Source: Bacteroidaceae bacterium
Lineage (GTDB): Bacteria > Bacteroidota > Bacteroidia > Bacteroidales > Bacteroidaceae
Length of the DNA: 64,000 nt
Reading direction: 5' to 3'
Assembly: GCA_017383485.1 (NCBI GenBank)
Contig: JAFNXM010000005.1
Span: 1 to 64,000 of the forward strand
Positions 1 through 64,000 of this stretch are shown one piece after another. Below the pieces are notes generated by a model. The model saw only the letters and a list, made by a program, of their open reading frames with translations. It searched no databases and was not told the origin of the DNA. How positions within the stretch are numbered: the stretch's first letter is position 1; each line of letters begins with the position of its first letter. A program made the translations under genes and the position numbers.

Positions 1-75
1 AATTGCAAATATTTTAATTGCAAATATTTTAATTGCAAATATTTTAATTGCAAATATTTTAATTGCAAATATTTT
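1..75. repeat. 15-bp tandem repeat, five copies
   Basis: Five exact copies of aattgcaaatatttt run from the window edge to position 75, so the array may continue upstream. It is very AT-rich and lies directly before the likely promoter of the fucosidase gene. The period of 15 is not a multiple of a helical turn. Nothing shows that it is coding. Confidence 0.95.
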
Positions 76-78
76 AAT

Positions 79-86
79 TATTTTTG
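79..86 (+). promoter_or_regulatory. Bacteroidetes -7 box before the fucosidase
   Basis: TATTTTTG matches the TAnnTTTG -7 element and lies 61 bases before the start codon. No well-spaced TTTG -33 element is present because the 15-bp repeat occupies that place. A short hairpin (gatgatgag/ctcatcgtt, about 91-113) falls in the presumed leader. Confidence 0.45.
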
Positions 87-147
87 CCGATGATGAGGGT
101 GGTCTCATCGTTGATATAGTGAAACACTAATCCTAAATATTTATTTT

Positions 148-1662
148 ATGAAAATTAAAACTTTACTTGTCGGTTTGGCGATACCTGCTTTGGGCTTCGC
201 TCAAAACTATGACATGACGTATCCCGACAATGCGCCTGCGCCTTGTCATCCCGTCCCCAGCGATCGCCAGATCATGTGGAACGAGACAGAGTTTTATGCC
301 TTCTTCCACTATGGTATGAATACCTTCACCGGACTGGAATGGGGCTTTGGTAATGAAGCAGAGTCGCGATATGCGCCCAAGGGGATGCCTAATCCCGAAC
401 AATGGGTGACTTCGGTCAAGGCGGCTGGTATGAACGGCGGTATCGCTGTGGTGAAGCACCACGACGGTTTCTGCTTGTGGCCCACTGCTACGACTTCGCA
501 CAGTATCAAGAATGCGGGCAATGAAAATGGTCGTTCGGCCAATATCCCTCAGCTCTTTGCCGAAGCGAGCAAGAAGCACAACATGAAGTATGGTTTCTAC
601 ATCTCGCCATGGGACCGCAACTCGGCACACTATGGCAAGGATACCTATGTGACCGAAGTCTTCCTGAAACAATGCGAGGAGTTGGCTCAATATGGTTCGG
701 ACCAATTTGAAATGTGGTTTGACGGAGCTCGCGGTGGCGACGGCTACTATGGTGGCGAGGGCGGCAATCGCGACATCGACCCCGAAATCTATTATGACGT
801 GCCCAACCTGCGTGCTCGCGTGCACCGCATTGCACCCAACTGTATCATGTGGGGTGTCGGCGGCGAAGCACGTTGGATCGGTAACGAATCGGGATATGCT
901 GGCAATACCAACTGGGCGATGACCGACTACCTGTCTGAAACCGTGGTGCGCGAAGAGGGCGACATCAACGGTTGGTTCTGGAATCCCGGCGAAAGTGATG
1001 CTAAGGCAACCAATCAGGGCTGGTTCTGGCACAGCGGCGAAACGATGAAGAGCGCTGACCGCTTGTTCCAAATGTATCTGGAAACTGTGGGCCGCAATGC
1101 GACACTGATCCTGAACTGTCCACCCGACCAATATGGCGTATTGCCCACAAATACTGTGAACGAATTGAGCAAACTGGGTAAGATGTTGCACGAACGCTTG
1201 GCTGTGCCCGTGTATGGACAGAGCGAATCGACTGCTGCTAAGGATATGGCCAAGACTGCTACTATCGAGGTGAACGAAACTCGCACCGGTGGCAAGTATG
1301 ACAAGGCTAACCTGACAGACGGCAACAAGGATACCTATTGGGCTACAAACGATGGCAGCCTGGGTGGCACTATCACCCTGTCGTGGAGCACACCACAGAC
1401 AGTGCGCTACCTCGTGTTGCAAGAACCTATCAAGTTGGGTCAACGCATCAAGGACTTCAAGATCGAATATAGCGAAGATGGTAGCAACTGGACCGAACTC
1501 TGCACATCAATGGAAACAACCACTGTGGGCTACAAGCGCATCATCCCATTGAACGGCAGCACAAGCAATAGTTATGGCAATGGCTACAATGCCAAGAAAT
1601 TGCGCATCACTATCCTGGACAGCCGTGCGTGCCCATTGCTCTCAAATATTAATGTGTATTAA
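148..1662 (+). CDS. Secreted alpha-L-fucosidase (GH29) with C-terminal discoidin-like domain
   Basis: The 504-aa protein starts with a cleavable signal peptide (hydrophobic residues 6-18, FAQ). Residues about 20-345 resemble GH29 alpha-L-fucosidases: HYGMNTF near the start, VKHHDGFCLW, YISPWDRN, and WFDGARGG, whose Asp192 is the expected nucleophile. Residues about 370-504 resemble an F5/8 type C (discoidin) carbohydrate-binding domain (NLTDGNKDTYWAT, IEYSEDGSNW). GH29 enzymes remove terminal L-fucose from host mucin or milk glycans; periplasmic or surface action is inferred from the signal peptide. The next gene begins 38 bases downstream on the same strand and probably shares the transcript. 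Linkage specificity cannot be read from the sequence. Confidence 0.93.
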   Translation: MKIKTLLVGLAIPALGFAQNYDMTYPDNAPAPCHPVPSDRQIMWNETEFYAFFHYGMNTFTGLEWGFGNEAESRYAPKGMPNPEQWVTSVKAAGMNGGIAVVKHHDGFCLWPTATTSHSIKNAGNENGRSANIPQLFAEASKKHNMKYGFYISPWDRNSAHYGKDTYVTEVFLKQCEELAQYGSDQFEMWFDGARGGDGYYGGEGGNRDIDPEIYYDVPNLRARVHRIAPNCIMWGVGGEARWIGNESGYAGNTNWAMTDYLSETVVREEGDINGWFWNPGESDAKATNQGWFWHSGETMKSADRLFQMYLETVGRNATLILNCPPDQYGVLPTNTVNELSKLGKMLHERLAVPVYGQSESTAAKDMAKTATIEVNETRTGGKYDKANLTDGNKDTYWATNDGSLGGTITLSWSTPQTVRYLVLQEPIKLGQRIKDFKIEYSEDGSNWTELCTSMETTTVGYKRIIPLNGSTSNSYGNGYNAKKLRITILDSRACPLLSNINVY

Positions 1663-1700
1663 TCAACAGACATCAACACGACATATAAAATCAGAAAATT

Positions 1701-4298
1701 ATGAAAAAGAATATCATCCTTTCTGCTGCGTTGATGTTGTTCGGACTCACCGCACAGGCACAGACACAAATCACATTCGATAGCCAGGACTTCAAGGCTA
1801 TCCGCGTCTACGATACTTGGGACAAAAGCCCCTTCCGCGCCGCAAATCCTACGATCGACTACGACGTAGCAGTGGTGGACAATCCCGACACCAATGTCGA
1901 CAATCTGATCGGCGCTGCACCCAACTCTACGAAGAAGGTGGTCAAGCTGCGCCGCAGCCGCTATGGTTCTAACACCTTTGGTCTGCGCATCGACCTGAAG
2001 GAACCTATCCGCATGACTAAGCAATTGCAATACATCCACGTGATGGCTTATCTGAAGGACAAACCCGCCAATAGCCGTATGATGGTGATCGGGCTGGGTA
2101 AGCGCGTAGAAGATAGCTGGAACTGGCAAACAGGCGAGGACGAACAGTTCTGGGCTACAACCAATACCAACGTATCGCCCAAGGCTGGCTGGCAAGACAT
2201 CGTCGTAAGCTTCAAGGGCTTCTCGTACGCTAAGTCAGAAAAGCCCAACAGTGGTATCGACATCTACTCGTTGGTGATCGTGCCCGACGTACGCTCGCCT
2301 CATGCTGATACCGAGGACTGGTATGCCTATTTCGACGAAATCGTGATCGACAACAATCCCGACAAGCGCTTCAGCAACGACAAGTATGCACTGACCTACG
2401 ACAAGGATGCTAAGACTACACGCACCGACCGTAGCTTGAACAGCGTAAGCCTGGCATCATCAGCTGGCACTCAAACTTCGGCTGCAACCAGTGGTAAGGT
2501 GTACACCGACAATACGCTCAAGACTATCTTCTCGGTGAAGGCTGGCGAACAAGTACAACCCTCGATCAACTACACCGGTAGCTGGATGAGCGGCTATGTA
2601 TACGTGGACTGGAACAACGACGGTAAGTTTGAATTCAAGGTGAACAACGACGGTACGCCCGCCGCAGGTAGCGACGTGGTGAGCTACAATGCTGCACAAG
2701 TGAACGGCACATGGCGCAAGAGCGATGGTACGACTACAGCCGACGGTAACACTATCGGCAAGGGCTTGCCCAAATTCACCGTACCCGCAGGTACACCCGC
2801 AGGTCTCTATCGTATGCGCTACAAGGTGGACTGGGACAACCTCAACCCCGCAGGTGGTACTACTATCATCTCGGACGGTGGTGGCTACGTAGACGTGATG
2901 CTCGACGTACATACAGACAAGGTCAGCGTCAATGCTTCACAGCTCAACGGCGACATCGTATTGGCAGCCAACGACGCACCATTGCAAAACTATCAAGCCA
3001 ACTACAACCAAGCACTCAAGGTGAAGGATGTGCCCGCACCTGGCTTCGTACAATACGGTTTCCAACTGAAGTACGGCTACAACGTCAATGCGGCTGAACA
3101 ACTCGACGCTAATGGCAACCCCAACTGGTTCGCACTCGACGTACCCTACACTGCTATCGCAGCCGACGGCACCTACACCATCCCAGCAGAATACTTGCGC
3201 GGTGGACAGGTCAATATCAAGGGCGATATGCAACAGGAACAACTCTACACTGTCAAGGTGGTAGGCCTGAAGGGCGAAGGTGGTGTGATCTACGCTAACA
3301 TCGCTACAACCGACGGCGGCACAGTGCGCGCTACACAATTCTTCTCGGCAAGCCAAGTGAAGCCTATCGACGTGGCTGGCTGCAGCGCATCAATCCGCAT
3401 CGAGGGACGCACTATCGTCGTGACCTACAAGTCTGGTCCCAGCGAAGGCCGCAAGATCACTTCTCTGTCAGAATTGAAAAACTACAAGCTCTATCAAATC
3501 GCAGCTAAGTCTAACGAAGGCTACTGGGCATACAATAGCAATCTGACCAACGACTATGTCAGCCTGCGCGGTGTGACTACCTATTCGTACAACCAATTGC
3601 CCAGCAACGCTACTGCTGCCAGCACATTCCAACAAGCTGTAGACCCTTTTGACGAAACCGTCGTGTGGCAATTCTTCCAAGAAGATGGCAAGTACTATCT
3701 GTACCAACCCGTGAGAAAGGCTTACGTCACTCGCGACGGCCGTGACTACAAATTCACCGAAGCCAAAACTGCACTCGACGGTATCCGCACTAACAACGAA
3801 GCCAACTACGCTGGCACATTCAGCATCCACGCAGGTGGTAACTACAGCGAAACATCGACCAACTTCGCTTGCATCGTGACCAACGAAGCGACTACCGCTG
3901 TACGCAACTGGACTTGGGACGACCACGGTTCTGTGCTCTGGATCATCGAAAATCCCAACGTCTACGCAGTGGAATACCTCGTGGAAGTGCTCGGCCATGA
4001 AAACGGTGCTATCCAATTCGAAGGTCAAAACTACACCAACGGCGACTACCTCCTCTCGACCGAATTCCTGACAGCAGCAGACCTCGCTGCTACAGAAATC
4101 GATCACCACATCTCTACTATCACCGTGGATCCCGCCGAAGCAAAGGTGAGTGTGAAATACGTGGGCGACGAAACTACAGACATCAACAACGCACCCACCA
4201 CCACTGCACCCAAAGTGATCTATGACCTCTCGGGCCGCCGCACACTGCACCCCACCAAGGGCGTATACATTGTCAATGGCAAGAAGATCGTATTCTGA
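1701..4298 (+). CDS. Large secreted GEVED-type protein with Bacteroidales C-terminal tail
   Basis: The 865-aa product has a signal peptide (residues 1-20, ending AQA). Residues about 25-215 form a beta-rich module resembling a carbohydrate-binding domain (WYAYFDEIVID). Residues about 245-400 resemble the GEVED domain (GYVYVDWNNDGKFEF, PAGTPAGLYRMRYKVDW). The rest is beta-rich and unassigned. The extreme C terminus (YDLSGRRTLHPTKGVYIVNG) is the short tail common on exported Bacteroidales proteins. No catalytic motif is visible, so a binding or structural role beside the fucosidase is inference. The terminator at 4350-4387 closes the pair. Confidence 0.8.
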   Translation: MKKNIILSAALMLFGLTAQAQTQITFDSQDFKAIRVYDTWDKSPFRAANPTIDYDVAVVDNPDTNVDNLIGAAPNSTKKVVKLRRSRYGSNTFGLRIDLKEPIRMTKQLQYIHVMAYLKDKPANSRMMVIGLGKRVEDSWNWQTGEDEQFWATTNTNVSPKAGWQDIVVSFKGFSYAKSEKPNSGIDIYSLVIVPDVRSPHADTEDWYAYFDEIVIDNNPDKRFSNDKYALTYDKDAKTTRTDRSLNSVSLASSAGTQTSAATSGKVYTDNTLKTIFSVKAGEQVQPSINYTGSWMSGYVYVDWNNDGKFEFKVNNDGTPAAGSDVVSYNAAQVNGTWRKSDGTTTADGNTIGKGLPKFTVPAGTPAGLYRMRYKVDWDNLNPAGGTTIISDGGGYVDVMLDVHTDKVSVNASQLNGDIVLAANDAPLQNYQANYNQALKVKDVPAPGFVQYGFQLKYGYNVNAAEQLDANGNPNWFALDVPYTAIAADGTYTIPAEYLRGGQVNIKGDMQQEQLYTVKVVGLKGEGGVIYANIATTDGGTVRATQFFSASQVKPIDVAGCSASIRIEGRTIVVTYKSGPSEGRKITSLSELKNYKLYQIAAKSNEGYWAYNSNLTNDYVSLRGVTTYSYNQLPSNATAASTFQQAVDPFDETVVWQFFQEDGKYYLYQPVRKAYVTRDGRDYKFTEAKTALDGIRTNNEANYAGTFSIHAGGNYSETSTNFACIVTNEATTAVRNWTWDDHGSVLWIIENPNVYAVEYLVEVLGHENGAIQFEGQNYTNGDYLLSTEFLTAADLAATEIDHHISTITVDPAEAKVSVKYVGDETTDINNAPTTTAPKVIYDLSGRRTLHPTKGVYIVNGKKIVF

Positions 4299-4349
4299 TC
4301 TCAAACATCAATACATCTCGAGAACTGACACCGTTCTCGACTAATACCA

Positions 4350-4387
4350 AAAGAGTCTTGACCCACACGGATCAAGGCTCTTTTTTC
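4350..4387 (+). terminator. Rho-independent terminator after the GEVED gene
   Basis: GAGTCTTGA and TCAAGGCTC form a 9-bp stem with one G-T pair around a 10-base loop, followed by six T. It lies 52 bases after the stop codon of the GEVED-type gene. Confidence 0.9.
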
Positions 4388-4397
4388 GTAGGAAATG

Positions 4398-4940
4398 AGG
4401 GGAGGGTTGAAAGAATTTTCCACGTATCGCGCGTATCTCGTGTATTTTACTTTACCACGTATGATTAGTTTTTACCACGAATCAACACGAATTGGCACGA
4501 ATTTTTTATAATCAACAGATTACACAGATTAAACGGTTTTATTATGCATGGCATTGTATAATGCTATCGCCAATACAATAGACAAAAACAGATGCGGTGC
4601 CGAGAAATCAGTTTAAATTCTGTTTAAATCACACGAAGGCAGTGATTTAATCGCATCATGTGCATAAAATCTGTGTAATCAGTGTAATCTGTTGATTATA
4701 AAAAAATCGTGGAGGTATTTAGACGCCCCAATGGGATGTCTCTATGTGCGTTATTTGACGTACCCCCTCCGAGCCTTACGGCTCTCGTCCCCCTGACTCA
4801 GGTGGACATTGCGGAATGTGGTTGACTAATAAAAATTCGTGCCGATTCGTGTCAATTCGTGGTAAAAACTAAAAATGTATGTGATACGCGCGATACGTGG
4901 AGAATCCTCTCCTCTCTCAACCCTCAACTTTCAACCCTCC
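4398..4940. repeat. Nested imperfect palindrome, about 540 bp
   Basis: Three pairs of inverted arms are nested. Outer arms 4398-4440 and 4882-4940 share ccacgtatcgcgcgtatc. Middle arms 4461-4508 and 4831-4876 share the cacgaattggcacgaat type of sequence. Inner arms 4509-4531 and 4669-4700 share ataatcaacagattacac. No ORF of note lies inside. The right side is interrupted between 4711 and 4830 by a separate two-hairpin repeat. The order of arms indicates one folded or duplicated-inverted unit, not scattered repeats. Confidence 0.85.
4761..4822. repeat. Two-hairpin dispersed repeat, copy 1
   Basis: The segment holds two adjacent hairpins, gagcc-ttac-ggctc and gtcccc-ctgactcag-gtggac. A clearly related sequence occurs in reverse orientation at 24035-24086. 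It lies inside the right half of the nested palindrome and does not look coding. Confidence 0.7.
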
Positions 4941-4967
4941 TACAAATTCACCAGGTAAAGGGTGGGA

Positions 4968-5072
4968 TGTTTTTTGAAAAAGTAGTAACCTTTTTTCGAC
5001 GAGCCGTCGCCTTTTTTCTCTAATCCGTAACCTTTTTTTCTCTCTGAGCCGTCGCCTTTTCGTCGGGTGTTT
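4968..5072. repeat. T-rich CGAGG minisatellite (family 1), copy 1
   Basis: Repeated blocks of cctttttt followed by gacgagccgtcgcc recur about every 20-25 bases. The same family occurs at 16349-16435, 25465-25555, 37131-37235, 47318-47392, 55628-55732 and 63605-63702, and inside prmC at 9415-9624. Its role is unknown. Confidence 0.75.
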
Positions 5073-5204
5073 GGGGGATGTGAATTAGGGGCGTTTGTTT
5101 CGCTCACATTGGTGCTATTTCTAATTTTTTTGATACAAATCTCCTTGTTCATGGAAAAATATTTATCTTTGCCACGTCTTAGGACAAAATTTTATTGAAA
5201 AAGA

Positions 5205-5345
5205 GATGCTTCGCATTCGTTAAATCGCCAATTTAATCAACATACACGAAGCAAGAAAACGGTTCACCCAAAGTGGACTGCTTATTCTTGTGTGTATGAA
5301 AGTGTTTGGCGATACTTACGAATGGACAAGGATGGCAGTCCATTT
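5205..5345 (+). ncRNA. Rod-shaped structured RNA candidate, copy 1
   Basis: Nested complementary segments form a long rod: CATTCGT (5214) with ACGAATG (5318), ATCGCCAA (5224) with TTGGCGAT (5306), CATACAC (5241) with GTGTATG (5292), CAAGAA (5252) with TTCTTG (5285), and GTTCAC (5262) with GTGGAC (5273). A second copy at 50163-50330 on the minus strand keeps aaatcgccaatttaat and gtgtttggcgatac, but the other stems differ in sequence while still pairing. A Bacteroidetes -7 box TATCTTTG at 5164-5171 would start a transcript near 5178. The class is not recognised; 6S RNA or a Bacteroidales-specific motif are possibilities. Confidence 0.6.
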
Positions 5346-5622
5346 CTTATTGTCAAATTTCGCCGAACGACTGACACGGGGACCACTAATATCACACGCG
5401 TATGAATTCTTCGTAAATGTATTGCTTGAAAGCAGAGTTATGATACTCAATGCTATTTGTCAACCACAAAACAAAGGCGATTTTGTCGCAGTTCGTCCAA
5501 AAAATAGACGAAATAACACTTTTTGAGTATTAAATAACCTTAAAAATTAAGATAAATGCGATATAAATTGTATTTTTGCTCGTTATTAGCAAATTATAAC
5601 CAACCAAATAAAACATTAACCT

Positions 5623-8454
5623 ATGAAAAAGTTTAATCTTATCAAACTTTTGCTGTTGGTGCTCGTGGCGCTCCCATTGAGCGGTCTGCGTGCACAACAA
5701 GTGCCCGTGTTGCCTATCGACGAGGCAGTGCGCTACGGCAAACTTGAAAACGGCTTGACTTACTACGTGCGCAGCAATGCGCTGCCCGAAGATCGTGTAC
5801 ACTTCTATATCGCACAAAAGGTGGGTGCGGTGCAAGAAGAGGACAACCAACGCGGTCTGGCTCACTTCCTGGAGCACATGTGCTTCAACGGTACTAAGCA
5901 TTTCCCTGGCGACCGCCTGGTGAAGTATTGCGAAAGCATCGGTGTGAAGTTTGGTCAAAACCTGAACGCTTATACTTCTACCGACGAAACTGTGTACAAT
6001 ATCGACGGTGTGCCCGTGAGCGACAGCAACATCGACTCTTGCCTCTATATCCTGCACGACTGGGCTAATGCGCTCTTGCTCGAAACAGATGATATCGACA
6101 AGGAACGTGGCGTGATCCACGAAGAATGGCGTCAACGCACCACTGGTATCATGCGCATCCTGGACCGCCAGTTGCCCAACATGTATCCTGGTTCTCGCTA
6201 TGGCTACCGTATGCCTATCGGTACAATGGAAGTGATCGACAACTTCGACCCACAAGTGTTGCGCGACTACTATCACAAGTGGTACCACACACAAAACCAA
6301 GCGATCATCGTGGTAGGTGATATCGACGCAGACAAGATGGTGGAACGCATCAAGGCTATCTTCTCGCCCATCAAGGCTCAGGAAAACCCTGCACCATACG
6401 AATTCTATCCCGTGCCCGACAACGACGAACCTATCTATATCGTAGACAAGGACAAGGAAGTGGCACAAGTGATGATGCAATTGGACTTCAAGCAAGAACC
6501 CATGCCCATGGAATTGCGCGGCACTCAGATGGAAATCGCGTATGGCTATATCAACAGCATCATTTGCAAGGTGGTGAACGCACGCCTCAATGAATTGGCG
6601 CTCAAGGGTGACTGCCCCTTCACACAAGCTGGCGTGGCATACGGCAACTACTGGGTGAGCAAGACTAAGAGCGCTCTGAGCGTGAGCATCATGCCTAAGT
6701 CTGGCAAGGATGTAGAAGCCCTGCAAGTGGTGATGCAAGAGTTGGAACGCGCTAAGCGTTTTGGCTTCACTGCAACAGAGGTATTGCGTGCGAAGGAAGA
6801 GTTTATCAGTTCGCTCGAAACACTCTACAACAACCGCGAAAAGCAAAAGCACAACTTCTATACTCAACAATACGTGCGCCACTTCCTCGAAGGCAATGCA
6901 ATTCCTGATTTGGAAACAGAATTCCAACTCTACAAGCTCTTTGCACAACAATTGCCAGTGGAAGCTATCAGCCAAGTTTTCCAACAATACGTAGCATCGA
7001 CTGACAAGAACTTCGTGCTCTTCGCTGCATATCCCGAAAAGGAAGGCCAAGCAGTACCTACTGTTGAACAAATGAAGGGTGCTGTCGAAGCGGCTAAGGC
7101 GGCTGAACTGACAGCATACGTGGACAATGTGAAGAACGAACCACTCGTGCCCGAACTTCCTGCTAAGGGTAAGATCGTGAAGGAAGCTAAGGCTGACTTT
7201 GGCTACACTTGCTGGACATTGAGCAACGGCGCTCGCGTATTCTTCAAGAAGACCGACTTCAACGAAAGCCAAATCCTGATGTCTGCTCAAAGCTTCGGTG
7301 GTAAGGGTTGGTTCAACGACAAAGACGTGGTGAACTTCGAATTGATGGATCAAGTGATCAACGCAACTGGTCTGGGCAACTTCACCACAACCGAATTGCA
7401 AAAGAAACTCGCTGGCAAGCAGGTGTCTTGCAGCGTATCTACAGGCAACGCTACTGAAAACTTGAGCGGTTCATCTACGCCTAAGGACTTGCGCACACTG
7501 TTCGAATTGATCTACCTCCGCTTCCAGGCTCCAGCCAACGACGTGGATACTTACAACACTATCATCGCAGGTCTGCGCACTCAGTTGGAAAACGTAGAAA
7601 AGTTGCCCCAAGCTGCATTCTCTGACTCACTCACCAAAACTGTATACGGCAATCACCCACGTGCCAACCGCATCAAGTTGGCAGACATCGACAAGGCTGA
7701 CTACGAAACTATCAAGCGTCTCTATAGCGAACGCTACAACGCTGGTGGCGACTTCGACTTCTACTTCACTGGTAACCTTGACGTAGATAGCCTCCGCCTC
7801 TTCGCAGAACAATACATCGCGCCTCTCAAGGCTGTGAAGAAACGCGAAGGATACAACAAGAAGTTCGAAATGGAACCATTGAAGGGTGTGCGCGACAATC
7901 ACTTCGTACGCAAGATGGAAACACCTCAGGCTACCTTCATCCAACTCTGGACTGGCGACCTGAAGTACACTGTGAAGAATGCTGCTATCGTGAAGGCTTT
8001 GGGTTCAATCCTGACCGAACGCTACCTGAAGAGCATCCGCGAAGACGGCGGTATGGCATACAGCGTAGGCGCTAGTGCTAACGCAAGCTTTGGCACAAAG
8101 GAATCTTACATGGTACAAATTTACTGCCCCGTGAAGCCTGCACTCAAGGACGAAGCATTGCGCCTGGTACGCCTTGACATCGACAAGATTGCTGCTGAAG
8201 GCGTGACTGCAGAAGAACTGGACAAGGTGAAGAAGTTTGAACTCAAATCATTCAATGACAAGCAACGTGAAAACGGCTACTGGCAAGGTTTGATCACTTC
8301 TAAGGTGAACTGGAACAAGGATACACAAAAGGACTACGAAAAGGCTATCCAAAGCCTCAGTTCTAAGGATGTTCAAAACTTTGTGAAGAACGTGTTGCTC
8401 AAGCAAAACAACTGCATCACCGTGTCTATGCTTCCCGAAGATATGACTGAATAA
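5623..8454 (+). CDS. Exported M16-family zinc protease (two-domain, pitrilysin-like)
   Basis: The 943-aa protein begins with a signal peptide (residues 1-25, LRAQQ). The inverted zinc motif HxxEH appears as HFLEH at residues 81-85, with the distal Glu expected in VIHEEW near residue 166. A second peptidase-like half begins about residue 520 (CWTLSNGARVFFKKTDFNESQI) and lacks the zinc motif, as is usual for the tandem M16 architecture. These enzymes degrade peptides in the periplasm. A -7 box TATTTTTG lies at 5571-5578, 45 bases before the start. The gene stands alone with its own terminator at 8507-8540. Confidence 0.93.
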   Translation: MKKFNLIKLLLLVLVALPLSGLRAQQVPVLPIDEAVRYGKLENGLTYYVRSNALPEDRVHFYIAQKVGAVQEEDNQRGLAHFLEHMCFNGTKHFPGDRLVKYCESIGVKFGQNLNAYTSTDETVYNIDGVPVSDSNIDSCLYILHDWANALLLETDDIDKERGVIHEEWRQRTTGIMRILDRQLPNMYPGSRYGYRMPIGTMEVIDNFDPQVLRDYYHKWYHTQNQAIIVVGDIDADKMVERIKAIFSPIKAQENPAPYEFYPVPDNDEPIYIVDKDKEVAQVMMQLDFKQEPMPMELRGTQMEIAYGYINSIICKVVNARLNELALKGDCPFTQAGVAYGNYWVSKTKSALSVSIMPKSGKDVEALQVVMQELERAKRFGFTATEVLRAKEEFISSLETLYNNREKQKHNFYTQQYVRHFLEGNAIPDLETEFQLYKLFAQQLPVEAISQVFQQYVASTDKNFVLFAAYPEKEGQAVPTVEQMKGAVEAAKAAELTAYVDNVKNEPLVPELPAKGKIVKEAKADFGYTCWTLSNGARVFFKKTDFNESQILMSAQSFGGKGWFNDKDVVNFELMDQVINATGLGNFTTTELQKKLAGKQVSCSVSTGNATENLSGSSTPKDLRTLFELIYLRFQAPANDVDTYNTIIAGLRTQLENVEKLPQAAFSDSLTKTVYGNHPRANRIKLADIDKADYETIKRLYSERYNAGGDFDFYFTGNLDVDSLRLFAEQYIAPLKAVKKREGYNKKFEMEPLKGVRDNHFVRKMETPQATFIQLWTGDLKYTVKNAAIVKALGSILTERYLKSIREDGGMAYSVGASANASFGTKESYMVQIYCPVKPALKDEALRLVRLDIDKIAAEGVTAEELDKVKKFELKSFNDKQRENGYWQGLITSKVNWNKDTQKDYEKAIQSLSSKDVQNFVKNVLLKQNNCITVSMLPEDMTE

Positions 8455-8506
8455 TCTTTCGCATAAGATACACGCCCAGGGCATCATCACCTGGCACGCT
8501 AACACA

Positions 8507-8540
8507 AGACCTCGCCGGCACACGTCAGCGAGGTCTTTTA
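8507..8540 (+). terminator. Terminator after the M16 protease
   Basis: AAGACCTCGC and GCGAGGTCTT form a perfect 10-bp stem around an 11-base loop, followed by TTTTA. It lies about 50 bases after the stop codon. Confidence 0.9.
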
Positions 8541-8623
8541 TTGTGATGGCGCATACTGCATCCCAAGGTATCCGATTGGACAAAAATGGGGCAATACATG
8601 TCGTGTCCCTGGAAATCGGGCGA

Positions 8624-8663
8624 CAAAAAAATACACCACAAATCATCGATTTGCAGTGTATTT
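8624..8663 (-). terminator. Terminator of tRNA-Arg
   Basis: On the minus strand AATACAC-tg-CAAATC pairs with GATTTG-tg-GTGTATT around a 3-base loop, followed by a T run. It begins 15 bases after the tRNA 3' end. Confidence 0.85.
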
Positions 8664-8677
8664 ATATGATTTCTGTG

Positions 8678-8749
8678 TACCTCCGCCGAGAATCGAACTC
8701 GGATCTAAAGTTTAGGAAACTTCTATTCTATCCGTTGAACTACAGAGGC
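8678..8749 (-). tRNA. tRNA-Arg (anticodon CCU)
   Basis: The minus strand folds as a tRNA: acceptor GCCTCTG with CGGAGGT, D stem GTTC/GAAT, anticodon stem GAAGT/ACTTT around loop TTCCTAA with anticodon CCU, and T arm CCGAG-TTCGATT-CTCGG. The discriminator base is A. CCA is not encoded. The gene is 72 nt with a short D loop. It reads AGG codons. It has its own promoter and terminator and so is transcribed alone. Confidence 0.95.
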
Positions 8750-8805
8750 AGACCCCCGGACGACAGGTGATGGGCGACAGGGCCCACTGCCAGCGTCAAG
8801 CGGAG

Positions 8806-8837
8806 CAAAGGTAATACATTTTTTGCACTCGTGCAAA
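8806..8837 (-). promoter_or_regulatory. Bacteroidetes promoter of tRNA-Arg
   Basis: On the minus strand TTTG (8834-8837) is followed after 20 bases by TACCTTTG (8806-8813). This fits the TTTG-N19-TAnnTTTG consensus and predicts a start near 8799, about 50 bases before the mature tRNA. Confidence 0.75.
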
Positions 8838-8901
8838 TTCATGGGGCAATTTGCATTCGTCACGCCACTTTGATAGCGCTTTTCACGCCATTGCTTCATC
8901 T

Positions 8902-10032
8902 CTATTTCGCCTCCTGTTGCCACGCACAGACCATGCGGGGATTGCCGTAGGCGTCGTGGCGCAGTGTGGCACCGGCGAGTCCTGCCTGCTCGAAGGCGGC
9001 TATGGTTTCGGCAGCATAGGCGCGATTGATCTCGACCATCAGCAGACCGCCGGGCACCAGGGCGCGACGAGCCAATTGGGCCAGGGCGCAATAGAACAGC
9101 ATGGGATCGGCATCGGGCACAAACAGGGCGGTGTGAGGTTCGTAGTCCAGCACGTGCGCCTCCATATCACCGCGCTCGCTGTCGCAGATATAGGGCGGAT
9201 TGCTGACGATGATGTGATAGCGATCGGCGACGGCGACGGTGTCGAGGGCGTCCTGCTGGCGAAATTTGATCTGAGCACCGTGGCGCAAGGCGTTCTGTCG
9301 TGCGATATTTAATGCTTCCTCAGAGATGTCCCAAGCCTCGATTTGCCACTCCGCCCCCAAAGCCAGCGCCAGGGATACGGCTATGCAACCGCTACCCGTA
9401 CCGACGTCGAGCAAGGTTTTTTCTTCTTTCAGCAAGGTTTTTTCTTCTTTCGAAAAAGTCTCCCCCTCTTCACGTTTGATTTGATCTTCTCCCAAGGCAT
9501 TTTCCCCTTCTTTCAACAAGGTCTTTTCTTCTTCAAAAAAAGTCTGACCTTTTTTCAACGAGGCCTGACCTTTTTTCAACGAGGTCAGACCTTTTTCAAA
9601 CGAGGCCTTTTCTTTTTCTATCCCCTCTCGGTCGGGGCAAAAATGTGTCTGGACTTCTGCCACACACCATTGCACCAATTCCTCGGTCTCGGGACGTGGG
9701 ATCAGGGTGGAGGAATCTACGATAAAGGAGCGACCACAGAATTTCGCTTCGCCCAGGGCATATTGCAAGGGCACGCCTTCGCCCAAAGATTGCAAAATAG
9801 ATAGCAGGCGCTGGCACTCGTCCGGAGAAAAATACCTAACTTTGTCGACGTACACATCAGTGCGCCCTATGTCGAAGGCGTCCTCGAGCAACACAAAGGC
9901 CAGGGCACGTGCTTCGCCCACGTCGTAGCGTGCCGAAATAGCGCCGACGATCTGACGGTGCAATTGTCCCAGGGCTATGTCGCCAGGAGCGATAGGGCAG
10001 GAGGAAATAGAGGGGGTGTCTGAGGTGTACAT
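8902..10032 (-). CDS. prmC: Peptide chain release factor N5-glutamine methyltransferase with heptad-repeat insert
   Basis: PrmC methylates the Gln of the GGQ motif in release factors RF1 and RF2, using SAM, in the cytoplasm. The helical N-terminal domain covers residues 1-125 (IPRPETEEL at 111-119), motif I is DVGTGSG near 209-215, and the catalytic NPPY is at 278-281. The 376-aa length is about 90 more than usual. The excess is a charged segment (residues about 137-206) made of about ten heptads of the type x-A/T-S/F/L-L/F-K-K/E-G, encoded by the family 1 minisatellite. The start at 10032 is chosen because the frame further upstream overlaps ribD; ATG at 10038 is an alternative. A -7 box TAATTTTG (10051-10058) implies a very short leader. 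Confidence 0.93.
   Translation of the reverse strand: MYTSDTPSISSCPIAPGDIALGQLHRQIVGAISARYDVGEARALAFVLLEDAFDIGRTDVYVDKVRYFSPDECQRLLSILQSLGEGVPLQYALGEAKFCGRSFIVDSSTLIPRPETEELVQWCVAEVQTHFCPDREGIEKEKASFEKGLTSLKKGQASLKKGQTFFEEEKTLLKEGENALGEDQIKREEGETFSKEEKTLLKEEKTLLDVGTGSGCIAVSLALALGAEWQIEAWDISEEALNIARQNALRHGAQIKFRQQDALDTVAVADRYHIIVSNPPYICDSERGDMEAHVLDYEPHTALFVPDADPMLFYCALAQLARRALVPGGLLMVEINRAYAAETIAAFEQAGLAGATLRHDAYGNPRMVCAWQQEAK
9415..9624 (-). repeat. Family 1 minisatellite inside prmC
   Basis: Units such as gaccttttttcaacgaggcc (about 21 bases) are repeated in the prmC frame and read as seven-residue units (TSLKKGQ, ASLKKGQ, TFFEEEK, TLLKEGE, and so on). The sequence is the same T-rich CGAGG family seen in intergenic spaces here. 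All changes keep frame. The last unit, KTLLDVG, runs into the natural SAM-binding motif. Confidence 0.85.
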
Positions 10033-10068
10033 AAGCATTTGATAGTACTGCAAAATTACGAAGAAAAT

Positions 10069-11166
10069 ATGAATCCACAGGAAAATCACGAGAAATGGAT
10101 GCGCCGCTGCATACAGTTGGCGCGCGGTGGCGAAATGAATGCTGCGCCCAATCCTATGGTGGGTGCCGTGATCGTACACCGCGACCGTATCATCGGCGAG
10201 GGTTTCCATATCTGTTGTGGCAAGGCGCATGCCGAAGTCAATGCCGTGAAATCGGTGAAGGAGAGCGACCGCCCACTGTTACAGGAGAGCACAATCTACG
10301 TCAGCCTGGAACCCTGCGCGCACTATGGCCGCACGCCGCCCTGTGCCGAACTGATCATTCGCACTGGCATCCCTCGCGTGGTGGTGGGTTGCGTGGATCC
10401 TTTCTCAAAGGTCGCAGGCCGCGGCATACAGATGCTGCGCGATGCCGGTGTGGAAGTCATCGTCGGGGTGCTGGAACAGGAGTGCCAGGCGCTGAATCGT
10501 CGCTTCATCGTCAGTCATGCACAGGGCCGCCCGTTCATCACGCTGAAGTGGGCCGTATCTGCAGATGGTTTCATCGGACGCTGGCGCGAGGACGACGAGG
10601 ACCCTTCTGCCGAGAATACAGACAATACGCCAGAGGACTGCGAGTGTCGTAAATCCGGAAATGTGGTAAATCGTGAACCCAATCATCCGGCGCCGTGCAC
10701 TACGCCCTGTGCCCCCGTCGCCTTGTCTTCGTCACACTCGTCGATACGTGTGCATCACCAGCGAGCTACTCACGACGCCATCCTGGTGGGACATACCACG
10801 CTGCTGTCCGATCGCCCCTCGCTCACCACTCGATTGTGGGACGGGCCGTCGCCTCTGCGCGTGGTGCTGGGCAACCCTTCCGAGGGCGAATTGCCTGCAG
10901 GATTCGAGGCCTTCTCGGACATCGACACCCTGCTCGTAGCGCTCAATCAGCGCGGCGTGCAATCGCTCCTGGTCGAGGGCGGCTGTCAGACGTTGCAGTC
11001 CTTCATCGACCGCGGTCTGTGGGATGAGGCCTGGCGCGAACTCTCGCCCGTAGTGCTGGGCAGCGGCGTACCTGGTCCGCGTATGCCGGTGGGTGTGAGC
11101 CGTAGTACGATGCAACGCTTCGGACGCACCGTGGAATTTTGGCAAAACTGGCAGAACGACAACTAA
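10069..11166 (+). CDS. ribD: Bifunctional riboflavin deaminase/reductase
   Basis: RibD carries out two cytoplasmic steps of riboflavin synthesis: deamination of the diaminohydroxy-pyrimidine intermediate and NADPH reduction of its ribose side chain. The N-terminal CMP/dCMP deaminase domain shows the zinc site HAEVNA and PCAHYGRTPPC. The reductase domain starts near residue 165 (TLKWAVSADGFIG). A segment near residues 185-220 is rich in Asp, Glu, Asn and Pro and looks like a flexible insertion in the reductase domain. ATG at 10069 begins MNPQENHEKWMRRCIQLA; an upstream ATG at 10039 would overlap the prmC start. The 365-aa length is normal. The gene is divergent from prmC with about 36 bases between starts. 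Confidence 0.95.
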   Translation: MNPQENHEKWMRRCIQLARGGEMNAAPNPMVGAVIVHRDRIIGEGFHICCGKAHAEVNAVKSVKESDRPLLQESTIYVSLEPCAHYGRTPPCAELIIRTGIPRVVVGCVDPFSKVAGRGIQMLRDAGVEVIVGVLEQECQALNRRFIVSHAQGRPFITLKWAVSADGFIGRWREDDEDPSAENTDNTPEDCECRKSGNVVNREPNHPAPCTTPCAPVALSSSHSSIRVHHQRATHDAILVGHTTLLSDRPSLTTRLWDGPSPLRVVLGNPSEGELPAGFEAFSDIDTLLVALNQRGVQSLLVEGGCQTLQSFIDRGLWDEAWRELSPVVLGSGVPGPRMPVGVSRSTMQRFGRTVEFWQNWQNDN

Positions 11167-11258
11167 TCTTGCCGCCTCTATAATATAGGCGGGCACTGAT
11201 CAGAATGGGTATTTATGCTGGAATTTTAATCCTAATCCTTCATTAAAACAGAACAACT

Positions 11259-11678
11259 ATGCAACAGAACCACCTATGTATGAAAAAGTCGCCAAGCCAG
11301 ATCGACTCGCTGGGCGAATATGAAGTGTTTGTATTCGGCAGCAATCTGGCTGGCCGGCACGGCGGCGGCGCTGCACGCCACGCTTACAATAAATTTGGCG
11401 CCGAGTGGGGCGTCGGTGTGGGCATGACGGGACAATGCTATGCCATCCCCACGATGCACGGCGGCGTGGAGGACATCCGCCCCTATGTGGACGACTTCGC
11501 AGCCTATGCCAAGGCGCATCCAGAACTGACCTTTCTCGTCACACGTATTGGCTGTGGCATCGCAGGCTTCCGCGACGAGGACATGGCACCCCTGTTTGTC
11601 GGTACGACAGCACTGGAAAATGTCGCCCTGCCTGCCCGATGGATCGAAATCCTTGAAGAAATGACGACCACAGAATAG
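11259..11678 (+). CDS. Small macro-like protein of the phage-type A1S_2505 kind
   Basis: The 139-aa protein contains VFGSNLAGRHGGGAARHA and TFLVTRIGCGIAGF, features of a small family found in phages and bacteria and distantly similar to macro domains (A1S_2505-like, from memory of the family). Such folds bind ADP-ribose-like ligands, but no activity is shown here. There is no signal peptide, so a cytoplasmic location is expected. The second Met at 11280 is an alternative start. It follows ribD by 92 bases on the same strand and is probably transcribed separately. Confidence 0.7.
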   Translation: MQQNHLCMKKSPSQIDSLGEYEVFVFGSNLAGRHGGGAARHAYNKFGAEWGVGVGMTGQCYAIPTMHGGVEDIRPYVDDFAAYAKAHPELTFLVTRIGCGIAGFRDEDMAPLFVGTTALENVALPARWIEILEEMTTTE

Positions 11679-11988
11679 CAAGGTGAAATAAACCAAAACT
11701 CAATAGAGAGAAAAACTAAGAGCCATCTGCCACAGACTGCATAAAAGGTGCAACAAACGGGTTGCAACGTTGTAGGAATTTGATGGCAAAAACAGAATGA
11801 TTGGCTTGAAACGTTGGGAACAAGAGGTACTTTGACAACAAAAACACTACCTTTGCATTATCCCTGGTGAGCAAAACCTTCCGCAGGACTTGCTAGGGAA
11901 TCTGCAAGGCGAATGAGAAACTTTGCAGGACCTGCGAGAAATTGCACGACACTGCGGACAAAGTAATAAACCCTTAAAACAGAAAAAA
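11679..11988. other. Intergenic stretch before the DUF1232 gene
   Basis: It contains a -7 box TACCTTTG at 11848-11855 and, downstream, related short blocks (ccgcaggacttgc, ttgcaggacctgcg) that could pair in the leader. No coding sequence with support was found. Confidence 0.4.
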
Positions 11989-12417
11989 ATGATGACAACT
12001 ATTTGCCTCCTAATCTTAGCCTACTACATCTTGGGCAAAGACACCAGTGCGCTACGTCAAAGACTGAGAAACGTAGATTGGCACAAGAAAATCAGTGACC
12101 TCGTGGACAAGGTGCGCCCCTGGGCACTGAAGGCGGGACGTGTAGCAGCACGACCAATACTGCAATTCTACTACGTATTGCAAGATGAGAAAACTTCCAG
12201 TTTGGACCGCATCTTGATCTATGCCGCTATTGCCTACACCATACTGCCGATGGACTTTATACCCCGCTCGGTGTTCAAAGTGCTGGGCATATTGGACGAC
12301 GGCGTAGCAGTGATGTATGTCTACAAGAAGGTCAAGAAATATATCACCCCCGAGATCAATGCACGCGTGGACAGGACGCTCGACGAATGGTTTGGCGTGG
12401 AGTACGTGATGGTATAG
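11989..12417 (+). CDS. DUF1232 (YkvA-like) membrane protein
   Basis: The 142-aa protein has a hydrophobic N terminus (residues 3-12) and a DUF1232 core (DRILIYAAIAYTILPMDFIPRS, then LGILDDGVAVMYVYKKV). Proteins with this domain are small membrane-associated proteins of unknown function. ATG at 11989 is preferred over the in-frame ATG at 11923 because the upstream 22 residues are basic and polar and unlike the family, and because the start then directly begins the hydrophobic segment. The strong terminator at 12510-12546 follows. Confidence 0.8.
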   Translation: MMTTICLLILAYYILGKDTSALRQRLRNVDWHKKISDLVDKVRPWALKAGRVAARPILQFYYVLQDEKTSSLDRILIYAAIAYTILPMDFIPRSVFKVLGILDDGVAVMYVYKKVKKYITPEINARVDRTLDEWFGVEYVMV

Positions 12418-12509
12418 ATGAAAGAAGAATTCCTCAGAAAATAGAAATACCAAAACAGATCGCACGAAGCGCAGGTGATATTTGACCTATACGCCTAATA
12501 TTTGTATAC

Positions 12510-12546
12510 AAAAATCCCTCCGGACTATGCATCCGGAGGGATTTTT
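12510..12546. terminator. Bidirectional terminator between the DUF1232 gene and hisS
   Basis: AAAAATCCCTCCGGA and TCCGGAGGGATTTTT are perfect inverted repeats of 15 bases around a 7-base loop. A/T runs on both sides let it serve both the plus-strand gene and minus-strand hisS. Confidence 0.95.
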
Positions 12547-12648
12547 ATTTTCTACCATCAAGGGGCTCAGCAACTCGCTCCTGCGATAAGGATGAGAGAT
12601 GGCTGGTCTGATGGATTTTGTTTTAGCGTTGAAATAGAATACGGCGCC

Positions 12649-14025
12649 TTATCCCTTAATCTTGGCGATTACTTCGTCGATGGTCAGTTGCATTTGCTCG
12701 CCGGTGTTCATGTTTTTCAACGACACGACGCCTTGTTGCATTTCGTTCTCGCCCACCAGCGCTACGTAGGGCACTGCGCCAGCGTTGGCGTAACTCATTT
12801 GCTTCTTCATCTTGGCAGCGTCGGGATAGACTTCTGCCGAGATGCCAGCGGCGCGTACCTGTTGTGCCAGGCGCAGACAGTGTGCGGCCTCGGCGGCGCC
12901 AAAGTTGATGAAGAGCAGTTGTGTGGCTGTGGTAGCAGCGGCTGGGTAGAGATCGAGTTGGTTGAGCACGTCGTAGATACGGTCGGCGCCAAACGAGATG
13001 CCCACGCCGCTCAAGCCGGGCAGACCGAAGATGCCGGTCAGGTTGTCATAGCGACCGCCGCCGGTGATCGAACCGATTAGTACGTCGAGGGCTTTCACTT
13101 CGAAGATGCAACCTGTGTAGTAGTTCAGACCGCGTGCCAAGGTCAAGTCGAAGTCTACCTCGTTGCGCAGTGCTGAGTTGCCGTCGGCGTCGGTCAGTGC
13201 ATTGAGTACGAATTCCACTTCTTCGCAACCCTTGAGTCCTACCTCAGAAGCGGCGAGGACTTGGCGCATAGTTTGGAGTTTTTCCACGTTGGTGCCCGAG
13301 AGGTTGATCACGGGTTGGAGGGTTTCCACCTGTGCGTCGCTCAATCCTGCTGCACGCAGTTCGTCGTTGACTTTGTCGATACCTATTTTGTCCAACTTGT
13401 CGATGGCTACGGTGATATCCACGATTTTGTCCGCCGCACCGATGATTTCTGCCATGCCGGTCAGGATCTTGCGGTTGTTGATCTTGATGCTGACGCGGAT
13501 GCCAAAGCGTGTGAAGACTTCGTCGATGATTTGCATCAATTCCACTTCGTTCAGGAGCGAGTCCGAACCAACTACGTCGGCGTCGCATTGATAGAATTCG
13601 CGGTAGCGTCCCTTTTGTGGACGGTCGGCGCGCCATACGGGCTGGATTTGGTAGCGCTTGAAAGGCATTTGCAATTCGTCGCGGTGCTGTACGACGAAGC
13701 GTGCGAAGGGCACGGTCAAGTCGTAGCGCAAGCCCTTTTCGCAGAATTTCGATGCCAATTGTGCTGCGGATTTTTCGTTATAATCTTCTGCGGGCACGTT
13801 CTTTTTGAAGTCGCCCGAGTTGAGTATTTTGAACAAGAGTTTGTCTCCTTCTTCGCCATACTTACCCATCAGTGTCGATAGGTTTTCCATCGCAGGCGTT
13901 TCGATTTGGCGGAAGCCGTAGAGTGCATATACGCTGCGGATGGTGTCGAAGATGTAGTTGCGGCGCGCCATTTCGACGGTGTTGAAGTCGCGCGTGCCTT
14001 TAGGGATGGATGGTTTTTGTGCCAT
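12649..14025 (-). CDS. hisS: Histidyl-tRNA synthetase
   Basis: HisS charges tRNA-His with histidine in the cytoplasm. The 458-aa protein shows the class II core: motif 1 region near residues 10-60 (PKGTRDF), motif 2 with [19 protein letters not shown], the HisA signature [15 protein letters not shown], and motif 3 [15 protein letters not shown]. The C-terminal anticodon-binding domain starts near residue 365. Length and domain order are normal. A family 2 minisatellite (14048-14107) lies directly upstream, between its start codon and the end of the nuclease operon. Confidence 0.97.
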
Positions 14026-14047
14026 GTGTTATTGTTGTGTTGTTTTT

Positions 14048-14107
14048 TAAAGTCTTTAAGGTCTCTAAAGTCTTTAAGGTCTCTAAAGGCCTTAAGGACT
14101 TTAGGGG
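14048..14107. repeat. 9-bp AAGTCTTTA minisatellite (family 2), copy 1
   Basis: About six units close to tctttaagg/tctctaaag follow one another. Related arrays are at 17794-17850 and 18316-18373. The AAGG and CCTT blocks are self-complementary and could fold in RNA. This copy lies after the last gene of the nuclease operon and before hisS. Confidence 0.85.
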
Positions 14108-14122
14108 CTCAGAACATTCCTC

Positions 14123-15232
14123 TTACTTAGCCTCCTTCACCAGATAGACGATGGTGGGCAGGTGGTCGCTGTAACCATTGAGCCATACGCCGCCGGCATG
14201 GGTACGTTTGGGATTGCCGCGGTAGCGTCCTTCCTGTTGGAACAGGTAGTCGCGCACGAAGACTTCGTGGCGGTGGTACACCAATCGGCTGCGGTCGTCG
14301 CTCATCAGATTGCCGCTCAATACGATTTGGTCGAACAGATTCCACTTGCCGTCGTAGAGTAACGAGCCCTGACCTACTTTGTAGAGGGTCTCCCACCAGG
14401 GGTTGAAGGTCGAGTGAGCGTCCTTCACATCCTTGATGCGGTGCACACATTGCAGGGATTTTGTCATGCTGGGGTCAGATGGATCGTCGTTCATATCGCC
14501 CATGATGATGATTTTGGACTCGGGGTCGAGCGACAGCAATGCTTCCTTGAGGTGGTACACCTGATAGGCTGCACGTTCGCGGGCGAAACTGCCTGCTGCT
14601 CTCGAGGGCCAGTGATTGACGATCACGTGTACGCGCTCGCCGCCCAGACGTCCTGTAGCCACCAGGAAGCCGCGTGTGATATAGGTGGTATCGCCGCGCA
14701 GGACTGAGTCGGGCACGATCTTGCCGCCCTTGACCGAGAAGCCCAGATCTACCTCGGGTTGATCTTTGTCCAGATAGAAATAGGGCACCAGCATACTGCT
14801 TTCCAGTTTGAACAGACGGGGATTGTAGAGCACGGCACATTCCACACCGCGGCGGTCGGGTCCGTCGTAGTGCACGATTTGCAGGTTGCGATCGCGCAGT
14901 GCTGGTTCCTTCACCAGATCTTCCAATACCTTGCGGTTCTCAATTTCCGACACGCCCATCACGGCAGCGCCCAACGGATGCTTGTCGGTGCAGAGTTCGC
15001 TCAGTACTTTCGACATATTCTTCAGTTTGGCTTCGTACTTCATCTTGCCCCATTTGTTTTTACCATCGGGCAGGAATTCGTAGTCGTTTTTGCCATAGTC
15101 GTGCACCGTGTCGAAGAGGTTTTCCAGGTTGTAGAAAGCCACGCCGTAGAGGGCATATTTCTTGCCCGACTGAGCTGAAGCGGTCAGTGTCGCACACAAT
15201 ACCAGCAGTATTACAGAAAATATCTTTCGCAT
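14123..15232 (-). CDS. Exported endonuclease/exonuclease/phosphatase (EEP) family protein
   Basis: The 369-aa protein has a signal peptide (residues 1-20, TASAQ). The EEP fold motifs are present in order: FYNLENLFDT, the metal-binding Glu in GVSEIENRKV, VIVNHWPSR, IIMGDMNDDP, and the terminal YSDHLPTIVY. EEP enzymes cut phosphodiester bonds in DNA, RNA or small substrates. With an exported location and a second nuclease just upstream in the operon, extracellular or periplasmic nucleic-acid breakdown is the most likely role (inference). It is the last gene of the minus-strand operon that starts with the TonB-dependent receptor. Confidence 0.88.
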   Translation of the reverse strand: MRKIFSVILLVLCATLTASAQSGKKYALYGVAFYNLENLFDTVHDYGKNDYEFLPDGKNKWGKMKYEAKLKNMSKVLSELCTDKHPLGAAVMGVSEIENRKVLEDLVKEPALRDRNLQIVHYDGPDRRGVECAVLYNPRLFKLESSMLVPYFYLDKDQPEVDLGFSVKGGKIVPDSVLRGDTTYITRGFLVATGRLGGERVHVIVNHWPSRAAGSFARERAAYQVYHLKEALLSLDPESKIIIMGDMNDDPSDPSMTKSLQCVHRIKDVKDAHSTFNPWWETLYKVGQGSLLYDGKWNLFDQIVLSGNLMSDDRSRLVYHRHEVFVRDYLFQQEGRYRGNPKRTHAGGVWLNGYSDHLPTIVYLVKEAK

Positions 15233-15407
15233 AGTCTTATAATGTATTTCAGCCTGATGCCAGGCAAATCTTTCGCAAAATTCTTAAAAAAAAACGAGAA
15301 AAGCACATATCGGTGCCGTTTATTTGGAAAAAATGTGCTTTCGGGTGGATCGGCGACACCGATAGTCGAGCGAGATGAGATACGCATCGCTTGTCGGATG
15401 CCTTGAC

Positions 15408-16328
15408 CTAACTGATACCCCAGGCGCTGAGGAAGGCCTCGCTTTCGACGACATTCTCGACGCGATCTGGCAGATTGTGGAAGAAGTTGATGCCGGTGAG
15501 CGTCTCGAGTTGGTCGATGCTGACGGCGTGGCTGCGTAGGATGGAGCGGGGGGCATAGGACGTGCCGTAGTCCTTGTGCTCCACCCACAAGCCGAGGGCC
15601 GAGTAGACACCGTTTTTCACCTTGAGCAACGCCATATAATAATACTTTGGCACCACGATGCGACCGCTCGACACGCGGCCGGAAATCATATTGTCGGCGA
15701 TGGTGCCGCCCTTGGCTACATACAGGGTGTCGGCGAAGGAGGCGTCGCGCCCTTTGTCCTGGACAAATTGCTCCAGCGTGACCCAATATTTCTGATTGAA
15801 GTTGCCGTTCATCGGCGACATGTTGGTGATGTAAAAGGTTTGGTCGTTGCCTTCGCGTGAGAACAGACGGTCGGCCGAAGCCACAAGGTGACCGTGGTCG
15901 TAGCCGTTGAATCGTGCATCATTCTCCAGCCCTACGGATTGTGGCAACAGGGGGTCGTGCGGATACTGCGGACGTATGCTGTAGTCCTTGCGGCTCACTG
16001 CCTTGGCACGCGTCTGTGCGTCGAAGCGGAATGCTACCCAGCGCGAGTGATAGGCAGCGCGATCATATTCGATGGTATAGTTGACGATGTCGCGGCCACC
16101 TACTTTGGTGCGATGCTCCAGCAGATCGTTGCCCGCCAGTGGCAGGGGCAATTCCAATCGGTGCGAGGCACCGCTAATGTCGCCACTCGTCGAACCCGAA
16201 TTGGGTGCATTGGTCGAGCCCAGATAATAGTCGTCGCCGTCGTCGCACGAAGCAAAAAAACCGAGTGCGAGGACTATCATCAGTGCAGAGATATGTCGAA
16301 TGGTCGAATGTAGGTGGGGATATTGCAT
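15408..16328 (-). CDS. DNA/RNA non-specific endonuclease lipoprotein (NUC1 type)
   Basis: The 306-aa protein has a lipoprotein signal (GFFASC, Cys near residue 28) and should sit on the cell envelope. The catalytic motif of this beta-beta-alpha metal nuclease family is DRGH; here it reads YDHGHLVASADRL, followed by TFYITNMSPMNGNFNQKYW, which supplies the metal-binding Asn. The Arg to His change keeps the catalytic His. The family degrades DNA and RNA without sequence preference. ATG at 16328 is chosen; an internal Met near residue 17 would still give a lipobox. It lies 175 bases upstream of the EEP gene on the same strand. Confidence 0.88.
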   Translation of the reverse strand: MQYPHLHSTIRHISALMIVLALGFFASCDDGDDYYLGSTNAPNSGSTSGDISGASHRLELPLPLAGNDLLEHRTKVGGRDIVNYTIEYDRAAYHSRWVAFRFDAQTRAKAVSRKDYSIRPQYPHDPLLPQSVGLENDARFNGYDHGHLVASADRLFSREGNDQTFYITNMSPMNGNFNQKYWVTLEQFVQDKGRDASFADTLYVAKGGTIADNMISGRVSSGRIVVPKYYYMALLKVKNGVYSALGLWVEHKDYGTSYAPRSILRSHAVSIDQLETLTGINFFHNLPDRVENVVESEAFLSAWGIS

Positions 16329-16348
16329 AGGGTGTCGAAATAAACCAA

Positions 16349-16435
16349 AGCCTTGTTGAAAAAAGGTTAACCTTTTTCAAAATAGGCCTAACCTTTTTTA
16401 AAATATGTCTAATGTTTTTTTTGAGATGTTTGACC
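16349..16435. repeat. Family 1 minisatellite, copy 2
   Basis: Blocks aaaaaaggttaacctttttc and ggcctaacctttttt repeat here, between the NUC1 gene and the anchor-type lipoprotein gene. They resemble the copies at 25465 and 63605. Confidence 0.65.
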
Positions 16436-16564
16436 TCTGTTTGTAGAAAGTATTGATCGCTCTGATAGGTTCAGAGACTTTTCAAACTTTGCCACAGAAA
16501 AAAGGAAAAGATAGGGACACCACCGAGGATGTCCCTATTATTATATATGAATAGATTCAGTGCA

Positions 16565-17740
16565 TTATTCTACCAAACCACCGTCTGCTGTAGATACAGT
16601 GAAGTCGTCGATCAGGACGTCCTTGCCTGGGTTCTTAGAGTTCATCACTACCCAGCAGATTTGTTGGTCTGCGTCGAGAGTGAATGTAGTTTCCACCTTA
16701 GTCCATTCAGTATTGCTCAAGCCATTGATGTAGCCATCCATGTACTTGTAACCGCTGCTGTTGATAGTACCGTCAGCATTGAATGTAGCATAGCCAGCAC
16801 GTACGCTTGCGCCGTCTGCTGTAGCCGCCTTAGCATAGAATGTCACGGTGTAAGTACCTGCCTTGTAAGTAGTTTCCTTGTAGCCAAGACGCTTGTTGCC
16901 AGAAGTTGCACCCTTCACCAATACAGAGTAAGAACCTGTGCGTGCATCAGTGCTTTGAGCCAATGTAGCGTTGCCAGCAGATGACTTTGGTTTCCATGAA
17001 GTAGGTACACCGCTTGTCCAGCTTTCGAAGCTACCATTTTCCACCAAACCGTCGCTTACTACTGGAGTATCGGGTGTATCGGGGATAACGGGTTCTTCTA
17101 CTTCAGGCACGTCTGAAGCCTTGCCTTGAGCGATGAGGAAATTCTTCACTTCCCATGTCGAACCGCTTGTAGCGTTGGTGTTGTAGCGGAATGCTACGCG
17201 TACTTTCTTGCCGAGGAATTCTGCAGGAACTTGCAAGTCTGCCTTGCTGAATGTGTTCCAGTCTTTGCCTTCAGTGTGAGTGCCGTTGAGCAAAGTCCAG
17301 CCTGCTGCAGGATTAGCTTCGTCGAAAGCAGCAGTGATGTACACTTGTTGGTTTTCCTGACCGCGGTCATAACGCAAGATGTATTCGTATGCCACGTGTG
17401 CTTCTGCCACGTTAGTCAAGTCGATTTCGGGGCTCACCAGGTAGTAAGTACCTGCAGTAGTCACCTTTGAAGCATTGTCATAACCAGTAGCCTTGGCAGT
17501 AGAGTAGTCGATCACCCAAGCGCCTTGACCATCTGTGGTGTAGTTCTTGAACTGACCGAGCGACTTTTCGAACGATTCTTCGTAAGGCAAAGTCACGCCG
17601 TTCACATTGTCGTCTACCTGTGTCGAATCGCTAGGATTTTCGGGCACGTCGGGAGTCACGTAGGGATCATCTACTTCTTCGCAAGAAGTGAATCCCACTG
17701 CGAGCATTGCTGCTGCAAAAAAGGATAAGAATTTTTTCAT
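16565..17740 (-). CDS. Lipoprotein with choice-of-anchor and carbohydrate-binding-like modules
   Basis: The 391-aa protein has a lipobox (GFTSC, Cys20). Residues about 45-205 resemble a choice-of-anchor J module (LPYEESFEKSLGQFKNYT, YYLVSPEIDL, VRVAFRYNT). After a Pro/Asp/Val-rich linker (VIPDTPDTPVV), residues about 235-390 resemble a carbohydrate-binding or jelly-roll module (LVENGSFESW, AGTYTVTFYAKA). No catalytic residues are evident. It is probably a surface ligand-binding partner of the receptor and nucleases in this operon (inference from position). Confidence 0.75.
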   Translation of the reverse strand: MKKFLSFFAAAMLAVGFTSCEEVDDPYVTPDVPENPSDSTQVDDNVNGVTLPYEESFEKSLGQFKNYTTDGQGAWVIDYSTAKATGYDNASKVTTAGTYYLVSPEIDLTNVAEAHVAYEYILRYDRGQENQQVYITAAFDEANPAAGWTLLNGTHTEGKDWNTFSKADLQVPAEFLGKKVRVAFRYNTNATSGSTWEVKNFLIAQGKASDVPEVEEPVIPDTPDTPVVSDGLVENGSFESWTSGVPTSWKPKSSAGNATLAQSTDARTGSYSVLVKGATSGNKRLGYKETTYKAGTYTVTFYAKAATADGASVRAGYATFNADGTINSSGYKYMDGYINGLSNTEWTKVETTFTLDADQQICWVVMNSKNPGKDVLIDDFTVSTADGGLVE

Positions 17741-17793
17741 GATGATTATTATTAAAATTTAAGGGTTTGTTGATTTTCTATGGGGAGGGGGAG

Positions 17794-17850
17794 GGTCTTT
17801 AAGGACCTTAAGGACTTTAGAGACCTTAGAAACTTTAGAGACCTTATAGT
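17794..17850. repeat. Family 2 minisatellite, copy 2
   Basis: Units of tctttaagg, accttaagg and actttagag repeat in the spacer between the 142-aa lipoprotein gene and the anchor-type lipoprotein gene. Confidence 0.8.
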
Positions 17851-17861
17851 CCTTCTTCTTT

Positions 17862-18290
17862 CTAATACCTCACAAATTTCAGGGTGTATCTTGTGGCATA
17901 CTTGCCGGCATAGTCGCGCACGTCGAGCAGCATGTAGTTGTAGTCTATATCTCTGACGTAGGCGTAGAGATCTGTTTTATAATCTCCATCGAAGTCTATG
18001 TGTATTTCTCTGCCGCGCACGTCCCAGTAGCCTTCTTCAAATACTCTGTTGCCGCTGCGCGACTGCATCACACCGTCTGAGTAGAAATCCATCGCGTCGC
18101 CGCAATAGTAGGGGCAGTCGTCGTAGTATTCTGCAAAGATATCGACGATGAGCCACGAGCCCAGCAGATTGTCCTCGATCCAAACGCTGTCTGATACATC
18201 GTCCCAAAAGTCCTCGCCGCACGAGGTGAGGGTGGTTGCGCTGAACAGCAGGGCTAATACCAATGTGATCTTATGCAATACTTTTTTCAT
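17862..18290 (-). CDS. Small lipocalin-like lipoprotein
   Basis: The 142-aa protein has a lipobox (TLTSC, Cys24). The mature part has alternating beta strands and a GSW-type start (LLGSWLIVDI) with later strands GYWDVRGREIHIDF and YTLKFVRY, which suggests a small lipocalin-like barrel. It is not assigned to a named family. It lies between the DUF5689 gene and the anchor-type lipoprotein gene in the same operon, so it may be an accessory surface protein of the uptake system. Confidence 0.7.
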   Translation of the reverse strand: MKKVLHKITLVLALLFSATTLTSCGEDFWDDVSDSVWIEDNLLGSWLIVDIFAEYYDDCPYYCGDAMDFYSDGVMQSRSGNRVFEEGYWDVRGREIHIDFDGDYKTDLYAYVRDIDYNYMLLDVRDYAGKYATRYTLKFVRY

Positions 18291-18315
18291 GGTGTGAGTG
18301 TTTAGTGTGGGAGAG

Positions 18316-18373
18316 AGTCTTTAAGGACTTTAGAGTCTTTAAAGTCTTTAAGGACCTTAGAGCCCTTAGAGAT
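18316..18373. repeat. Family 2 minisatellite, copy 3
   Basis: Units of tctttaagg, actttagag and tctttaaag repeat in the spacer between the DUF5689 gene and the 142-aa lipoprotein gene. Confidence 0.8.
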
Positions 18374-18382
18374 TTCGGTCTT

Positions 18383-19339
18383 TTATTTCTCAAAATCTTC
18401 GACCGAGCGCAATTGGATTTGCCAGCTATCGTAGTAGGTCAGCATGCCGGTGTAAGTACATACGCCGCTGGGCAAAGGCAGGAACGAGATGGCATTTTGA
18501 GTCGAAGTGCGCAGTGCCACGCTGCTGGTATTGGTTTGCAATTGGATAGTGCGATCCACGCCGTAGCCATCGTCATAGAGTTCTTCGGGGGCGAAGAGTT
18601 TGGGCAGGGGTTCGTATTTACCAGAGTTTTCACCCTTTTCTGCCACCTTATCTGCGCCGTTTTGCATTTCCTTGATTTTGCCGCGCACCTTTGCCAGTCG
18701 TGGCGTATTCATATAAGTTTTGTTCGCCGAAGCACGTAGCCATGCATCGCCGTTGGCATCGGTCAAATCCTCGGGCACGAGTTCAGGCGCATTCAGGTCG
18801 GGTGTGCCCACCAATTCGATGTTTGTGCGGCACATATCCAGGAGCATTGGGCCCAAATTCAGGTTGCCTTGCGATGAGTAGTAGGGTTGTCCCACGCGGG
18901 GCACTTTGCTGTAGCAGCCTACGTATAGATTTTTCAGATTCACCTTGATGCGTTGTCCCAGGGCGAAGTAGGGATACAGGCAGGTATTCTTGATCGCTAC
19001 CACGAAGCATTGGTCTTCGCCCGTCTTGGCATCGATATTGCGGATCATTAGGGTTTGATACAGGTTGCCGCTCACGTCGTTGGCCACCACCACGCCGTCG
19101 ATGATCAGGTCTTCGTTGACTTTGGTGAAGAAGTTGCTGGCGTTGCGCGAGAAGTCTGCATTCTTGTTTGAAGCGCAGAAGCGTTGCTTCACTTGTGCGA
19201 TAGTAGTGTTCACCTGGCCCACTGAGTCGCAGGTCAGGATATATTCGTCCGTATTGGGCTCGTCGTGCTTGTCCATGCACGATGTGAGGGACAGGGCAAA
19301 GCTGCCGCAGAGCAGGAAGAGGGAAAATATCTTTTTCAT
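18383..19339 (-). CDS. DUF5689-type lipoprotein
   Basis: The 318-aa protein has a lipobox (SLTSC, Cys21). Residues about 70-180 match the DUF5689 pattern (VVANDVSGNLYQTLMIRN, ALGQRIKVNLKNLYVG), an OB-fold-like module. In other Bacteroidetes DUF5689 proteins are often encoded with secreted nucleases and TonB-dependent receptors (from general knowledge). An OB fold could bind nucleic acid, which would fit this operon, but binding is not shown. It begins 33 bases after the receptor stop codon. Confidence 0.82.
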   Translation of the reverse strand: MKKIFSLFLLCGSFALSLTSCMDKHDEPNTDEYILTCDSVGQVNTTIAQVKQRFCASNKNADFSRNASNFFTKVNEDLIIDGVVVANDVSGNLYQTLMIRNIDAKTGEDQCFVVAIKNTCLYPYFALGQRIKVNLKNLYVGCYSKVPRVGQPYYSSQGNLNLGPMLLDMCRTNIELVGTPDLNAPELVPEDLTDANGDAWLRASANKTYMNTPRLAKVRGKIKEMQNGADKVAEKGENSGKYEPLPKLFAPEELYDDGYGVDRTIQLQTNTSSVALRTSTQNAISFLPLPSGVCTYTGMLTYYDSWQIQLRSVEDFEK

Positions 19340-19372
19340 AACGTATATGCTTGATTTATGCTTGTGCCAAAA

Positions 19373-22084
19373 TTAGAACTTGAAACCAATATTGAGGAAG
19401 GCGTTGAAGGCGTTGGCGTAGTAGTACTTCGCATTCTTCGAGAATCTGTACGCTTTGTTTTCGCCCTTGGTATATTCGCCGCCGCTTTCGTTGTAGTAGT
19501 TGTCGTCGCGGTTTTGTTCGTAACCACCGGTACGCATATTGGTATTGTTGGTCAGGTTTTGCAACGACAGGTTGATGCTGATGCTCTTGCCGCCTTTCAA
19601 GCGGATATACTTACCGATTGATGCGTCGAGCATGAATCCGCCTTTGAACTTTTCCTGCTCGATAGCGAATTCGTCCACCACTTCGCCCTTGTTGTCAAAC
19701 AGAATACCGCCGTTGGCTTCGAGTTCTGCCTTGGTCACGTCGTATGATGGCAGACCGTCGGCGTTGACGCTCGATGGGGTGTAGAATTTGCCCGCGGTGC
19801 TGTAGGTACTGTTCAAGCGGCGGTATTGCGAGAAGGCCAGATATACGCGGTCGTAGTAGTTGAGGTTGGCTTCGAAGAACCAGCCGCTGACATTATAGTT
19901 CACACCCAGACTCACAGCGGTCAGTGGCGTACCACCTACGCGCATGCCGTCGGCGATGACTTGCAGGGGCATATTCTTGCCAGTCACGGGGTTCTTGCAG
20001 GTGTTCAAACGTTGGATTTCTGACGCCTTCATCCCTTCGTAGCTCACTTGTGCATAGGGATTGTTGACGTAGAGTGCGTCGCCGTAACTACCCATCAAGT
20101 TGACCGAAAGGCCGCTGATGATTTGGTACACCAGGGCTGCTTCCACGCCGTAGTAGCGCTTTTCCACATCGCTCATGGTCAGATAGGTGAAGGTGCTGTA
20201 TTGGTCGTTGAAGTAGGCGGTCTGTTCTACCTGATCGCCGATTTGTGCGAAGTAACCGCTCACCTTACCCGATACGGGACCGAAGCGGAAGGCGTACGAC
20301 AGGTCGGCGCTCAGTGTCTTTTCGGTCTTGAGGTTGTTCACGAAGTTGTTGTGCAGACGTGGTGCTACGAAACTGTTGTAAGCCAAAGGTGCGTCGGCCG
20401 AATAACCTGCTGCGAGCGAGATGCGCTGATTGGCAGTGGGGCGCACGGTGAAGTTAGCCTTTCCGCCTCCGCCCATGAATTTTGCCATACCGCCCTTGCC
20501 ATAAGAGTTGCCTTGTGCACGACCATTTTTCATCAAACCCTCGCGTTGCATGGTCGACCCTTCGGTGTGTGCACCCAGGCTTACGCCCCAGATGCCGTGG
20601 GTGAATTGGTATTGTCCCCACAGGTTGGCCTTGTTCACATATATATTATAGTCGTAGCCGAAGCGGTCGCCCACGCCGATTTGGCGATTGGGGTGGGTCA
20701 GGTCGTTCTGTGCTTCGTCGCTATTGGGGCCGTAGTCGTTGGCAGCAAATTTGTCGATGTCGGTGTAGCGTGTACCGCCGAGCAGGTCCTCCATCGTCTT
20801 GTAGTGCATACCCTTTGTGGCGCTCAGACGCACCCCGCCGGTGTACTTGTGATGCTTGTTCACGAGGTGCGAGAAGGTAGAGTTGAGCGAAGCCAGCATT
20901 TGGTCGTTGTTGCGACGTTCTTGGTAGTAGAGCGCTTCGCCGCCCAGGAGTTCATTTTGTCTGTTCACGTAGTACATACGGTCCCAGTTGATCTGCTGAT
21001 TGGCTTCGTTGGCTGTCCAGTAGTCGTACAAGCGGTCGTATTGTTCCTTGAGGAAGGGATTTTCCTTCAGATACTCGCTATTGTTCTTGTTGGGATCGTG
21101 CACGTCGAAGATGCTCGAGGGCAAATTCTTGTAGTAGTCGGGGCGAGGGTCATAGGCGTCGCCATTCCAGCCCAGCGCAGTCGTACCGTATTTGCCGTAT
21201 TTGAAGGCAGCCGAAGTGACCAACTTCATCTTATCTCCCTTGTTCCAGTCCCAAGTCAGGATGGCTGTGGGTTCATAGCTTTTCACCACGCGAGCATTGC
21301 GCTTCTCGCCGTTCTGATAACCCCAGTTGGGGTTGTAGTAGTGCGAACCGGTCAACCAATACGCTTCTTCGGTCGAAGCACCCTGCTGGCCGCGCTCTGT
21401 GGGCGAACCAAAGGTGACGAGCGACAGGCTGTGGCGATTGTTGAACTTCTTTTCGGCTGCCAGGAAGTAGCTGAACGAGTTGTAGAAGGTACCCTCGATC
21501 ACACCCTCCTTGGCCCAGCGGTAACCCACACTACCGGCCAGCGCCCATCCGCTGGGCATCAGCCCTGTGGCATAGGTGAACATGCCGCGCGCTACGTAGT
21601 TGCGGTTGGTGCCCGAGAGTGCCAGCTTCGAACCTTCGGCAAACTGGCTGGCGCGTGTATTGATCGACGTCGCACCACCGATGCCAGGCAGGGTGAAGTT
21701 GTTGTAGCCAAACTCGGCCACACCCTCCTGATTGCGCACAGCGTCGTTCATACCACCGATCATACCATAGCTGAAACTACCCCTTTCGGCATCGTTCAGC
21801 ACCACGCCATTCATCAGCGTCTGGCTGTATTTGTTGTCATAGGCTCTGACGCGATAGCGCATGGGGCTGAAGCGGTAGCCCACCTCCGACAGGAAGTAGT
21901 CGTCCTTAGCCGCCACGATCGACGATACCGTCTGTGCCGCGTCATTATCTTCGTCCAATTGTGCTTCGCTGAACGTGAAGTCGAACTCGTCGCTCTGCGT
22001 CTGCAGTGTGTCCACAGTTGTCTGTGCCATAGCGCCTGCCGAAATGCAACAAGCCAGCGCCATCATCTTTACACCTTTGCTCAT
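19373..22084 (-). CDS. TonB-dependent outer-membrane receptor
   Basis: The 903-aa protein has a signal peptide (SAGAMAQTT) and a plug domain near residues 50-160 (LMNGVVLNDAERGSF, LPGIGGATSINTRAS), followed by a long beta-barrel rich in aromatic strand ends, and it ends in Phe (LNIGFKF). It imports a ligand across the outer membrane using TonB energy. No SusD partner is next to it, so it is not a typical polysaccharide locus; the operon instead encodes a DUF5689 protein, two lipoproteins and two exported nucleases. ATG at 22084 is chosen because it starts the signal peptide; the frame extends upstream past the promoter at 22181-22211. Confidence 0.9.
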   Translation of the reverse strand: MSKGVKMMALACCISAGAMAQTTVDTLQTQSDEFDFTFSEAQLDEDNDAAQTVSSIVAAKDDYFLSEVGYRFSPMRYRVRAYDNKYSQTLMNGVVLNDAERGSFSYGMIGGMNDAVRNQEGVAEFGYNNFTLPGIGGATSINTRASQFAEGSKLALSGTNRNYVARGMFTYATGLMPSGWALAGSVGYRWAKEGVIEGTFYNSFSYFLAAEKKFNNRHSLSLVTFGSPTERGQQGASTEEAYWLTGSHYYNPNWGYQNGEKRNARVVKSYEPTAILTWDWNKGDKMKLVTSAAFKYGKYGTTALGWNGDAYDPRPDYYKNLPSSIFDVHDPNKNNSEYLKENPFLKEQYDRLYDYWTANEANQQINWDRMYYVNRQNELLGGEALYYQERRNNDQMLASLNSTFSHLVNKHHKYTGGVRLSATKGMHYKTMEDLLGGTRYTDIDKFAANDYGPNSDEAQNDLTHPNRQIGVGDRFGYDYNIYVNKANLWGQYQFTHGIWGVSLGAHTEGSTMQREGLMKNGRAQGNSYGKGGMAKFMGGGGKANFTVRPTANQRISLAAGYSADAPLAYNSFVAPRLHNNFVNNLKTEKTLSADLSYAFRFGPVSGKVSGYFAQIGDQVEQTAYFNDQYSTFTYLTMSDVEKRYYGVEAALVYQIISGLSVNLMGSYGDALYVNNPYAQVSYEGMKASEIQRLNTCKNPVTGKNMPLQVIADGMRVGGTPLTAVSLGVNYNVSGWFFEANLNYYDRVYLAFSQYRRLNSTYSTAGKFYTPSSVNADGLPSYDVTKAELEANGGILFDNKGEVVDEFAIEQEKFKGGFMLDASIGKYIRLKGGKSISINLSLQNLTNNTNMRTGGYEQNRDDNYYNESGGEYTKGENKAYRFSKNAKYYYANAFNAFLNIGFKF

Positions 22085-22180
22085 ATAGTATTTGTATTTA
22101 TTTTCTTGGAAAATAGGGCTTCTCGTGCGTGGATCAGGGTGAAATCTGCCAATCCCCCTTGACGCGGCCCAATCAATTGG

Positions 22181-22211
22181 CGAAGTTAGTGAAAAGTGAG
22201 CGGAGAACAAA
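22181..22211 (-). promoter_or_regulatory. Promoter of the receptor-nuclease operon
   Basis: On the minus strand TTTG (22208-22211) is followed after exactly 19 bases by TAACTTCG (22181-22188). One base differs from TAnnTTTG. The predicted start is near 22174, giving a leader of about 90 bases. Confidence 0.7.
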
Positions 22212-22261
22212 ATGAAAGTCAAAGAAATTCAGTTTTGTTCTCCTTCGTCTGATTTAGTGCG

Positions 22262-22366
22262 CTATTTTTGCAGCCTTTTTCGCTTAAACAGCGAGGTGAT
22301 CAAGTGGATGATTTCATCTATCCATCCCAGGATATTCAGGGCTTTTTGCTTTTTTTGTTCATTCAT
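22262..22366 (-). CDS. 34-aa small protein after the amidase
   Basis: ATG at 22366 opens a short frame beginning MNEQKKQKALNILGWIDEII and ending KRKRLQK. It has a hydrophobic stretch (GWIDEIIHLITSLF) flanked by basic ends, typical of a tiny membrane-associated peptide. Short proteins in this position, next to HU-like and amidase genes, are often annotated as smalltalk protein in Bacteroidales. Support is the context and the amphipathic pattern only. Confidence 0.5.
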   Translation of the reverse strand: MNEQKKQKALNILGWIDEIIHLITSLFKRKRLQK

Positions 22367-22437
22367 TTTTTTGAAAGGGTTTAAGGGTTAATAGTTAAGG
22401 GTTAAAGGTAAAAGTAAAAAGTGAAAGGGTGATCCAT

Positions 22438-22899
22438 TTACCCCTTGAATTCTCTCTTTACATCATAGCAGGGGCACATTTTTGTCCATTCGCCAGGCTG
22501 TATGATGCCGTCGCCGTTCAGGTCGGGCGACAGGTCGCGATGGCCCACTATTTTCGCCTTGGGATAGAGTTGGTGCAGCTCGCGCAGAAAGGTATTGAGC
22601 GTCTCGCGTTGTGCCAGCGTTCGTGTGTCGGCCGGCACCAATTTCCTGTTGTCCATACTGCGCACCACGCCACCGATATAGGCTATATGGATGCCCGACT
22701 GATTGTATCCCTTGGCACCGTTGACCACCTGGGCGTAGGGCGCCAACAGATGCGCTTTGCCCTGTGCGTCGATCAGGCGATGATAACCGGGATTTTTCCA
22801 TCCACGCGCTTTCCATCCGTTTTTGATCGTCGATACAGCCGTGGTGCTGACCGTTGCGGTGCAGTGTACCACGATATATTTGATAGTTCTGGATTTCAT
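22438..22899 (-). CDS. N-acetylmuramoyl-L-alanine amidase (Amidase_2)
   Basis: The 153-aa protein has the Amidase_2 zinc site: His in YIVVHCTAT near residue 12, the second His in IVGHRDLSPDLNGDG near residue 120, and Cys in MCPCYDV. It cleaves the amide bond between muramic acid and the stem peptide. There is no signal peptide, so it needs help to leave the cytoplasm, or it is a domesticated phage endolysin. It lies between a 66-aa membrane peptide and a 34-aa peptide, downstream of an HU-like gene, an arrangement common in Bacteroidales genomes. Confidence 0.9.
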   Translation of the reverse strand: MKSRTIKYIVVHCTATVSTTAVSTIKNGWKARGWKNPGYHRLIDAQGKAHLLAPYAQVVNGAKGYNQSGIHIAYIGGVVRSMDNRKLVPADTRTLAQRETLNTFLRELHQLYPKAKIVGHRDLSPDLNGDGIIQPGEWTKMCPCYDVKREFKG

Positions 22900-22971
22900 G
22901 ATTTTTTGATTGAATGATAGAGGGTATCGTAATGATAGAGTCTATTGATTTTATAGAAATTTCAGTGATAA

Positions 22972-23172
22972 TTATTTCTTGTTCACCATTGTTTTGACAT
23001 ACCCTGCTACGCCAAACACCGATCCGGCATAGATGATGCACTGCGAGGTGTACCACAACACCGAGTCTGATATCTCGCCCTGAGGCGGCAGATAGCATCC
23101 CAGATATGCCAGTACGGCGCCCGATGTCAGCAATAGTAGTGCAGAAATAGTTGTAGGCGTAAGGTTTTTCAT
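22972..23172 (-). CDS. 66-aa membrane peptide, possibly holin-like
   Basis: The start at 23172 (MKNLTPTTISALLLLTSGAV) gives two hydrophobic segments (residues about 8-25 and 40-58) with a basic tail (KTMVNKK). This topology resembles small holins. It lies between the HU-like gene and the amidase, so a role in amidase release is possible. Upstream in-frame codons to 23274 give an atypical N terminus and are left out. Confidence 0.65.
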   Translation of the reverse strand: MKNLTPTTISALLLLTSGAVLAYLGCYLPPQGEISDSVLWYTSQCIIYAGSVFGVAGYVKTMVNKK

Positions 23173-23277
23173 GGTATTGAGATTTTTTTCAGAGAGATGG
23201 CGGCTGGGACTTTTATAGAGATTATGGGCACTATTGAGTCTGTAAAATCTATAGATCCCAGCCACGATCATCATGCA

Positions 23278-23700
23278 TTACGCTGTTTCATCTTCGCCTT
23301 CTGTGTCCTCGTCGGGGCGCACCATTTGGAAGGTCACGTTGGGATTTTGCTTCGACAGGAGATAGCGCATAGGGCTACTCATCACAAAGGATACCTTCAA
23401 GCCCTTGATGTGGCTGGTCGAAAATTCGTCTGCCGACAGAGCGCCGCTGCTTTTGAGCACCGGACGGAAGGATCCGAGGTCGCCCAATCGCACACTGTTG
23501 CCGTTGCGCAAATGCTGTGCGATATGTTCCTGGAGTGCCGAAAGCACGGCCTTGACATCGTGCACGGTCACCGTACATTGTGCCGAGATACTTTCTGCTA
23601 GTTCTGCCAACTTCACCGGATTTACTGGCGCCATTTGCGCATAATACTTCACTTCCTTGTTGATAGGATTCTTTTTGGGGATAACATTGTACTTTACCAT
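23278..23700 (-). CDS. HU-related DNA-binding protein
   Basis: The 140-aa protein begins MVKYNVIPKKNPINKEVKYY and contains an HU/IHF-like fold: VNPVKLAELAESIS, VHDVKAVLSALQEHIAQHL, GNSVRLGDLGSFRPVL. Its tail is acidic (DEDTEGEDETA). Members of this Bacteroidetes HU-related family bind DNA, and a regulatory or nucleoid role is expected. ATG at 23700 is the family-like start; a -7 box TATCTTTG on the minus strand at 23799-23806 places the transcript start about 90 bases upstream of it. It heads the cassette with the membrane peptide, amidase and 34-aa peptide. Confidence 0.85.
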   Translation of the reverse strand: MVKYNVIPKKNPINKEVKYYAQMAPVNPVKLAELAESISAQCTVTVHDVKAVLSALQEHIAQHLRNGNSVRLGDLGSFRPVLKSSGALSADEFSTSHIKGLKVSFVMSSPMRYLLSKQNPNVTFQMVRPDEDTEGEDETA

Positions 23701-23929
23701 AATTTTTTCATTCTTTTTTTTACTGGTTAATAATAGGTGTGTTTTTCTAAAAAGTAATAGTTTTTTCATTTTCATCTCTGTGGCCACATTTGATGATGCA
23801 AAGATACGCACGCCGACACACCTGCCTTCATCTTAACCGTAGATAAGGATTTTTTTTCGCCCTCAATTTCCCTTCCACTCTCCCAATAAATACAGATGTA
23901 GTGAAGGCTTGAAAAAAAATGTTTTTTTA

Positions 23930-23995
23930 GTTGACGAGTAGACGAGTGGATTAGTAAACGAGTAAATAAGTAAACAAGTAGACGAGTGAACAAGC
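23930..23995. repeat. 8-bp TAGACAAG minisatellite (family 3), copy 1
   Basis: Units tagacgag, taaacgag, taaataag, taaacaag repeat with an 8-base period. Related arrays are at 29735-29828 and, reverse complement, at 57127-57300. Confidence 0.85.
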
Positions 23996-24034
23996 CAAAC
24001 ACCCCGCAAGGGTATTTAATTAGCAAGACTAACC

Positions 24035-24086
24035 GCATTGTCCCCACTAGCAGGGGGACGAGAGCCGCAGGCTCGGAGGGGGTAGA
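24035..24086. repeat. Two-hairpin dispersed repeat, copy 2
   Basis: The reverse complement of this segment matches 4761-4822 closely (ccccctccgagcc..cggctctcgtccccctg). It carries the same two hairpins. Confidence 0.7.
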
Positions 24087-24182
24087 GCAAAAAAGCGCCA
24101 AATGATTGAACAAAATAAATACAAAACTCCCTCCTCTCAAAGTAAAACCTATCCGTTAGATAGTTTCCTCTACCCCCTCCCC

Positions 24183-24213
24183 TTGTTCACTCGTCAACTT
24201 TTCCGTATATTTG
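24183..24213 (+). promoter_or_regulatory. Promoter of the glycosyltransferase gene
   Basis: TTG (24183-24185) and TATATTTG (24206-24213) are separated by 20 bases, close to the Bacteroidetes consensus. The start codon is 60 bases downstream. Confidence 0.6.
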
Positions 24214-24272
24214 CACGCACAACGTATTTTACACCTTATATACATAAGTCAAAAACAATAATTATTCATCCC

Positions 24273-25298
24273 ATGAATACACTTCCTCCCGCACAGATAG
24301 ATGTGTCTGTATTGATCCTGTTTTTCAATCGTGCAGATGTTCTCGAAAAAGTATTTGCCGAGGTCAAAAAAGCACGTCCCTCGCGCCTGTTCCTCTATCA
24401 GGACGGACCACGCGGCGAGCGCGATATGCCGGGTATTATGGCTTGCCGCGAAGTGGTGAGTCAGGTGGACTGGCAATGCGAAGTGCATACCATGTATCAG
24501 GAGCAAAACTACGGCTGCGACCCATCGGAATATATCTCGCAAAAGTGGGCCTTCTCGCACGTAGACAAATGTATCGTGCTCGAGGACGATGACGTGCCGA
24601 CACAATCCTTCTTCCCCTTCTGCAAGGAGATGCTGGACCGCTACGAGCACGACGAGCGCATCGGTATGATCTGTGGTTTCAATCCCGACGAGAAGACGCG
24701 CGACTGCGAGGAGGACTACTTCTTCTCGACCAATTTCTCTATCTCGGGTTGGGCGTCATGGCGCCGTGTATTGGATCGCTGGGACGAGCACTACACCTTC
24801 CTGGACGACGAGGAAGCCATGCAGCGCCTGCACGCACTGGCCAAGGAGCGCAAATTGTGGAAGGAACTGATCCCCCGTTGCTATGCGCACCGTGCACAGG
24901 GCAAGGCGTTCTATGAAACGATCTTCCACTCGTGTCTGCTGCTCAATTCGCAACTGGCCGTCGTGCCTCGCTTGAACCAGATCAACAATATCGGCATCAC
25001 CGAGGACTCTACCCACTTCTCGGGCTCGGTGGAGATGCTGCCCCGCGGCTATCGTCGCCTCTTCACCATGGGTCGCCACGAATTGCAATTCCCCCTGCGC
25101 CACCCCAAGTATGTCATTGACCACGTGGCCTACCGCCGCCGCGTGTACAAGATTCAAGGCTGGGGCCATCCCTGGATCAAGGTGGGCCGCTCGTTCGAGG
25201 AACTGTGGATCAACGTTCGCCACGGTCAATGGAAGAACATCTGGCGCTCGATGACCAAACGTTTCTTCACCCTGGTGGGCAGACGCAAATACGATTGA
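24273..25298 (+). CDS. Glycosyltransferase, GT-A fold (GNT-I-like)
   Basis: The 341-aa protein starts VSVLILFFNRADVLEKVF, a nucleotide-sugar-binding strand, and has the acidic metal motif LEDDDVP at residues 103-109, which resembles the EDD motif of GNT-I-type enzymes. SGWASWRRVLDRWD is a further conserved-looking block. No membrane segment or signal is seen, so it acts on the cytoplasmic side, probably in surface glycan assembly (inference). ATG at 24273 lies after the promoter; the upstream in-frame codons run through repeat sequence. It is a single gene with a terminator at 25355-25400. Confidence 0.82.
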   Translation: MNTLPPAQIDVSVLILFFNRADVLEKVFAEVKKARPSRLFLYQDGPRGERDMPGIMACREVVSQVDWQCEVHTMYQEQNYGCDPSEYISQKWAFSHVDKCIVLEDDDVPTQSFFPFCKEMLDRYEHDERIGMICGFNPDEKTRDCEEDYFFSTNFSISGWASWRRVLDRWDEHYTFLDDEEAMQRLHALAKERKLWKELIPRCYAHRAQGKAFYETIFHSCLLLNSQLAVVPRLNQINNIGITEDSTHFSGSVEMLPRGYRRLFTMGRHELQFPLRHPKYVIDHVAYRRRVYKIQGWGHPWIKVGRSFEELWINVRHGQWKNIWRSMTKRFFTLVGRRKYD

Positions 25299-25354
25299 TA
25301 CTTGGTGATGATACATCAGTAGACATATTCATATACAATTACTGACCGCAGTGT

Positions 25355-25400
25355 TCCCCCCAGAGACACCTCCTTTTCACAGGTACTCTGGGGGATTTTG
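25355..25400 (+). terminator. Terminator after the glycosyltransferase
   Basis: TCCCCCAGAG and CTCTGGGGGA form a perfect 10-bp stem with a 21-base loop, followed by TTTTG. It lies about 55 bases after the stop codon. Confidence 0.75.
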
Positions 25401-25464
25401 TATCTCATGACTCACACCCCCTTTCCCCTTCACCGCTTCACCCTCTCGTCCTCTTTGTTTTTTG

Positions 25465-25555
25465 ACCCTTAACCTTTTTCAAAAAACATTAGACCTTTTT
25501 TTAACGAGGCGGCGCGAAATTTTTACGAGGTCAGACCTTTTTCCGGGGCACATTT
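25465..25555. repeat. Family 1 minisatellite, copy 3
   Basis: This copy has aaaaaacattagacctttt, acgaggcggcgcgaaattt and acgaggtcagacctttttc in series. The copies at 47318 and 55628 share the same order almost base for base. Confidence 0.85.
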
Positions 25556-25628
25556 TGTCGCTGTAAATAGAATGAATTTTTTTCAAAAAAAATATGCTTG
25601 CGATAAAATGCAACTCACGAAAAACCCT

Positions 25629-25636
25629 TAACTTTG
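25629..25636 (+). promoter_or_regulatory. -7 box just before the DUF1846 gene
   Basis: TAACTTTG ends 8 bases before the ATG at 25645, so the predicted transcript start lies within about two bases of the start codon. The -33 element is not clear. Confidence 0.5.
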
Positions 25637-25644
25637 CACTTCGT

Positions 25645-27108
25645 ATGAGACACGGTTTTGACAACGAAAAATATCTGAAAATTCAGTCCGAACATATCAA
25701 GCAACGCATTGCTCAGTTCGGCGACAAATTGTATCTGGAATTTGGTGGCAAATTGTTTGACGACTTCCACGCCAGCCGCGTGCTGCCTGGATTTCAGCCC
25801 GACAGTAAGTTGCAGATGCTCTTGCAACTGCGCGACGACGCCGAGATGATACAGGTGATCAGCGCCCTGGATATCGAGAAGAACAAGGTGCGCGGCGACC
25901 TGGGTATCACCTACGACGAGGACATCCTGCGCCTGCACGCCGAATACCAACGCGTAGGGCTGAAGTCCGACCACGTGGTGATCACACACTACAACGGACA
26001 GGCCAGCGTGGCAGCCTTTCGCGCACGATTGGAGCGCCAGGGCATCAAGGTGTGCTATCACTACACCATCGAGGGCTATCCCAACAATGTGGCGCTGATC
26101 GACTCGGAGGACGGCTTCGGACGCAATGACTATGTCGAAACCACTCGCCCATTGGTCGTGGTCACAGCACCGGGACCTGGTAGTGGAAAGATGGCAGTGT
26201 GCCTGAGCCAACTCTATCACGAACAAAAGCGTGGCATCAAGGCTGGCTATGCTAAATTCGAGACCTTCCCCGTGTGGAACCTGTCGCTGAAACATCCCGT
26301 CAATCAGGCCTACGAAGCGGCTACCGCCGACCTGAACGACGTGAATATGATCGACCCCTTCCACCTCGAGGCTTACGACAAGATCGCTGTCAACTACAAC
26401 CGCGATATCGAAATTTTCCCCGTACTCAATTCCCTTTTCGAAGGTATCTACGGCGAAAATCCCTACAAATCGCCCACCGATATGGGTGTGAATATGCTGG
26501 GATTCTGTATGAGCGATAAAGAAGTGTGCTGCGAAGCCGCACGCCACGAGATCATACGCCGCTACTACACCGCACTGAACCGCTTGGCTGTGATGGGCGA
26601 CAACGAGAACGAGGTGAACAAGATTGCACTGGTGATGAAGAAGGCACAAATCACCACCGAATACCGCCGACCCACCGTGGCTGCTAAGGCACGCAAGGAG
26701 GAGAGCGGACTATCTGCCGCAGCTATCGAACTGCAGGACGGCACGATCATCACTTCGTCTTCGTCCGAACTGCTCGGCCCAAGTGCAGCGCTCATCCTGA
26801 ACGCTGTGAAGCATCTGGCGGGCATCGACCACGATATCCGACTGATTCCACAACGCATGATCGAACCCATACAGCGCACGAAGGTATCCTTCCTGCACGG
26901 CAAGAATCCCCGTCTGCATACCGACGAAGTGCTCGTGGCGCTCTCAGTGCTGAGCATCGACGACGACAACTGCCGCCGCGCTCTGGAACAGTTGCCCAAA
27001 TTCGACGGTTGCCAGGTACACTCCACCGTGATGCTGAGCGAAGTGGACCACAAGATTTTCAAAAAACTCGGTGTCGGCTTGACCTGCGACCCTGTGAGGA
27101 AGGCGTAG
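25645..27108 (+). CDS. DUF1846 family protein
   Basis: The 487-aa protein begins MRHGFDNEKYLKIQSEHI and continues with LYLEFGGKLFDDFHASRVLPGF, which is the standard N terminus of the DUF1846 family; this fixes the start over the ATG at 25594. TAPGPGSGKMAVCLSQLYHE resembles a phosphate-binding loop. ALSVLSIDDDNCRRALEQLP lies near the C terminus. The family is cytoplasmic and of unknown biochemical role. The length is as usual for the family. The gene appears to be transcribed alone. Confidence 0.92.
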   Translation: MRHGFDNEKYLKIQSEHIKQRIAQFGDKLYLEFGGKLFDDFHASRVLPGFQPDSKLQMLLQLRDDAEMIQVISALDIEKNKVRGDLGITYDEDILRLHAEYQRVGLKSDHVVITHYNGQASVAAFRARLERQGIKVCYHYTIEGYPNNVALIDSEDGFGRNDYVETTRPLVVVTAPGPGSGKMAVCLSQLYHEQKRGIKAGYAKFETFPVWNLSLKHPVNQAYEAATADLNDVNMIDPFHLEAYDKIAVNYNRDIEIFPVLNSLFEGIYGENPYKSPTDMGVNMLGFCMSDKEVCCEAARHEIIRRYYTALNRLAVMGDNENEVNKIALVMKKAQITTEYRRPTVAAKARKEESGLSAAAIELQDGTIITSSSSELLGPSAALILNAVKHLAGIDHDIRLIPQRMIEPIQRTKVSFLHGKNPRLHTDEVLVALSVLSIDDDNCRRALEQLPKFDGCQVHSTVMLSEVDHKIFKKLGVGLTCDPVRKA

Positions 27109-27165
27109 GTGAACGAGGAACGATAAACGAGGAACGAGGATGGATGGTTTTGTTAAAGAATACTC

Positions 27166-27173
27166 TATTTTTG
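27166..27173 (+). promoter_or_regulatory. -7 box of a leader transcript before the chimeric surface protein gene
   Basis: TATTTTTG matches the -7 element. TTTG occurs 13 bases upstream, shorter than the usual spacer. It precedes a 22-codon frame with tetranucleotide repeats and a strong hairpin. Confidence 0.45.
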
Positions 27174-27209
27174 CAGACAAGAAATTTTGAAAATACCCCA
27201 AATCCAACC

Positions 27210-27278
27210 ATGATTTATTTGCCCATGTCGAATAAAATGTTAGCAAGCAAGCAAGCTAGCAAGCAAGCAAGCAAGTAG
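27210..27278 (+). CDS. Possible 22-aa leader peptide with GCAA tetranucleotide repeats
   Basis: ATG at 27210 opens a frame reading MIYLPMSNKMLASKQASKQA and two more residues (SK). The second half is encoded by a run of gcaa tetranucleotides (27243-27275) with one ct substitution. A change in repeat number would shift the frame. It ends 24 bases before a terminator-like hairpin and 106 bases before the large surface protein gene. Translation is not proven; it could also be untranslated leader. Confidence 0.3.
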   Translation: MIYLPMSNKMLASKQASKQASK

Positions 27279-27302
27279 TACACTATATACTATAATATAA
27301 AG

Positions 27303-27346
27303 AAGGCCTCGCTGGTGGAGATGCATCTCCGTCGGCGGGGCTTTTG
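27303..27346 (+). terminator. Terminator-like hairpin before the surface protein gene
   Basis: GCCTCGC pairs with GCGGGGC (one G-T pair) and encloses the perfect palindrome GGAGATGCATCTCC, followed by TTTTG. It could end the short upstream transcript or act as an attenuator for the gene that starts 39 bases later. Confidence 0.7.
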
Positions 27347-27384
27347 CGTTTTACGGAATTTAATAATCAAGTAAATTATACACT

Positions 27385-29091
27385 ATGAAAAGAACTCTAC
27401 AAACTTTATTATTTGCTTTAATAGCAATTATGATGCCAATAGGAGCATCAGCACAAGAGACAGAGAGCGGTAATGATACCGAATATGGCACCACTCCCGA
27501 TGCTGAAGGCGCTGCTGTTGAAGTATCTACTGAAACAGAACTGATTGCAGCCCTCGAAAACGGCGGCAACATTATGCTGACGGGCGATATCACAGCAAGC
27601 GATGACTATGAAATTTCTAAAAATACAGCCATTGACCTCAACGGTCATACCATTACCGGTGTAGGTGTATTCAGCATGTCTGGACATGAAGAAAATATAG
27701 TTTTGACCATATCCGGCAACGGTACCGTTAAAAACACAAATCCGAATTTTACTTCTGCAATCCATGGTTTTGGAACGCTTTACCTACTGGGTGGTACTAT
27801 TGAAGGCGGCACAAATACTTTTGGAACAACCATCATGTCCGATGGTTGGGTAGATGAAATGCACACAGATAAACACAATTCAGATGAGGACACCAGCTCC
27901 ATCACCGGCGGTTATGTGAGACACCTGAATTGTTGGGGTGGCATCTTAACGATTTCTGGCGGTCATGTGGAAGCGTTGGGAATAAAATACGGCAGAATCA
28001 TTATTTCCGGTGGCACATTCGGCTTTGATCCTACCGCATATCTTGCCGAGGGCTATACCGCAACCGAAGCGGACGGCAAGTGGGTTGTAACCTGTGCCAA
28101 CGGCTGTGAGTACACTTACAGCGACAACGGCGATGGCACCCATACCGCTACCTGTTCCGTTTGCGGACATAAAGTGACTGAGGAGCATTCCACCGAGAAA
28201 GACGAAAACAAGGCCACCTGCCAGCACGGCAATATCTGTGACCTTTGCGGTGTCGAGTACAGCGAACCCGACCCCGATGCCCACAGCTACAACGAGGATG
28301 GCTTCTGCGAGATGTGCAGTACAGCGAATCCCGACGAAACAATGTTCTTCATCTTCGACGGAGACCACAAGGCATTCAATGTGGCCGAGGATCTTGTTGG
28401 CGTTAATATTGAATACACTCGCGGATTGCACAACACGGAGTGGAACTCACTCTATCTGCCCTTTGAGGTGCCCGTGACGGAAGAACTGCTTGACGAGTTT
28501 GAATTTGCCTATGTGAATGATATGCATTCCGCCGATACCGACGACAACGGCGAGATAGACGAAATAGAAATGGAGATAGTGAAGATAAAGACAGGTACGC
28601 TCCACGCCAACCACCCCTATTTCATCCGCGCGAAGAGTGAATACACCATTCTGCAACTATCTTACGAAAATACCACGCTCCATGCCACCGAGGAAACAAC
28701 GCTTAACTGCTCTTCAATATATATGGATTACGCCATAGTAGGTAGCTACAAGCATATCAAAGGTACAGAATTTGCATCAATGCCTGCCGACCGTTACTAT
28801 GCTATCTCCATAGACGGCGGCTGGTGGCAAATACCGGAGGACGCATCACTCTACCCATTCCGTGCATATCTTTCAATGACCGCCCGTGACGGCTCTCCCG
28901 TGAAGGTTAGCGACGAGGCAATGCGTTCAATACGCATCCGCGAGAAAGGCGAAGGCACGACAGACATAGAAGAGGTGAAAGGTGAAAACGGAGAGGTGAA
29001 CTCTGAAATCTACGACCTTAGCGGACGCCGTGTGATGCTGCCTCAGAAGGGTGGGGTGTATATCGTAGGCGGTAAGAAAATTGTGTATTAA
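27385..29091 (+). CDS. Chimeric secreted surface protein with Cys-rich repeats and Bacteroidales tail
   Basis: The 568-aa protein has a signal peptide (residues 1-24, GASAQ). Residues about 45-220 look like a right-handed beta-helix (IDLNGHTITGVGVF, LTISGNGTVKN, GGTIEGG). Residues about 230-310 carry paired Cys motifs (CSVCGHKVTEEHSTEKDENK, CDLCGVEYSEPD, CEMC) that resemble modules common in Clostridia surface proteins. Residues about 320-530 are a beta-rich domain often seen in Bacteroidales secreted proteins. The tail is IYDLSGRRVMLP...GGVYIVGGKK. The Cys-module segment uses codons unlike its neighbours. A mosaic origin is inferred. No enzymatic motif was found. Confidence 0.75.
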   Translation: MKRTLQTLLFALIAIMMPIGASAQETESGNDTEYGTTPDAEGAAVEVSTETELIAALENGGNIMLTGDITASDDYEISKNTAIDLNGHTITGVGVFSMSGHEENIVLTISGNGTVKNTNPNFTSAIHGFGTLYLLGGTIEGGTNTFGTTIMSDGWVDEMHTDKHNSDEDTSSITGGYVRHLNCWGGILTISGGHVEALGIKYGRIIISGGTFGFDPTAYLAEGYTATEADGKWVVTCANGCEYTYSDNGDGTHTATCSVCGHKVTEEHSTEKDENKATCQHGNICDLCGVEYSEPDPDAHSYNEDGFCEMCSTANPDETMFFIFDGDHKAFNVAEDLVGVNIEYTRGLHNTEWNSLYLPFEVPVTEELLDEFEFAYVNDMHSADTDDNGEIDEIEMEIVKIKTGTLHANHPYFIRAKSEYTILQLSYENTTLHATEETTLNCSSIYMDYAIVGSYKHIKGTEFASMPADRYYAISIDGGWWQIPEDASLYPFRAYLSMTARDGSPVKVSDEAMRSIRIREKGEGTTDIEEVKGENGEVNSEIYDLSGRRVMLPQKGGVYIVGGKKIVY

Positions 29092-29112
29092 CCAATCCCT
29101 AATTGAAAGACT

Positions 29113-29289
29113 ATGAAACGAGAATATATCAAACCCTTAACTCGAACTATGGGACTTCACTTAGAGTCCATGCTCGCCGCGAGTACCGACCGCATCCCTG
29201 TAGGGGACGGAACAAAACCTCCTGCCACGAATAAATACAATAGCCCTTGGGATTGTCAGCATTGGGGCGAGTCATCGGGCGATGAATAG
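29113..29289 (+). CDS. 58-aa small protein following the surface protein gene
   Basis: ATG at 29113 opens MKREYIKPLTRTMGLHLESM, followed by LAASTDRIPVGDG and an acidic end (WGESSGDE). Small proteins starting MKREYIKP with a LLA-S motif and an acidic or Trp-containing tail are frequent in Prevotella and Bacteroides, commonly after secreted-protein genes; their function is unknown. It begins 21 bases after the stop of the large gene and is probably co-transcribed. A hairpin at 29339-29370 may end the transcript. Confidence 0.65.
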   Translation: MKREYIKPLTRTMGLHLESMLAASTDRIPVGDGTKPPATNKYNSPWDCQHWGESSGDE

Positions 29290-29338
29290 TTTCATCGCTA
29301 ATCCTCCCACTCCAGCTGAATAGACAAAAGTAATAAAG

Positions 29339-29370
29339 AGAGCTGCCACAGATTGTGTGCAGCTCTCTTG
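29339..29370 (+). terminator. Probable terminator after the 58-aa gene
   Basis: AGAGCTGC and GCAGCTCT form a perfect 8-bp stem with a 12-base loop. The following T run is weak (CTTGTGT). Confidence 0.5.
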
Positions 29371-29531
29371 TGTATATAGGGAAGGGGGAAGGCATTCGTG
29401 TTATTCGCCTCTGATTAAGAAATATTCATCCCGTATGGGTTTGTGAAATTGACTTGCGCGACCTTCGGTTCGTGTTCTCTTACACATAGATATTCTCGTT
29501 TTTTCGGTTGAATATCTATGAGGGGGCTTGC

Positions 29532-29729
29532 ATGAGTACAACTATCCATCAAACAAAGAGTTATCTATATTTACCGGACAGCAATAACTGGGATTACAGC
29601 GTGTTCGACAGAGATCGCTTCGAAAACAATGGCAGCGGTAACTGGGTGGACTGGGAAGACGTATCAACAGGAAACACTGAAACCGACGGCTTCGAACATC
29701 CCGGATTCGACGAAAATGGCGAGTGGTGA
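29532..29729 (+). CDS. 65-aa acidic small protein, uncertain
   Basis: The frame MSTTIHQTKSYLYLPDSNNW continues with an acidic, Trp- and Gly-rich end (WVDWEDVSTGNTETDGF) and is not related to a family I know. Its acidic tail resembles the small exported peptides of this group, and the upstream inverted repeat (atagatattc/gaatatctat, 29497-29521) may be regulatory. ATG at 29508 is an alternative start. Family 3 repeats begin 6 bases after the stop. Confidence 0.35.
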   Translation: MSTTIHQTKSYLYLPDSNNWDYSVFDRDRFENNGSGNWVDWEDVSTGNTETDGFEHPGFDENGEW

Positions 29730-29734
29730 GTGGA

Positions 29735-29828
29735 GGAGCAGACAAGTAGACAAGTAAACAAGTAGACAAGTAAACAAGTAGACGAGTAAACAAGTAGACG
29801 AGTAAACAAGTAGACAAGTAGACAAGTG
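29735..29828. repeat. Family 3 minisatellite, copy 2
   Basis: About eleven units of the tagacaag/taaacaag type follow with an 8-base period. The array starts right after the acidic small frame. Confidence 0.9.
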
Positions 29829-29903
29829 TAGCAAACCAAACTTTCGTTTACTTATCCACTAAAAATAATTTTTTCTTTACTATTTCGCTTTATCGATAAA
29901 CAC

Positions 29904-29935
29904 AGGGGGTAGACGTGATTTCTACCCCCTTTTTT
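29904..29935 (+). terminator. Rho-independent terminator
   Basis: AGGGGGTAG and CTACCCCCT form a perfect 9-bp stem with a 9-base loop, followed by six T. Confidence 0.85.
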
Positions 29936-29989
29936 GCACCCCCTTATCTACGCTAAAGATGAAGGCGGCTTGCACGATGTTGTATCTTT

Positions 29990-30075
29990 GCACCGTTGCC
30001 AGCACATGCGTATGCGCGCGGGTACATTATTTATATATTGTATGCCATCTGCGCGCTGTGTGCCAGCAACGGTGC
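29990..30075. repeat. Long inverted repeat (86 bp)
   Basis: GCACCGTTGC pairs with GCAACGGTGC at the ends, CACA with TGTG inside, and GCGCGC with GCGCGC nearer the centre. A -7 box TATCTTTG directly abuts its left end. It may be a structured RNA, an operator, or the remains of a mobile element. Confidence 0.7.
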
Positions 30076-30123
30076 TCTTTGATTTATTGTACAATCAGAA
30101 CCGTCAGAATGCGACGGTGCGTA

Positions 30124-33100
30124 TCATCTCACCTCCACATAACTTTTGCCGCCCGAGGGATGCTTGATCACGCGGATTTGTGGATGGATTTGTTCACGTA
30201 TCTGGTGGGTGTGGCTGACCAGTCCCACCTTGCGTCCCTGTGTGGTCTCAAGACGCGAGAGTGCATCCATGACCAGTTGCAACGACGCTTGGTCCAAATT
30301 GCCAAAGCCCTCGTCGATAAACAAACTGCCGATGAGCGTTTGTCCGCTGGATAGAGAGGCCAAACCCAGGGCCAGAGCAAGACTCGCCACAAAGGTTTCG
30401 CCGCCCGAGAGCGACTGAATGTGTCGTTCCTCGTCGAACATATCGCGGTCGATCACGGTCAGATTGAGCGTGCCGGGCTGGGTGCGCAGTTCGTAGCGAG
30501 GCGATAGTTGGCGCAGGTGATAGTTGGCTTGATTAACCAGAAAATCGAACGTATAACTTTGAGCCAGTTCGCGGAATTTTTTACCATCGGAACTACCAAG
30601 CAGAGCGCATAGGCTACGCCAGTGTTCGTAGTCGTCGCGCAGGTGGGCAGTATCTGCTGTCAATTTGTCGGCGTCCTTGATACAATTGTGGTGTTTGTTG
30701 AGCACGATACGTAGTTCGGTCAGTTCGTCGGTCTGATGTTTTATTTCCGCCTGAGTATTGCCCAATTCTGTAGTCAGATATTCCAGACTCATCTCGTCCT
30801 CGCGTTTTGGGCGGTAGTTCTTGGTTTGCAATTCCAGCAACGTGCGTCGTGCCGCATCAAGGTGCAATTCTGCCAGATGCAGTGCATTTTTCTTTTCTTC
30901 GAGTTCGCTACGCAATTTCTTCCAATCCGTGCGGTCCGAGAAGATGTCGTCTAATTCCTCGGTCAGCATTGGTGAGTGGTCGCGGTTGAAGCGCACGAGC
31001 CACAAATCCAGTTCGCTCTGCTTGGCGCTGAGTTGGTTTTTCTTTAACAGGAGTTCTTCGTTGGCACGCAATTGTCCGCCGCGCAACATATTGATTTCGC
31101 TCTCGGCTGCGTCGTGCTCCTTCTGTTGCGCTTCGACTGCGGCGCGTGCGGTGTCGACATGATATTGCAGCAGTTCTTCCTCCTGTTCGGGCGATTTGCC
31201 TGCAAAGAGCATTTGCATTTCTTCGCGTTTCAGATAGAGGTCCTCCTCCATTGCTCTGTAACCATCTTCGCTGCGGCGGTACAGGCGTACGGATTCGTCG
31301 TAACTGGCGTTAGCGGCTTTCACCTCTTCGATCAGTCGTGTCTCGCTGGTTTGTGTGTTTTCCAGATCGCGGCAGGTTTGTGCCCAGTCTTGTTGCATTT
31401 GTATCAGGTGCATTTTGAATCCGTCAGGATTTTCCTTCCACTGGTCAAACCATCCGATGATGGTGATCAGTTCGTCGAGGTCCTGATAGTAGCCCTGGCA
31501 AGCGCGGTCGGAGATATATAGCATCTGTCCGATTTCGTCGAGCGAGGTGGATATGACGTGTTGCTCCGTCTTCAGGCTTTGCCATTGATTGCGGTCGGCG
31601 TCCATCTGCTGTATCAGGGTGTCGATTTCCTGATTCAGACGATTGGTGGCTTGCTGGTGATAGTTGAATGCTTTGAGTTCGGTTTCTGCCTCATCAGCCG
31701 CTTTCTGTGCATTGTCGATGTGCATATCGATCATCAATTGGCGAGCATTTCTATTGACCGTAGGCGAGCATTCGTCGAAGACGGGATCCAGGTCGGCGCA
31801 GGTGCTCCACTCTGCCACGTTGGTCTCTTGTTGTGTTTGCAGAGCGACGAGTGCTCTCTCCTCTGCTTGCAATCGACCTGCATTTTCAGCATATTGTTTG
31901 CGCAGGTCGTCCAGGATTTTACTCTTGGATTCGAGCCTTTCCTTGGCTTCAATATAATTTTTGTCCAGATTTTCGAGCAGTTCGCCCAACTCGCGTTCCG
32001 TCTCTGTGTGATAGGGATGGTGTGTAGCGCCACAAACGGGACAGGCGGTGCCCTCCTTCAACTGTTTGCGCAACTGAACGATATTTTCGCTTTGGCTCAG
32101 GGTCAGTGCTACGGTCAGATTTTGGCAAACTTCGGCAGCGACTTGTTTTTCCTTTTCCAGTTCAGCGATGGTGTCTACCAATTGGTTTTGTTCGGCATTG
32201 ACGCGGCTGATTTCCGATTGCTTCTCATGGATGGCTTCGTATCCGCCGGAAATACGCTTCCACAGAGCAGATGCGCGTTCCAGGCGAACGAGGCGGTTCT
32301 TGTTCTCGGTCAGGCGGCGCTGAATGTATTCGCTGTCGATGCCATTGTTGGCACTTTGGTGCACATTAAGTTCGCAGCGGTAACTGTCCAACTGAGTCTG
32401 TTGCTCCTGTTGGGTACGTTCCAAAGCCTGTGTGGCTTCTGCCAATTTCGTTTGCCTGCTTTGCAGATAGCTGGCCTTTTGGTGTTGCTCGGCATTGCGC
32501 TGTGCTTCGGATTGGTAGAGGCCCAGTTTGTCTTTGACCAAATCAAATTTGTCGAACATCTGTTTGTGTACAAACAATTCCTGCTTGTGCATCTGCAATT
32601 GTTCGATTTTTGTCTGCGTGCTTTTGAGTTCTTCCTGTTTCGCCTCTTGGTGTGACTTTCTGCTTTGAACGATGAGTTGCGACTCCTTGAGTTCTTCTTC
32701 TACTTTGAGCAATTGTGCCTCGCTCTCCTTGATTTGTCCTTTCAGAGAGTGACCGCGGTTGATCGCAGGGCGACGGTGTGTCAAATTGGTCTCGGCCTGG
32801 TGCAAGGCTTCGCGTGCATTTTTCAATTCTGCGACGATGTTTTCAGCGCGCTTCTTACTATATATAATATTGTTGGCGATTTCAGCTTCGCGTGCCTTCA
32901 ATGCTTCGATGTCGGTGCGGCATGAGACGATCGACTGGTAGGTGGGTTGAATATCCAGCACACTGTCGTAGCGCTCGATGCGTACGGCGTCGGGGTGTGC
33001 GGCGACATTTTCCTTGTGTGCCTTGTGGTATGTGGCTTCGCACTGCTTAACATTTTCCTCGGCGGCGGCATTTTCTTCCATCCATTTCAGTTGTTGTTGC

Positions 33101-33879
33101 AGCAGTTCGGCTTGTTCCTTGTTGCGCTCGATGGCAGTTTCCAGGAATTCGCATTGTCTCACTTTTTCTTCGACATCTTCTGCCTCCAATTTGTCGCGCA
33201 GAATACCTGTGATTTGATTTTCGATAGCCTCAGTACGTTCTTTGGCCTGAGCCGTCAGGCGGAAGATTTTTTCCGAGATGGCGCCATATATTTCCGTACC
33301 CGTGAGTCTCTCCAAGAGCATAGATTTGGCATCACGTTTGGCTTTGAGAAAATTTGCGAAACTATTTTGTGCCAAAAGTACTGTGCGCGAGAACTGGGTA
33401 TAGTCCAAACCGATGATTTGTTCTATCTGTGCAGGAATCTCTCTTTCGTTGAAATTTTCCTTTCTGGGAGAAAGGCAACGCAGGGTACGTGTGGCTTTGT
33501 CGAAAGTCCCAGTGCGTTTTTTGCGTATGTGCCATCCAGCCTCGTAGCGTTTGCCATCTTGTGTCGAGAATTCGACGATGGCATAGCCTTCCTTCTTGCC
33601 GCGGCGCAACATATTTCGCGGATCGTCTGCTTGTAAGCGCATATCTTTGTCCTCGATTTGTTCGAGCAATTCCTTTGAGATCTTTTGCGCATCATCAAAG
33701 CGTGGCGCCTCGGCATATAGTGCTAAGCAGATAGCATCCAAGAGGGTCGTCTTGCCAGAACCCGTATCGCCAGTAATAGCATAGAGACCAGCCGAACGAA
33801 GTGGTTCCTGGGAGAAATCAATCGTGTGCTCGCCTTCCAGAGAGTTGAGGTTGCAAATGGTGATTTTATCTATTTTCAT
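30124..33879 (-). CDS. sbcC: DNA double-strand-break nuclease ATPase subunit
   Basis: SbcC is the SMC-like ATPase of the SbcCD (Mre11-Rad50-like) complex, which cuts hairpins and protein-blocked DNA ends. The Walker A is GDTGSGKT at residues 37-44, long coiled coils run from about 200 to 1030, the zinc hook CPVCG lies near residue 612, and the ABC signature and Walker B are LSGGETFVASLALALG and SLFIDEGFGNLD near the C terminus. The start at 33879 (MKIDKITICNLNSLEGEH) is the usual family N terminus; the frame extends upstream into sbcD. It follows sbcD by 10 bases. The 1251-aa length is slightly long but normal for Bacteroidales. Confidence 0.96.
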   Translation of the reverse strand: MKIDKITICNLNSLEGEHTIDFSQEPLRSAGLYAITGDTGSGKTTLLDAICLALYAEAPRFDDAQKISKELLEQIEDKDMRLQADDPRNMLRRGKKEGYAIVEFSTQDGKRYEAGWHIRKKRTGTFDKATRTLRCLSPRKENFNEREIPAQIEQIIGLDYTQFSRTVLLAQNSFANFLKAKRDAKSMLLERLTGTEIYGAISEKIFRLTAQAKERTEAIENQITGILRDKLEAEDVEEKVRQCEFLETAIERNKEQAELLQQQLKWMEENAAAEENVKQCEATYHKAHKENVAAHPDAVRIERYDSVLDIQPTYQSIVSCRTDIEALKAREAEIANNIIYSKKRAENIVAELKNAREALHQAETNLTHRRPAINRGHSLKGQIKESEAQLLKVEEELKESQLIVQSRKSHQEAKQEELKSTQTKIEQLQMHKQELFVHKQMFDKFDLVKDKLGLYQSEAQRNAEQHQKASYLQSRQTKLAEATQALERTQQEQQTQLDSYRCELNVHQSANNGIDSEYIQRRLTENKNRLVRLERASALWKRISGGYEAIHEKQSEISRVNAEQNQLVDTIAELEKEKQVAAEVCQNLTVALTLSQSENIVQLRKQLKEGTACPVCGATHHPYHTETERELGELLENLDKNYIEAKERLESKSKILDDLRKQYAENAGRLQAEERALVALQTQQETNVAEWSTCADLDPVFDECSPTVNRNARQLMIDMHIDNAQKAADEAETELKAFNYHQQATNRLNQEIDTLIQQMDADRNQWQSLKTEQHVISTSLDEIGQMLYISDRACQGYYQDLDELITIIGWFDQWKENPDGFKMHLIQMQQDWAQTCRDLENTQTSETRLIEEVKAANASYDESVRLYRRSEDGYRAMEEDLYLKREEMQMLFAGKSPEQEEELLQYHVDTARAAVEAQQKEHDAAESEINMLRGGQLRANEELLLKKNQLSAKQSELDLWLVRFNRDHSPMLTEELDDIFSDRTDWKKLRSELEEKKNALHLAELHLDAARRTLLELQTKNYRPKREDEMSLEYLTTELGNTQAEIKHQTDELTELRIVLNKHHNCIKDADKLTADTAHLRDDYEHWRSLCALLGSSDGKKFRELAQSYTFDFLVNQANYHLRQLSPRYELRTQPGTLNLTVIDRDMFDEERHIQSLSGGETFVASLALALGLASLSSGQTLIGSLFIDEGFGNLDQASLQLVMDALSRLETTQGRKVGLVSHTHQIREQIHPQIRVIKHPSGGKSYVEVR

Positions 33880-33889
33880 ACCGGGTCTA

Positions 33890-35137
33890 TCATTGTTTTT
33901 GTTCTGCCAAGGCTTCTTCCTGAGCAATGAGCAATCGTTGCTTCAAAGCGTCGGGCATAGGTGTGTTGAACTTGTCCTGAAATACCAGATCGGCGATTTC
34001 TGTGGGCGTCAGCGTATGCAGTGTCTCGACCTTCTTGCTTGTTGCAGACAAGGTGCCGTCGTTTTGGTACACTCTGACGATGCGACAGAAATGCACGGCT
34101 TTGTCCTCGAGCGCCGAGGTGACTTGGTGCAACAGGGTCGGTTCGGGTTGTTTCTCCTGTACCCTTAATTCCAAATAAGGCCAGTCTTTGCCTTCATCAT
34201 CCTTAGTCCTTGTAGCAAGTTTCTCTATTGTTTGCAGAATTTCCAAAGGTGTAGCACTGCCGCGAGGAGGCAGCGTCGTCAGATGGCGTAGTGGTGTGTA
34301 GAGCAGGCGTTGTGTTTCCACATGTCCCTCGTTGTCGATTTCCACCACGGTTACGCCGTGTTTATAATTGCTCTCGCTGAATGACATGGGAATCGGACTG
34401 CCTGCATATTGCATTTCGCGTGCGGCCGATTTGATGCTTTGTGCTTTGTGCAAATGGCCCAGTGCGGTGTAGCAGATGTTCTTGTTTACAATATCAGCGG
34501 CGATGCAGTCCTGTCCTCCTATGACAAGTCGCTCGCTATGTTCGCTTTCGCAGATTTCTGCGCCGGCAGCGTAAAAATGCGCTACGGCAATAATGGGCAA
34601 CCCCTTGAAATCGCTCTTTTTCACCTTGTGCAGCAGGTGTTCCAACAGGTCTCGTAACCCCTCGCTTTGGTTGAGTCCTGCGGGATAGTCTGACGAGCGC
34701 AAATAGGGTACAGCCAGACACACTACCTGGGCTTCGTCGTCCTCCTTGCTGCTCAGTGGCAGGATCAACTCGTCGTAGTCTATTTCCCCCGTTTCGGTAT
34801 GTCTGGGCAAGGTGCCTCGTACGTAGATATTGTGGCGTTTTAGCAGTTGCGCCGGAGCATCTATGCGGCCCGCCGAGTCGTGATTGCCCGCGATGGCTAC
34901 GATTTGCATCCCCTGCACGGCTTCCGAGGCGTCGACGAGGAAGTTGTATAGCATTTCCTCAGCGGTTGCAGAAGGATTAGGACTGTCGAAGATATCGCCA
35001 GCAATAACCAAAGCGTCGGGGCGCTCAGTTCTGAGTGTAGCGAGCAGCCATGTCAGGAAATGTTGGTGTTCGCAGATACGATTGTGCCCATGGAAAATAT
35101 TGCCCAGGTGCCAGTCTGCAGTATGTAGAATTTTCAT
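33890..35137 (-). CDS. sbcD: DNA double-strand-break nuclease catalytic subunit
   Basis: SbcD is the Mre11-like metallophosphoesterase partner of SbcC. The motifs are HTADWHLG at the N terminus, IAGDIFDSPNPS, AIAGNHDSAGR, and later AVAHFYAAGA and YTALGHLHKAQ. The 415-aa length is normal. Its start codon lies 6 bases after the ispG stop, and sbcC follows after 10 bases, so the two nuclease genes are translated from one transcript, probably with ispG. Confidence 0.96.
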   Translation of the reverse strand: MKILHTADWHLGNIFHGHNRICEHQHFLTWLLATLRTERPDALVIAGDIFDSPNPSATAEEMLYNFLVDASEAVQGMQIVAIAGNHDSAGRIDAPAQLLKRHNIYVRGTLPRHTETGEIDYDELILPLSSKEDDEAQVVCLAVPYLRSSDYPAGLNQSEGLRDLLEHLLHKVKKSDFKGLPIIAVAHFYAAGAEICESEHSERLVIGGQDCIAADIVNKNICYTALGHLHKAQSIKSAAREMQYAGSPIPMSFSESNYKHGVTVVEIDNEGHVETQRLLYTPLRHLTTLPPRGSATPLEILQTIEKLATRTKDDEGKDWPYLELRVQEKQPEPTLLHQVTSALEDKAVHFCRIVRVYQNDGTLSATSKKVETLHTLTPTEIADLVFQDKFNTPMPDALKQRLLIAQEEALAEQKQ

Positions 35138-35143
35138 CAGTCT

Positions 35144-37009
35144 TTACGAATGCTTTTGTTTGTCTTGTTCTATCAGTTCCAGCAAGCGCTCCACGGCGAG
35201 TTCAGTCGGAATATTCTTTTCTACGCAGGTTTTGCCGCGATACAGGCTCACCTTGCCGCGACCTGCTCCCACGTAGCCGTAGTCTGCATCAGCCATCTCG
35301 CCGGGTCCGTTGACGATGCAGCCCATGATGCCGATTTTCAAGCCGGTCAAGTGCGACGTAGCCGCCTTAATTCGCGCGATGGTGTCGGGCAAATCATACA
35401 GTGTGCGACCGCAGCCGGGGCATGATATATATTCGGTCTTGGTGGTGCGTAGGCGAGCCGCTTGCAGTATGGCAAATGCCGTTTCGTCGACGATGGCGTG
35501 CGACAAAGGTTTTTCGCCTTGTGCAGGAGATGAGAAGAGGAAGATACCATCGGTGATGCCGTCGAACAGGAGTGCACCCATGTCGGCAGAGGCACAGAGT
35601 TGGAAGTCCTCCTTCTCCGCCGCGTTCATTTGATAGTGCTGGAACATCACCACAGGGTTGACCAAATTTTCACGCCACAGTTCGTGCACCAAAGCGCGCA
35701 GTTCGCCGGTGCGATTGGGGTGGTTGCTCTGCGCCAGAATCACCACCTCGGGGTGATGACGCAAGCATGCCTTAACTTCCTCAGTCAGGCTGGTGAAAGT
35801 AAGGAAGAGGAATTTCACCGGCGCCTTGATAGTGCTGACAAACATCAACATCTCGGTGGTAAATACAGGATAGGTACCTGCTTCACCCTGCCACATCGGT
35901 GCGTCGACGATATAGCCTGCACCCTCGATACGTTCTTCTGGGCGTGGCAAGCGTTGTCCGCAATAGATATAGTCTGGGCGAAGATTGCCCACCTCATTGC
36001 TGCCGTCCAGTCGGTCTGATATTACGACGGGAGGATTCTGACCTCCGATATTTTCCACAGGACATGTGGCGCGGCGCACTGGACGCAGGTAGTCGAAGGC
36101 GCCGCAAGGTTGACCAGGAATAAAGGGGTGGCCTGTGCGAGTGCCGGCAATGTAGGAAGCGAGTTTATAGGCCACGGGTATTTCCTTTTCGGGTGCTTCA
36201 CTCAGCGAAACGCGGATCGTTTCGCCTATACCATCGCTCAGCAGGGCACCTATACCCACGGCGCTTTTGATACGACCATCTTCGCCCTCGCCTGCTTCTG
36301 TCACACCGAGGTGTAGGGGGAAGTTCATTCCCTCGCGCTTCATCACATCATTGAGCAGACGTACCGAGCGCACCATTACTACGGTGTTGCTCGCCTTGAT
36401 TGATACGACCACGTTCATGAAGTTTTCTCGCACACAGATGCGCAGAAATTCCATACAACTCTCTACGATGCCCTCGGGGGTGTCGCCATAGTGCGACATG
36501 ATGCGGTCCGACAGCGAGCCGTGGTTCACGCCGATGCGCAGGGCGGTGCCGTGTTCACGACAGATGGCGAGCAGTTGCTTGAAGCGCTCTTCCAAACGTT
36601 GCAATTCGGCGGCATATTCCTCGGGCGTGTATTCCAGTGCCTTGAACTGGCGGGCTGGGTCCACATAGTTGCCGGGATTGATGCGCACCTTCTCGACAAT
36701 TGTTGCCGCCACGTCGGCCACTGCGGGATTGAAGTGGATGTCGGCCACCAGGGGTACGTTGATGCCTTGGCGTGCCAACTCCTCCTTGATATTTTTCAAA
36801 TTATTAGCCTCGATGGTGCCTTGTGCCGTCAGTCGTACGAGGTCTGCACCGGCTTCAACCAAACGTTTGATTTGCTCTACGCACCCTGCTGTGTCCGTCG
36901 TGGCACAGGTGGTCATACTTTGCAGACGGATGGGCTGATCGCCACCTATGGGACAGCCCTTGATTTGTGCTTCGTGAGATTTTCGAGGGGTATAATTGAA
37001 AAGGTTCAT
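35144..37009 (-). CDS. ispG: 4-hydroxy-3-methylbut-2-enyl diphosphate synthase (long form)
   Basis: IspG is the [4Fe-4S] enzyme of the MEP isoprenoid pathway that makes HMBPP. The N-terminal TIM barrel begins RKSHEAQIKGCPIGGDQPIR. The iron-sulfur domain near the C terminus has CPGCGRTLYDL and MGCIVNGPGEMADADYGYVG. The 621-aa length is the long form with an inserted domain between barrel and cluster domain, as in plants and Bacteroidetes. ATG at 37009 starts MNLFNYTPRKSH; the earlier in-frame start at 37072 is unlikely. sbcD follows directly. A family 1 repeat separates it from purE. Confidence 0.96.
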   Translation of the reverse strand: MNLFNYTPRKSHEAQIKGCPIGGDQPIRLQSMTTCATTDTAGCVEQIKRLVEAGADLVRLTAQGTIEANNLKNIKEELARQGINVPLVADIHFNPAVADVAATIVEKVRINPGNYVDPARQFKALEYTPEEYAAELQRLEERFKQLLAICREHGTALRIGVNHGSLSDRIMSHYGDTPEGIVESCMEFLRICVRENFMNVVVSIKASNTVVMVRSVRLLNDVMKREGMNFPLHLGVTEAGEGEDGRIKSAVGIGALLSDGIGETIRVSLSEAPEKEIPVAYKLASYIAGTRTGHPFIPGQPCGAFDYLRPVRRATCPVENIGGQNPPVVISDRLDGSNEVGNLRPDYIYCGQRLPRPEERIEGAGYIVDAPMWQGEAGTYPVFTTEMLMFVSTIKAPVKFLFLTFTSLTEEVKACLRHHPEVVILAQSNHPNRTGELRALVHELWRENLVNPVVMFQHYQMNAAEKEDFQLCASADMGALLFDGITDGIFLFSSPAQGEKPLSHAIVDETAFAILQAARLRTTKTEYISCPGCGRTLYDLPDTIARIKAATSHLTGLKIGIMGCIVNGPGEMADADYGYVGAGRGKVSLYRGKTCVEKNIPTELAVERLLELIEQDKQKHS

Positions 37010-37130
37010 TTGTCTGTTGTGTGAAATGTGAACAATATCGAGTATGAAATCAGACCCTGTGATGCAGGGCAAGAACGGTCTTGTACAGGACAGGAAGTGT
37101 CCTGAATAGGGCGAAAAAGTCCTGGAAAAA

Positions 37131-37235
37131 GAGCTCAGACCTTTTTTGAAAAAACCAAGACTTTTTTTTCACGAGACGTCGCGAAATTTTCACGAGGCGT
37201 CGCAAAATTTTTACAAAGCCTTGACTTTTTTTCTC
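37131..37235. repeat. Family 1 minisatellite, copy 4
   Basis: Blocks tcacgagacgtcgcgaaatt and tcacgaggcgtcgcaaaatt appear twice with T-rich spacers. It lies between purE and ispG. Confidence 0.85.
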
Positions 37236-37240
37236 AGTGA

Positions 37241-37747
37241 TTAGTTGGTCTTGAATTTGAACTTCACTTCTGCCAAATCAGCGTTGGCCTTGACGATCTT
37301 TTGCTTCAATCCTTCCTTGTGTGCAGCCAGTCGTGCCGCCACGGTTTCGTCCGAGAGTGCCAACATCTGTACGGCCAGGATGGCAGCGTTTTGTGCGCCA
37401 TTCACGCCCACAGTGGCCACAGGGATACCGGGAGGCATTTGCACGATCGAAAGGAGAGCGTCCAGTCCGTCGAGCATACCCTTGATGGGCACGCCGATCA
37501 CGGGCAACGTGGTGTTGGCTGCGATCACGCCGGGCAGTGCGGCTGCCATACCGGCTGCGGCAATGATCACGCGGATGCCGCGAGATGCCGCGCCACGAGC
37601 AAATTCTTCGACTTCGGCAGGGGTGCGGTGAGCCGAGAGGGCGTTGATTTCAAAGGGGACTTCCATCTCGTCGAGCAAGAGGGCGGCCTTTTCCATAACG
37701 GGCAGGTCTGATGTGCTGCCCATGATGATGCTTACTATTGGTGTCAT
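37241..37747 (-). CDS. purE: N5-carboxyaminoimidazole ribonucleotide mutase
   Basis: PurE class I converts N5-CAIR to CAIR in purine synthesis. The 168-aa protein has the signature [15 protein letters not shown], the SAHRTP loop, and [15 protein letters not shown]. Length and start ([14 protein letters not shown]) are normal. It follows the PAP2 gene by 69 bases on the same strand. A family 1 repeat after its stop separates it from ispG. Confidence 0.97.
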
Positions 37748-37816
37748 ACGTTTTTCGTTTTATATGATTGGGTTTATATGATTTATTTTGAATTTTTCCA
37801 AACAGAATACTTCTCC

Positions 37817-38437
37817 TCAGAACAACACTACGCACAGGAAACCGCAGACGATACCCAGCAGAGTACCAATCGTGGTGTCGAGTAGTTTGTGTTGGAGCAA
37901 AATCAATCGCGAACTACACACCAGTCCGTTGATCAGGATAGCAGAGGACAGAGGTATGATGGGATTGAACTGGAAGAGCATGGAGAAGGCAAGGAGCATG
38001 CCTATGGCGGCACCAGTCGCCGCGGCGTGTGTGCTGACCTTGAAGAAGAAGTTGCACAGTGCGCACAGGGTCTGAATGACCAAAGCGCAAATGATGATGC
38101 GCAGGGTGTAGCGCGGCATACACATATCATAGATCATGTGGAGCAGGGCGCTGTAGCTGATGATCGAAAGGATGTAGGGTACAAAGCGGCGCTCGCGTTC
38201 GCCCATCTGGTGATGTGTCCATCCGTTGATTTTACGATACAAATAGATGCAAAGCCTGGGCGCGGCAATAGTCATCAGATAGACCATCGCCAGCACATAT
38301 AGGCGAAAAAACCAAGGCGTGAAGCGCAGGTAGCTGAAGAATAATAAGACCAGAAAGGCCAGAAAGGAAAAGTAGAACGGCGAGAATATCGTCGAAATGA
38401 CCTTTGCTGCGCGAATGATGTGCCTGTTGTGTGACAT
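37817..38437 (-). CDS. PAP2-superfamily membrane protein
   Basis: The 206-aa protein has about five or six membrane segments. KVSTHAAATGAAIG resembles the PAP2 PSGH block, and SSRLILLQHKLLDTTIGTLLG fits SR-x5-H-x3-D. The first PAP2 motif (K-x6-RP) is not clear, so activity is uncertain. PAP2 proteins dephosphorylate lipid phosphates such as undecaprenyl pyrophosphate at the membrane. It lies between rpoN (33 bases upstream) and purE, an order found in other Bacteroidales. Confidence 0.75.
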   Translation of the reverse strand: MSHNRHIIRAAKVISTIFSPFYFSFLAFLVLLFFSYLRFTPWFFRLYVLAMVYLMTIAAPRLCIYLYRKINGWTHHQMGERERRFVPYILSIISYSALLHMIYDMCMPRYTLRIIICALVIQTLCALCNFFFKVSTHAAATGAAIGMLLAFSMLFQFNPIIPLSSAILINGLVCSSRLILLQHKLLDTTIGTLLGIVCGFLCVVLF

Positions 38438-38470
38438 GTATTGATCGTGAATATACAGAAGTAGATGCGT

Positions 38471-39925
38471 TTATGCTTTGCGTAGGCGAGCCACGGGGAT
38501 GCCCAGTTGTTCGCGATATTTGCTGACGGTGCGTCGTGCCACGGGCAGGCCTCGCTCCTTCAACATCTGGGCCAATATTTCGTCGCCCAGGGGTGCTGCC
38601 TTGTCCTCGGCGTCGATGATTTCCGTCAGTGTGGTTTTGATTTGACGTGCCGAGAGTTCTTCGCCTTCGGCTGAGACAAATCCCGTTGAGAAGAAGAACT
38701 TGAGCGGATAGAGTCCGTAGCGTGTCTGCACATATTTGCCACCAACGACACGCGACGCCGTGGATTTGTCCACACCCGTGCGTTCGGCCACCTCTTTGAT
38801 AGTGAGCGGGCGTAGCAGGTTTTCATCTTCATCCAGAAAGAAAGGGCGCTGCAACTCGACAATACTATGCATCACAGCCAACAACGTTTGCTGTCTGCGC
38901 TCGATCAAATTGATGAAATTTTGCGCTGACTCTACTTTCTGTCTGGCGTAGATATAGCCCTCCTTCTCCTGGCGGCTGGTGTTTTTATTGCCCGCGGAAT
39001 AGTTGCGCACAATGTCCTGGAACGAACGACTGACGCGCAGTTGCGGCACATCGCCATGGTTGAGCTGGATATCGATATCTCCATCATCGCTCGTCATGAC
39101 AAAAAAGTCAGGCGTCACGGCTGCTGCCGATTGCATATCATCGTCGTCGAGCGCTCTGCCGGGCGAGGGATTCAGATGTGTCAGCTCCTGCTGAATATGT
39201 TTAGCCTCGTCCTCGCTGAGCTGCATGCGTTCGGCTATCCGGTCCCACCTTTTAGCCATAAACTGCTTGAAATATTTTTCGACGACCTGGATACTTTGTT
39301 CTTGCCAGGACGAATGATAGTCGGGGTGATGCAGTTGTATCAGCAGGCATTCCTGCAGATCGCGTGCCCCAATGCCGCGGGGCTCGAAGGTATGGAGGAT
39401 GGCCAGCATGCGTGCCAGTTCGTCCTGGTCGGTGTAGATATTGTGATAGATGGCCAACTCGTCGCACAAGGATTCCAGATCTTTGCGCAAAAAGCCGCCG
39501 TCGTCGAGCGAACCTATCAGATATTCCAGCAATTGCACCTCGTGTGGCGTCAGATCCTGCTCGCCGATTTGCTCCTTCAAATCATCGTATAGCGAGTGTG
39601 CGGCGACCATCACATACTCTCTCTCCTCGCGTCCATATTCCGCCCTGTCCTGCAGATAACTGGGGATATCGTCGTCCGAGCGATAGTCGCCTATTGCCAA
39701 ATCCAGGTCATCGCCATAGCCCCAATCGTCGTCTGCTTTTTCCAGCGCTTTGTCCTCGTCATTTTGATAGTTTTCCTCTAGCGCCGCATTGTCCATCATT
39801 TCACATTCTATACGCTCGGCAAACTGCGCCAAAGGCAACTCGACCATTTGGGCGAGCGCCAATTGCATCGCAGAAAGTTGTTGTGTCTGCATCTGCGTCT
39901 GCGTGAGTATATTTTTCTGCTTCAT
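38471..39925 (-). CDS. rpoN: RNA polymerase sigma-54 factor
   Basis: RpoN directs RNA polymerase to -24/-12 promoters and needs AAA+ activators. The 484-aa protein has the Gln- and Leu-rich N-terminal region I (MKQKNILTQTQMQTQQLSAM), an acidic region II (residues about 45-90), the core-binding domain, the HTH near ATIKEVAERTGVDKSTASRVV-like sequence, and the RpoN box ARRTVSKYREQLGIP near the C terminus. A -7 box TAACTTTG lies at 39946-39953 on the minus strand, about 20 bases before the start. The PAP2 and purE genes follow. Confidence 0.96.
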   Translation of the reverse strand: MKQKNILTQTQMQTQQLSAMQLALAQMVELPLAQFAERIECEMMDNAALEENYQNDEDKALEKADDDWGYGDDLDLAIGDYRSDDDIPSYLQDRAEYGREEREYVMVAAHSLYDDLKEQIGEQDLTPHEVQLLEYLIGSLDDGGFLRKDLESLCDELAIYHNIYTDQDELARMLAILHTFEPRGIGARDLQECLLIQLHHPDYHSSWQEQSIQVVEKYFKQFMAKRWDRIAERMQLSEDEAKHIQQELTHLNPSPGRALDDDDMQSAAAVTPDFFVMTSDDGDIDIQLNHGDVPQLRVSRSFQDIVRNYSAGNKNTSRQEKEGYIYARQKVESAQNFINLIERRQQTLLAVMHSIVELQRPFFLDEDENLLRPLTIKEVAERTGVDKSTASRVVGGKYVQTRYGLYPLKFFFSTGFVSAEGEELSARQIKTTLTEIIDAEDKAAPLGDEILAQMLKERGLPVARRTVSKYREQLGIPVARLRKA

Positions 39926-40058
39926 GGATAGACTAAATTATTGCGCAAAGTTAAAAATAAAAAGTCGATAGCACCTCATCTCAGAGCGTATCTTTGATGT
40001 ATGTAGGTAATATTTTTTCTTCAAAACACGAGAAAATATATTTTCTTGTACTTTTCAT

Positions 40059-40089
40059 TTTGTCTTACGCCAAGTTTATAGTATTTTTG
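40059..40089 (+). promoter_or_regulatory. Promoter of purL
   Basis: TTTG (40059-40062), exactly 19 bases, then TATTTTTG (40082-40089) is a perfect Bacteroidetes promoter. The start codon lies 32 bases downstream of the -7 box. Confidence 0.85.
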
Positions 40090-40121
40090 TAGCAATTTGT
40101 AAAATTATAACCCTACATATT

Positions 40122-43100
40122 ATGATTCTATTCTTTAGAACCCCACAACAAAGCATCATCGCTACGCAATGTGGCAGTATGCTCAACGAAGAAGAAGTCA
40201 AGTCGCTTTGCTGGCTCTATGGCGAAGCTGAACTTCTTCAGGCAGAGACTCTGGAAGGTTGTTTCATCGGCCCACGTCGCGAAATGATCACACCATGGAG
40301 TACCAATGCCGTCGAAATCACTCAAAACATGAACATCAAGGGCATCACTCGCATCGAGGAGTACTTCCCTGTGAAAAGCGCAGATGCTGAGCACGACCCT
40401 ATGTTGCAACGTGTCTACGAAGGTTTGGATCAAAATAGCTTCACCGTAGACATTAAGCCACAGCCCATTCAATATATCCAAGACCTCGAGACCTACAACG
40501 AGCAAGAAGGTCTGGCGCTCTCACCAGCCGAAATCGAATATCTCCACGGCGTTGAGAAGCAATTAGGACGCAGTCTCACCGACTCAGAAGTCTTTGGTTT
40601 CGCACAAATCAACTCAGAGCACTGTCGCCACAAGATCTTTGGTGGTTCGTTTATCATTGATGGTGAAGAAATGCCCTCGTCGCTCTTTGCTATGATCAAG
40701 AAGACTACGGCTGAAAATCCTCACAAGATCCTGTCTGCATACAAGGACAACGTAGCATTCTCTGCTGGTCCTGTGGTAGAACAATTCGCTCCGGTGGATC
40801 ACTCTACCAGCGATTATTTCGTGATCAAGGACATCGAATCTGTCATCTCCCTGAAAGCTGAAACACACAACTTCCCCACAACCGTAGAACCCTTCAACGG
40901 TGCATCAACCGGTACCGGTGGTGAAATTCGCGACCGTATGGGCGGCGGTGTCGGTTCGTGGCCTATCGCAGGTACGGCTGTATATATGACTTCATACCGC
41001 AACGAATTGCGCAACGAAGCCCTCAAGGGTGCGATGAAGGAGAGAAATTGGTTGTACCAAACACCTGAGCAAATCTTGATCAAGGCTTCAAATGGTGCAA
41101 GCGACTTCGGTAATAAATTTGGTCAACCTCTGATCACAGGATCCGTACTTACCTTCGAACACCAAGAGAACGGCGAACAATATGCCTACGACAAAGTGAT
41201 CATGCTCGCCGGCGGTGTGGGTTATGGTACTAAGCGCGACTGCCTGAAAGGCGAACCCAAGAAGGGCAACAAGGTCGTGATGGTCGGTGGTGAAAACTAT
41301 CGCATCGGACTCGGTGGCGGTTCTGTATCATCCGTTGAGACTGGTCGCTACTCAAGCGGTATCGAGCTCAACGCCGTACAGCGCGCTAACCCCGAAATGC
41401 AAAAGCGTGCAAACAACCTGGTACGCGCCCTCTGCGAAGAGGATGTCAACCCCGTAGTCAGCATCCACGACCACGGTAGCGCTGGCCATGTCAACTGTCT
41501 CTCGGAATTGGTGGAAGAATGCGGCGGCTTGATCGATATGGCTCAACTCCCCGTAGGCGACCCCACACTCTCGGCAAAAGAAATCATAGCCAACGAGAGC
41601 CAGGAGCGTATGGGCTTGCTCATCCAAGAGGAACATATCGAACACGTACGCAAGATTGCTGAACGCGAACGTGCTCCGATGTACGTAGTCGGCGAAACGA
41701 CTGGCGATGCTCACTTCGCCTTCCAACAAGCCGACGGCGTGCGTCCATTCGACCTGGATGTAGCGCAAATGTTCGGTCACTCGCCAAAAACTGTCATGGT
41801 GGACGAGACCGTAGAGCGTACTTACGAAAACGCTGCCTACGACGCCTCTGCACCAGAACAATATATTAATAATGTGCTCCGCCTCGAAGCTGTGGCTTGC
41901 AAGGACTGGTTGACCAACAAGGTAGACCGCAGTGTCACAGGTAAGGTGGCACATCAACAAACCCAAGGTCCATTGCAGTTGCCACTGGCAGACTGTGGTG
42001 TCGTAGCTTTGGACTATCGTGGCAAGGCAGGTATTGCGACTGCCATTGGTCACGCTCCACAGGTAGGATTGGCTGACCCCGCTGCAGGTAGTGTGATGGC
42101 GGTGGCAGAAAGTTTGACCAACTTGGTTTGGGCACCTTTGGCAGACGGTCTCGACAGCGTGAGCCTCTCAGCCAACTGGATGTGGCCATGCCGTGCTCAA
42201 AAGGGCGAAGACGCACGTCTCTACAAGGGTGTACAAGCCCTCTCTGATTTCTGCTGCGAATTGGGCATCAATGTCCCCACAGGTAAGGACTCACTCTCGA
42301 TGACTCAGAAATATCCCGATGGCGAAAAGGTTATCTCTCCGGGCACTGTGATCGTAAGTTCTGGCGGTGAGGTGAGCGATGTGCGCAAGGTGGTTCGTCC
42401 TGTTGTGAAGAATCCTCGCAACGCCGGCGCTACATGTGCTTGCGGCAAGGCTAAGGATCCTCGCAACTCGGTATTGTATCACATCGACTTCTCGTTCAAC
42501 CAGTTGCGCCTCGGTGGTTCAGCTTTGGCACAAAGTCTGGGCTACGTGGGCAGCGATGTACCTACGGTGAAAAATCCTGAATACTTCCGCGATGCCTTCA
42601 ACGCAGTGCAACGCTGTGTGAACGAAGGCCTCCTGCTCGCTGGTCACGACATCTCAGCCGGTGGGTTGCTCACCTGTTTGCTCGAAATGTGCTTCGCCAA
42701 CACCAAGGGCGGTTTGGACATCTGCCTTGATGGTTTCGCAGGCAGCGACGTCGTTCGTGCACTCTATGCCGAAAATCCCGGTGTAGTCGTTCAGGTGAAT
42801 GAAAACTGCAAGGCACAATTTGAAGAAATCATGGACGAAGTTGGCGTAGGTTACCAATTGATCGGTCGCCCATCGACAGAGCGTCGCATCCTCGTCACTA
42901 AGGACGGCAAGGAATACACCTTCTGCATCGACAGTCTGAGAGACGTATGGTATGCCACTTCACACGAACTCGATACCAAGCAAAGCTTCAACGGCTGTGC
43001 TGACCAACGTGCAGCCAACTACAAGAATCAACCATTGCGCTTTGCTATCAAGCCCGAATTCGAAGGCTCGTTTGCATCACTGGGCATCTCGCCCGAACGC

Positions 43101-43871
43101 CGTACGCCAAGCGGTGTACGCGCAGCAATCATCCGCGAAAAGGGTACCAATGGCGAACGCGAAATGGCTTATGCGCTCTATCTGGCCGGCTTCGACGTGA
43201 AAGACGTCATGATGACCGACCTGATCACCGGTCGCGAAACGCTCGACGATATCAATATGATCGTATTCTGCGGCGGTTTCTCCAACTCCGACGTACTCGG
43301 CTCGGCAAAGGGATGGGCAGGCGCCTTCCTCTACAACCCCAAGGCGAAAGCAGCCCTCGACCGCTTCTATGCACGCAAGGACACCCTCTCGCTCGGTGTA
43401 TGTAATGGTTGCCAGTTGATGGTGGAATTGAATCTGATCAACCCCGACCACGCACAGCGCTCACGCATGTTGCACAACGACTCTCACAAGTTTGAAAGTG
43501 CCTTTGTCGGCGTCACAGTTCCACAAAACGAAAGCGTGATGTTCGGCTCACTCTCGGGCACAGACCTCGGTATTTGGGTAGCTCATGGTGAAGGTAAGTT
43601 TGACTTGCCTTTGGCTGAGGAAAACTACAACGTAGTGCTCAAGTACGCCTACGACCAATATCCAGGCAACCCTAACGGTTCGAAGTACAACGTCGCAGGT
43701 ATTGCCAGCGCAGACGGTCGCCACTTGGCTATGATGCCTCACTTGGAACGTGCATTCTTCCCCTGGCAAAATCCTCAATACCCCTGCTGCCGTCGCACAC
43801 AGGATGTTACACCATGGATGGAAGCCTTCGTCAACGCTCGCCGTTGGGTCGAAGCGCACAAGGGTGAATAA
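40122..43871 (+). CDS. purL: Phosphoribosylformylglycinamidine synthase
   Basis: PurL uses glutamine and ATP to convert FGAR to FGAM in purine synthesis. The 1249-aa protein is the large single-chain form: N-terminal PurS-like region, linker, two AIRS-like synthase halves (AQINSEHCRHKIF, ETHNFPTTVEPFNGA, GKDSLSMTQKYPD), and a C-terminal class I glutaminase (IVFCGGFSNSDVLGSAKGWA, nucleophile Cys1094 in CNGCQLM). Length is normal. A perfect promoter precedes it. Its last 60 bases are repeated exactly at 44846-44907. Confidence 0.97.
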   Translation: MILFFRTPQQSIIATQCGSMLNEEEVKSLCWLYGEAELLQAETLEGCFIGPRREMITPWSTNAVEITQNMNIKGITRIEEYFPVKSADAEHDPMLQRVYEGLDQNSFTVDIKPQPIQYIQDLETYNEQEGLALSPAEIEYLHGVEKQLGRSLTDSEVFGFAQINSEHCRHKIFGGSFIIDGEEMPSSLFAMIKKTTAENPHKILSAYKDNVAFSAGPVVEQFAPVDHSTSDYFVIKDIESVISLKAETHNFPTTVEPFNGASTGTGGEIRDRMGGGVGSWPIAGTAVYMTSYRNELRNEALKGAMKERNWLYQTPEQILIKASNGASDFGNKFGQPLITGSVLTFEHQENGEQYAYDKVIMLAGGVGYGTKRDCLKGEPKKGNKVVMVGGENYRIGLGGGSVSSVETGRYSSGIELNAVQRANPEMQKRANNLVRALCEEDVNPVVSIHDHGSAGHVNCLSELVEECGGLIDMAQLPVGDPTLSAKEIIANESQERMGLLIQEEHIEHVRKIAERERAPMYVVGETTGDAHFAFQQADGVRPFDLDVAQMFGHSPKTVMVDETVERTYENAAYDASAPEQYINNVLRLEAVACKDWLTNKVDRSVTGKVAHQQTQGPLQLPLADCGVVALDYRGKAGIATAIGHAPQVGLADPAAGSVMAVAESLTNLVWAPLADGLDSVSLSANWMWPCRAQKGEDARLYKGVQALSDFCCELGINVPTGKDSLSMTQKYPDGEKVISPGTVIVSSGGEVSDVRKVVRPVVKNPRNAGATCACGKAKDPRNSVLYHIDFSFNQLRLGGSALAQSLGYVGSDVPTVKNPEYFRDAFNAVQRCVNEGLLLAGHDISAGGLLTCLLEMCFANTKGGLDICLDGFAGSDVVRALYAENPGVVVQVNENCKAQFEEIMDEVGVGYQLIGRPSTERRILVTKDGKEYTFCIDSLRDVWYATSHELDTKQSFNGCADQRAANYKNQPLRFAIKPEFEGSFASLGISPERRTPSGVRAAIIREKGTNGEREMAYALYLAGFDVKDVMMTDLITGRETLDDINMIVFCGGFSNSDVLGSAKGWAGAFLYNPKAKAALDRFYARKDTLSLGVCNGCQLMVELNLINPDHAQRSRMLHNDSHKFESAFVGVTVPQNESVMFGSLSGTDLGIWVAHGEGKFDLPLAEENYNVVLKYAYDQYPGNPNGSKYNVAGIASADGRHLAMMPHLERAFFPWQNPQYPCCRRTQDVTPWMEAFVNARRWVEAHKGE

Positions 43872-43873
43872 TT
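43812..43873 (+). repeat. 62-bp direct repeat, purL copy
   Basis: The 62 bases covering the last codons of purL and a few bases after its stop codon are identical to 44846-44907. The two copies are 1034 bp apart. Confidence 0.95.
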
Positions 43874-43901
43874 CCCGCGCGAATAAATACTACACATATA
43901 T

Positions 43902-43938
43902 AATAAAGCGATGCTCCACACGGGCATCGCTTTATTTG
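43902..43938 (+). terminator. Terminator of purL
   Basis: AATAAAGCGATGC and GCATCGCTTTATT form a perfect 13-bp stem with a 9-base loop, followed by TTG. A diverged version (aagcga...tcgctt) follows the second purL-end copy. Confidence 0.85.
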
Positions 43939-44005
43939 TACAGTCAGGCGAGAATATAGACCGAAATTAGGGAGGGGATAGCATCAAATATTACGCTTCA
44001 AAATA

Positions 44006-44037
44006 TTTGTTTTATGCAAATACAATTATTAAATTTG
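44006..44037 (+). promoter_or_regulatory. Promoter of the 218-aa secreted protein gene
   Basis: TTTG (44006-44009), 20 bases, then TAAATTTG (44030-44037) fits the Bacteroidetes consensus. The start codon is 34 bases downstream. Confidence 0.75.
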
Positions 44038-44071
44038 CCATACGATCTTAACTTTAACACACAACCAGAAT

Positions 44072-44728
44072 ATGAAACGAGTACTTATCATTGCTTTGGC
44101 ACTTATCAGCTGCCTTGCAGCAGAGGCACAGTTGCGTACCATCAAACCATCCTACGTCTTTAAGGTTCCGAATATCAGCAACGCAACGTATGAGAGTGGT
44201 AATTATGACGACACAGGTAATCCATTATTTAAAGATTTTCACTACAACGGTACCTTCTGGATGCGCAGTGGTGGCGATGTGGGCAGCATTGTGGCATCAA
44301 GCACGCTTAATCCTCAAGGATCTGCCAACTACAAAGCAGCCAACATTTATGATTTAAACCACGAGACAGCATGGGTTGAGGGCGTAAAAGGCAATGGCGT
44401 TGGCCAATGGATTGAGTATCGAGATGTAAGTGGATGCTCAATTTCGGTAATAAAAATTCTGAACGGATATGTCAAGAGCGATAAGGCATGGAACGAGAAT
44501 GCACGCGTCAAACGCCTCAAGGTGTATTGCAATGGTAAGCCCAAATGCATCCTTGAACTTCAAAATAGCCGGTCGTTGCAGTCTTTCGAAATTGATGGCG
44601 GCTTAGGTTACGATGTCCATACAATTAGATTTGAGATCCTTGATGTCTATCCTGGCTCAAAGTACCAAGACACCGCCATCTCTGAAATATACTTCGACTG
44701 TACACAATTCGACTGTGATTGTGAATAA
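44072..44728 (+). CDS. Secreted protein with NADase-type glycan-binding (discoidin-like) domain
   Basis: The 218-aa protein has a signal peptide (residues 1-20, AAEAQ). Residues about 85-215 match the discoidin-like domain described as NADase-type glycan-binding (ANIYDLNHETAWVEGVKGNG, GQWIEY, VKRLKVYCNGK, IRFEILDVYPG). It likely binds glycans or a surface ligand; no catalytic domain is attached. It is more AT-rich than flanking purL. The gene with its own promoter and a strong terminator lies between two copies of the purL 3' end, so it appears to be an inserted single-gene unit. Confidence 0.82.
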   Translation: MKRVLIIALALISCLAAEAQLRTIKPSYVFKVPNISNATYESGNYDDTGNPLFKDFHYNGTFWMRSGGDVGSIVASSTLNPQGSANYKAANIYDLNHETAWVEGVKGNGVGQWIEYRDVSGCSISVIKILNGYVKSDKAWNENARVKRLKVYCNGKPKCILELQNSRSLQSFEIDGGLGYDVHTIRFEILDVYPGSKYQDTAISEIYFDCTQFDCDCE

Positions 44729-44759
44729 TAGTTGGTGAACAAGTTTACACACCTCATCA

Positions 44760-44799
44760 GACTACGCTCTCCACTGTCAATGGAGAGCGTAGTCTATTT
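44760..44799 (+). terminator. Terminator of the 218-aa gene
   Basis: GACTACGCTCTCCA and TGGAGAGCGTAGTC form a perfect 14-bp stem with a 7-base loop, followed by a short T run. Confidence 0.9.
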
Positions 44800-44845
44800 C
44801 TGCACTTCAGAATGGTCGTTTCCATTGTGTGGCTATTTGTACACG

Positions 44846-44907
44846 CCATGGATGGAAGCCTTCGTCAACGCTCGCCGTTGGGTCGAAGCGCACAAGGGTG
44901 AATAATT
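44846..44907 (+). repeat. 62-bp direct repeat, stranded purL 3' end
   Basis: This segment is identical to 43812-43873 and includes the purL stop codon, but is not joined to any purL reading frame. Wobble positions are unchanged, so the duplication is recent or kept identical by gene conversion. Confidence 0.95.
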
Positions 44908-45155
44908 TCGACGCAAACGTCAATACTTTACAATAGCACGAAGCGATGCCCGCCGGGGTGTCGCTTCTGTTTTTTGGGGGGTAAAAGGAGTGTAGCGACA
45001 CCACATTTGATACACAATAAATAAAAAATCGCAGTGCAAAAGAATGAATATCCGTCGCCAAACACTAACTTTGTAGAGCACTCGGGCAAGGTCCCGAACG
45101 AACTGCATCTTTAAGAAAGAACCATCATCAAGTCATACTCAATCCTGCAATAGAC

Positions 45156-45569
45156 ATGATCGCACAAACCACCTTTCAACTATCGCCCAAGCGTCGCGGA
45201 TGTCACCTTGTCACACGCGAAGTGATGGCGCACCTGCCGCAGCCCTTGCCCCAAGTAGGGTTGCTCCACCTCTTTGTGCAACACACCTCGTGCGCCCTCT
45301 CGATCAATGAAAATGCCGACCCCGATGTGCGCACCGATATGAGTAAAATCATGGACCGCCTGGTGCGCGAGGGCGAACCCTACTACGACCACACGATGGA
45401 GGGGCTCGACGATATGCCCGCCCACGCCAAGTCATCACTCTTCGGCGTCAGCCTCACCATACCCATCACCGACGGGCGCCTCAACCTCGGCACCTGGCAG
45501 GGCATCTACCTCTGCGAATTTCGCGACTACGGCGGAGCGCGCACACTTGTAGCCACAATTTATAGTTAA
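45156..45569 (+). CDS. YjbQ/UPF0047 family protein
   Basis: The 137-aa protein contains HTSCALSINENADPDVRTDM, HTMEGLDDMPAHAKSSL and LGTWQGIYLCEFRDYG, the complete signature of the UPF0047 (YjbQ) family. Members adopt a small trimeric beta-sandwich and have weak thiamine-phosphate synthase activity in E. coli; the true cellular role is not settled. Start ATG at 45156 gives the expected length. The -7 box TAACTTTG is about 80 bases upstream. The next gene starts 3 bases after the stop codon, so they are co-transcribed. Confidence 0.93.
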   Translation: MIAQTTFQLSPKRRGCHLVTREVMAHLPQPLPQVGLLHLFVQHTSCALSINENADPDVRTDMSKIMDRLVREGEPYYDHTMEGLDDMPAHAKSSLFGVSLTIPITDGRLNLGTWQGIYLCEFRDYGGARTLVATIYS

Positions 45570-45572
45570 GCC

Positions 45573-45872
45573 ATGTATCAGAAATTCATCATCAACCAAG
45601 ACGGCGTCCTGAAGTTCGGCCGCGTCTATCAGCACCGAGACCTCCTGGATTGGCACGAAGATTGCCCCTATGGCGGCGGACTTTGGAAGATAGACGAGTC
45701 CCGCGGCGCCATCCTCCTCTACGGCCGTTCCTTCGCCTTCGGCCTGCCCGACTTCAGCGGTCTTCGTCGCATCGACTGGAGCGCCCTCGGCGGCAAGCCT
45801 CGCCCCCTCTTTTATCTGCCCCATTGGCCCAACGAGGAGCATATTGTGCCCGTGAGCGTTCATGCTTATTGA
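45573..45872 (+). CDS. Conserved hypothetical protein, 99 aa
   Basis: The product begins MYQKFIINQDGVLKFGRVYQ and contains GGGLWKIDESRGAILLYGRS and LFYLPHWPNEEH. It has no signal peptide or membrane segment and is not assigned to a family by me. Because it starts 3 bases after the YjbQ-family stop codon, co-translation and a shared context are likely. Confidence 0.75.
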   Translation: MYQKFIINQDGVLKFGRVYQHRDLLDWHEDCPYGGGLWKIDESRGAILLYGRSFAFGLPDFSGLRRIDWSALGGKPRPLFYLPHWPNEEHIVPVSVHAY

Positions 45873-45938
45873 TTATGCTCACACTCTGATCTTAGTATTT
45901 AAATATGTAACGTAAATAATGATTGAATATAATAGTTT

Positions 45939-47150
45939 ATGTTTGAGAAAGAACAAGTAAACAATAACGACAAATACGAGAAGATATTTGCATTTATCAC
46001 GAAACTTTACATAGAAGCCAAGCAGATAGAGGAAAAACGTAGAGCCAATGGGGAGTTCTTTAATATATTCAATATTCTAGGTGTGGAATATGAGGAAGTA
46101 AGACTTCATTCAGCTTTCATTGCAGAATTATTGAATCCGCAAGGTGGTCATGGAGCTTCGTATCATTTCCTGCAAGCTTTTCTAAATACATTAGGTATAA
46201 AGGAGGATTATATTGATTACACACAGTGTTCCCTTTACATTAAGGAACGCACAATAGGCCCTGTTACCGAAACAGAGGGCGGAAGAATTGATATTATTGT
46301 CGAAGACGGTAGGCATGCGATCATTATTGAGAATAAAATTTATGCCCAAGATCAACCGAATCAGCTTCTTCGGTATTACAATTATGGCAAACAAAATTTT
46401 CCTGAGGGTTTCAAACTTTTTTATCTTACCCTAGATGGTCATGACCCAGAAGAAAAATCTCTAGGTGGAAAATCTTTTGATTACCAAAATATTTCGTACG
46501 AAGAGGAAATTATAAGATGGCTTGAACGATGCTGCGAAATATCAAAAGATAAACCGCTAGCTAATGCAGTTATCAAACAATATAGTGAAATAGTAAAACA
46601 AATCACAAACCTGGATGTAGATATGCAATACAACAATAATCTGAAATCAGTTCTGCTCAAGCAAGAAAATGTACTTGCTGTTGGCGAGATAATGAAATTA
46701 CAAGCAGAGTGGGAAGAAGGCATAATTGAAGAATATATATGGAAACCCTTAGCAGATCATTTCCAATCCAAAGGATTTGTGTTTAAGAAAGATTGCCTAT
46801 ACGGAGAGTCAGGAGCTTGGATATATAGGGAGGAGTGGAAATACTATGCGCTCTTTGTTTGGACTTCTAATAAGAAGTACTGGAAAGATATGCATATTGG
46901 AATTTCATCCTATGAAGAGCCAAATAGAAAATACAAAATCTACAAGAAGGATCATGTGAAATTAAATTGTCTCGAAGAAACACCAAGTGATATATGGCCA
47001 TATGGTTGGGAATATCTTCCAGAAGAAATGCGTAATTGGGATTGTTATATCACAGAGGAAATAGTGCAAGGAAAAGTTTTTGAGTATATAAAAGAAAAAT
47101 TTGAAACAATACTTTCCGAGATAGAAGAAAGACAGTTGAAAATGTATTGA
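45939..47150 (+). CDS. PD-(D/E)XK nuclease superfamily protein
   Basis: The 403-aa protein has a nuclease core in residues 50-150: HSAFIAELLNPQ, then GGRIDIIVEDG with Asp118, IIIENKIYA with Glu131 and Lys133, and the QxxxY-like DQPNQLLRYY. This fits PD-(D/E)XK_4-type proteins. The C-terminal 200 residues are unassigned. The gene is clearly more AT-rich than its neighbours and uses different codons, which suggests transfer. Such proteins occur in defence and mobile-element settings, but no partner gene is next to it. It is the only gene between the YjbQ pair and nadB. Confidence 0.82.
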   Translation: MFEKEQVNNNDKYEKIFAFITKLYIEAKQIEEKRRANGEFFNIFNILGVEYEEVRLHSAFIAELLNPQGGHGASYHFLQAFLNTLGIKEDYIDYTQCSLYIKERTIGPVTETEGGRIDIIVEDGRHAIIIENKIYAQDQPNQLLRYYNYGKQNFPEGFKLFYLTLDGHDPEEKSLGGKSFDYQNISYEEEIIRWLERCCEISKDKPLANAVIKQYSEIVKQITNLDVDMQYNNNLKSVLLKQENVLAVGEIMKLQAEWEEGIIEEYIWKPLADHFQSKGFVFKKDCLYGESGAWIYREEWKYYALFVWTSNKKYWKDMHIGISSYEEPNRKYKIYKKDHVKLNCLEETPSDIWPYGWEYLPEEMRNWDCYITEEIVQGKVFEYIKEKFETILSEIEERQLKMY

Positions 47151-47198
47151 GCGTGTTTTAAAAAGAAAAATCCCCCCCTTATCCCCCAGCCTGTATCC

Positions 47199-47227
47199 GA
47201 GCAATCGGGTATGGGCTTTTTTGTTGT
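47199..47227 (+). terminator. Terminator after the PD-(D/E)XK gene
   Basis: GCCTGTATCCGA and TCGGGTATGGGC pair with several G-T pairs around a short loop, followed by TTTTTTG. It lies about 50 bases after the stop. Confidence 0.7.
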
Positions 47228-47317
47228 CGTTCAGATGGCGCCAGACCTTCCCTCGCCGACAATGTAGCATTTGCTCCTGATGTCAACTGTTTGGTTGGTG
47301 TGGTTTGGCAAATGAAA

Positions 47318-47392
47318 AAGGCCTTACCTTTTTTGAAAAACATTAGACCTTTTTTCAACGAGGCGGCGCGAAATTTCAACGAGGTCTTGGCT
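47318..47392. repeat. Family 1 minisatellite, copy 5
   Basis: It shows acattagaccttttttcaac, gaggcggcgcgaaatttc and acgaggtcttggc in series, nearly identical to the copy at 25465. Confidence 0.85.
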
Positions 47393-47648
47393 TGTGAAAT
47401 CACCACTTTGGGGAAATAAAATGAGTCGGGATAGCGCGGGACTTTCTGTCATTGTACCAAGAAAAAGATGTGCACAGAGTGAGCCGGCAAGGACTTTTGT
47501 CGGGCTGCAAAAATATTTTTCTCCCTCGGCGCCCACGTTTTTTGGATTATCCGGCACGCGAACAGAAAAAAGTTTGTAGTTTTGCAATACAAAGCATCTC
47601 GGCGCGTGCTATATCTGACAAACACTGCGCGCAACCTTAAAACGAACG

Positions 47649-49238
47649 ATGATACGCAAATTTGATTTCTTAGTGATAGGCTCGGGAGTAGCAGGTATGA
47701 GTTACGCCCTGCAAGTAGCCGAATCGGGCAAGGGTAAAGTGGCCCTGGTCTGCAAGTCAAACATCGAGGAGGCTAATACCTCGAAAGCTCAGGGCGGCAT
47801 AGCATCCGTCACCAATCTGAAAGTAGACAACTTCGAAAAGCACATCCACGACACCATGGTGGCGGGCGACTACATCAGCGACCCTGCAGCCGTCGAACAA
47901 GTGGTGAAAAATGCTCCCGCCGGCATACAGCGCCTGGTGCAGTGGGGCGTCAAGTTTGACAAAACGGCCGACGGCGAATTTGACCTGCATCGCGAGGGCG
48001 GACACTCTGAATTTCGCATCCTGCACCATGCCGACGACACCGGATTCGAGATCCAGCGCGGTCTGATCGAAGCCGTGCGCCGTCACCCCAATATCACATT
48101 GCTCGAGCATCATTTTGCCGTAGAAATCATCACGCAGCACCATCTGGGCATCGAGGTGACACGCCGCACACCCGACATCGAATGCTATGGCGCCTATGTG
48201 CTCGACCCCGACACCGGACGCATCAATACCCTGCTCTCCAAGGTCACAGTCCTGGCTACGGGTGGCGTGGGAGCAGTCTATTCCACCACCACCAACCCCA
48301 ATATTGCCACAGGCGACGGCATCGCGATGGCCTATCGTGCCAAGGCGACGGTGGCCGATATGGAATTTGTACAGTTCCACCCCACGGCGCTCTATAATCC
48401 CAAGGAAGCACACCCGGCATTCCTCATCACCGAGGCTATGCGAGGCTATGGTGGCATCTTGCGCTTGCCCAGTGGCGCCGAATTCATGCACAAATACGAC
48501 CGACGTCTATCCCTGGCTCCACGAGATATCGTAGCACGCGCCATAGACAAGGAGATGAAGATACACGGTATCGACCACGTCTGCCTGGACGTCACCCACA
48601 AGGATCCCGAGGAGACGCGCAAACATTTCCCCAATATCTATGCCAAGTGTCTGTCTATGGGTATCGACATCACGCGTCAGTATATTCCCGTAGTGCCTTG
48701 TGCCCACTACATGTGCGGAGGTATCAAGGTCGATCTGAATGCGCAGTCCAGCATCCACCGCTTATATGCTATCGGCGAATGTTCATGTACGGGGCTGCAT
48801 GGTGGCAATCGTCTTGCGTCCAATTCGCTCAGCGAAGCCGTGGTCTATGCCGAAGCTGCTGCCAAGCACTCGCTGGAGCACGTGGATGAGTATGACTTCA
48901 ACAACAAAGTGCCCGAGTGGAACGACGAAGGCACCCTATCCAACGAAGAGAAGGTCTTGATCGCCCAGGATATCAAGGAGGTGGGACAAATCATGTCCAA
49001 CTACGTCGGCATCGTGCGCAGCGACCTCCGCCTCAAACGCGCCTGGACTCGCCTGGACCTCTTGTACGAAGAAACCGAGGAACTCTTCAAACGTGTCAAG
49101 GCTACGCCCGACCTTTGCGAACTCCGCAATATGATAAACGTGGGCTATCTGATCACACGCTGGGCCATCGAGCGCAAGGAAAGTCGTGGTCTGCACTACA
49201 CGATAGACTATCCGCGCCATGCGTATGATCATGAGTGA
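47649..49238 (+). CDS. nadB: L-aspartate oxidase
   Basis: NadB oxidises L-aspartate to iminoaspartate, the first step of de novo NAD synthesis. The 529-aa flavoprotein has the FAD-binding GSGVAGMSYA at the N terminus, TSKAQGGIA, DREGGHSEFR-type sequence (LHREGGHSEFRILH), and the C-terminal GECSCTGLHGGNRLASNSL. A C-terminal helical domain from about residue 430 is complete. Length is normal. nadA and nadC are not in the window. Confidence 0.96.
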   Translation: MIRKFDFLVIGSGVAGMSYALQVAESGKGKVALVCKSNIEEANTSKAQGGIASVTNLKVDNFEKHIHDTMVAGDYISDPAAVEQVVKNAPAGIQRLVQWGVKFDKTADGEFDLHREGGHSEFRILHHADDTGFEIQRGLIEAVRRHPNITLLEHHFAVEIITQHHLGIEVTRRTPDIECYGAYVLDPDTGRINTLLSKVTVLATGGVGAVYSTTTNPNIATGDGIAMAYRAKATVADMEFVQFHPTALYNPKEAHPAFLITEAMRGYGGILRLPSGAEFMHKYDRRLSLAPRDIVARAIDKEMKIHGIDHVCLDVTHKDPEETRKHFPNIYAKCLSMGIDITRQYIPVVPCAHYMCGGIKVDLNAQSSIHRLYAIGECSCTGLHGGNRLASNSLSEAVVYAEAAAKHSLEHVDEYDFNNKVPEWNDEGTLSNEEKVLIAQDIKEVGQIMSNYVGIVRSDLRLKRAWTRLDLLYEETEELFKRVKATPDLCELRNMINVGYLITRWAIERKESRGLHYTIDYPRHAYDHE

Positions 49239-49344
49239 AAATAGGAAAGGAAGCAAGGCATTATGTTTTCTTCTTGTTACCCTTTCCTTACTCCATAATT
49301 ATCCGTTAAAGGCTAAGAAAAGCTGGCGGTAAGGACCAATAAAA

Positions 49345-49403
49345 AACCAAGGCTTTTTTGAAAAATTATGATGTATTCTTCAAAAAAGTCTTGGCTGTTT
49401 TTT
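49345..49403. terminator. Bidirectional terminator between nadB and the Sel1 lipoprotein gene
   Basis: CCAAGGCTTTTTTGAA and TTCAAAAAAGTCTTGG pair along 16 bases with a 16-base loop, followed by a T run on the plus strand and a T-rich flank on the minus strand. It sits between two convergent genes. Confidence 0.85.
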
Positions 49404-49423
49404 TAGACTTTTAGTAACTATAT

Positions 49424-50101
49424 TTATTGCAAATTCTTGAGCAATTCTTTTGCATCTTTATGTCCTTGGTCAGCAGCTTTCTGTAGCCACTTTTTAGCTT
49501 TACCTATAAATTCTTCTCTTAGATACAAAGAGCCTAATTCATATTGTGCCTCTTTATGTCCTAGTTCTGCAGCTTGTTTTAGATGTTTTTCTGCTTCTTT
49601 GAAGTTATTTGTATTGAGATATGATATTCCCAAATTATATTGTTCTTGAATGGATGGCTGTGACTCTAATTCTTCTTTTGTAGAATTTTGTATGCTGGTA
49701 GGAACTTTGGGTTGATCTTCTATTAGCTTATTCTTAGTTGTTCTAAAAATAGTTCCATCTACGCTAACAGATCTCAAATTCTTATATTTTGCAGGGTATC
49801 CTGATACTATAATTTCTGTTTCAATGTCTAAATCTTTTATCTCATATTGAGGACTCACAATGACATCTGCATCACCATGCATTCTTAATGCTTCACTTAT
49901 AGCATTTTCTTTAGCAATATCAAGATTATAATCGTTGCTATAGTAAACATATTTGTACCTGATTTTTGTTTGCGCAATTTCTAAATCAGCTGTGACAGTT
50001 AAATCAACTTCTTTTGTGCTTGCTGTTTTTATACTTTCGTTGGTTACGCATGAACTAAAAATAAGGCATGCAAGTGGTACAATAATTAAAAACTTTTTCA
50101 T
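49424..50101 (-). CDS. Sel1-repeat lipoprotein
   Basis: The 225-aa protein has a lipobox (IFSSC, Cys18). Residues about 25-125 are a beta-rich region related to lipoproteins that contain ISEALRMHGDADVIV. Residues about 145-225 contain two Sel1-like repeats (AEKHLKQAAELGHKEAQYEL, AKKWLQKAADQGHKDAKELL). Sel1 domains mediate protein-protein contacts. A cell-envelope scaffold role is inferred. The gene is AT-rich. Copy 2 of the structured RNA lies upstream on the same strand. Confidence 0.8.
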   Translation of the reverse strand: MKKFLIIVPLACLIFSSCVTNESIKTASTKEVDLTVTADLEIAQTKIRYKYVYYSNDYNLDIAKENAISEALRMHGDADVIVSPQYEIKDLDIETEIIVSGYPAKYKNLRSVSVDGTIFRTTKNKLIEDQPKVPTSIQNSTKEELESQPSIQEQYNLGISYLNTNNFKEAEKHLKQAAELGHKEAQYELGSLYLREEFIGKAKKWLQKAADQGHKDAKELLKNLQ

Positions 50102-50484
50102 GATAGTATATAATTAAGGGGTAACAAATTAAATAGTCCAATTAGTACATGTGATTTTAGACAAAATAAAAAACGCGGACTTAAAACTACATCTACGTTT
50201 CCAGAGGTATCGCCAAACACCGTACGACCATAAATGAGTAAAAGCCCACGCTATCGCGTGAGCATTAACTTCTACCCTTGGTCACTTCATTAAATTGGCG
50301 ATTTTCTGAAAACAAAGATAAAGCTAACGCTTCTTATTTTATATGTCTTTACTTTTTTAATGCTTCATAGGCACTTTTTTGTTTAGACGGGTTATGAAAG
50401 TTTAAAAACTCTTTTGTATTGCAAATGTAGTATTTATTTTTGAAAAAGAATGATTTTTTGTAAATATCACGTCAACTCCAGAGT
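50102..50484. other. Intergenic region with structured RNA copy 2
   Basis: It is filled by the RNA candidate, its possible promoter near 50421 and a T-rich end. The region next to the Sel1 gene start shows no clear promoter. No ORF is supported. Confidence 0.6.
50163..50415 (-). ncRNA. Rod-shaped structured RNA candidate, copy 2
   Basis: Read on the minus strand, the same rod as at 5205-5345 forms: GTTTTC (50308) with GGAAAC (50197), ATCGCCAA (50295) with TTGGCGAT (50209), TGACCA-type GACCA (50279) with TGGTC (50226), GTAGAAG (50269) with CTTTTAC (50238), and GCTCACGC with GCGTGGGC as apical stem (50244-50263). The stems other than ATCGCCAA/TTGGCGAT differ from copy 1 but still pair. A -7 box TACATTTG on the minus strand (near 50421-50428) and a run of T after cgcg (50163-50182) bound a possible transcript of about 240 nt. 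Confidence 0.6.
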
Positions 50485-51048
50485 TTACTTCAAAGCCTTG
50501 CCGGCAGAGAAAGCGTCGCCGACTGGTGCCCCTACGGCGTGATAGGTATGGTGGATCGGATTGTAGACGATCAGTTGCATTCGTTCGAAGTCGGGTCTGC
50601 CCTTTTCGTCCAAATATTGTTCGTCTGCTACGATATTTACGATTTCTGCTACGATATAGTAACCCTCTTCGCTCACGTCGATCTTCTTGACGATGCGGCA
50701 TTCCAGGGTCATGGGGAAATCAGCGAACACTGGTGCTTCGACATGTTTAGCCTTGATGGCAGTCCATCCCGTCTTTTGCATTTTTTCAGGGTCGTCCTTT
50801 GCACTGACTATACCCACGAAGTCCGCAGCCACCATGGTGTCTTTTGTCGCAAAGGCCACGGTGAAATTAGGGCAGCGATCCAGATTTTCTGTAGTAGCGT
50901 GTGCGCCCATAGATATCATGATTTCTCGCGCATCCCACTGCCCGCCCCACGCAGCATTCATGGCGTTGGGCGTGCCATCAGCATTGTATGTGCCGATGAT
51001 AAGCACCGGTTGTGGTAGCATCCACGATTTTTGTCCGAAGTTTTTCAT
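50485..51048 (-). CDS. Flavin reductase family protein
   Basis: The 187-aa protein is of the FMN-binding split-barrel flavin reductase type (LPQPVLIIGTYNADGTPNAM, NAAWGGQWDAREIMISM, TTENLDRCPNFTVAFATKD). Members reduce flavin with NAD(P)H or carry FMN in redox proteins; the substrate is not clear. There is no signal peptide. It seems to be a single gene on the minus strand. Confidence 0.88.
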   Translation of the reverse strand: MKNFGQKSWMLPQPVLIIGTYNADGTPNAMNAAWGGQWDAREIMISMGAHATTENLDRCPNFTVAFATKDTMVAADFVGIVSAKDDPEKMQKTGWTAIKAKHVEAPVFADFPMTLECRIVKKIDVSEEGYYIVAEIVNIVADEQYLDEKGRPDFERMQLIVYNPIHHTYHAVGAPVGDAFSAGKALK

Positions 51049-51113
51049 ATTTGTTATTTAAGTAGGTTTTCTTCTTTTTATCTGTATTATAGTATCAATG
51101 GTACCTGTTCTGT

Positions 51114-51725
51114 TCAGTCTATCACCTTGAATTCGTAGCCCTGTGCTTTGAGCCATTCGATGGCGCGGGGTAGGGCGTAGCGCAACTTCTCATAACTTTT
51201 CACCGAGTCGTGGAAAGTGATGATGCTGCCGGGGCGTGCGTAGCGCTGGACGTTGCGCAGTACGTCGGCGCCGTCGAGGCGTGTGGAATAATCACGGGTG
51301 ACAAGGTCCCACATCACTACTTGGTAGCGACGGCGTAACTTGTGGTATTGCCACCAGCGCATCCAGCCGTGCGGCGGTCTGACCAGGTCGGTGTCGAGGT
51401 ATTGGTTGGCTTGCTCGACGTCTTGCAGATATTGCGCAGTGGTATGGCGAAATCCGCTCAGGTGGTGGAAGGTGTGATTGCCCAGGCGGTGTCCGTCTGC
51501 CACGACCTGTCGGAAGATGTCGGGATGCTTGCGGATATTGTCGCCCACCATGAAGAAAGTCGCCCGCACCTCATATTTACGAAGCACCTCAAGCACCCAG
51601 GGCGTCACCTCGGGGATGGGGCCGTCGTCAAAGGTCAGATAGACGGCACGCTCCTCGGGATGGATGCGCCAGAGTGCTTGAGGATATAGCCAACGCAGGA
51701 GTTTGGCTGATTGTTCAATGATCAT
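51114..51725 (-). CDS. Polysaccharide deacetylase (NodB domain)
   Basis: The 203-aa protein has the NodB motifs: TFDDGPIPEVTPWVL (motif 1, Asp-Asp), GNHTFHHLSGF (motif 2, metal-binding His), RPPHGWMRWW (motif 3), and VTRDYSTR/TFHDSVKSYEKL later. These enzymes remove acetyl groups from N-acetyl sugars in peptidoglycan or surface glycans. No clear signal peptide is seen, so the location is uncertain. It starts 7 bases after the DUF2723 stop codon, so it is in the same operon. Confidence 0.9.
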   Translation of the reverse strand: MIIEQSAKLLRWLYPQALWRIHPEERAVYLTFDDGPIPEVTPWVLEVLRKYEVRATFFMVGDNIRKHPDIFRQVVADGHRLGNHTFHHLSGFRHTTAQYLQDVEQANQYLDTDLVRPPHGWMRWWQYHKLRRRYQVVMWDLVTRDYSTRLDGADVLRNVQRYARPGSIITFHDSVKSYEKLRYALPRAIEWLKAQGYEFKVID

Positions 51726-51732
51726 TTATCAA

Positions 51733-54700
51733 CTATTCAACGGTAGCCGTATCAGACAGGCTGAATGCTTTTTGCATCTCCTGACCAAATGGCGAATCTT
51801 CCATTTCCTTTTTCAATTTTGAAAGACGTGCTGCAAAGCCTCCCTGTTGGATGCCGGGGTCGGTAGAGAGTTCTACGATTTGGTCGTAGAGGTCTTGGAA
51901 TCCATAAACGAGTGCTGTGATTTCCTCTTCAGTAGGTTCGCTCATGCCCAGAGAAGAAATTGCGGCAGTAAGTTGTGCCCAATTGCTTTCGTAGGCATTG
52001 AGGATGCTTTCGTAGGTATTTTTCATTTGTGCCGAACTAAATGCAGCGTTGAGTACAGCATTGATTTCGTTCACGGCGTCTTCGTTCAAATTGATCTTAG
52101 GTGTTTCGCCCAGGCCGTCGGATTCTACCATCTTTTTGAGATCTTTCAGGCAAGCCAAGTGCTGGCGATATTCGCGACGTACGCTGGCGCTTTTGTTGAC
52201 CATGTGTCCGTTGCTCAAGTCGTCTGCCCATGTGAAGTATTGTTGGCTTTGGCGTGCGATGTCCTTGGCAATGCGGCTCGCTTCGTCGACTTGTCCCAAA
52301 TCGCTCCAAAGTTGTATCAAGCCATAGTCGCTCAATTCGTAGGGCACATTGCTTTGTGGCAACACTTCCTTGCACTTTTGCATCACCTTCAGAGCGCGTT
52401 CCTTGTCGCCCTTTTCGAGCAATGCTACGGTCAGTTGTGTGAACATGTGGCGGTGAGTGCCGCACATGCGACGAACGGTTTCGTCCAAATAGATGCCTTC
52501 TGCTGCCACGTTGCCGTACTTGAAGCGGTTCATCAAGTTGTCGTACATCTTGTCGGCGTCGATTGTGCCAAGGCCTACCTTGAATGGTGTCAAGCGATAA
52601 GCGAGGCCTTCGAGCACGAGGTAGTCTTCGAGTCCCGCCATGTTGCCTTGTCCCAAAGTGACGGACATATAGATGGGGCGCTTCCAATCATTTCGTGCCA
52701 ACATTTCGTAGATCATCATTTCGCTCTTGTCCAATACCTTCTTGTCGCCGAGGCTGATTTCCATATATTCGGGGATGCTGTCTGGGCCGTTGGGCAGTAG
52801 CATGCCGCTTTTCAGGATTTCTTCCTTGTTCACCTTGACGTGGAAGTTGCTGGTAGGCAAATACCCCTTGGTGCGGGCATAGTTGTCGATGAGCCATGAG
52901 AGTTCGTAGGGGTCGGCGCCTGGATGAGCCGCAGCGTAGGCGTCGAGATCCGCACGTTCGTCTTTCACACGGATAAAGTTGTGTCCTTGGTGATTGTCGT
53001 ATTCTGCGCGAGTCCAGGCAATGGGCAATCCTGCCGAGAGGTGAGCTGGGCGCTTCATTTGGTCGATGTACCAGTCTGTGCCCAGGTATGACAGGTTGCA
53101 CACACGGGTGTCGGTGCGGAAACCTTCGACTTCGTGTGCATACCACAAGGGGAAGGTATCATTGTCACCATTAGTATAAATAATAGGCATACCCTGGTCG
53201 GGCAAAGTAGCCAGATAGTTCATACCAAAGTCGCGTGCTGCGTAGCGTCCCGAACGGTCGTGGTCGTCCCATGTCTGGCTGACCATTTGCAGGGGTACGA
53301 GCAGGCAGAGCAGGGTAGGTACTACGGCTGCCACGGCAGGAGTAATCCAATTTTGGCGGTAGCGTTCGCGCAAAGCTCTGAGACCATCGCCCATTGCTAC
53401 GACGCCCAGACCAATCCAGATCGCAAATGCGTAGAACGAGCCGGCGTATGCGTAGTCGCGTTCGCGTGGTTGTGAAGGCGTTTGGTTCAGGTAGAGCACG
53501 ATGGCCAGACCTGTCATGAAGAACAGGAAAAATACTACCCAGAACTGTTGTACACCGCGCTGGCCCTTGAAGGCTTGCCAGAAGAAGCCAAGGAGACCGA
53601 GCAACAAGGGCAGACAGTAGAAGACGTTGCGGCCTTTGTTGTTCTTCAACTCGTCGGGCAAGAGATCCTGATCGCCCAAGCGTGCATTGTCAATGAAGGA
53701 AATACCGGTCAGGAAGTTGCCGTGTTGCAAATCGCCCAGACCCTGTACATCGTTTTGGCGGCCTGCAAAGTTCCACAGGAAGTAGCGCCAGTACATGAAG
53801 TTCACCTGGTACGACAGGAAGTAGTCCAGGTTTGCCCATTGTGTAGGGATGATAGTCGTAGCCTCATAGGTGTCGCCTGTGTAGGCGTTGCGATATTCTT
53901 CGGGCAGAGGGATATCAAATTTTACCTCTTTGAAGTAAGGCAATTCGCTGACGAAAGGTACTGCCACGGGCTTCTTCCATGATTCGGGGTTCTCGGGGTC
54001 TGGATTCATGCCAAACCACGAGTTGTATTGTCCGGCGTGATTTTTAGAGTGCACGCGGGGGAAGAGCATCTTGGTCGAGGGGAAGAATTCATAGCCCTCG
54101 ATGCTTTGATAGCTGTCGTATTTGTCGCCCACTTCGCCATCCACATTGATATGTTGCTTGTAGGCTGTTTTTTCCTTCACCTGATAATTGCCATCGGCAT
54201 CATACGCCAATTCTGACATATACGTTTCGCCGTGCAACAATGGTGTGCGACCGTATTGTTCGCGGTTCAGGTACGAACCCAGGGTGAAGATGTCCTCGGG
54301 CGAGTTTTGGTCCATCGGCGTATTTTGCACCGAGCGCACCATAATTACTGCGTACGACGAGTAACCGATCATCATCACGAGCATGCACAGCAAAGAGGTG
54401 TTGAGGAAACGCTTACGCAAGAGGTACTGACCATCCACCTTCTTGAACAAAGCGATAGCCAAAGCCACGAGCAGCGCTATGCCCAGGATCACCGAACCCT
54501 TGCCACTGCCGATGAATGGTACACCGAGCAGAGCGACCGAGGCAAGATAGAACGCCACCATCTGTGTGCGGTTCTTGCCGTAAGTCGTATGGATGGCGTA
54601 CAATACGACGCCGATCAATACCAGGATATAGACGATCAAACCAGTATTGAAAGGCATGCCCAGGGTGTTGACGAAGAAGAGTTCGAACACACCGCCCACC

Positions 54701-55425
54701 TTCACGATACCGGGTACGAGGCCGTACAATACGGCTACGACGAGCAGTGCCGAGACTGCCAGTGCGACGAGCGAACCCTTGAGTTGCGCATCGGGATTCT
54801 TGCGGTAATAATAGATCAATGCGATGGCTGGGAGGCAAAGCAAGTTGAGCAAGTGCACACCGATAGAAAGCCCGGTCAAATAGCAAATCAGGATGATCCA
54901 ACGGTCTGAGTGAGGTTCGTCGGCATGATCTTCCCACTTGAGTATGAGCCAGAATACCAGGGCGGTGAACATCGAACTATACCCGTACACTTCGCCCTCG
55001 ACAGCCGAATACCAGAACGTGTCGCTCCAGGTGTAAGCCAAAGCACCGGTGAGACCTGCGCCCATGATCAGCACCGTCTGCCACACAGACTGCACCTGAC
55101 CGTCGGTGCAAATCAGTTTGCGCGCCAGGTGCGTGATGCTCCAAAACAGGAACAGGATACAAAATGCAGACAATACGGCAGACATGATATTGATGCACAG
55201 CGCCACATTCTCGGGGTTGTTGGTGAACTGGGTGAAGAAATTACCCGTCAACATAAAGAAGGGGGCGCCGGGAGGGTGTCCTACCTCCATCTTGGCAGCC
55301 GTAGTGATAAACTCGGGACAGTCCCAAAAACTTGCCGTAGGTTCCACCGTCATGCAATAGGTGAACGCTGCCACAGCAAAGGCGAGCCATCCCATCAGGT
55401 TGTTTACTAAGCGATACTGTTTCAT
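51733..55425 (-). CDS. DUF2723 multi-pass membrane protein (possible O-glycosyltransferase)
   Basis: The 1230-aa protein has many N-terminal membrane segments (residues about 15-720) and a large soluble C-terminal part with TPR-like helices. DUF2723 is distantly related to GT-C glycosyltransferases, and members are involved in protein O-glycosylation in Bacteroidetes (from general knowledge). The N terminus shows TASFWDCPEFITTAAKMEVG, with acidic residues in the first external loop typical of GT-C enzymes. ATG at 55425 is chosen since the upstream frame overlaps the promoter box TAATTTTG (55535-55542, minus). The deacetylase gene follows by 7 bases. Confidence 0.9.
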   Translation of the reverse strand: MKQYRLVNNLMGWLAFAVAAFTYCMTVEPTASFWDCPEFITTAAKMEVGHPPGAPFFMLTGNFFTQFTNNPENVALCINIMSAVLSAFCILFLFWSITHLARKLICTDGQVQSVWQTVLIMGAGLTGALAYTWSDTFWYSAVEGEVYGYSSMFTALVFWLILKWEDHADEPHSDRWIILICYLTGLSIGVHLLNLLCLPAIALIYYYRKNPDAQLKGSLVALAVSALLVVAVLYGLVPGIVKVGGVFELFFVNTLGMPFNTGLIVYILVLIGVVLYAIHTTYGKNRTQMVAFYLASVALLGVPFIGSGKGSVILGIALLVALAIALFKKVDGQYLLRKRFLNTSLLCMLVMMIGYSSYAVIMVRSVQNTPMDQNSPEDIFTLGSYLNREQYGRTPLLHGETYMSELAYDADGNYQVKEKTAYKQHINVDGEVGDKYDSYQSIEGYEFFPSTKMLFPRVHSKNHAGQYNSWFGMNPDPENPESWKKPVAVPFVSELPYFKEVKFDIPLPEEYRNAYTGDTYEATTIIPTQWANLDYFLSYQVNFMYWRYFLWNFAGRQNDVQGLGDLQHGNFLTGISFIDNARLGDQDLLPDELKNNKGRNVFYCLPLLLGLLGFFWQAFKGQRGVQQFWVVFFLFFMTGLAIVLYLNQTPSQPRERDYAYAGSFYAFAIWIGLGVVAMGDGLRALRERYRQNWITPAVAAVVPTLLCLLVPLQMVSQTWDDHDRSGRYAARDFGMNYLATLPDQGMPIIYTNGDNDTFPLWYAHEVEGFRTDTRVCNLSYLGTDWYIDQMKRPAHLSAGLPIAWTRAEYDNHQGHNFIRVKDERADLDAYAAAHPGADPYELSWLIDNYARTKGYLPTSNFHVKVNKEEILKSGMLLPNGPDSIPEYMEISLGDKKVLDKSEMMIYEMLARNDWKRPIYMSVTLGQGNMAGLEDYLVLEGLAYRLTPFKVGLGTIDADKMYDNLMNRFKYGNVAAEGIYLDETVRRMCGTHRHMFTQLTVALLEKGDKERALKVMQKCKEVLPQSNVPYELSDYGLIQLWSDLGQVDEASRIAKDIARQSQQYFTWADDLSNGHMVNKSASVRREYRQHLACLKDLKKMVESDGLGETPKINLNEDAVNEINAVLNAAFSSAQMKNTYESILNAYESNWAQLTAAISSLGMSEPTEEEITALVYGFQDLYDQIVELSTDPGIQQGGFAARLSKLKKEMEDSPFGQEMQKAFSLSDTATVE

Positions 55426-55627
55426 AATTGTGCTGAAACTTTTTATATGTTTTGATGAATTATTTCCTTCTTCATCGGACGCTGGCATTCCCCGCCCTGC
55501 ACCAATGATGCCAGGGCACACCATGTCCAATGTGCAAAATTAGGAATAAAATCAGCAATTTATGTCCTTTTTTGTTTTTTTTTACAATTCACCAGGCGTT
55601 TTCTCGTATTTTTATAATTCTTCGTCT

Positions 55628-55732
55628 TGGAAAAAAGGTCAGGCCTTGTTGAAAAAAGCCTTAACCTTTTTCAAAAAACATTAGACCTTTTTTTAACGAG
55701 CCGTCGCGAAATTTTCACGAGGCCTTGACTTT
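55628..55732. repeat. Family 1 minisatellite, copy 6
   Basis: Blocks aaaaaacattagaccttttt, taacgagccgtcgcgaaatt and tcacgaggccttgac recur in the same order as at 25465. Confidence 0.85.
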
Positions 55733-55869
55733 TTTCCTCTCCCCCTTTTGTTGGCATTTAATTGATATTAAGTAGTGTTGTCGATGCGAGTGTTGTCAAG
55801 GCATATTCTATAAGTGAGTTTGCGACGGTTGGTTTAAGATCTTTACATAATATTTGGCCGCCCTCGGCA

Positions 55870-56035
55870 ATTTGAAGAGATTTTCATTGCGCTCGTTTGC
55901 AAAATATTTGAGGGAAACCCTTTTTGCTGTCGCAGACACGTAGCGGTCTACGTGTCAAGGAAATAAGAGAAAAGGCCCAGAAGGCCAACAAAGCGTCCCA
56001 GCAGAAAATCTGCCGAATGAATGAAGAAAACTAAT
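55870..56035. other. Degenerate dispersed sequence with hairpin, possible gene remnant
   Basis: Two overlapping frames without good starts run through here (one ending KASQQKICRMNEEN), separated by a perfect 9-bp hairpin at 55936-55957. The frames are open but short. I think the sequence belongs to a repeat common in Bacteroidales, but this is from memory and not shown by the window. Confidence 0.35.
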
Positions 56036-56070
56036 TTATACTGCTTGCCTTAAATCCCTACAAATAAGTA

Positions 56071-56101
56071 TTGCGTACTTTCCGCAAGATATGTATTTTT
56101 G
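56071..56101 (+). promoter_or_regulatory. Promoter of the di-iron LuxR regulator
   Basis: TTG (56071-56073), 20 bases, then TATTTTTG (56094-56101) fits the consensus. The start codon is 54 bases further. Confidence 0.65.
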
Positions 56102-56155
56102 CAGTGAGTATTTCAATCGTGGCGCCACAGTGTGCCACTTCAACGATTCATCATC

Positions 56156-57109
56156 ATGGGAAAATCACTGTCACCCTATACATCGACCGACCGCATGCGC
56201 GACCTGGTCCGCGACCAGAGCACCATCATCCTGATCCTGGGGCGTTTTGGTCTGCCCCTGGGCTTTGGCGACAAGACCATATCCGAGGTTTGCGTCACAC
56301 ACCAGGTAGACCAGGACACCTTCCTGCAAGTCGTCAACTTCTGCACTGGCCGAGACTACTACTACGAGAAAATCTCTCTGCCCGCACTGATCGAATATCT
56401 GCGTCAGGCACACGACTACTACCTGTCCTTCTACCTGCCCCAGATCCGTCGCAAATTGATCGAAGCGCTGGACTGCTCGGGCGGCAATGATATCGCAATG
56501 CTGATCGTCAAATTCTACGACGAATACGTGCGCGAGGTGCGCAAGCACATGGAAAACGAAAACAAGACTGTCTTTGCCTACGTTCAGGGCCTGTTGCAGG
56601 GGTATTTGAAGCGCGAATACAGCATCTCGACGTTCCAGGGCAAGCACACACCTATGGCTGATAAATTGAAGGAGTTGAAGGAAGTGATCATCCAGTACTA
56701 TCCCGAGAAAAACAACTATCTGCTGAACGAAGTCTTGCTCAATATCATGCTCTGCGAAGACGACTTGACACAGCATTGCGAGGTCGAGGATCACCTCTTC
56801 GTACCCGCCGTAAAACTGGCCGAACAGCGCTTGATGCAAAGCGCCGAGGTGCACTATGCAGACGCCCCCGCAAAGGTGGAGGCCAAGGGCGAAAAACTGG
56901 ACAAACTGGGCGAGCGCGAAAAGGATGTGCTGGTGTGCGTGGCACGCGGCATGAGCAACAAGGAAATCGCCGACGCATTGTTCCTGTCCGTACACACCGT
57001 CGCTACACACCGTCGCAATATCTCGCAGAAACTACAGATCCACTCCACCGCCGGACTGATCATCTACGCTATAGCCAATGGACTGATACAATTGGATGAG
57101 GTGAAGTGA
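56156..57109 (+). CDS. Hemerythrin-like di-iron (RIC/ScdA-type) LuxR-family transcription regulator
   Basis: The 317-aa protein fuses a RIC/ScdA-like sensor to a LuxR HTH. Residues about 13-62 resemble the ScdA N-terminal domain but lack its Cys pair. Residues about 80-225 fit a four-helix hemerythrin bundle. His86, His131, Glu135, His164, His207 and Glu211 fall at the spacing of the YtfE/RIC iron ligands (His84, His129, Glu133, His160, His204, Glu208). Residues about 250-312 form the LuxR/GerE HTH (LGEREKDVLVCVARGMSNKE). The predicted role is sensing oxygen, nitric oxide or iron state to control transcription. ATG at 56156 is chosen; the frame to 56132 has no support. Confidence 0.88.
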   Translation: MGKSLSPYTSTDRMRDLVRDQSTIILILGRFGLPLGFGDKTISEVCVTHQVDQDTFLQVVNFCTGRDYYYEKISLPALIEYLRQAHDYYLSFYLPQIRRKLIEALDCSGGNDIAMLIVKFYDEYVREVRKHMENENKTVFAYVQGLLQGYLKREYSISTFQGKHTPMADKLKELKEVIIQYYPEKNNYLLNEVLLNIMLCEDDLTQHCEVEDHLFVPAVKLAEQRLMQSAEVHYADAPAKVEAKGEKLDKLGEREKDVLVCVARGMSNKEIADALFLSVHTVATHRRNISQKLQIHSTAGLIIYAIANGLIQLDEVK

Positions 57110-57126
57110 GGGATAACTCGTCCCCT

Positions 57127-57300
57127 CTAAAACTCCCGTCTACTTGTCCACTCGTCAACTTGTCTACTATAAAAAAACTCGTTTACTCTAAAAAACTCTC
57201 GTTTACTCGTCCACTTGTCCCCTCGTTTACTATGAAAAAAACTTGTTTACTCTAAAAAAACTCGTTTACTCGTCCACTCGTCCACTTGTCAACTATAAAA
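57127..57300. repeat. Family 3 minisatellite, copy 3 (reverse)
   Basis: Units such as ctcgtttactcgtccacttg are repeated with short A runs between them. They are the reverse complement of the 8-bp units at 29735. Confidence 0.85.
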
Positions 57301-57301
57301 A

Positions 57302-57335
57302 AAACTCCGACCATTTTTCGGTCGGAGTTTTTTTA
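57302..57335. terminator. Bidirectional terminator between the regulator and hppA
   Basis: AAACTCCGACC and GGTCGGAGTTT form a perfect 11-bp stem with a 7-base loop; T and A runs flank both sides. Confidence 0.95.
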
Positions 57336-57350
57336 TAAAATCAACGTCTA

Positions 57351-59537
57351 TTAGAGCAGACTCCAAGCGACGGTCAGACCCGCCATTACGATGCTGACCA
57401 TACTCATCAACTTGATCAGGATGTTCAAACTTGGACCAGCTGTATCCTTGAAGGGGTCGCCCACGGTGTCGCCCACGATTGTAGCCTTGTGCACGTCGCT
57501 ACCCTTGCCGCCGAAGTTGCCTTCTTCGATATACTTCTTGGCATTGTCCCACGCACCACCGGCATTTGCCATAAATACGGCGAGCACGAAACCTGTGGCC
57601 AGACCACCGATCAACAAGCCCAGCACACCGCTCACGCCAAACACTACGCCGACCAAGATAGGAGCGATGATCGCCAAGATTGAGGGCACTATCATCTCGT
57701 GCTGAGCAGCACGTGTCGAGATCATCACGCAGCGGCCATAGTCGGGTTCAGCTTCGCCCTGCAAGATGCCCTTGATTTCGCGGAACTGACGGCGCACTTC
57801 GTCCACCATCTTACCTGCGGCACGGCCCACGGCGTTCATCGTCAAACCGCAGAACAGGAAGGCCATCATCGCGCCGATGAACATGCCGACCAATACCTTG
57901 GGATTCATCAGGGTCACGTCGTAGTATACCATGAAGTCCTGCATGGTCGCTTCGCTCAACTTCACGACGCGTTCGCCAATTTGGAGTGTATCTTGTCCCA
58001 AGCGTTCGAGCCCGATACGTACTTCTTCGATATACGATGCCAGGAGTGCCAGACCAGTCAGAGCGGCTGAACCAATCGCGAAACCTTTACCTGTCGCCGC
58101 AGTGGTATTGCCGAGCGAGTCGAGCGCATCTGTGCGGCGGCGCACTTCGGGACCGAGTTCCGACATTTCGGCATTACCGCCCGCATTGTCGGCGATGGGG
58201 CCGTAGGCGTCGGTAGCCAATGTGATACCCAGGGTCGAGAGCATACCTACGGCAGCCATACCGATACCGTAGAGACCCATTGAGATATTGCTCATATCAC
58301 CGCTTGCTGCCAAGAGGTAGGCTGCGATGATACCTACGACTACGGCTATCACGGGTACGGCAGTCGAGAGCATACCCAGACCCAGACCCGAGATGATCAC
58401 GGTGGCAGCACCAGTCTGTCCGCTCTCAGACACCTTGCGTGTGGGTTTGTATGATTGAGAAGTGTAGTATTCCGTAGCCTGTCCGATCACAGTACCTACC
58501 ACCAAACCTACGACCACGGTGCAACCCATTTGCCACCAGCGATCCAAACCCAGCAGATAGAGTACGGCAAATGATGCCACGACGATCAGTGCGCTACTGA
58601 GCATTGTACCTACCGAAAGCGAGCGGAGCAGTTGCTTGATATTAGCATTCTCGTGTGTACGCACGGCATAGATGCCGATAATAGAGAGGATGATACCTAC
58701 CGCCGCGATGAGCATAGGCGCCATCACCGCCTTGACTTGCATATCGACATTGCCGGCCAACATATATGCCGCCGCACCCAGGGATGCTGTCGCCAGGATC
58801 GAACCGCAGTAAGATTCGTACAGGTCGGCGCCCATACCGGCTACGTCGCCCACGTTGTCGGCGATTGTAGCGGGATTGCGGGGGTCATCTTCGGGGATAT
58901 TGGCTTCCACCTTACCCACCAAGTCGGCACCAACGTCGGCTGCCTTGGTATAAATACCACCACCCACGCGAGCAAAGAGGGCTTGAGTCGATGCACCCAT
59001 ACCGAAGGTGAGCATTGTAGTAGTGATCATGCAAAGTTTGGCTGTAGGCATATCACCTTCGGGTATCAACCAGTCGAGCAACAGGTACCAGAACGAAATG
59101 TCCAGCAGACCCAGACCTACTACGACCAAACCCATCACCGCACCACTGCGGAAGGCGATGCGCAGACCGCCGTTCAATGATGTGCGGGCAGCATTGGCTG
59201 TACGAGCAGAAGCCGCTGTGGCAGTCTTCATACCGAGGTAGCCCGCCAAACCAGAGAAGAAACCACCAGTCAGAAAGGCGATGGGCACCCATTCATTCTG
59301 TACCTGGAAACCATAAGCCATCACGGCAAACAATATAGCCAGGGCGATGAACACGACAGTGACTACCTTGTACTGTTGGCGTAGGTAGGACATAGCACCC
59401 TTGCGTACCGCTTCTGCGATGTGCTGCATGCGCGGTGTACCCTCAGAGGCTTTTTTCATTTCTCGGTAGAAGTGCCATGCGAAGACCAGGGCTAGCACCG
59501 AAGCCGCAGGCACGAGATAAAACAAAGTTGTCTCCAT
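57351..59537 (-). CDS. hppA: Membrane-bound pyrophosphatase, K+-dependent type
   Basis: HppA couples pyrophosphate hydrolysis to H+ or Na+ transport. The 728-aa protein has about 16 membrane segments, the signature [37 protein letters not shown], and the C-terminal substrate block [14 protein letters not shown] followed by [35 protein letters not shown] has Ala where K+-independent enzymes have Lys, so the enzyme is predicted K+-dependent and possibly Na+-pumping; the ion is not decided by this alone. A promoter lies at 59603-59632. Confidence 0.96.
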
Positions 59538-59880
59538 AATTTTTATGTATTAGATTTAAGGTTTTTTCTTAGAGTTTCAATGCCTTTTTCCAAGGCGTTT
59601 CGCAAATATAGTCACAACAAATGACAAACAAAGCTTTTTCCGTGAAAAAAAGTCAAATTTGATGCTCCAGACTGATATATTCTCGCTTTTTAGGGGCTTT
59701 TAAGTGTAAAAGGGAAGAGTAGGGGAGTGAGAATAACAAGTATAGAATATTCGTCAAAGGTATATCAGAATTCAAGAATACTTTCTCCGATAAACAACAA
59801 GCAACACACGATGCATGCGATGCAAGGTGTGCTGCTTGATAGGTGTATGAAAATTTCAACGAGGTCTATTCTCGCAGGAA
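59538..59880. other. Intergenic region between hppA and sufE
   Basis: It contains the hppA promoter and leader, and a hairpin (CAAGCA-a-CACAC at 59798-59809 with GTGTG-c-TGCTTG at 59827-59838) that probably ends the sufE transcript. A short stretch (tttcaacgaggtct, near 59850) is a single family 1 unit. No gene is supported. Confidence 0.6.
59603..59632 (-). promoter_or_regulatory. Promoter of hppA
   Basis: On the minus strand TTTG (59629-59632), 18 bases, then TATATTTG (59603-59610) matches the consensus within one base of spacing. The start codon is about 65 bases downstream. Confidence 0.7.
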
Positions 59881-60309
59881 TTATCCCTGAGCCAATTTTG
59901 TCTGATAAGCGAGTGCGTACATGCGCATCTGTTTTACCATTGCCAGAAGTCCATTGCTGCGGGTTGGAGAGAGGTGTTCGGATAAACCTATCTTGTCTAT
60001 GAAATAAAGGTCGGCGTCCAGGATTTCCTGGGGTGTATGTCCGCTCAACACGCGCATCAATAGTACGGCGATACCCTTGACGATTAGGGCGTCGCTTTCG
60101 GCACGGTATTCCAGGATGCCGTCTTCTTCGTCGCATACCAACCATACGCGGCTCTGGCAACCTTCGATCAGGTTGGCATCTACCTTTTCTTCTTCGGACA
60201 AGTCGTCTTCGTCCTCGCCCAAGTCGATAAGGAGTTGGTAGCGGTCCATCCAATCGTCCATCAATGTGAAGTCTTCGATAATCTCGTCTTGAATTTCGTT
60301 GATAGTCAT
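59881..60309 (-). CDS. sufE: SufE-family sulfur acceptor protein
   Basis: SufE takes persulfide sulfur from the cysteine desulfurase SufS for iron-sulfur cluster assembly. The 142-aa protein has the conserved Cys51 in IEGCQSRVW and the C-terminal block LSPTRSNGLLAMVKQMRMYA. A short acidic insert (DLGEDEDDLSEEEK) is present. Other suf genes are not adjacent; it is the third gene after the C26-M19 peptidase and the cyclase-like gene, with about 30-base gaps. Confidence 0.93.
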   Translation of the reverse strand: MTINEIQDEIIEDFTLMDDWMDRYQLLIDLGEDEDDLSEEEKVDANLIEGCQSRVWLVCDEEDGILEYRAESDALIVKGIAVLLMRVLSGHTPQEILDADLYFIDKIGLSEHLSPTRSNGLLAMVKQMRMYALAYQTKLAQG

Positions 60310-60339
60310 ATTACATTTATATTATGTGTAGTGGAGATA

Positions 60340-61350
60340 TTAAAAAGTCTCGCTGCCGAGCACCTGAATTAAGGTTTGTCCCACGGCGCCCAGGACTTCG
60401 CGCGAAATATTCTCGGGTGTGTCGTTCACAGTGTGCCATGTGGCAGAGAATCCGCCCTCTGGGCCATCCAAGAAGGGGATAATGTCGATAGTGGGTATGC
60501 CCATGTATTGATTGATAGGCAGGTGGTCGTCGAGCGCCCAGGTGCCGTCTTCACGCAGGAAGTATTTGTTTGCACCAGCCGTTTCGGCGGCGTTCCAAAC
60601 CTTTGATACGATGTGCGAAGCATACTGCAAAGAGTAACCTTCGCGGCAGAAGCGTGCGTCCTTGCCGCCTACCATGTCGAGCAAGATGCCGTATTCTGCG
60701 CGATAACCAGAGATATGTGGATTTTGTGCCCAATATTGTGAACCCAGGCACCAATCGCTGCCATCTGCCGGAGCACTTTCTTCACCCCAATAGGGAGCGC
60801 CGTAGTCCTCCATGTCGAAGCATATGAAGTCGATGCCGTATGCAGGTTGCAAGTCCTTGAGCAATCTGGCCACCTCGAGCATCACAGCCACGCCGCTGGC
60901 ACCATCGTTGGCGCCCATTACGGGCTTTTTGTGGTTTGCCTCGTCTGGGTCAGCGTCGCACCAAGGACGGCAATCCCAGTGGGCGCAGAGTAGCACGCGC
61001 TTCTCGGCTTCTGGTTTATATGCGGCGATAATGTTGCGACAGGGTAGGGTCTTGCCGTCCCAAGTCTGCACCTGTGTCTTTTGCTCCGTTACCTGCAACT
61101 GATAATGCTTGAACTGGTTCACAATATAGTCACCGCACTGTTTGTGTGCCGCCGACTCGGGTGTACGAGGTCCGAAGTCGCATTGTTTTTGCACCGAAGC
61201 GTAAGCAGAGTCAGCATTGAATGTCACAGCAACCTTCTCCACGGTTGGTGTTGCCGTAGGGTTGTTGGGTTGAAGTGTAGCGCTGTTTTTACCACCACAC
61301 GCCAAAAACGAAAAAGCGGTGATGAGGGCAAAAAATAGATGGATGCGCAT
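60340..61350 (-). CDS. M28-family glutaminyl-peptide cyclotransferase-like lipoprotein
   Basis: The 336-aa protein has a lipobox (FLACGG) after a hydrophobic segment. It resembles bacterial glutaminyl cyclases known from Porphyromonas, Tannerella and Prevotella: AHWDCRPWCDADPDEANH, GANDGASGVAVMLEVARLL, CFDMEDYGAPYWGEES with the zinc Asp and Glu, and TWHTVNDTPENI with the zinc His. Such enzymes form N-terminal pyroglutamate on exported proteins exposed at Gln by signal peptidase. ATG at 61350 (MRIHLFFALI) gives a proper signal; the upstream ATG at 61362 or 61398 would lengthen it. It overlaps no gene and lies 34 bases after the C26-M19 stop codon. Confidence 0.88.
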   Translation of the reverse strand: MRIHLFFALITAFSFLACGGKNSATLQPNNPTATPTVEKVAVTFNADSAYASVQKQCDFGPRTPESAAHKQCGDYIVNQFKHYQLQVTEQKTQVQTWDGKTLPCRNIIAAYKPEAEKRVLLCAHWDCRPWCDADPDEANHKKPVMGANDGASGVAVMLEVARLLKDLQPAYGIDFICFDMEDYGAPYWGEESAPADGSDWCLGSQYWAQNPHISGYRAEYGILLDMVGGKDARFCREGYSLQYASHIVSKVWNAAETAGANKYFLREDGTWALDDHLPINQYMGIPTIDIIPFLDGPEGGFSATWHTVNDTPENISREVLGAVGQTLIQVLGSETF

Positions 61351-61384
61351 AGAATATGTCATAATATAATAATAAGGAGAGTAG

Positions 61385-63163
61385 TTATTGTTCCGCATCT
61401 CCGTATTGGAAAAGCGTATTGTATTGAGCGCGGCTCATCACACGAACGAAGTTGCCGCCCCACAGTTTACGTAGCGAGCGTTCGTTCAAGCCCTCGGCCA
61501 TCAGACGTCTGGTCAGGGTGAGATAATCTGCCGCAGTCTGCAGACCACGTACGCCTCCGTCGCCATCAAAGTCTGACCCTATGCCCACATGGTCTATGCC
61601 AGCCACGTTGATCAGGTGCATGATGTGACGCACGGCGTCGTCGATTGTCGCTTCGCCTGATTCTACCAGGAAACCTTCGTAGAATGTGGCCTGCACTACG
61701 CCGCCCTTTTCCGCCAAGGCGCGGACTTGATCGTCGGTCAAGTTGCGAGGATGATTGCAGAGGGCTCTGGCTGATGAATGAGAGCAAATGACGGGGCGTG
61801 TAGATAATTCGAGCGTTTGATAAAACGTTTCCTCGGAAGCATGAGACAAGTCTATCATCATACCGACACGGTTCATTTCAGCTACGACCTGACGGCCAAA
61901 TTCACTCAATCCGCCGTGTTCGCGATTTGAACGGCTTGCCGAGTCGCAGATATCGTTGTCGCCGTTGTGACAAAGCGTCATGTAGACCACGCCCTCTCTG
62001 CGATAGCGCTCGATATTGCTCAGGTCCTTGCCAATAGCATAACCGTTCTCGATACCCAGCATGATAGATTTGCGATTCAACATTTTGTTGTTGAACAGGT
62101 CCTTGGGCGCCGAGGCTATTTGTACGCCATGAGAGGCTTGTACCTGTCGGCGAATTTCCTCCAAGATACTATCTGCATAGGTCGTAGCGACGAGGAGTTC
62201 GGCATCGCTTCTGCCTTTTTGTGGCAAATAGGCGGCCATCACGGCTGCATCCAGGGCGCCGTCGTACATCTTGTACAGGTCGACGCAACTGTTCGTATTG
62301 CGCTGCGAGAGGACTACACCCTGGTCGAATACCATCGGCGTGTCACAGTGCGAATCCAGGGTCAGGACGCGACGATGCACTTCGCGTGCTTTGCGATACG
62401 CCTCTGCTTCATCGACGAAGTGCTGGAACAGGGGCATCATGCGACGGTCGCCGTTCATGATGAAGGATTCGGGATGCCATTGCACACCCATGATGCTCTT
62501 CATCTCGTTGCTTTCTACCGCCTCGATCACGCCATCTGCCGATCGGGCAGTGATGCGCAGTTTGGGTCCGCTGTCTTTCACCGATTGGTGGTGGAATGAG
62601 TTGACGACAAACTCTGTGCCGAGCAATTGTGCTACGAGCGAGCCTTCCTCGGCCTGTACGCGGTGCGTCGGGGTGTGTCGTGGTGCATTCTGGCTGTGCT
62701 TAATCAGGTAGTCGCCGTCGTGTTCTGTGGCGATATCTTGATAGACACTGCCACCCAGGGCGGTTGCCAACACCTGGATGCCGCGACAGATGCCCAGCAT
62801 CGGCAGTCCGCAGTCGTAGGCTAGGCGTACAGCAAGCAGGTCCACCTTGTCGCGCATCGAGTTGATACCTCCGAGTCCGGGCAGTGGATCTTCGCCCCAA
62901 AACAGGGGGTTGACGTCTGCACCACCCGACAGCATTAGCCCATCAATGCGCGAGAGCAGATTGTACAGGTGAAACGGATTGTCTACGGGGGGGATGACTA
63001 TGGGAATACCACCTGCCACTTCGATACTGCGATAGTAAGCCTCGGCCAACTCGCAACCCTTGTCGCCAAAGTTTCCCATGATACCGATCAGGGGATAGGC
63101 GCGGTGACTGGGGTAGTGAGCGGTAATTTCGCTGTAAGTCGCGTTGATATCAAATGATTTCAT
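61385..63163 (-). CDS. Fusion of C26 gamma-glutamyl hydrolase and M19 membrane dipeptidase
   Basis: The 592-aa protein has two enzyme domains. Residues about 20-260 are a class I glutamine amidotransferase-like C26 domain (PuuD type) with GICRGIQVLA as the nucleophile elbow (Cys near 125) and GVQWHPES. Residues about 268-590 are an M19 renal-dipeptidase domain: TLDSHCDTP with the first zinc His, MTLCHNGDNDICD, DLSHASEETF, ICSHSSARALCNHPRNL, and HVGIGSDFDGDGG. The pair would cleave gamma-glutamyl compounds and then dipeptides. A -7 box TACATTTG (63177-63184, minus) lies just before the start. It has no signal peptide. It heads the cluster with the cyclase-like gene and sufE. Confidence 0.92.
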   Translation of the reverse strand: MKSFDINATYSEITAHYPSHRAYPLIGIMGNFGDKGCELAEAYYRSIEVAGGIPIVIPPVDNPFHLYNLLSRIDGLMLSGGADVNPLFWGEDPLPGLGGINSMRDKVDLLAVRLAYDCGLPMLGICRGIQVLATALGGSVYQDIATEHDGDYLIKHSQNAPRHTPTHRVQAEEGSLVAQLLGTEFVVNSFHHQSVKDSGPKLRITARSADGVIEAVESNEMKSIMGVQWHPESFIMNGDRRMMPLFQHFVDEAEAYRKAREVHRRVLTLDSHCDTPMVFDQGVVLSQRNTNSCVDLYKMYDGALDAAVMAAYLPQKGRSDAELLVATTYADSILEEIRRQVQASHGVQIASAPKDLFNNKMLNRKSIMLGIENGYAIGKDLSNIERYRREGVVYMTLCHNGDNDICDSASRSNREHGGLSEFGRQVVAEMNRVGMMIDLSHASEETFYQTLELSTRPVICSHSSARALCNHPRNLTDDQVRALAEKGGVVQATFYEGFLVESGEATIDDAVRHIMHLINVAGIDHVGIGSDFDGDGGVRGLQTAADYLTLTRRLMAEGLNERSLRKLWGGNFVRVMSRAQYNTLFQYGDAEQ

Positions 63164-63176
63164 ATTTTCTGTGTAG

Positions 63177-63184
63177 CAAATGTA
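63177..63184 (-). promoter_or_regulatory. -7 box for the C26-M19 gene
   Basis: TACATTTG on the minus strand ends 13 bases upstream of the start codon at 63163, so the predicted leader is only a few bases long. A -33 element is not clear. Confidence 0.5.
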
Positions 63185-63205
63185 GTGTTCTTGGCAGAAA
63201 CAGCC

Positions 63206-63526
63206 TTATCCATTCTTTTGGCCCTGTTCGGGATATTTCCTTTTGGGATTTCTGGGGAACCATCCCTTTTCCACTCGCTTTTGTTGGTCGAACAGTTCCT
63301 TGATGGTCCAAAAGGATGAAAATCCCACAATACTGAGCAGGGCGCTCCAAAAGAGGTCCTTGATCAGAAGTGCCGCCACCGAGCACACCAATCCAAGCAA
63401 CAGAAATAACCACCAGGGGCGTGTGCCAAAGTAGTATTCTGTCTTGATGACGATGGGGTGGAATATGCCGATGGTCAAGAATGTGGCACCGCCGAGTAGT
63501 AGGCCTTGCCAAGTCAAGTCTATCAT
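63206..63526 (-). CDS. DUF4491 membrane protein
   Basis: The 106-aa protein has three predicted membrane segments (residues about 6-24, 38-55, 60-78) and ends with a basic tail (FPRNPKRKYPEQGQKNG). GIFHPIVIKTEYYFGTRPWW and FSSFWTIKELFDQQKRVEKGW match the DUF4491 family of Bacteroidales. Its function is unknown. It is on the same strand as the Lrp-type gene upstream, separated from it by a family 1 repeat, so a separate transcript is likely. Confidence 0.85.
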   Translation of the reverse strand: MIDLTWQGLLLGGATFLTIGIFHPIVIKTEYYFGTRPWWLFLLLGLVCSVAALLIKDLFWSALLSIVGFSSFWTIKELFDQQKRVEKGWFPRNPKRKYPEQGQKNG

Positions 63527-63604
63527 AGTGTTGAATTTCGTTTTCCGAAGTGTCTCGCTTTTCGTAATATTTTTAGGCTGGTCAAGGGCGAAAAATGGTA
63601 TAAA

Positions 63605-63702
63605 GAAGGTCTTGAAAAAAAGGTCTGACCTTTTTTAAATTTCGCGACGTCTCGTTGAAAAAAGGTTTAGGCTTTTTCAAACAAGGTCTAACCTTTTTTT
63701 TA
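63605..63702. repeat. Family 1 minisatellite, copy 7 (reverse)
   Basis: Here the family appears in reverse: aatttcgcgacgtctcgttg and aaaaaggtttaggctttttc. The orientation is opposite to the copies at 25465 and 55628. Confidence 0.8.
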
Positions 63703-63710
63703 CAGCCTGC

Positions 63711-64000
63711 TTAGTCGTTGTTGTCTTCCAAATCGTCCACGATCACACCCTCGGCATTCATGCGTTCCATCAGCGCCCTCAGCTTCTTCGAGTTTACAGT
63801 CTGGTCCTTGCTGGGTATCATCACAGGCACTTGGCGTGAGAAACTTTGTTCGAGTGAAATCAATGTTTCAGTCGAAACGACACCTGGGATCTCCTGGATG
63901 TGGTGGTTGAGCAATTTCATCAGGTGTTCGTTGTCGCGGCAGTAGAGTTTCACCAACATAGTGTAGGGACCAGTGGTGAAGTGGCACTCCACGATCTCGT
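63711..64000 (-). CDS. Lrp/AsnC-type regulator, partial (N-terminal part beyond the window)
   Basis: The C-terminal 96 residues are visible. VECHFTTGPYTMLVKLYCRD is the start of the ligand-binding (RAM) domain of Lrp/AsnC regulators, and EIPGVVSTETLISLEQSF is its second half. The tail is acidic (DDLEDNND). The HTH lies upstream of the window edge. These regulators respond to amino acids and control transcription. Family 1 repeats lie just after the stop codon. The effector cannot be read from this part. Confidence 0.9.
   Translation of the reverse strand, partial: EIVECHFTTGPYTMLVKLYCRDNEHLMKLLNHHIQEIPGVVSTETLISLEQSFSRQVPVMIPSKDQTVNSKKLRALMERMNAEGVIVDDLEDNND

Follow-up and report, generated by a model that had tools for sequence, protein, structure and literature searches.

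The stretch of DNA analysed here, called the window, comprises the 64,000 nucleotides at positions 1 to 64,000 of contig JAFNXM010000005.1 from a Bacteroidaceae bacterium. It holds two copies of a sequence that a preliminary description had presented as a rod-shaped RNA with compensatory base changes, either 6S-like or unnamed. The locus raises the question whether this element is a free-standing RNA, the leader of an mRNA or a structure of the DNA, and what it would do in the cell.

Two copies of a structured RNA in the window

Copy 1 (5200-5345, plus strand) folds with −47.6 kcal/mol, compared with −29.5 for dinucleotide shuffles (z −4.89), and copy 2 (50335-50190, minus strand) with −56.6 kcal/mol, compared with −32.9 (z −6.80); in neither case was any of 200 shuffles as good, in line with the proposed rod. 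The two sequence blocks reported to be shared occur without mismatch only at the two copies within the window. When up to three mismatches are allowed, the first block is found 9 times in the window against 6.6 expected by chance and is not enriched; the joint two-block pattern occurs twice in the 1.68 Mb host genome and is absent from the reversed control. As described, copy 1 is preceded by a −7 box (Table 1), and no ORF of ≥80 aa overlaps either copy. The description did not mention that copy 2 ends 68 nt before the ATG (50101) of a gene on the same strand, or that the host genome has five copies.

The window was compared with Rfam 15 (4227 families). At the gathering threshold the only match was a tRNA, away from the element. 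At E values up to 10 both copies gave only unrelated chance matches far below threshold, none of them to 6S, and 33 loci of the class (including L004, which is copy 1 itself) gave no family over the element. Of the two identities first suggested, an unnamed RNA is the one that agrees with these searches. The 6S-like RNA was rejected on the missing Rfam match and on the leader position described below.

Table 1. Features of the two copies and their surroundings. Positions refer to the window; features of copy 2 are on the minus strand.
Feature	Position	Strand	Remarks
Copy 1, Bacteroidota −7 promoter box TATCTTTG	5164..5171	+	sequence and class-wide enrichment
Copy 1, basal stem P0, 5' side GACA	5183..5186	+	partner TGTC 5351-5354; P0 seen by eye
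Copy 1, entire structured element	5196..5348	+	covariance model match, 58.2 bits, E 7.3e-12
Copy 1, segment 1	5201..5209	+	weak here; first half (1:2) only −8.9 kcal/mol
Copy 1, core helix 5' strand ATCGCCAA	5224..5231	+	
Copy 1, segment 2	5247..5268	+	
Copy 1, segment 3	5272..5290	+	partner is 2 (rod) or 4 (terminator-like hairpin)
Copy 1, core helix 3' strand TTTGGCGAT	5305..5313	+	
Copy 1, segment 4	5331..5348	+	U-rich tail after it; half 2 (3:4) −34.7 kcal/mol
Copy 1, candidate pseudoknot partner of segment 4, GGGGACC	5378..5384	+	class-wide pairing test
Separate −7 box TATTTTTG of the M16 peptidase gene	5571..5578	+	
Exported insulinase-family (M16) peptidase gene, downstream of copy 1	5623..8454	+	
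Copy 2, −7 box TACATTTG	50422..50429	−	
Copy 2, minimal upstream ORF ATG AAG CAT TAA	50357..50368	−	class-wide frame test
Copy 2, conserved GACATA, 5' side of P0	50342..50347	−	
Copy 2, entire structured element	50170..50338	−	157.5 bits, E 1.5e-37; among the model's own 18 sequences
Copy 2, segment 1	50313..50332	−	
Copy 2, core helix 5' strand	50295..50302	−	
Copy 2, segment 2	50256..50281	−	
Copy 2, segment 3	50228..50251	−	
Copy 2, core helix 3' strand	50209..50217	−	
Copy 2, segment 4	50174..50197	−	
Copy 2, U-run and 3' side of P0 TTTTTTATTTTGTC	50160..50173	−	
Copy 2, pseudoknot partner of segment 4, TTGGACT	50135..50141	−	candidate by pairing
Exported lipoprotein-like protein gene led by copy 2, TPR/Sel1-type repeats	49424..50101	−	signal by eye

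Covariation of the rod

An alignment (A1) was made from 18 of 31 loci found with a sequence pattern, chosen by eye for alignable tips; the rod structure was taken from base-pair probabilities, and a covariance model (R1) was built on A1. On this alignment the rod has 62 cells in which both sides of a pair have changed, compared with 21.8 (sd 4.0) in shuffles and at most 17 in slid controls, which confirms the compensatory changes noted between the copies. Four of five covariation measures lay above every shuffle; the fifth, which counts further pair types, did not (91 of 500 shuffles reached its value). A1 had been gathered with a pattern that fixes the core, so the core is invariant within it. 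In a wider set the core partners change together (ATCTGGTAA/TTTACCAGA, AACTGGTAA/TATACCAGT, GTTTGGCG/CGCCAAAC). The two blocks are kept, as first stated, within close relatives; in more distant members both strands of the core helix change as well. With 92 distinct sense rows 1000 both-side-changed cells were counted against 247 in shuffles, in an alignment that was fitted to the rod and hence leans towards it. Most copies differ from each other through compensatory changes, and the element is an RNA under selection for structure. Beside the core helix, unpaired GAAA and GG...ACC are seen by eye in most rows, even with a changed core; such conserved unpaired nucleotides would be compatible with a riboswitch that binds a metabolite or ion.

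When the two strands are compared, the fold of the RNA strand is the better one in 168 of 175 rods and in 172 of 175 pairs of half-hairpins, which argues for an RNA element rather than a DNA palindrome.

Two mutually exclusive folds

Four segments of the element are complementary in series (1:2, 2:3 and 3:4), a U-run follows the last of them, and either half of the element alone forms a hairpin. This serial complementarity is new here. Duplex energies were compared with those of permuted partners in the 174 usable of 181 elements, and were on average −25.3 against −17.4 for 2:3 (z −36), −20.5 against −15.6 for 3:4 (z −25) and −18.6 against −13.6 for 1:2 (z −23). The control pairings gave z values of +2.0 (A-B'), −0.6 (A'-B), −0.5 (A-downstream), +0.1 (B-downstream) and −2.7 (A'-downstream). 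The z values are inflated by the relatedness of the elements, and less so with 45 representatives under 70% score identity, selected from 212 elements. For the 43 usable representatives they were −18 (2:3), −13 (1:2), −12 (3:4) and −19 (X-Y), with no excess in four controls (−0.9 to +1.2). The base of the rod, 1:4, was considered as a main stem and dropped as too weak (−10.4 against −9.6, z −5.1; representatives −2.7).

The alternative fold has 40 both-side-changed cells on A1 (14.7 shuffled, slid maximum 12) and 357 in the rod-fitted alignment (191 shuffled, maximum 231). Two mutually exclusive folds are both kept in evolution, as in an attenuator. The rod described earlier is real and corresponds to the 2:3 state; as an account of the whole structure it is incomplete, being one of the two folds.

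From its sequence, the state with 1:2 and 3:4 paired looks like a terminator. The 3:4 hairpin runs into the U-run at the 3' end; in 37 of 45 representatives 7 or more of 12 nt there are T, and the mean energy of the second half is −30.5 kcal/mol over 175 elements. The computed energy of the rod is a median of 12 kcal/mol below that of the two hairpins, the gap being 5 kcal/mol or less in only 16 of 175 elements; without the last 14 nt of the element the rod is still 10.6 kcal/mol lower. Because the rod is more stable, termination would need kinetic trapping, a particular folding order or a bound factor.

Position relative to promoters and genes

For 181 distinct elements, the 250 nt downstream were examined for the first ORF of ≥80 aa. 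It lies on the element's own strand in 149 cases and on the opposite strand in one; the remaining 31 elements have no ORF within 250 nt or lie at a contig edge. The median distance from the element to the next ORF is 61 nt. These figures speak against a free-standing RNA, as which the element had been introduced, for most copies. The sequence TAnnTTTG, which we take to be the Bacteroidota −7 box, is present 28-95 nt upstream in 113 of 179 elements, compared with 5 for the reversed sequence and a mean of 6.7 (maximum 14) for shuffles. Between element and gene a −7 box was found in 5 of 158 cases against 6.7 expected, i.e. none beyond chance, so the downstream genes appear to depend on the promoter of the leader. 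Most copies are very likely 5' leaders, each belonging to the gene that follows it in the same orientation. The arrangement of an attenuator, with a promoter upstream and a same-strand gene lacking its own, is found class-wide and is not seen at copy 1. On the upstream side, the closest ORF shares the element's strand in 112 of 166 cases and is on the other strand in 54.

The element leads unrelated, mostly exported proteins. A crude script, used in place of SignalP, classed 103 of 149 downstream proteins as signal-like; the counts were 41 of 166 for the closest genes upstream and 57 of 167 for genes further away (98 of 333 neighbours together). In 80 downstream proteins 58 Pfam families were matched, each in at most three members. 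The 31 loci from outside the order (30 from the same class, one from the same phylum) include about 11 with the look, by eye, of a SusC/RagA-type receptor 200-384 nt downstream; the protein of L297 was tested and confirmed as such a receptor, and the Chryseobacterium loci L171 and L173 are alike in look to this set. Lipoprotein-like and repeat-rich surface proteins are also led. Homologues of the gene at L015 are present in only 5 of 151 genomes of the family. In the 80-protein set a class A beta-lactamase (match to a MUN-family model) lies behind one leader, probably L057. The protein after the leader at L041 has weak DNA-methyltransferase matches and no signal by eye; the genes at L248 and L261 begin like it, an exception to the trend towards exported proteins.

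Copy 1 and its surroundings

Copy 2 is a full member of the class and copy 1 a diverged one. The 1:2 half of copy 1 is weaker than that of its complement strand (−18.3 kcal/mol), and its U-run is less pure. A generic terminator scan did not report its 3:4 hairpin, the loop of which exceeds the length that the scan allows. No ORF of ≥80 aa begins within 250 nt downstream; the M16 peptidase gene begins 274 nt on and, with a −7 box of its own, may have another leader besides copy 1. Leaders like copy 1 at L028 and L111 lie 75 and 55 nt before exported-looking proteins, and therefore copy 1 may have lost its gene or may act over a longer leader.

A short way upstream of copy 1, nested long inverted repeats form a palindrome-like block of about 500 bp (4402-4918) with a MITE-like look; the arms 4402-4448/4872-4918, 4465-4516/4821-4872 and 4496-4540/4667-4711 are 79-89% complementary. 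Four imperfect direct repeats of the TTTTTTCGACGAGCCGTCGCCTTTT type, spaced 21-24 nt, are present at 4970-5060.

Pseudoknot and short upstream ORF

Segment 4 can also pair with sequence after the U-run. The pairing value was 4.60 compared with 3.81 for permuted sequences (sd 0.058). The comparison of duplex energies with permuted partners gave z −10.9, and the signal is weaker in the representatives (z −3.4).

In a mostly Bacteroidales set, 228 ATGs lie upstream of the rod in 142 elements. An in-frame stop follows within four codons in 145 of these 228 in frame 0, against 42 and 79 in the other frames, and the short ORF takes 65 distinct forms. In the 129 elements with a stop within 8 codons, the stop is a median of 21 nt before the start of the model (IQR 17-23), i.e. 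ahead of segment 1 and not overlapping it. The bias holds in the representatives (20, 7 and 9 of 38 ATGs in frames 0, +1 and +2), and part of it may come from shared descent. No such bias was seen in the 31 loci outside the order (4, 2 and 8 of 18 ATGs), and the ORF was rejected as a universal part of the class on this result.

In seven loci that form a clade (L047, L048, L054, L092, L093, L250 and L263) the short ORF overlaps or abuts a local hairpin of the GCGTAT..ATACGC type, the 3' arm of which can alternatively pair with a GCGTAT-type sequence after the U-run (both by eye). This local hairpin is a possible second switch at the base of the rod.

Distribution of the class

R1 was searched at three levels, with the host counted at each: within the genus 30 of 41 genomes matched, within the order 68 of 198, and within the phylum 30 of 296. 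The covariance-model search envisaged at the outset thus yielded further homologs. Strict filters were used and few candidates were scored per genome, so these counts are probably low. Up to 14 matches were found in one genome (order search, strict filters), and Bacteroides stercorirosoris DSM 26884, a carrier that is in culture, has 7 R1 matches. A looser pattern was present in 55 of 301 genomes of the family, host included, and absent from the reversed control; the fixed-core pattern gave at least 118 stretches in GTDB genomes. Titles among the 80 matches listed include Prevotella, Bacteroides, Alistipes, Dysgonomonas, Leyella, Chryseobacterium, Tenacibaculum and an Ignavibacteria bin. There are a few pairs of copies on the same strand, 1-3 kb apart.

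The class appears to extend beyond Bacteroidota into a second phylum, Verrucomicrobiota if the Kiritimatiellae title of one bin (G819) is right. The phylum of that bin, with the bin itself counted, has matches in 9 of 145 genomes (best E 2.9e-11), and none of the places in these nine is among the matches listed in the search of the window's phylum. Elements of four of the nine genomes were read (L323 from the bin, and L350-L352); L350-L352 have GAAAATCGCCAG with TCTGGCGATACCTC or TCTGGCGATGCCTC, a near-identical core with a shared pair change of A to G and T to C. A record named Glaciecola amylolytica (L167, CP034120.1) was withdrawn as a case of cross-phylum spread. Its NCBI name is that of a gammaproteobacterium, and in the classification used here it falls in the window's own class; the name is probably wrong, since its 'class' search gave places and scores already present in the order and phylum searches of the window.

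The narrow form of the core pattern was found in no viral contig and the wider form in 12 of 2.9 million (IMG/VR; L235-L246). Copy 1 as query against plasmids gave only 22-nt matches in three Lactiplantibacillus plasmids (E 0.7), and the L009 query had no match in plasmids or phages.

A probable two-state leader and its alternatives

The element is probably a cis-acting two-state 5' leader RNA, most likely a transcription attenuator, as judged from sequence. Its position and direction relative to the gene, the promoter box, the covariation of both folds and the preference for the RNA strand are shown by the analysis and support this. Transcription would start at the Bacteroidota promoter, and segments 1, 2, 3 and 4 would be made in order, followed by the U-run and the gene. 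In one state 1:2 and 3:4 would form, and the U-run would be immediately preceded by the 3:4 hairpin, which would serve as an intrinsic terminator. The other state would have 2:3 paired, and the sequences between 1 and 2 and between 3 and 4 would zip into the long rod; segment 4 would then be free, RNA polymerase would continue into the gene, and the freed segment might pair with the short downstream sequence as a pseudoknot. In the mostly Bacteroidales set, a ribosome at the ORF of 1-4 codons that ends about 20 nt before the structure could bias the choice. Termination and read-through in the cell, a default state and the role of this ORF are what we infer.

An alternative is a leader that acts after transcription, the rod and pseudoknot binding a protein or small molecule or shielding the 5' end of the mRNA. 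The leader would then set translation or stability of mRNAs for exported proteins, with 3:4 serving refolding and not termination. The unpaired nucleotides that flank even a changed core, the greater stability of the rod, the pseudoknot partner that pairs above permuted sequences and the high share of signal-like proteins downstream as compared with neighbouring genes are consistent with this. However, 3:4 covaries and in most representatives ends directly at the U-run, for which control of stability or translation has no need, and we regard this alternative as fairly unlikely. Less probable again is an independent regulatory RNA, like 6S or an sRNA that acts by base pairing, with its 3' end at the U-run and a gene behind it by coincidence. 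The promoter box, strong fold and U-run would suit it, as would copy 1, which has no gene within 250 nt and a next gene with a −7 box of its own; the next gene's preference for the same strand (149:1, median distance 61 nt), the gap free of a second −7 box beyond chance, the missing Rfam 6S match and the downstream pairing partner argue against it.

A DNA element (a MITE, a REP-type palindrome, an integron-like recombination hairpin or an IS end) is very improbable. Multiple copies per genome, the long palindrome, the unrelated genes behind it, the few same-strand pairs of copies, the broad taxonomic spread and the share of upstream ORFs on the same strand would all be expected of a mobile sequence. 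Such elements would have no strand preference and a free orientation to genes, whereas the fold is better on one strand, promoter box and gene are at set places in one direction, and most copies differ by compensatory changes; in addition, one query gave no phage match and two gave no meaningful plasmid match. An integron cassette, considered for the pairs of copies on the same strand, was dropped: most elements have their own −7 box and a one-strand fold, and the nearest upstream ORF is often on the other strand.

Taken as a two-state leader, the element may be a portable class of RNA switch that brings numerous unrelated genes for surface and exported proteins in one cell under a single signal, and that either predates the split between Bacteroidota and the second phylum or was passed between them; we offer this tentatively. 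If true, the cell envelope would be served by an RNA-level regulon whose conserved unit is the leader and not the gene. Bacteroidota are dominant gut bacteria that break down glycans with extensive sets of surface proteins, and to our knowledge few of their cis-regulatory RNAs have been described. A multi-copy attenuator class absent from Rfam 15 would then be a large missing layer of control. The serial covariation of segments 1-2-3-4 is a good natural data set for RNA refolding.

Comparison with known systems

6S RNA is rod-like. The 6S-flavo (RF01685) and Bacteroidales-1 (RF01693) RNAs are structured RNAs of the same bacteria, and differ in that they gave no match at the thresholds used and that the element is an mRNA leader. 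Flavo-1 (RF01705) is likewise a multi-copy RNA motif of Bacteroidota, with a distinct model; one copy was seen at L137 (674-761), about 390 nt from the element and not overlapping it. According to PMC9723704, Flavo-1 matches are sense or antisense and without a clue to function.

The available parts of PMC8040213, PMC7366714, PMC9723704, PMC10994844 and PMC2864571 do not describe the class, and the element is not named in the literature searched, as far as its text was accessible. GUCCY-hairpin and Bacteroides-2, two motifs of Weinberg 2010, appear without an Rfam number in the table of that paper. Long 5' UTRs with short ORFs are reported for B. thetaiotaomicron in the available text of PMC7366714. 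HMP2_4205 (Fremin and Bhatt 2021, PMC8040213) is presented there, in one sentence of the accessible text, as a palindromic terminator candidate of 132 bp, mostly from Bacteroidetes and near TPR genes. By this description, it is possibly an earlier sighting of part of the element.

A very short leader ORF and alternative hairpins are shared with the tetQ leader of Bacteroides, a likeness by description only. In the tetQ leader of CTnDOT, a three-codon leader peptide and alternative hairpins bring about translational attenuation; the difference is that translation of one operon is controlled. With trp-type attenuators the element shares a promoter, a leader, the serial pairings 1:2, 2:3 and 3:4 and the U-run after 3:4, as well as, in the mostly Bacteroidales set, a short upstream ORF. 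The trp leader is a 1-2-3-4 attenuator with a leader ORF that controls one pathway, whereas the element precedes scores of unrelated, mostly exported genes. Its ORF of 1-4 codons, unlike that of trp, does not overlap segment 1 and lacks support outside the order, and its 2:3 state is extended to a 170-nt rod with an additional downstream pseudoknot.
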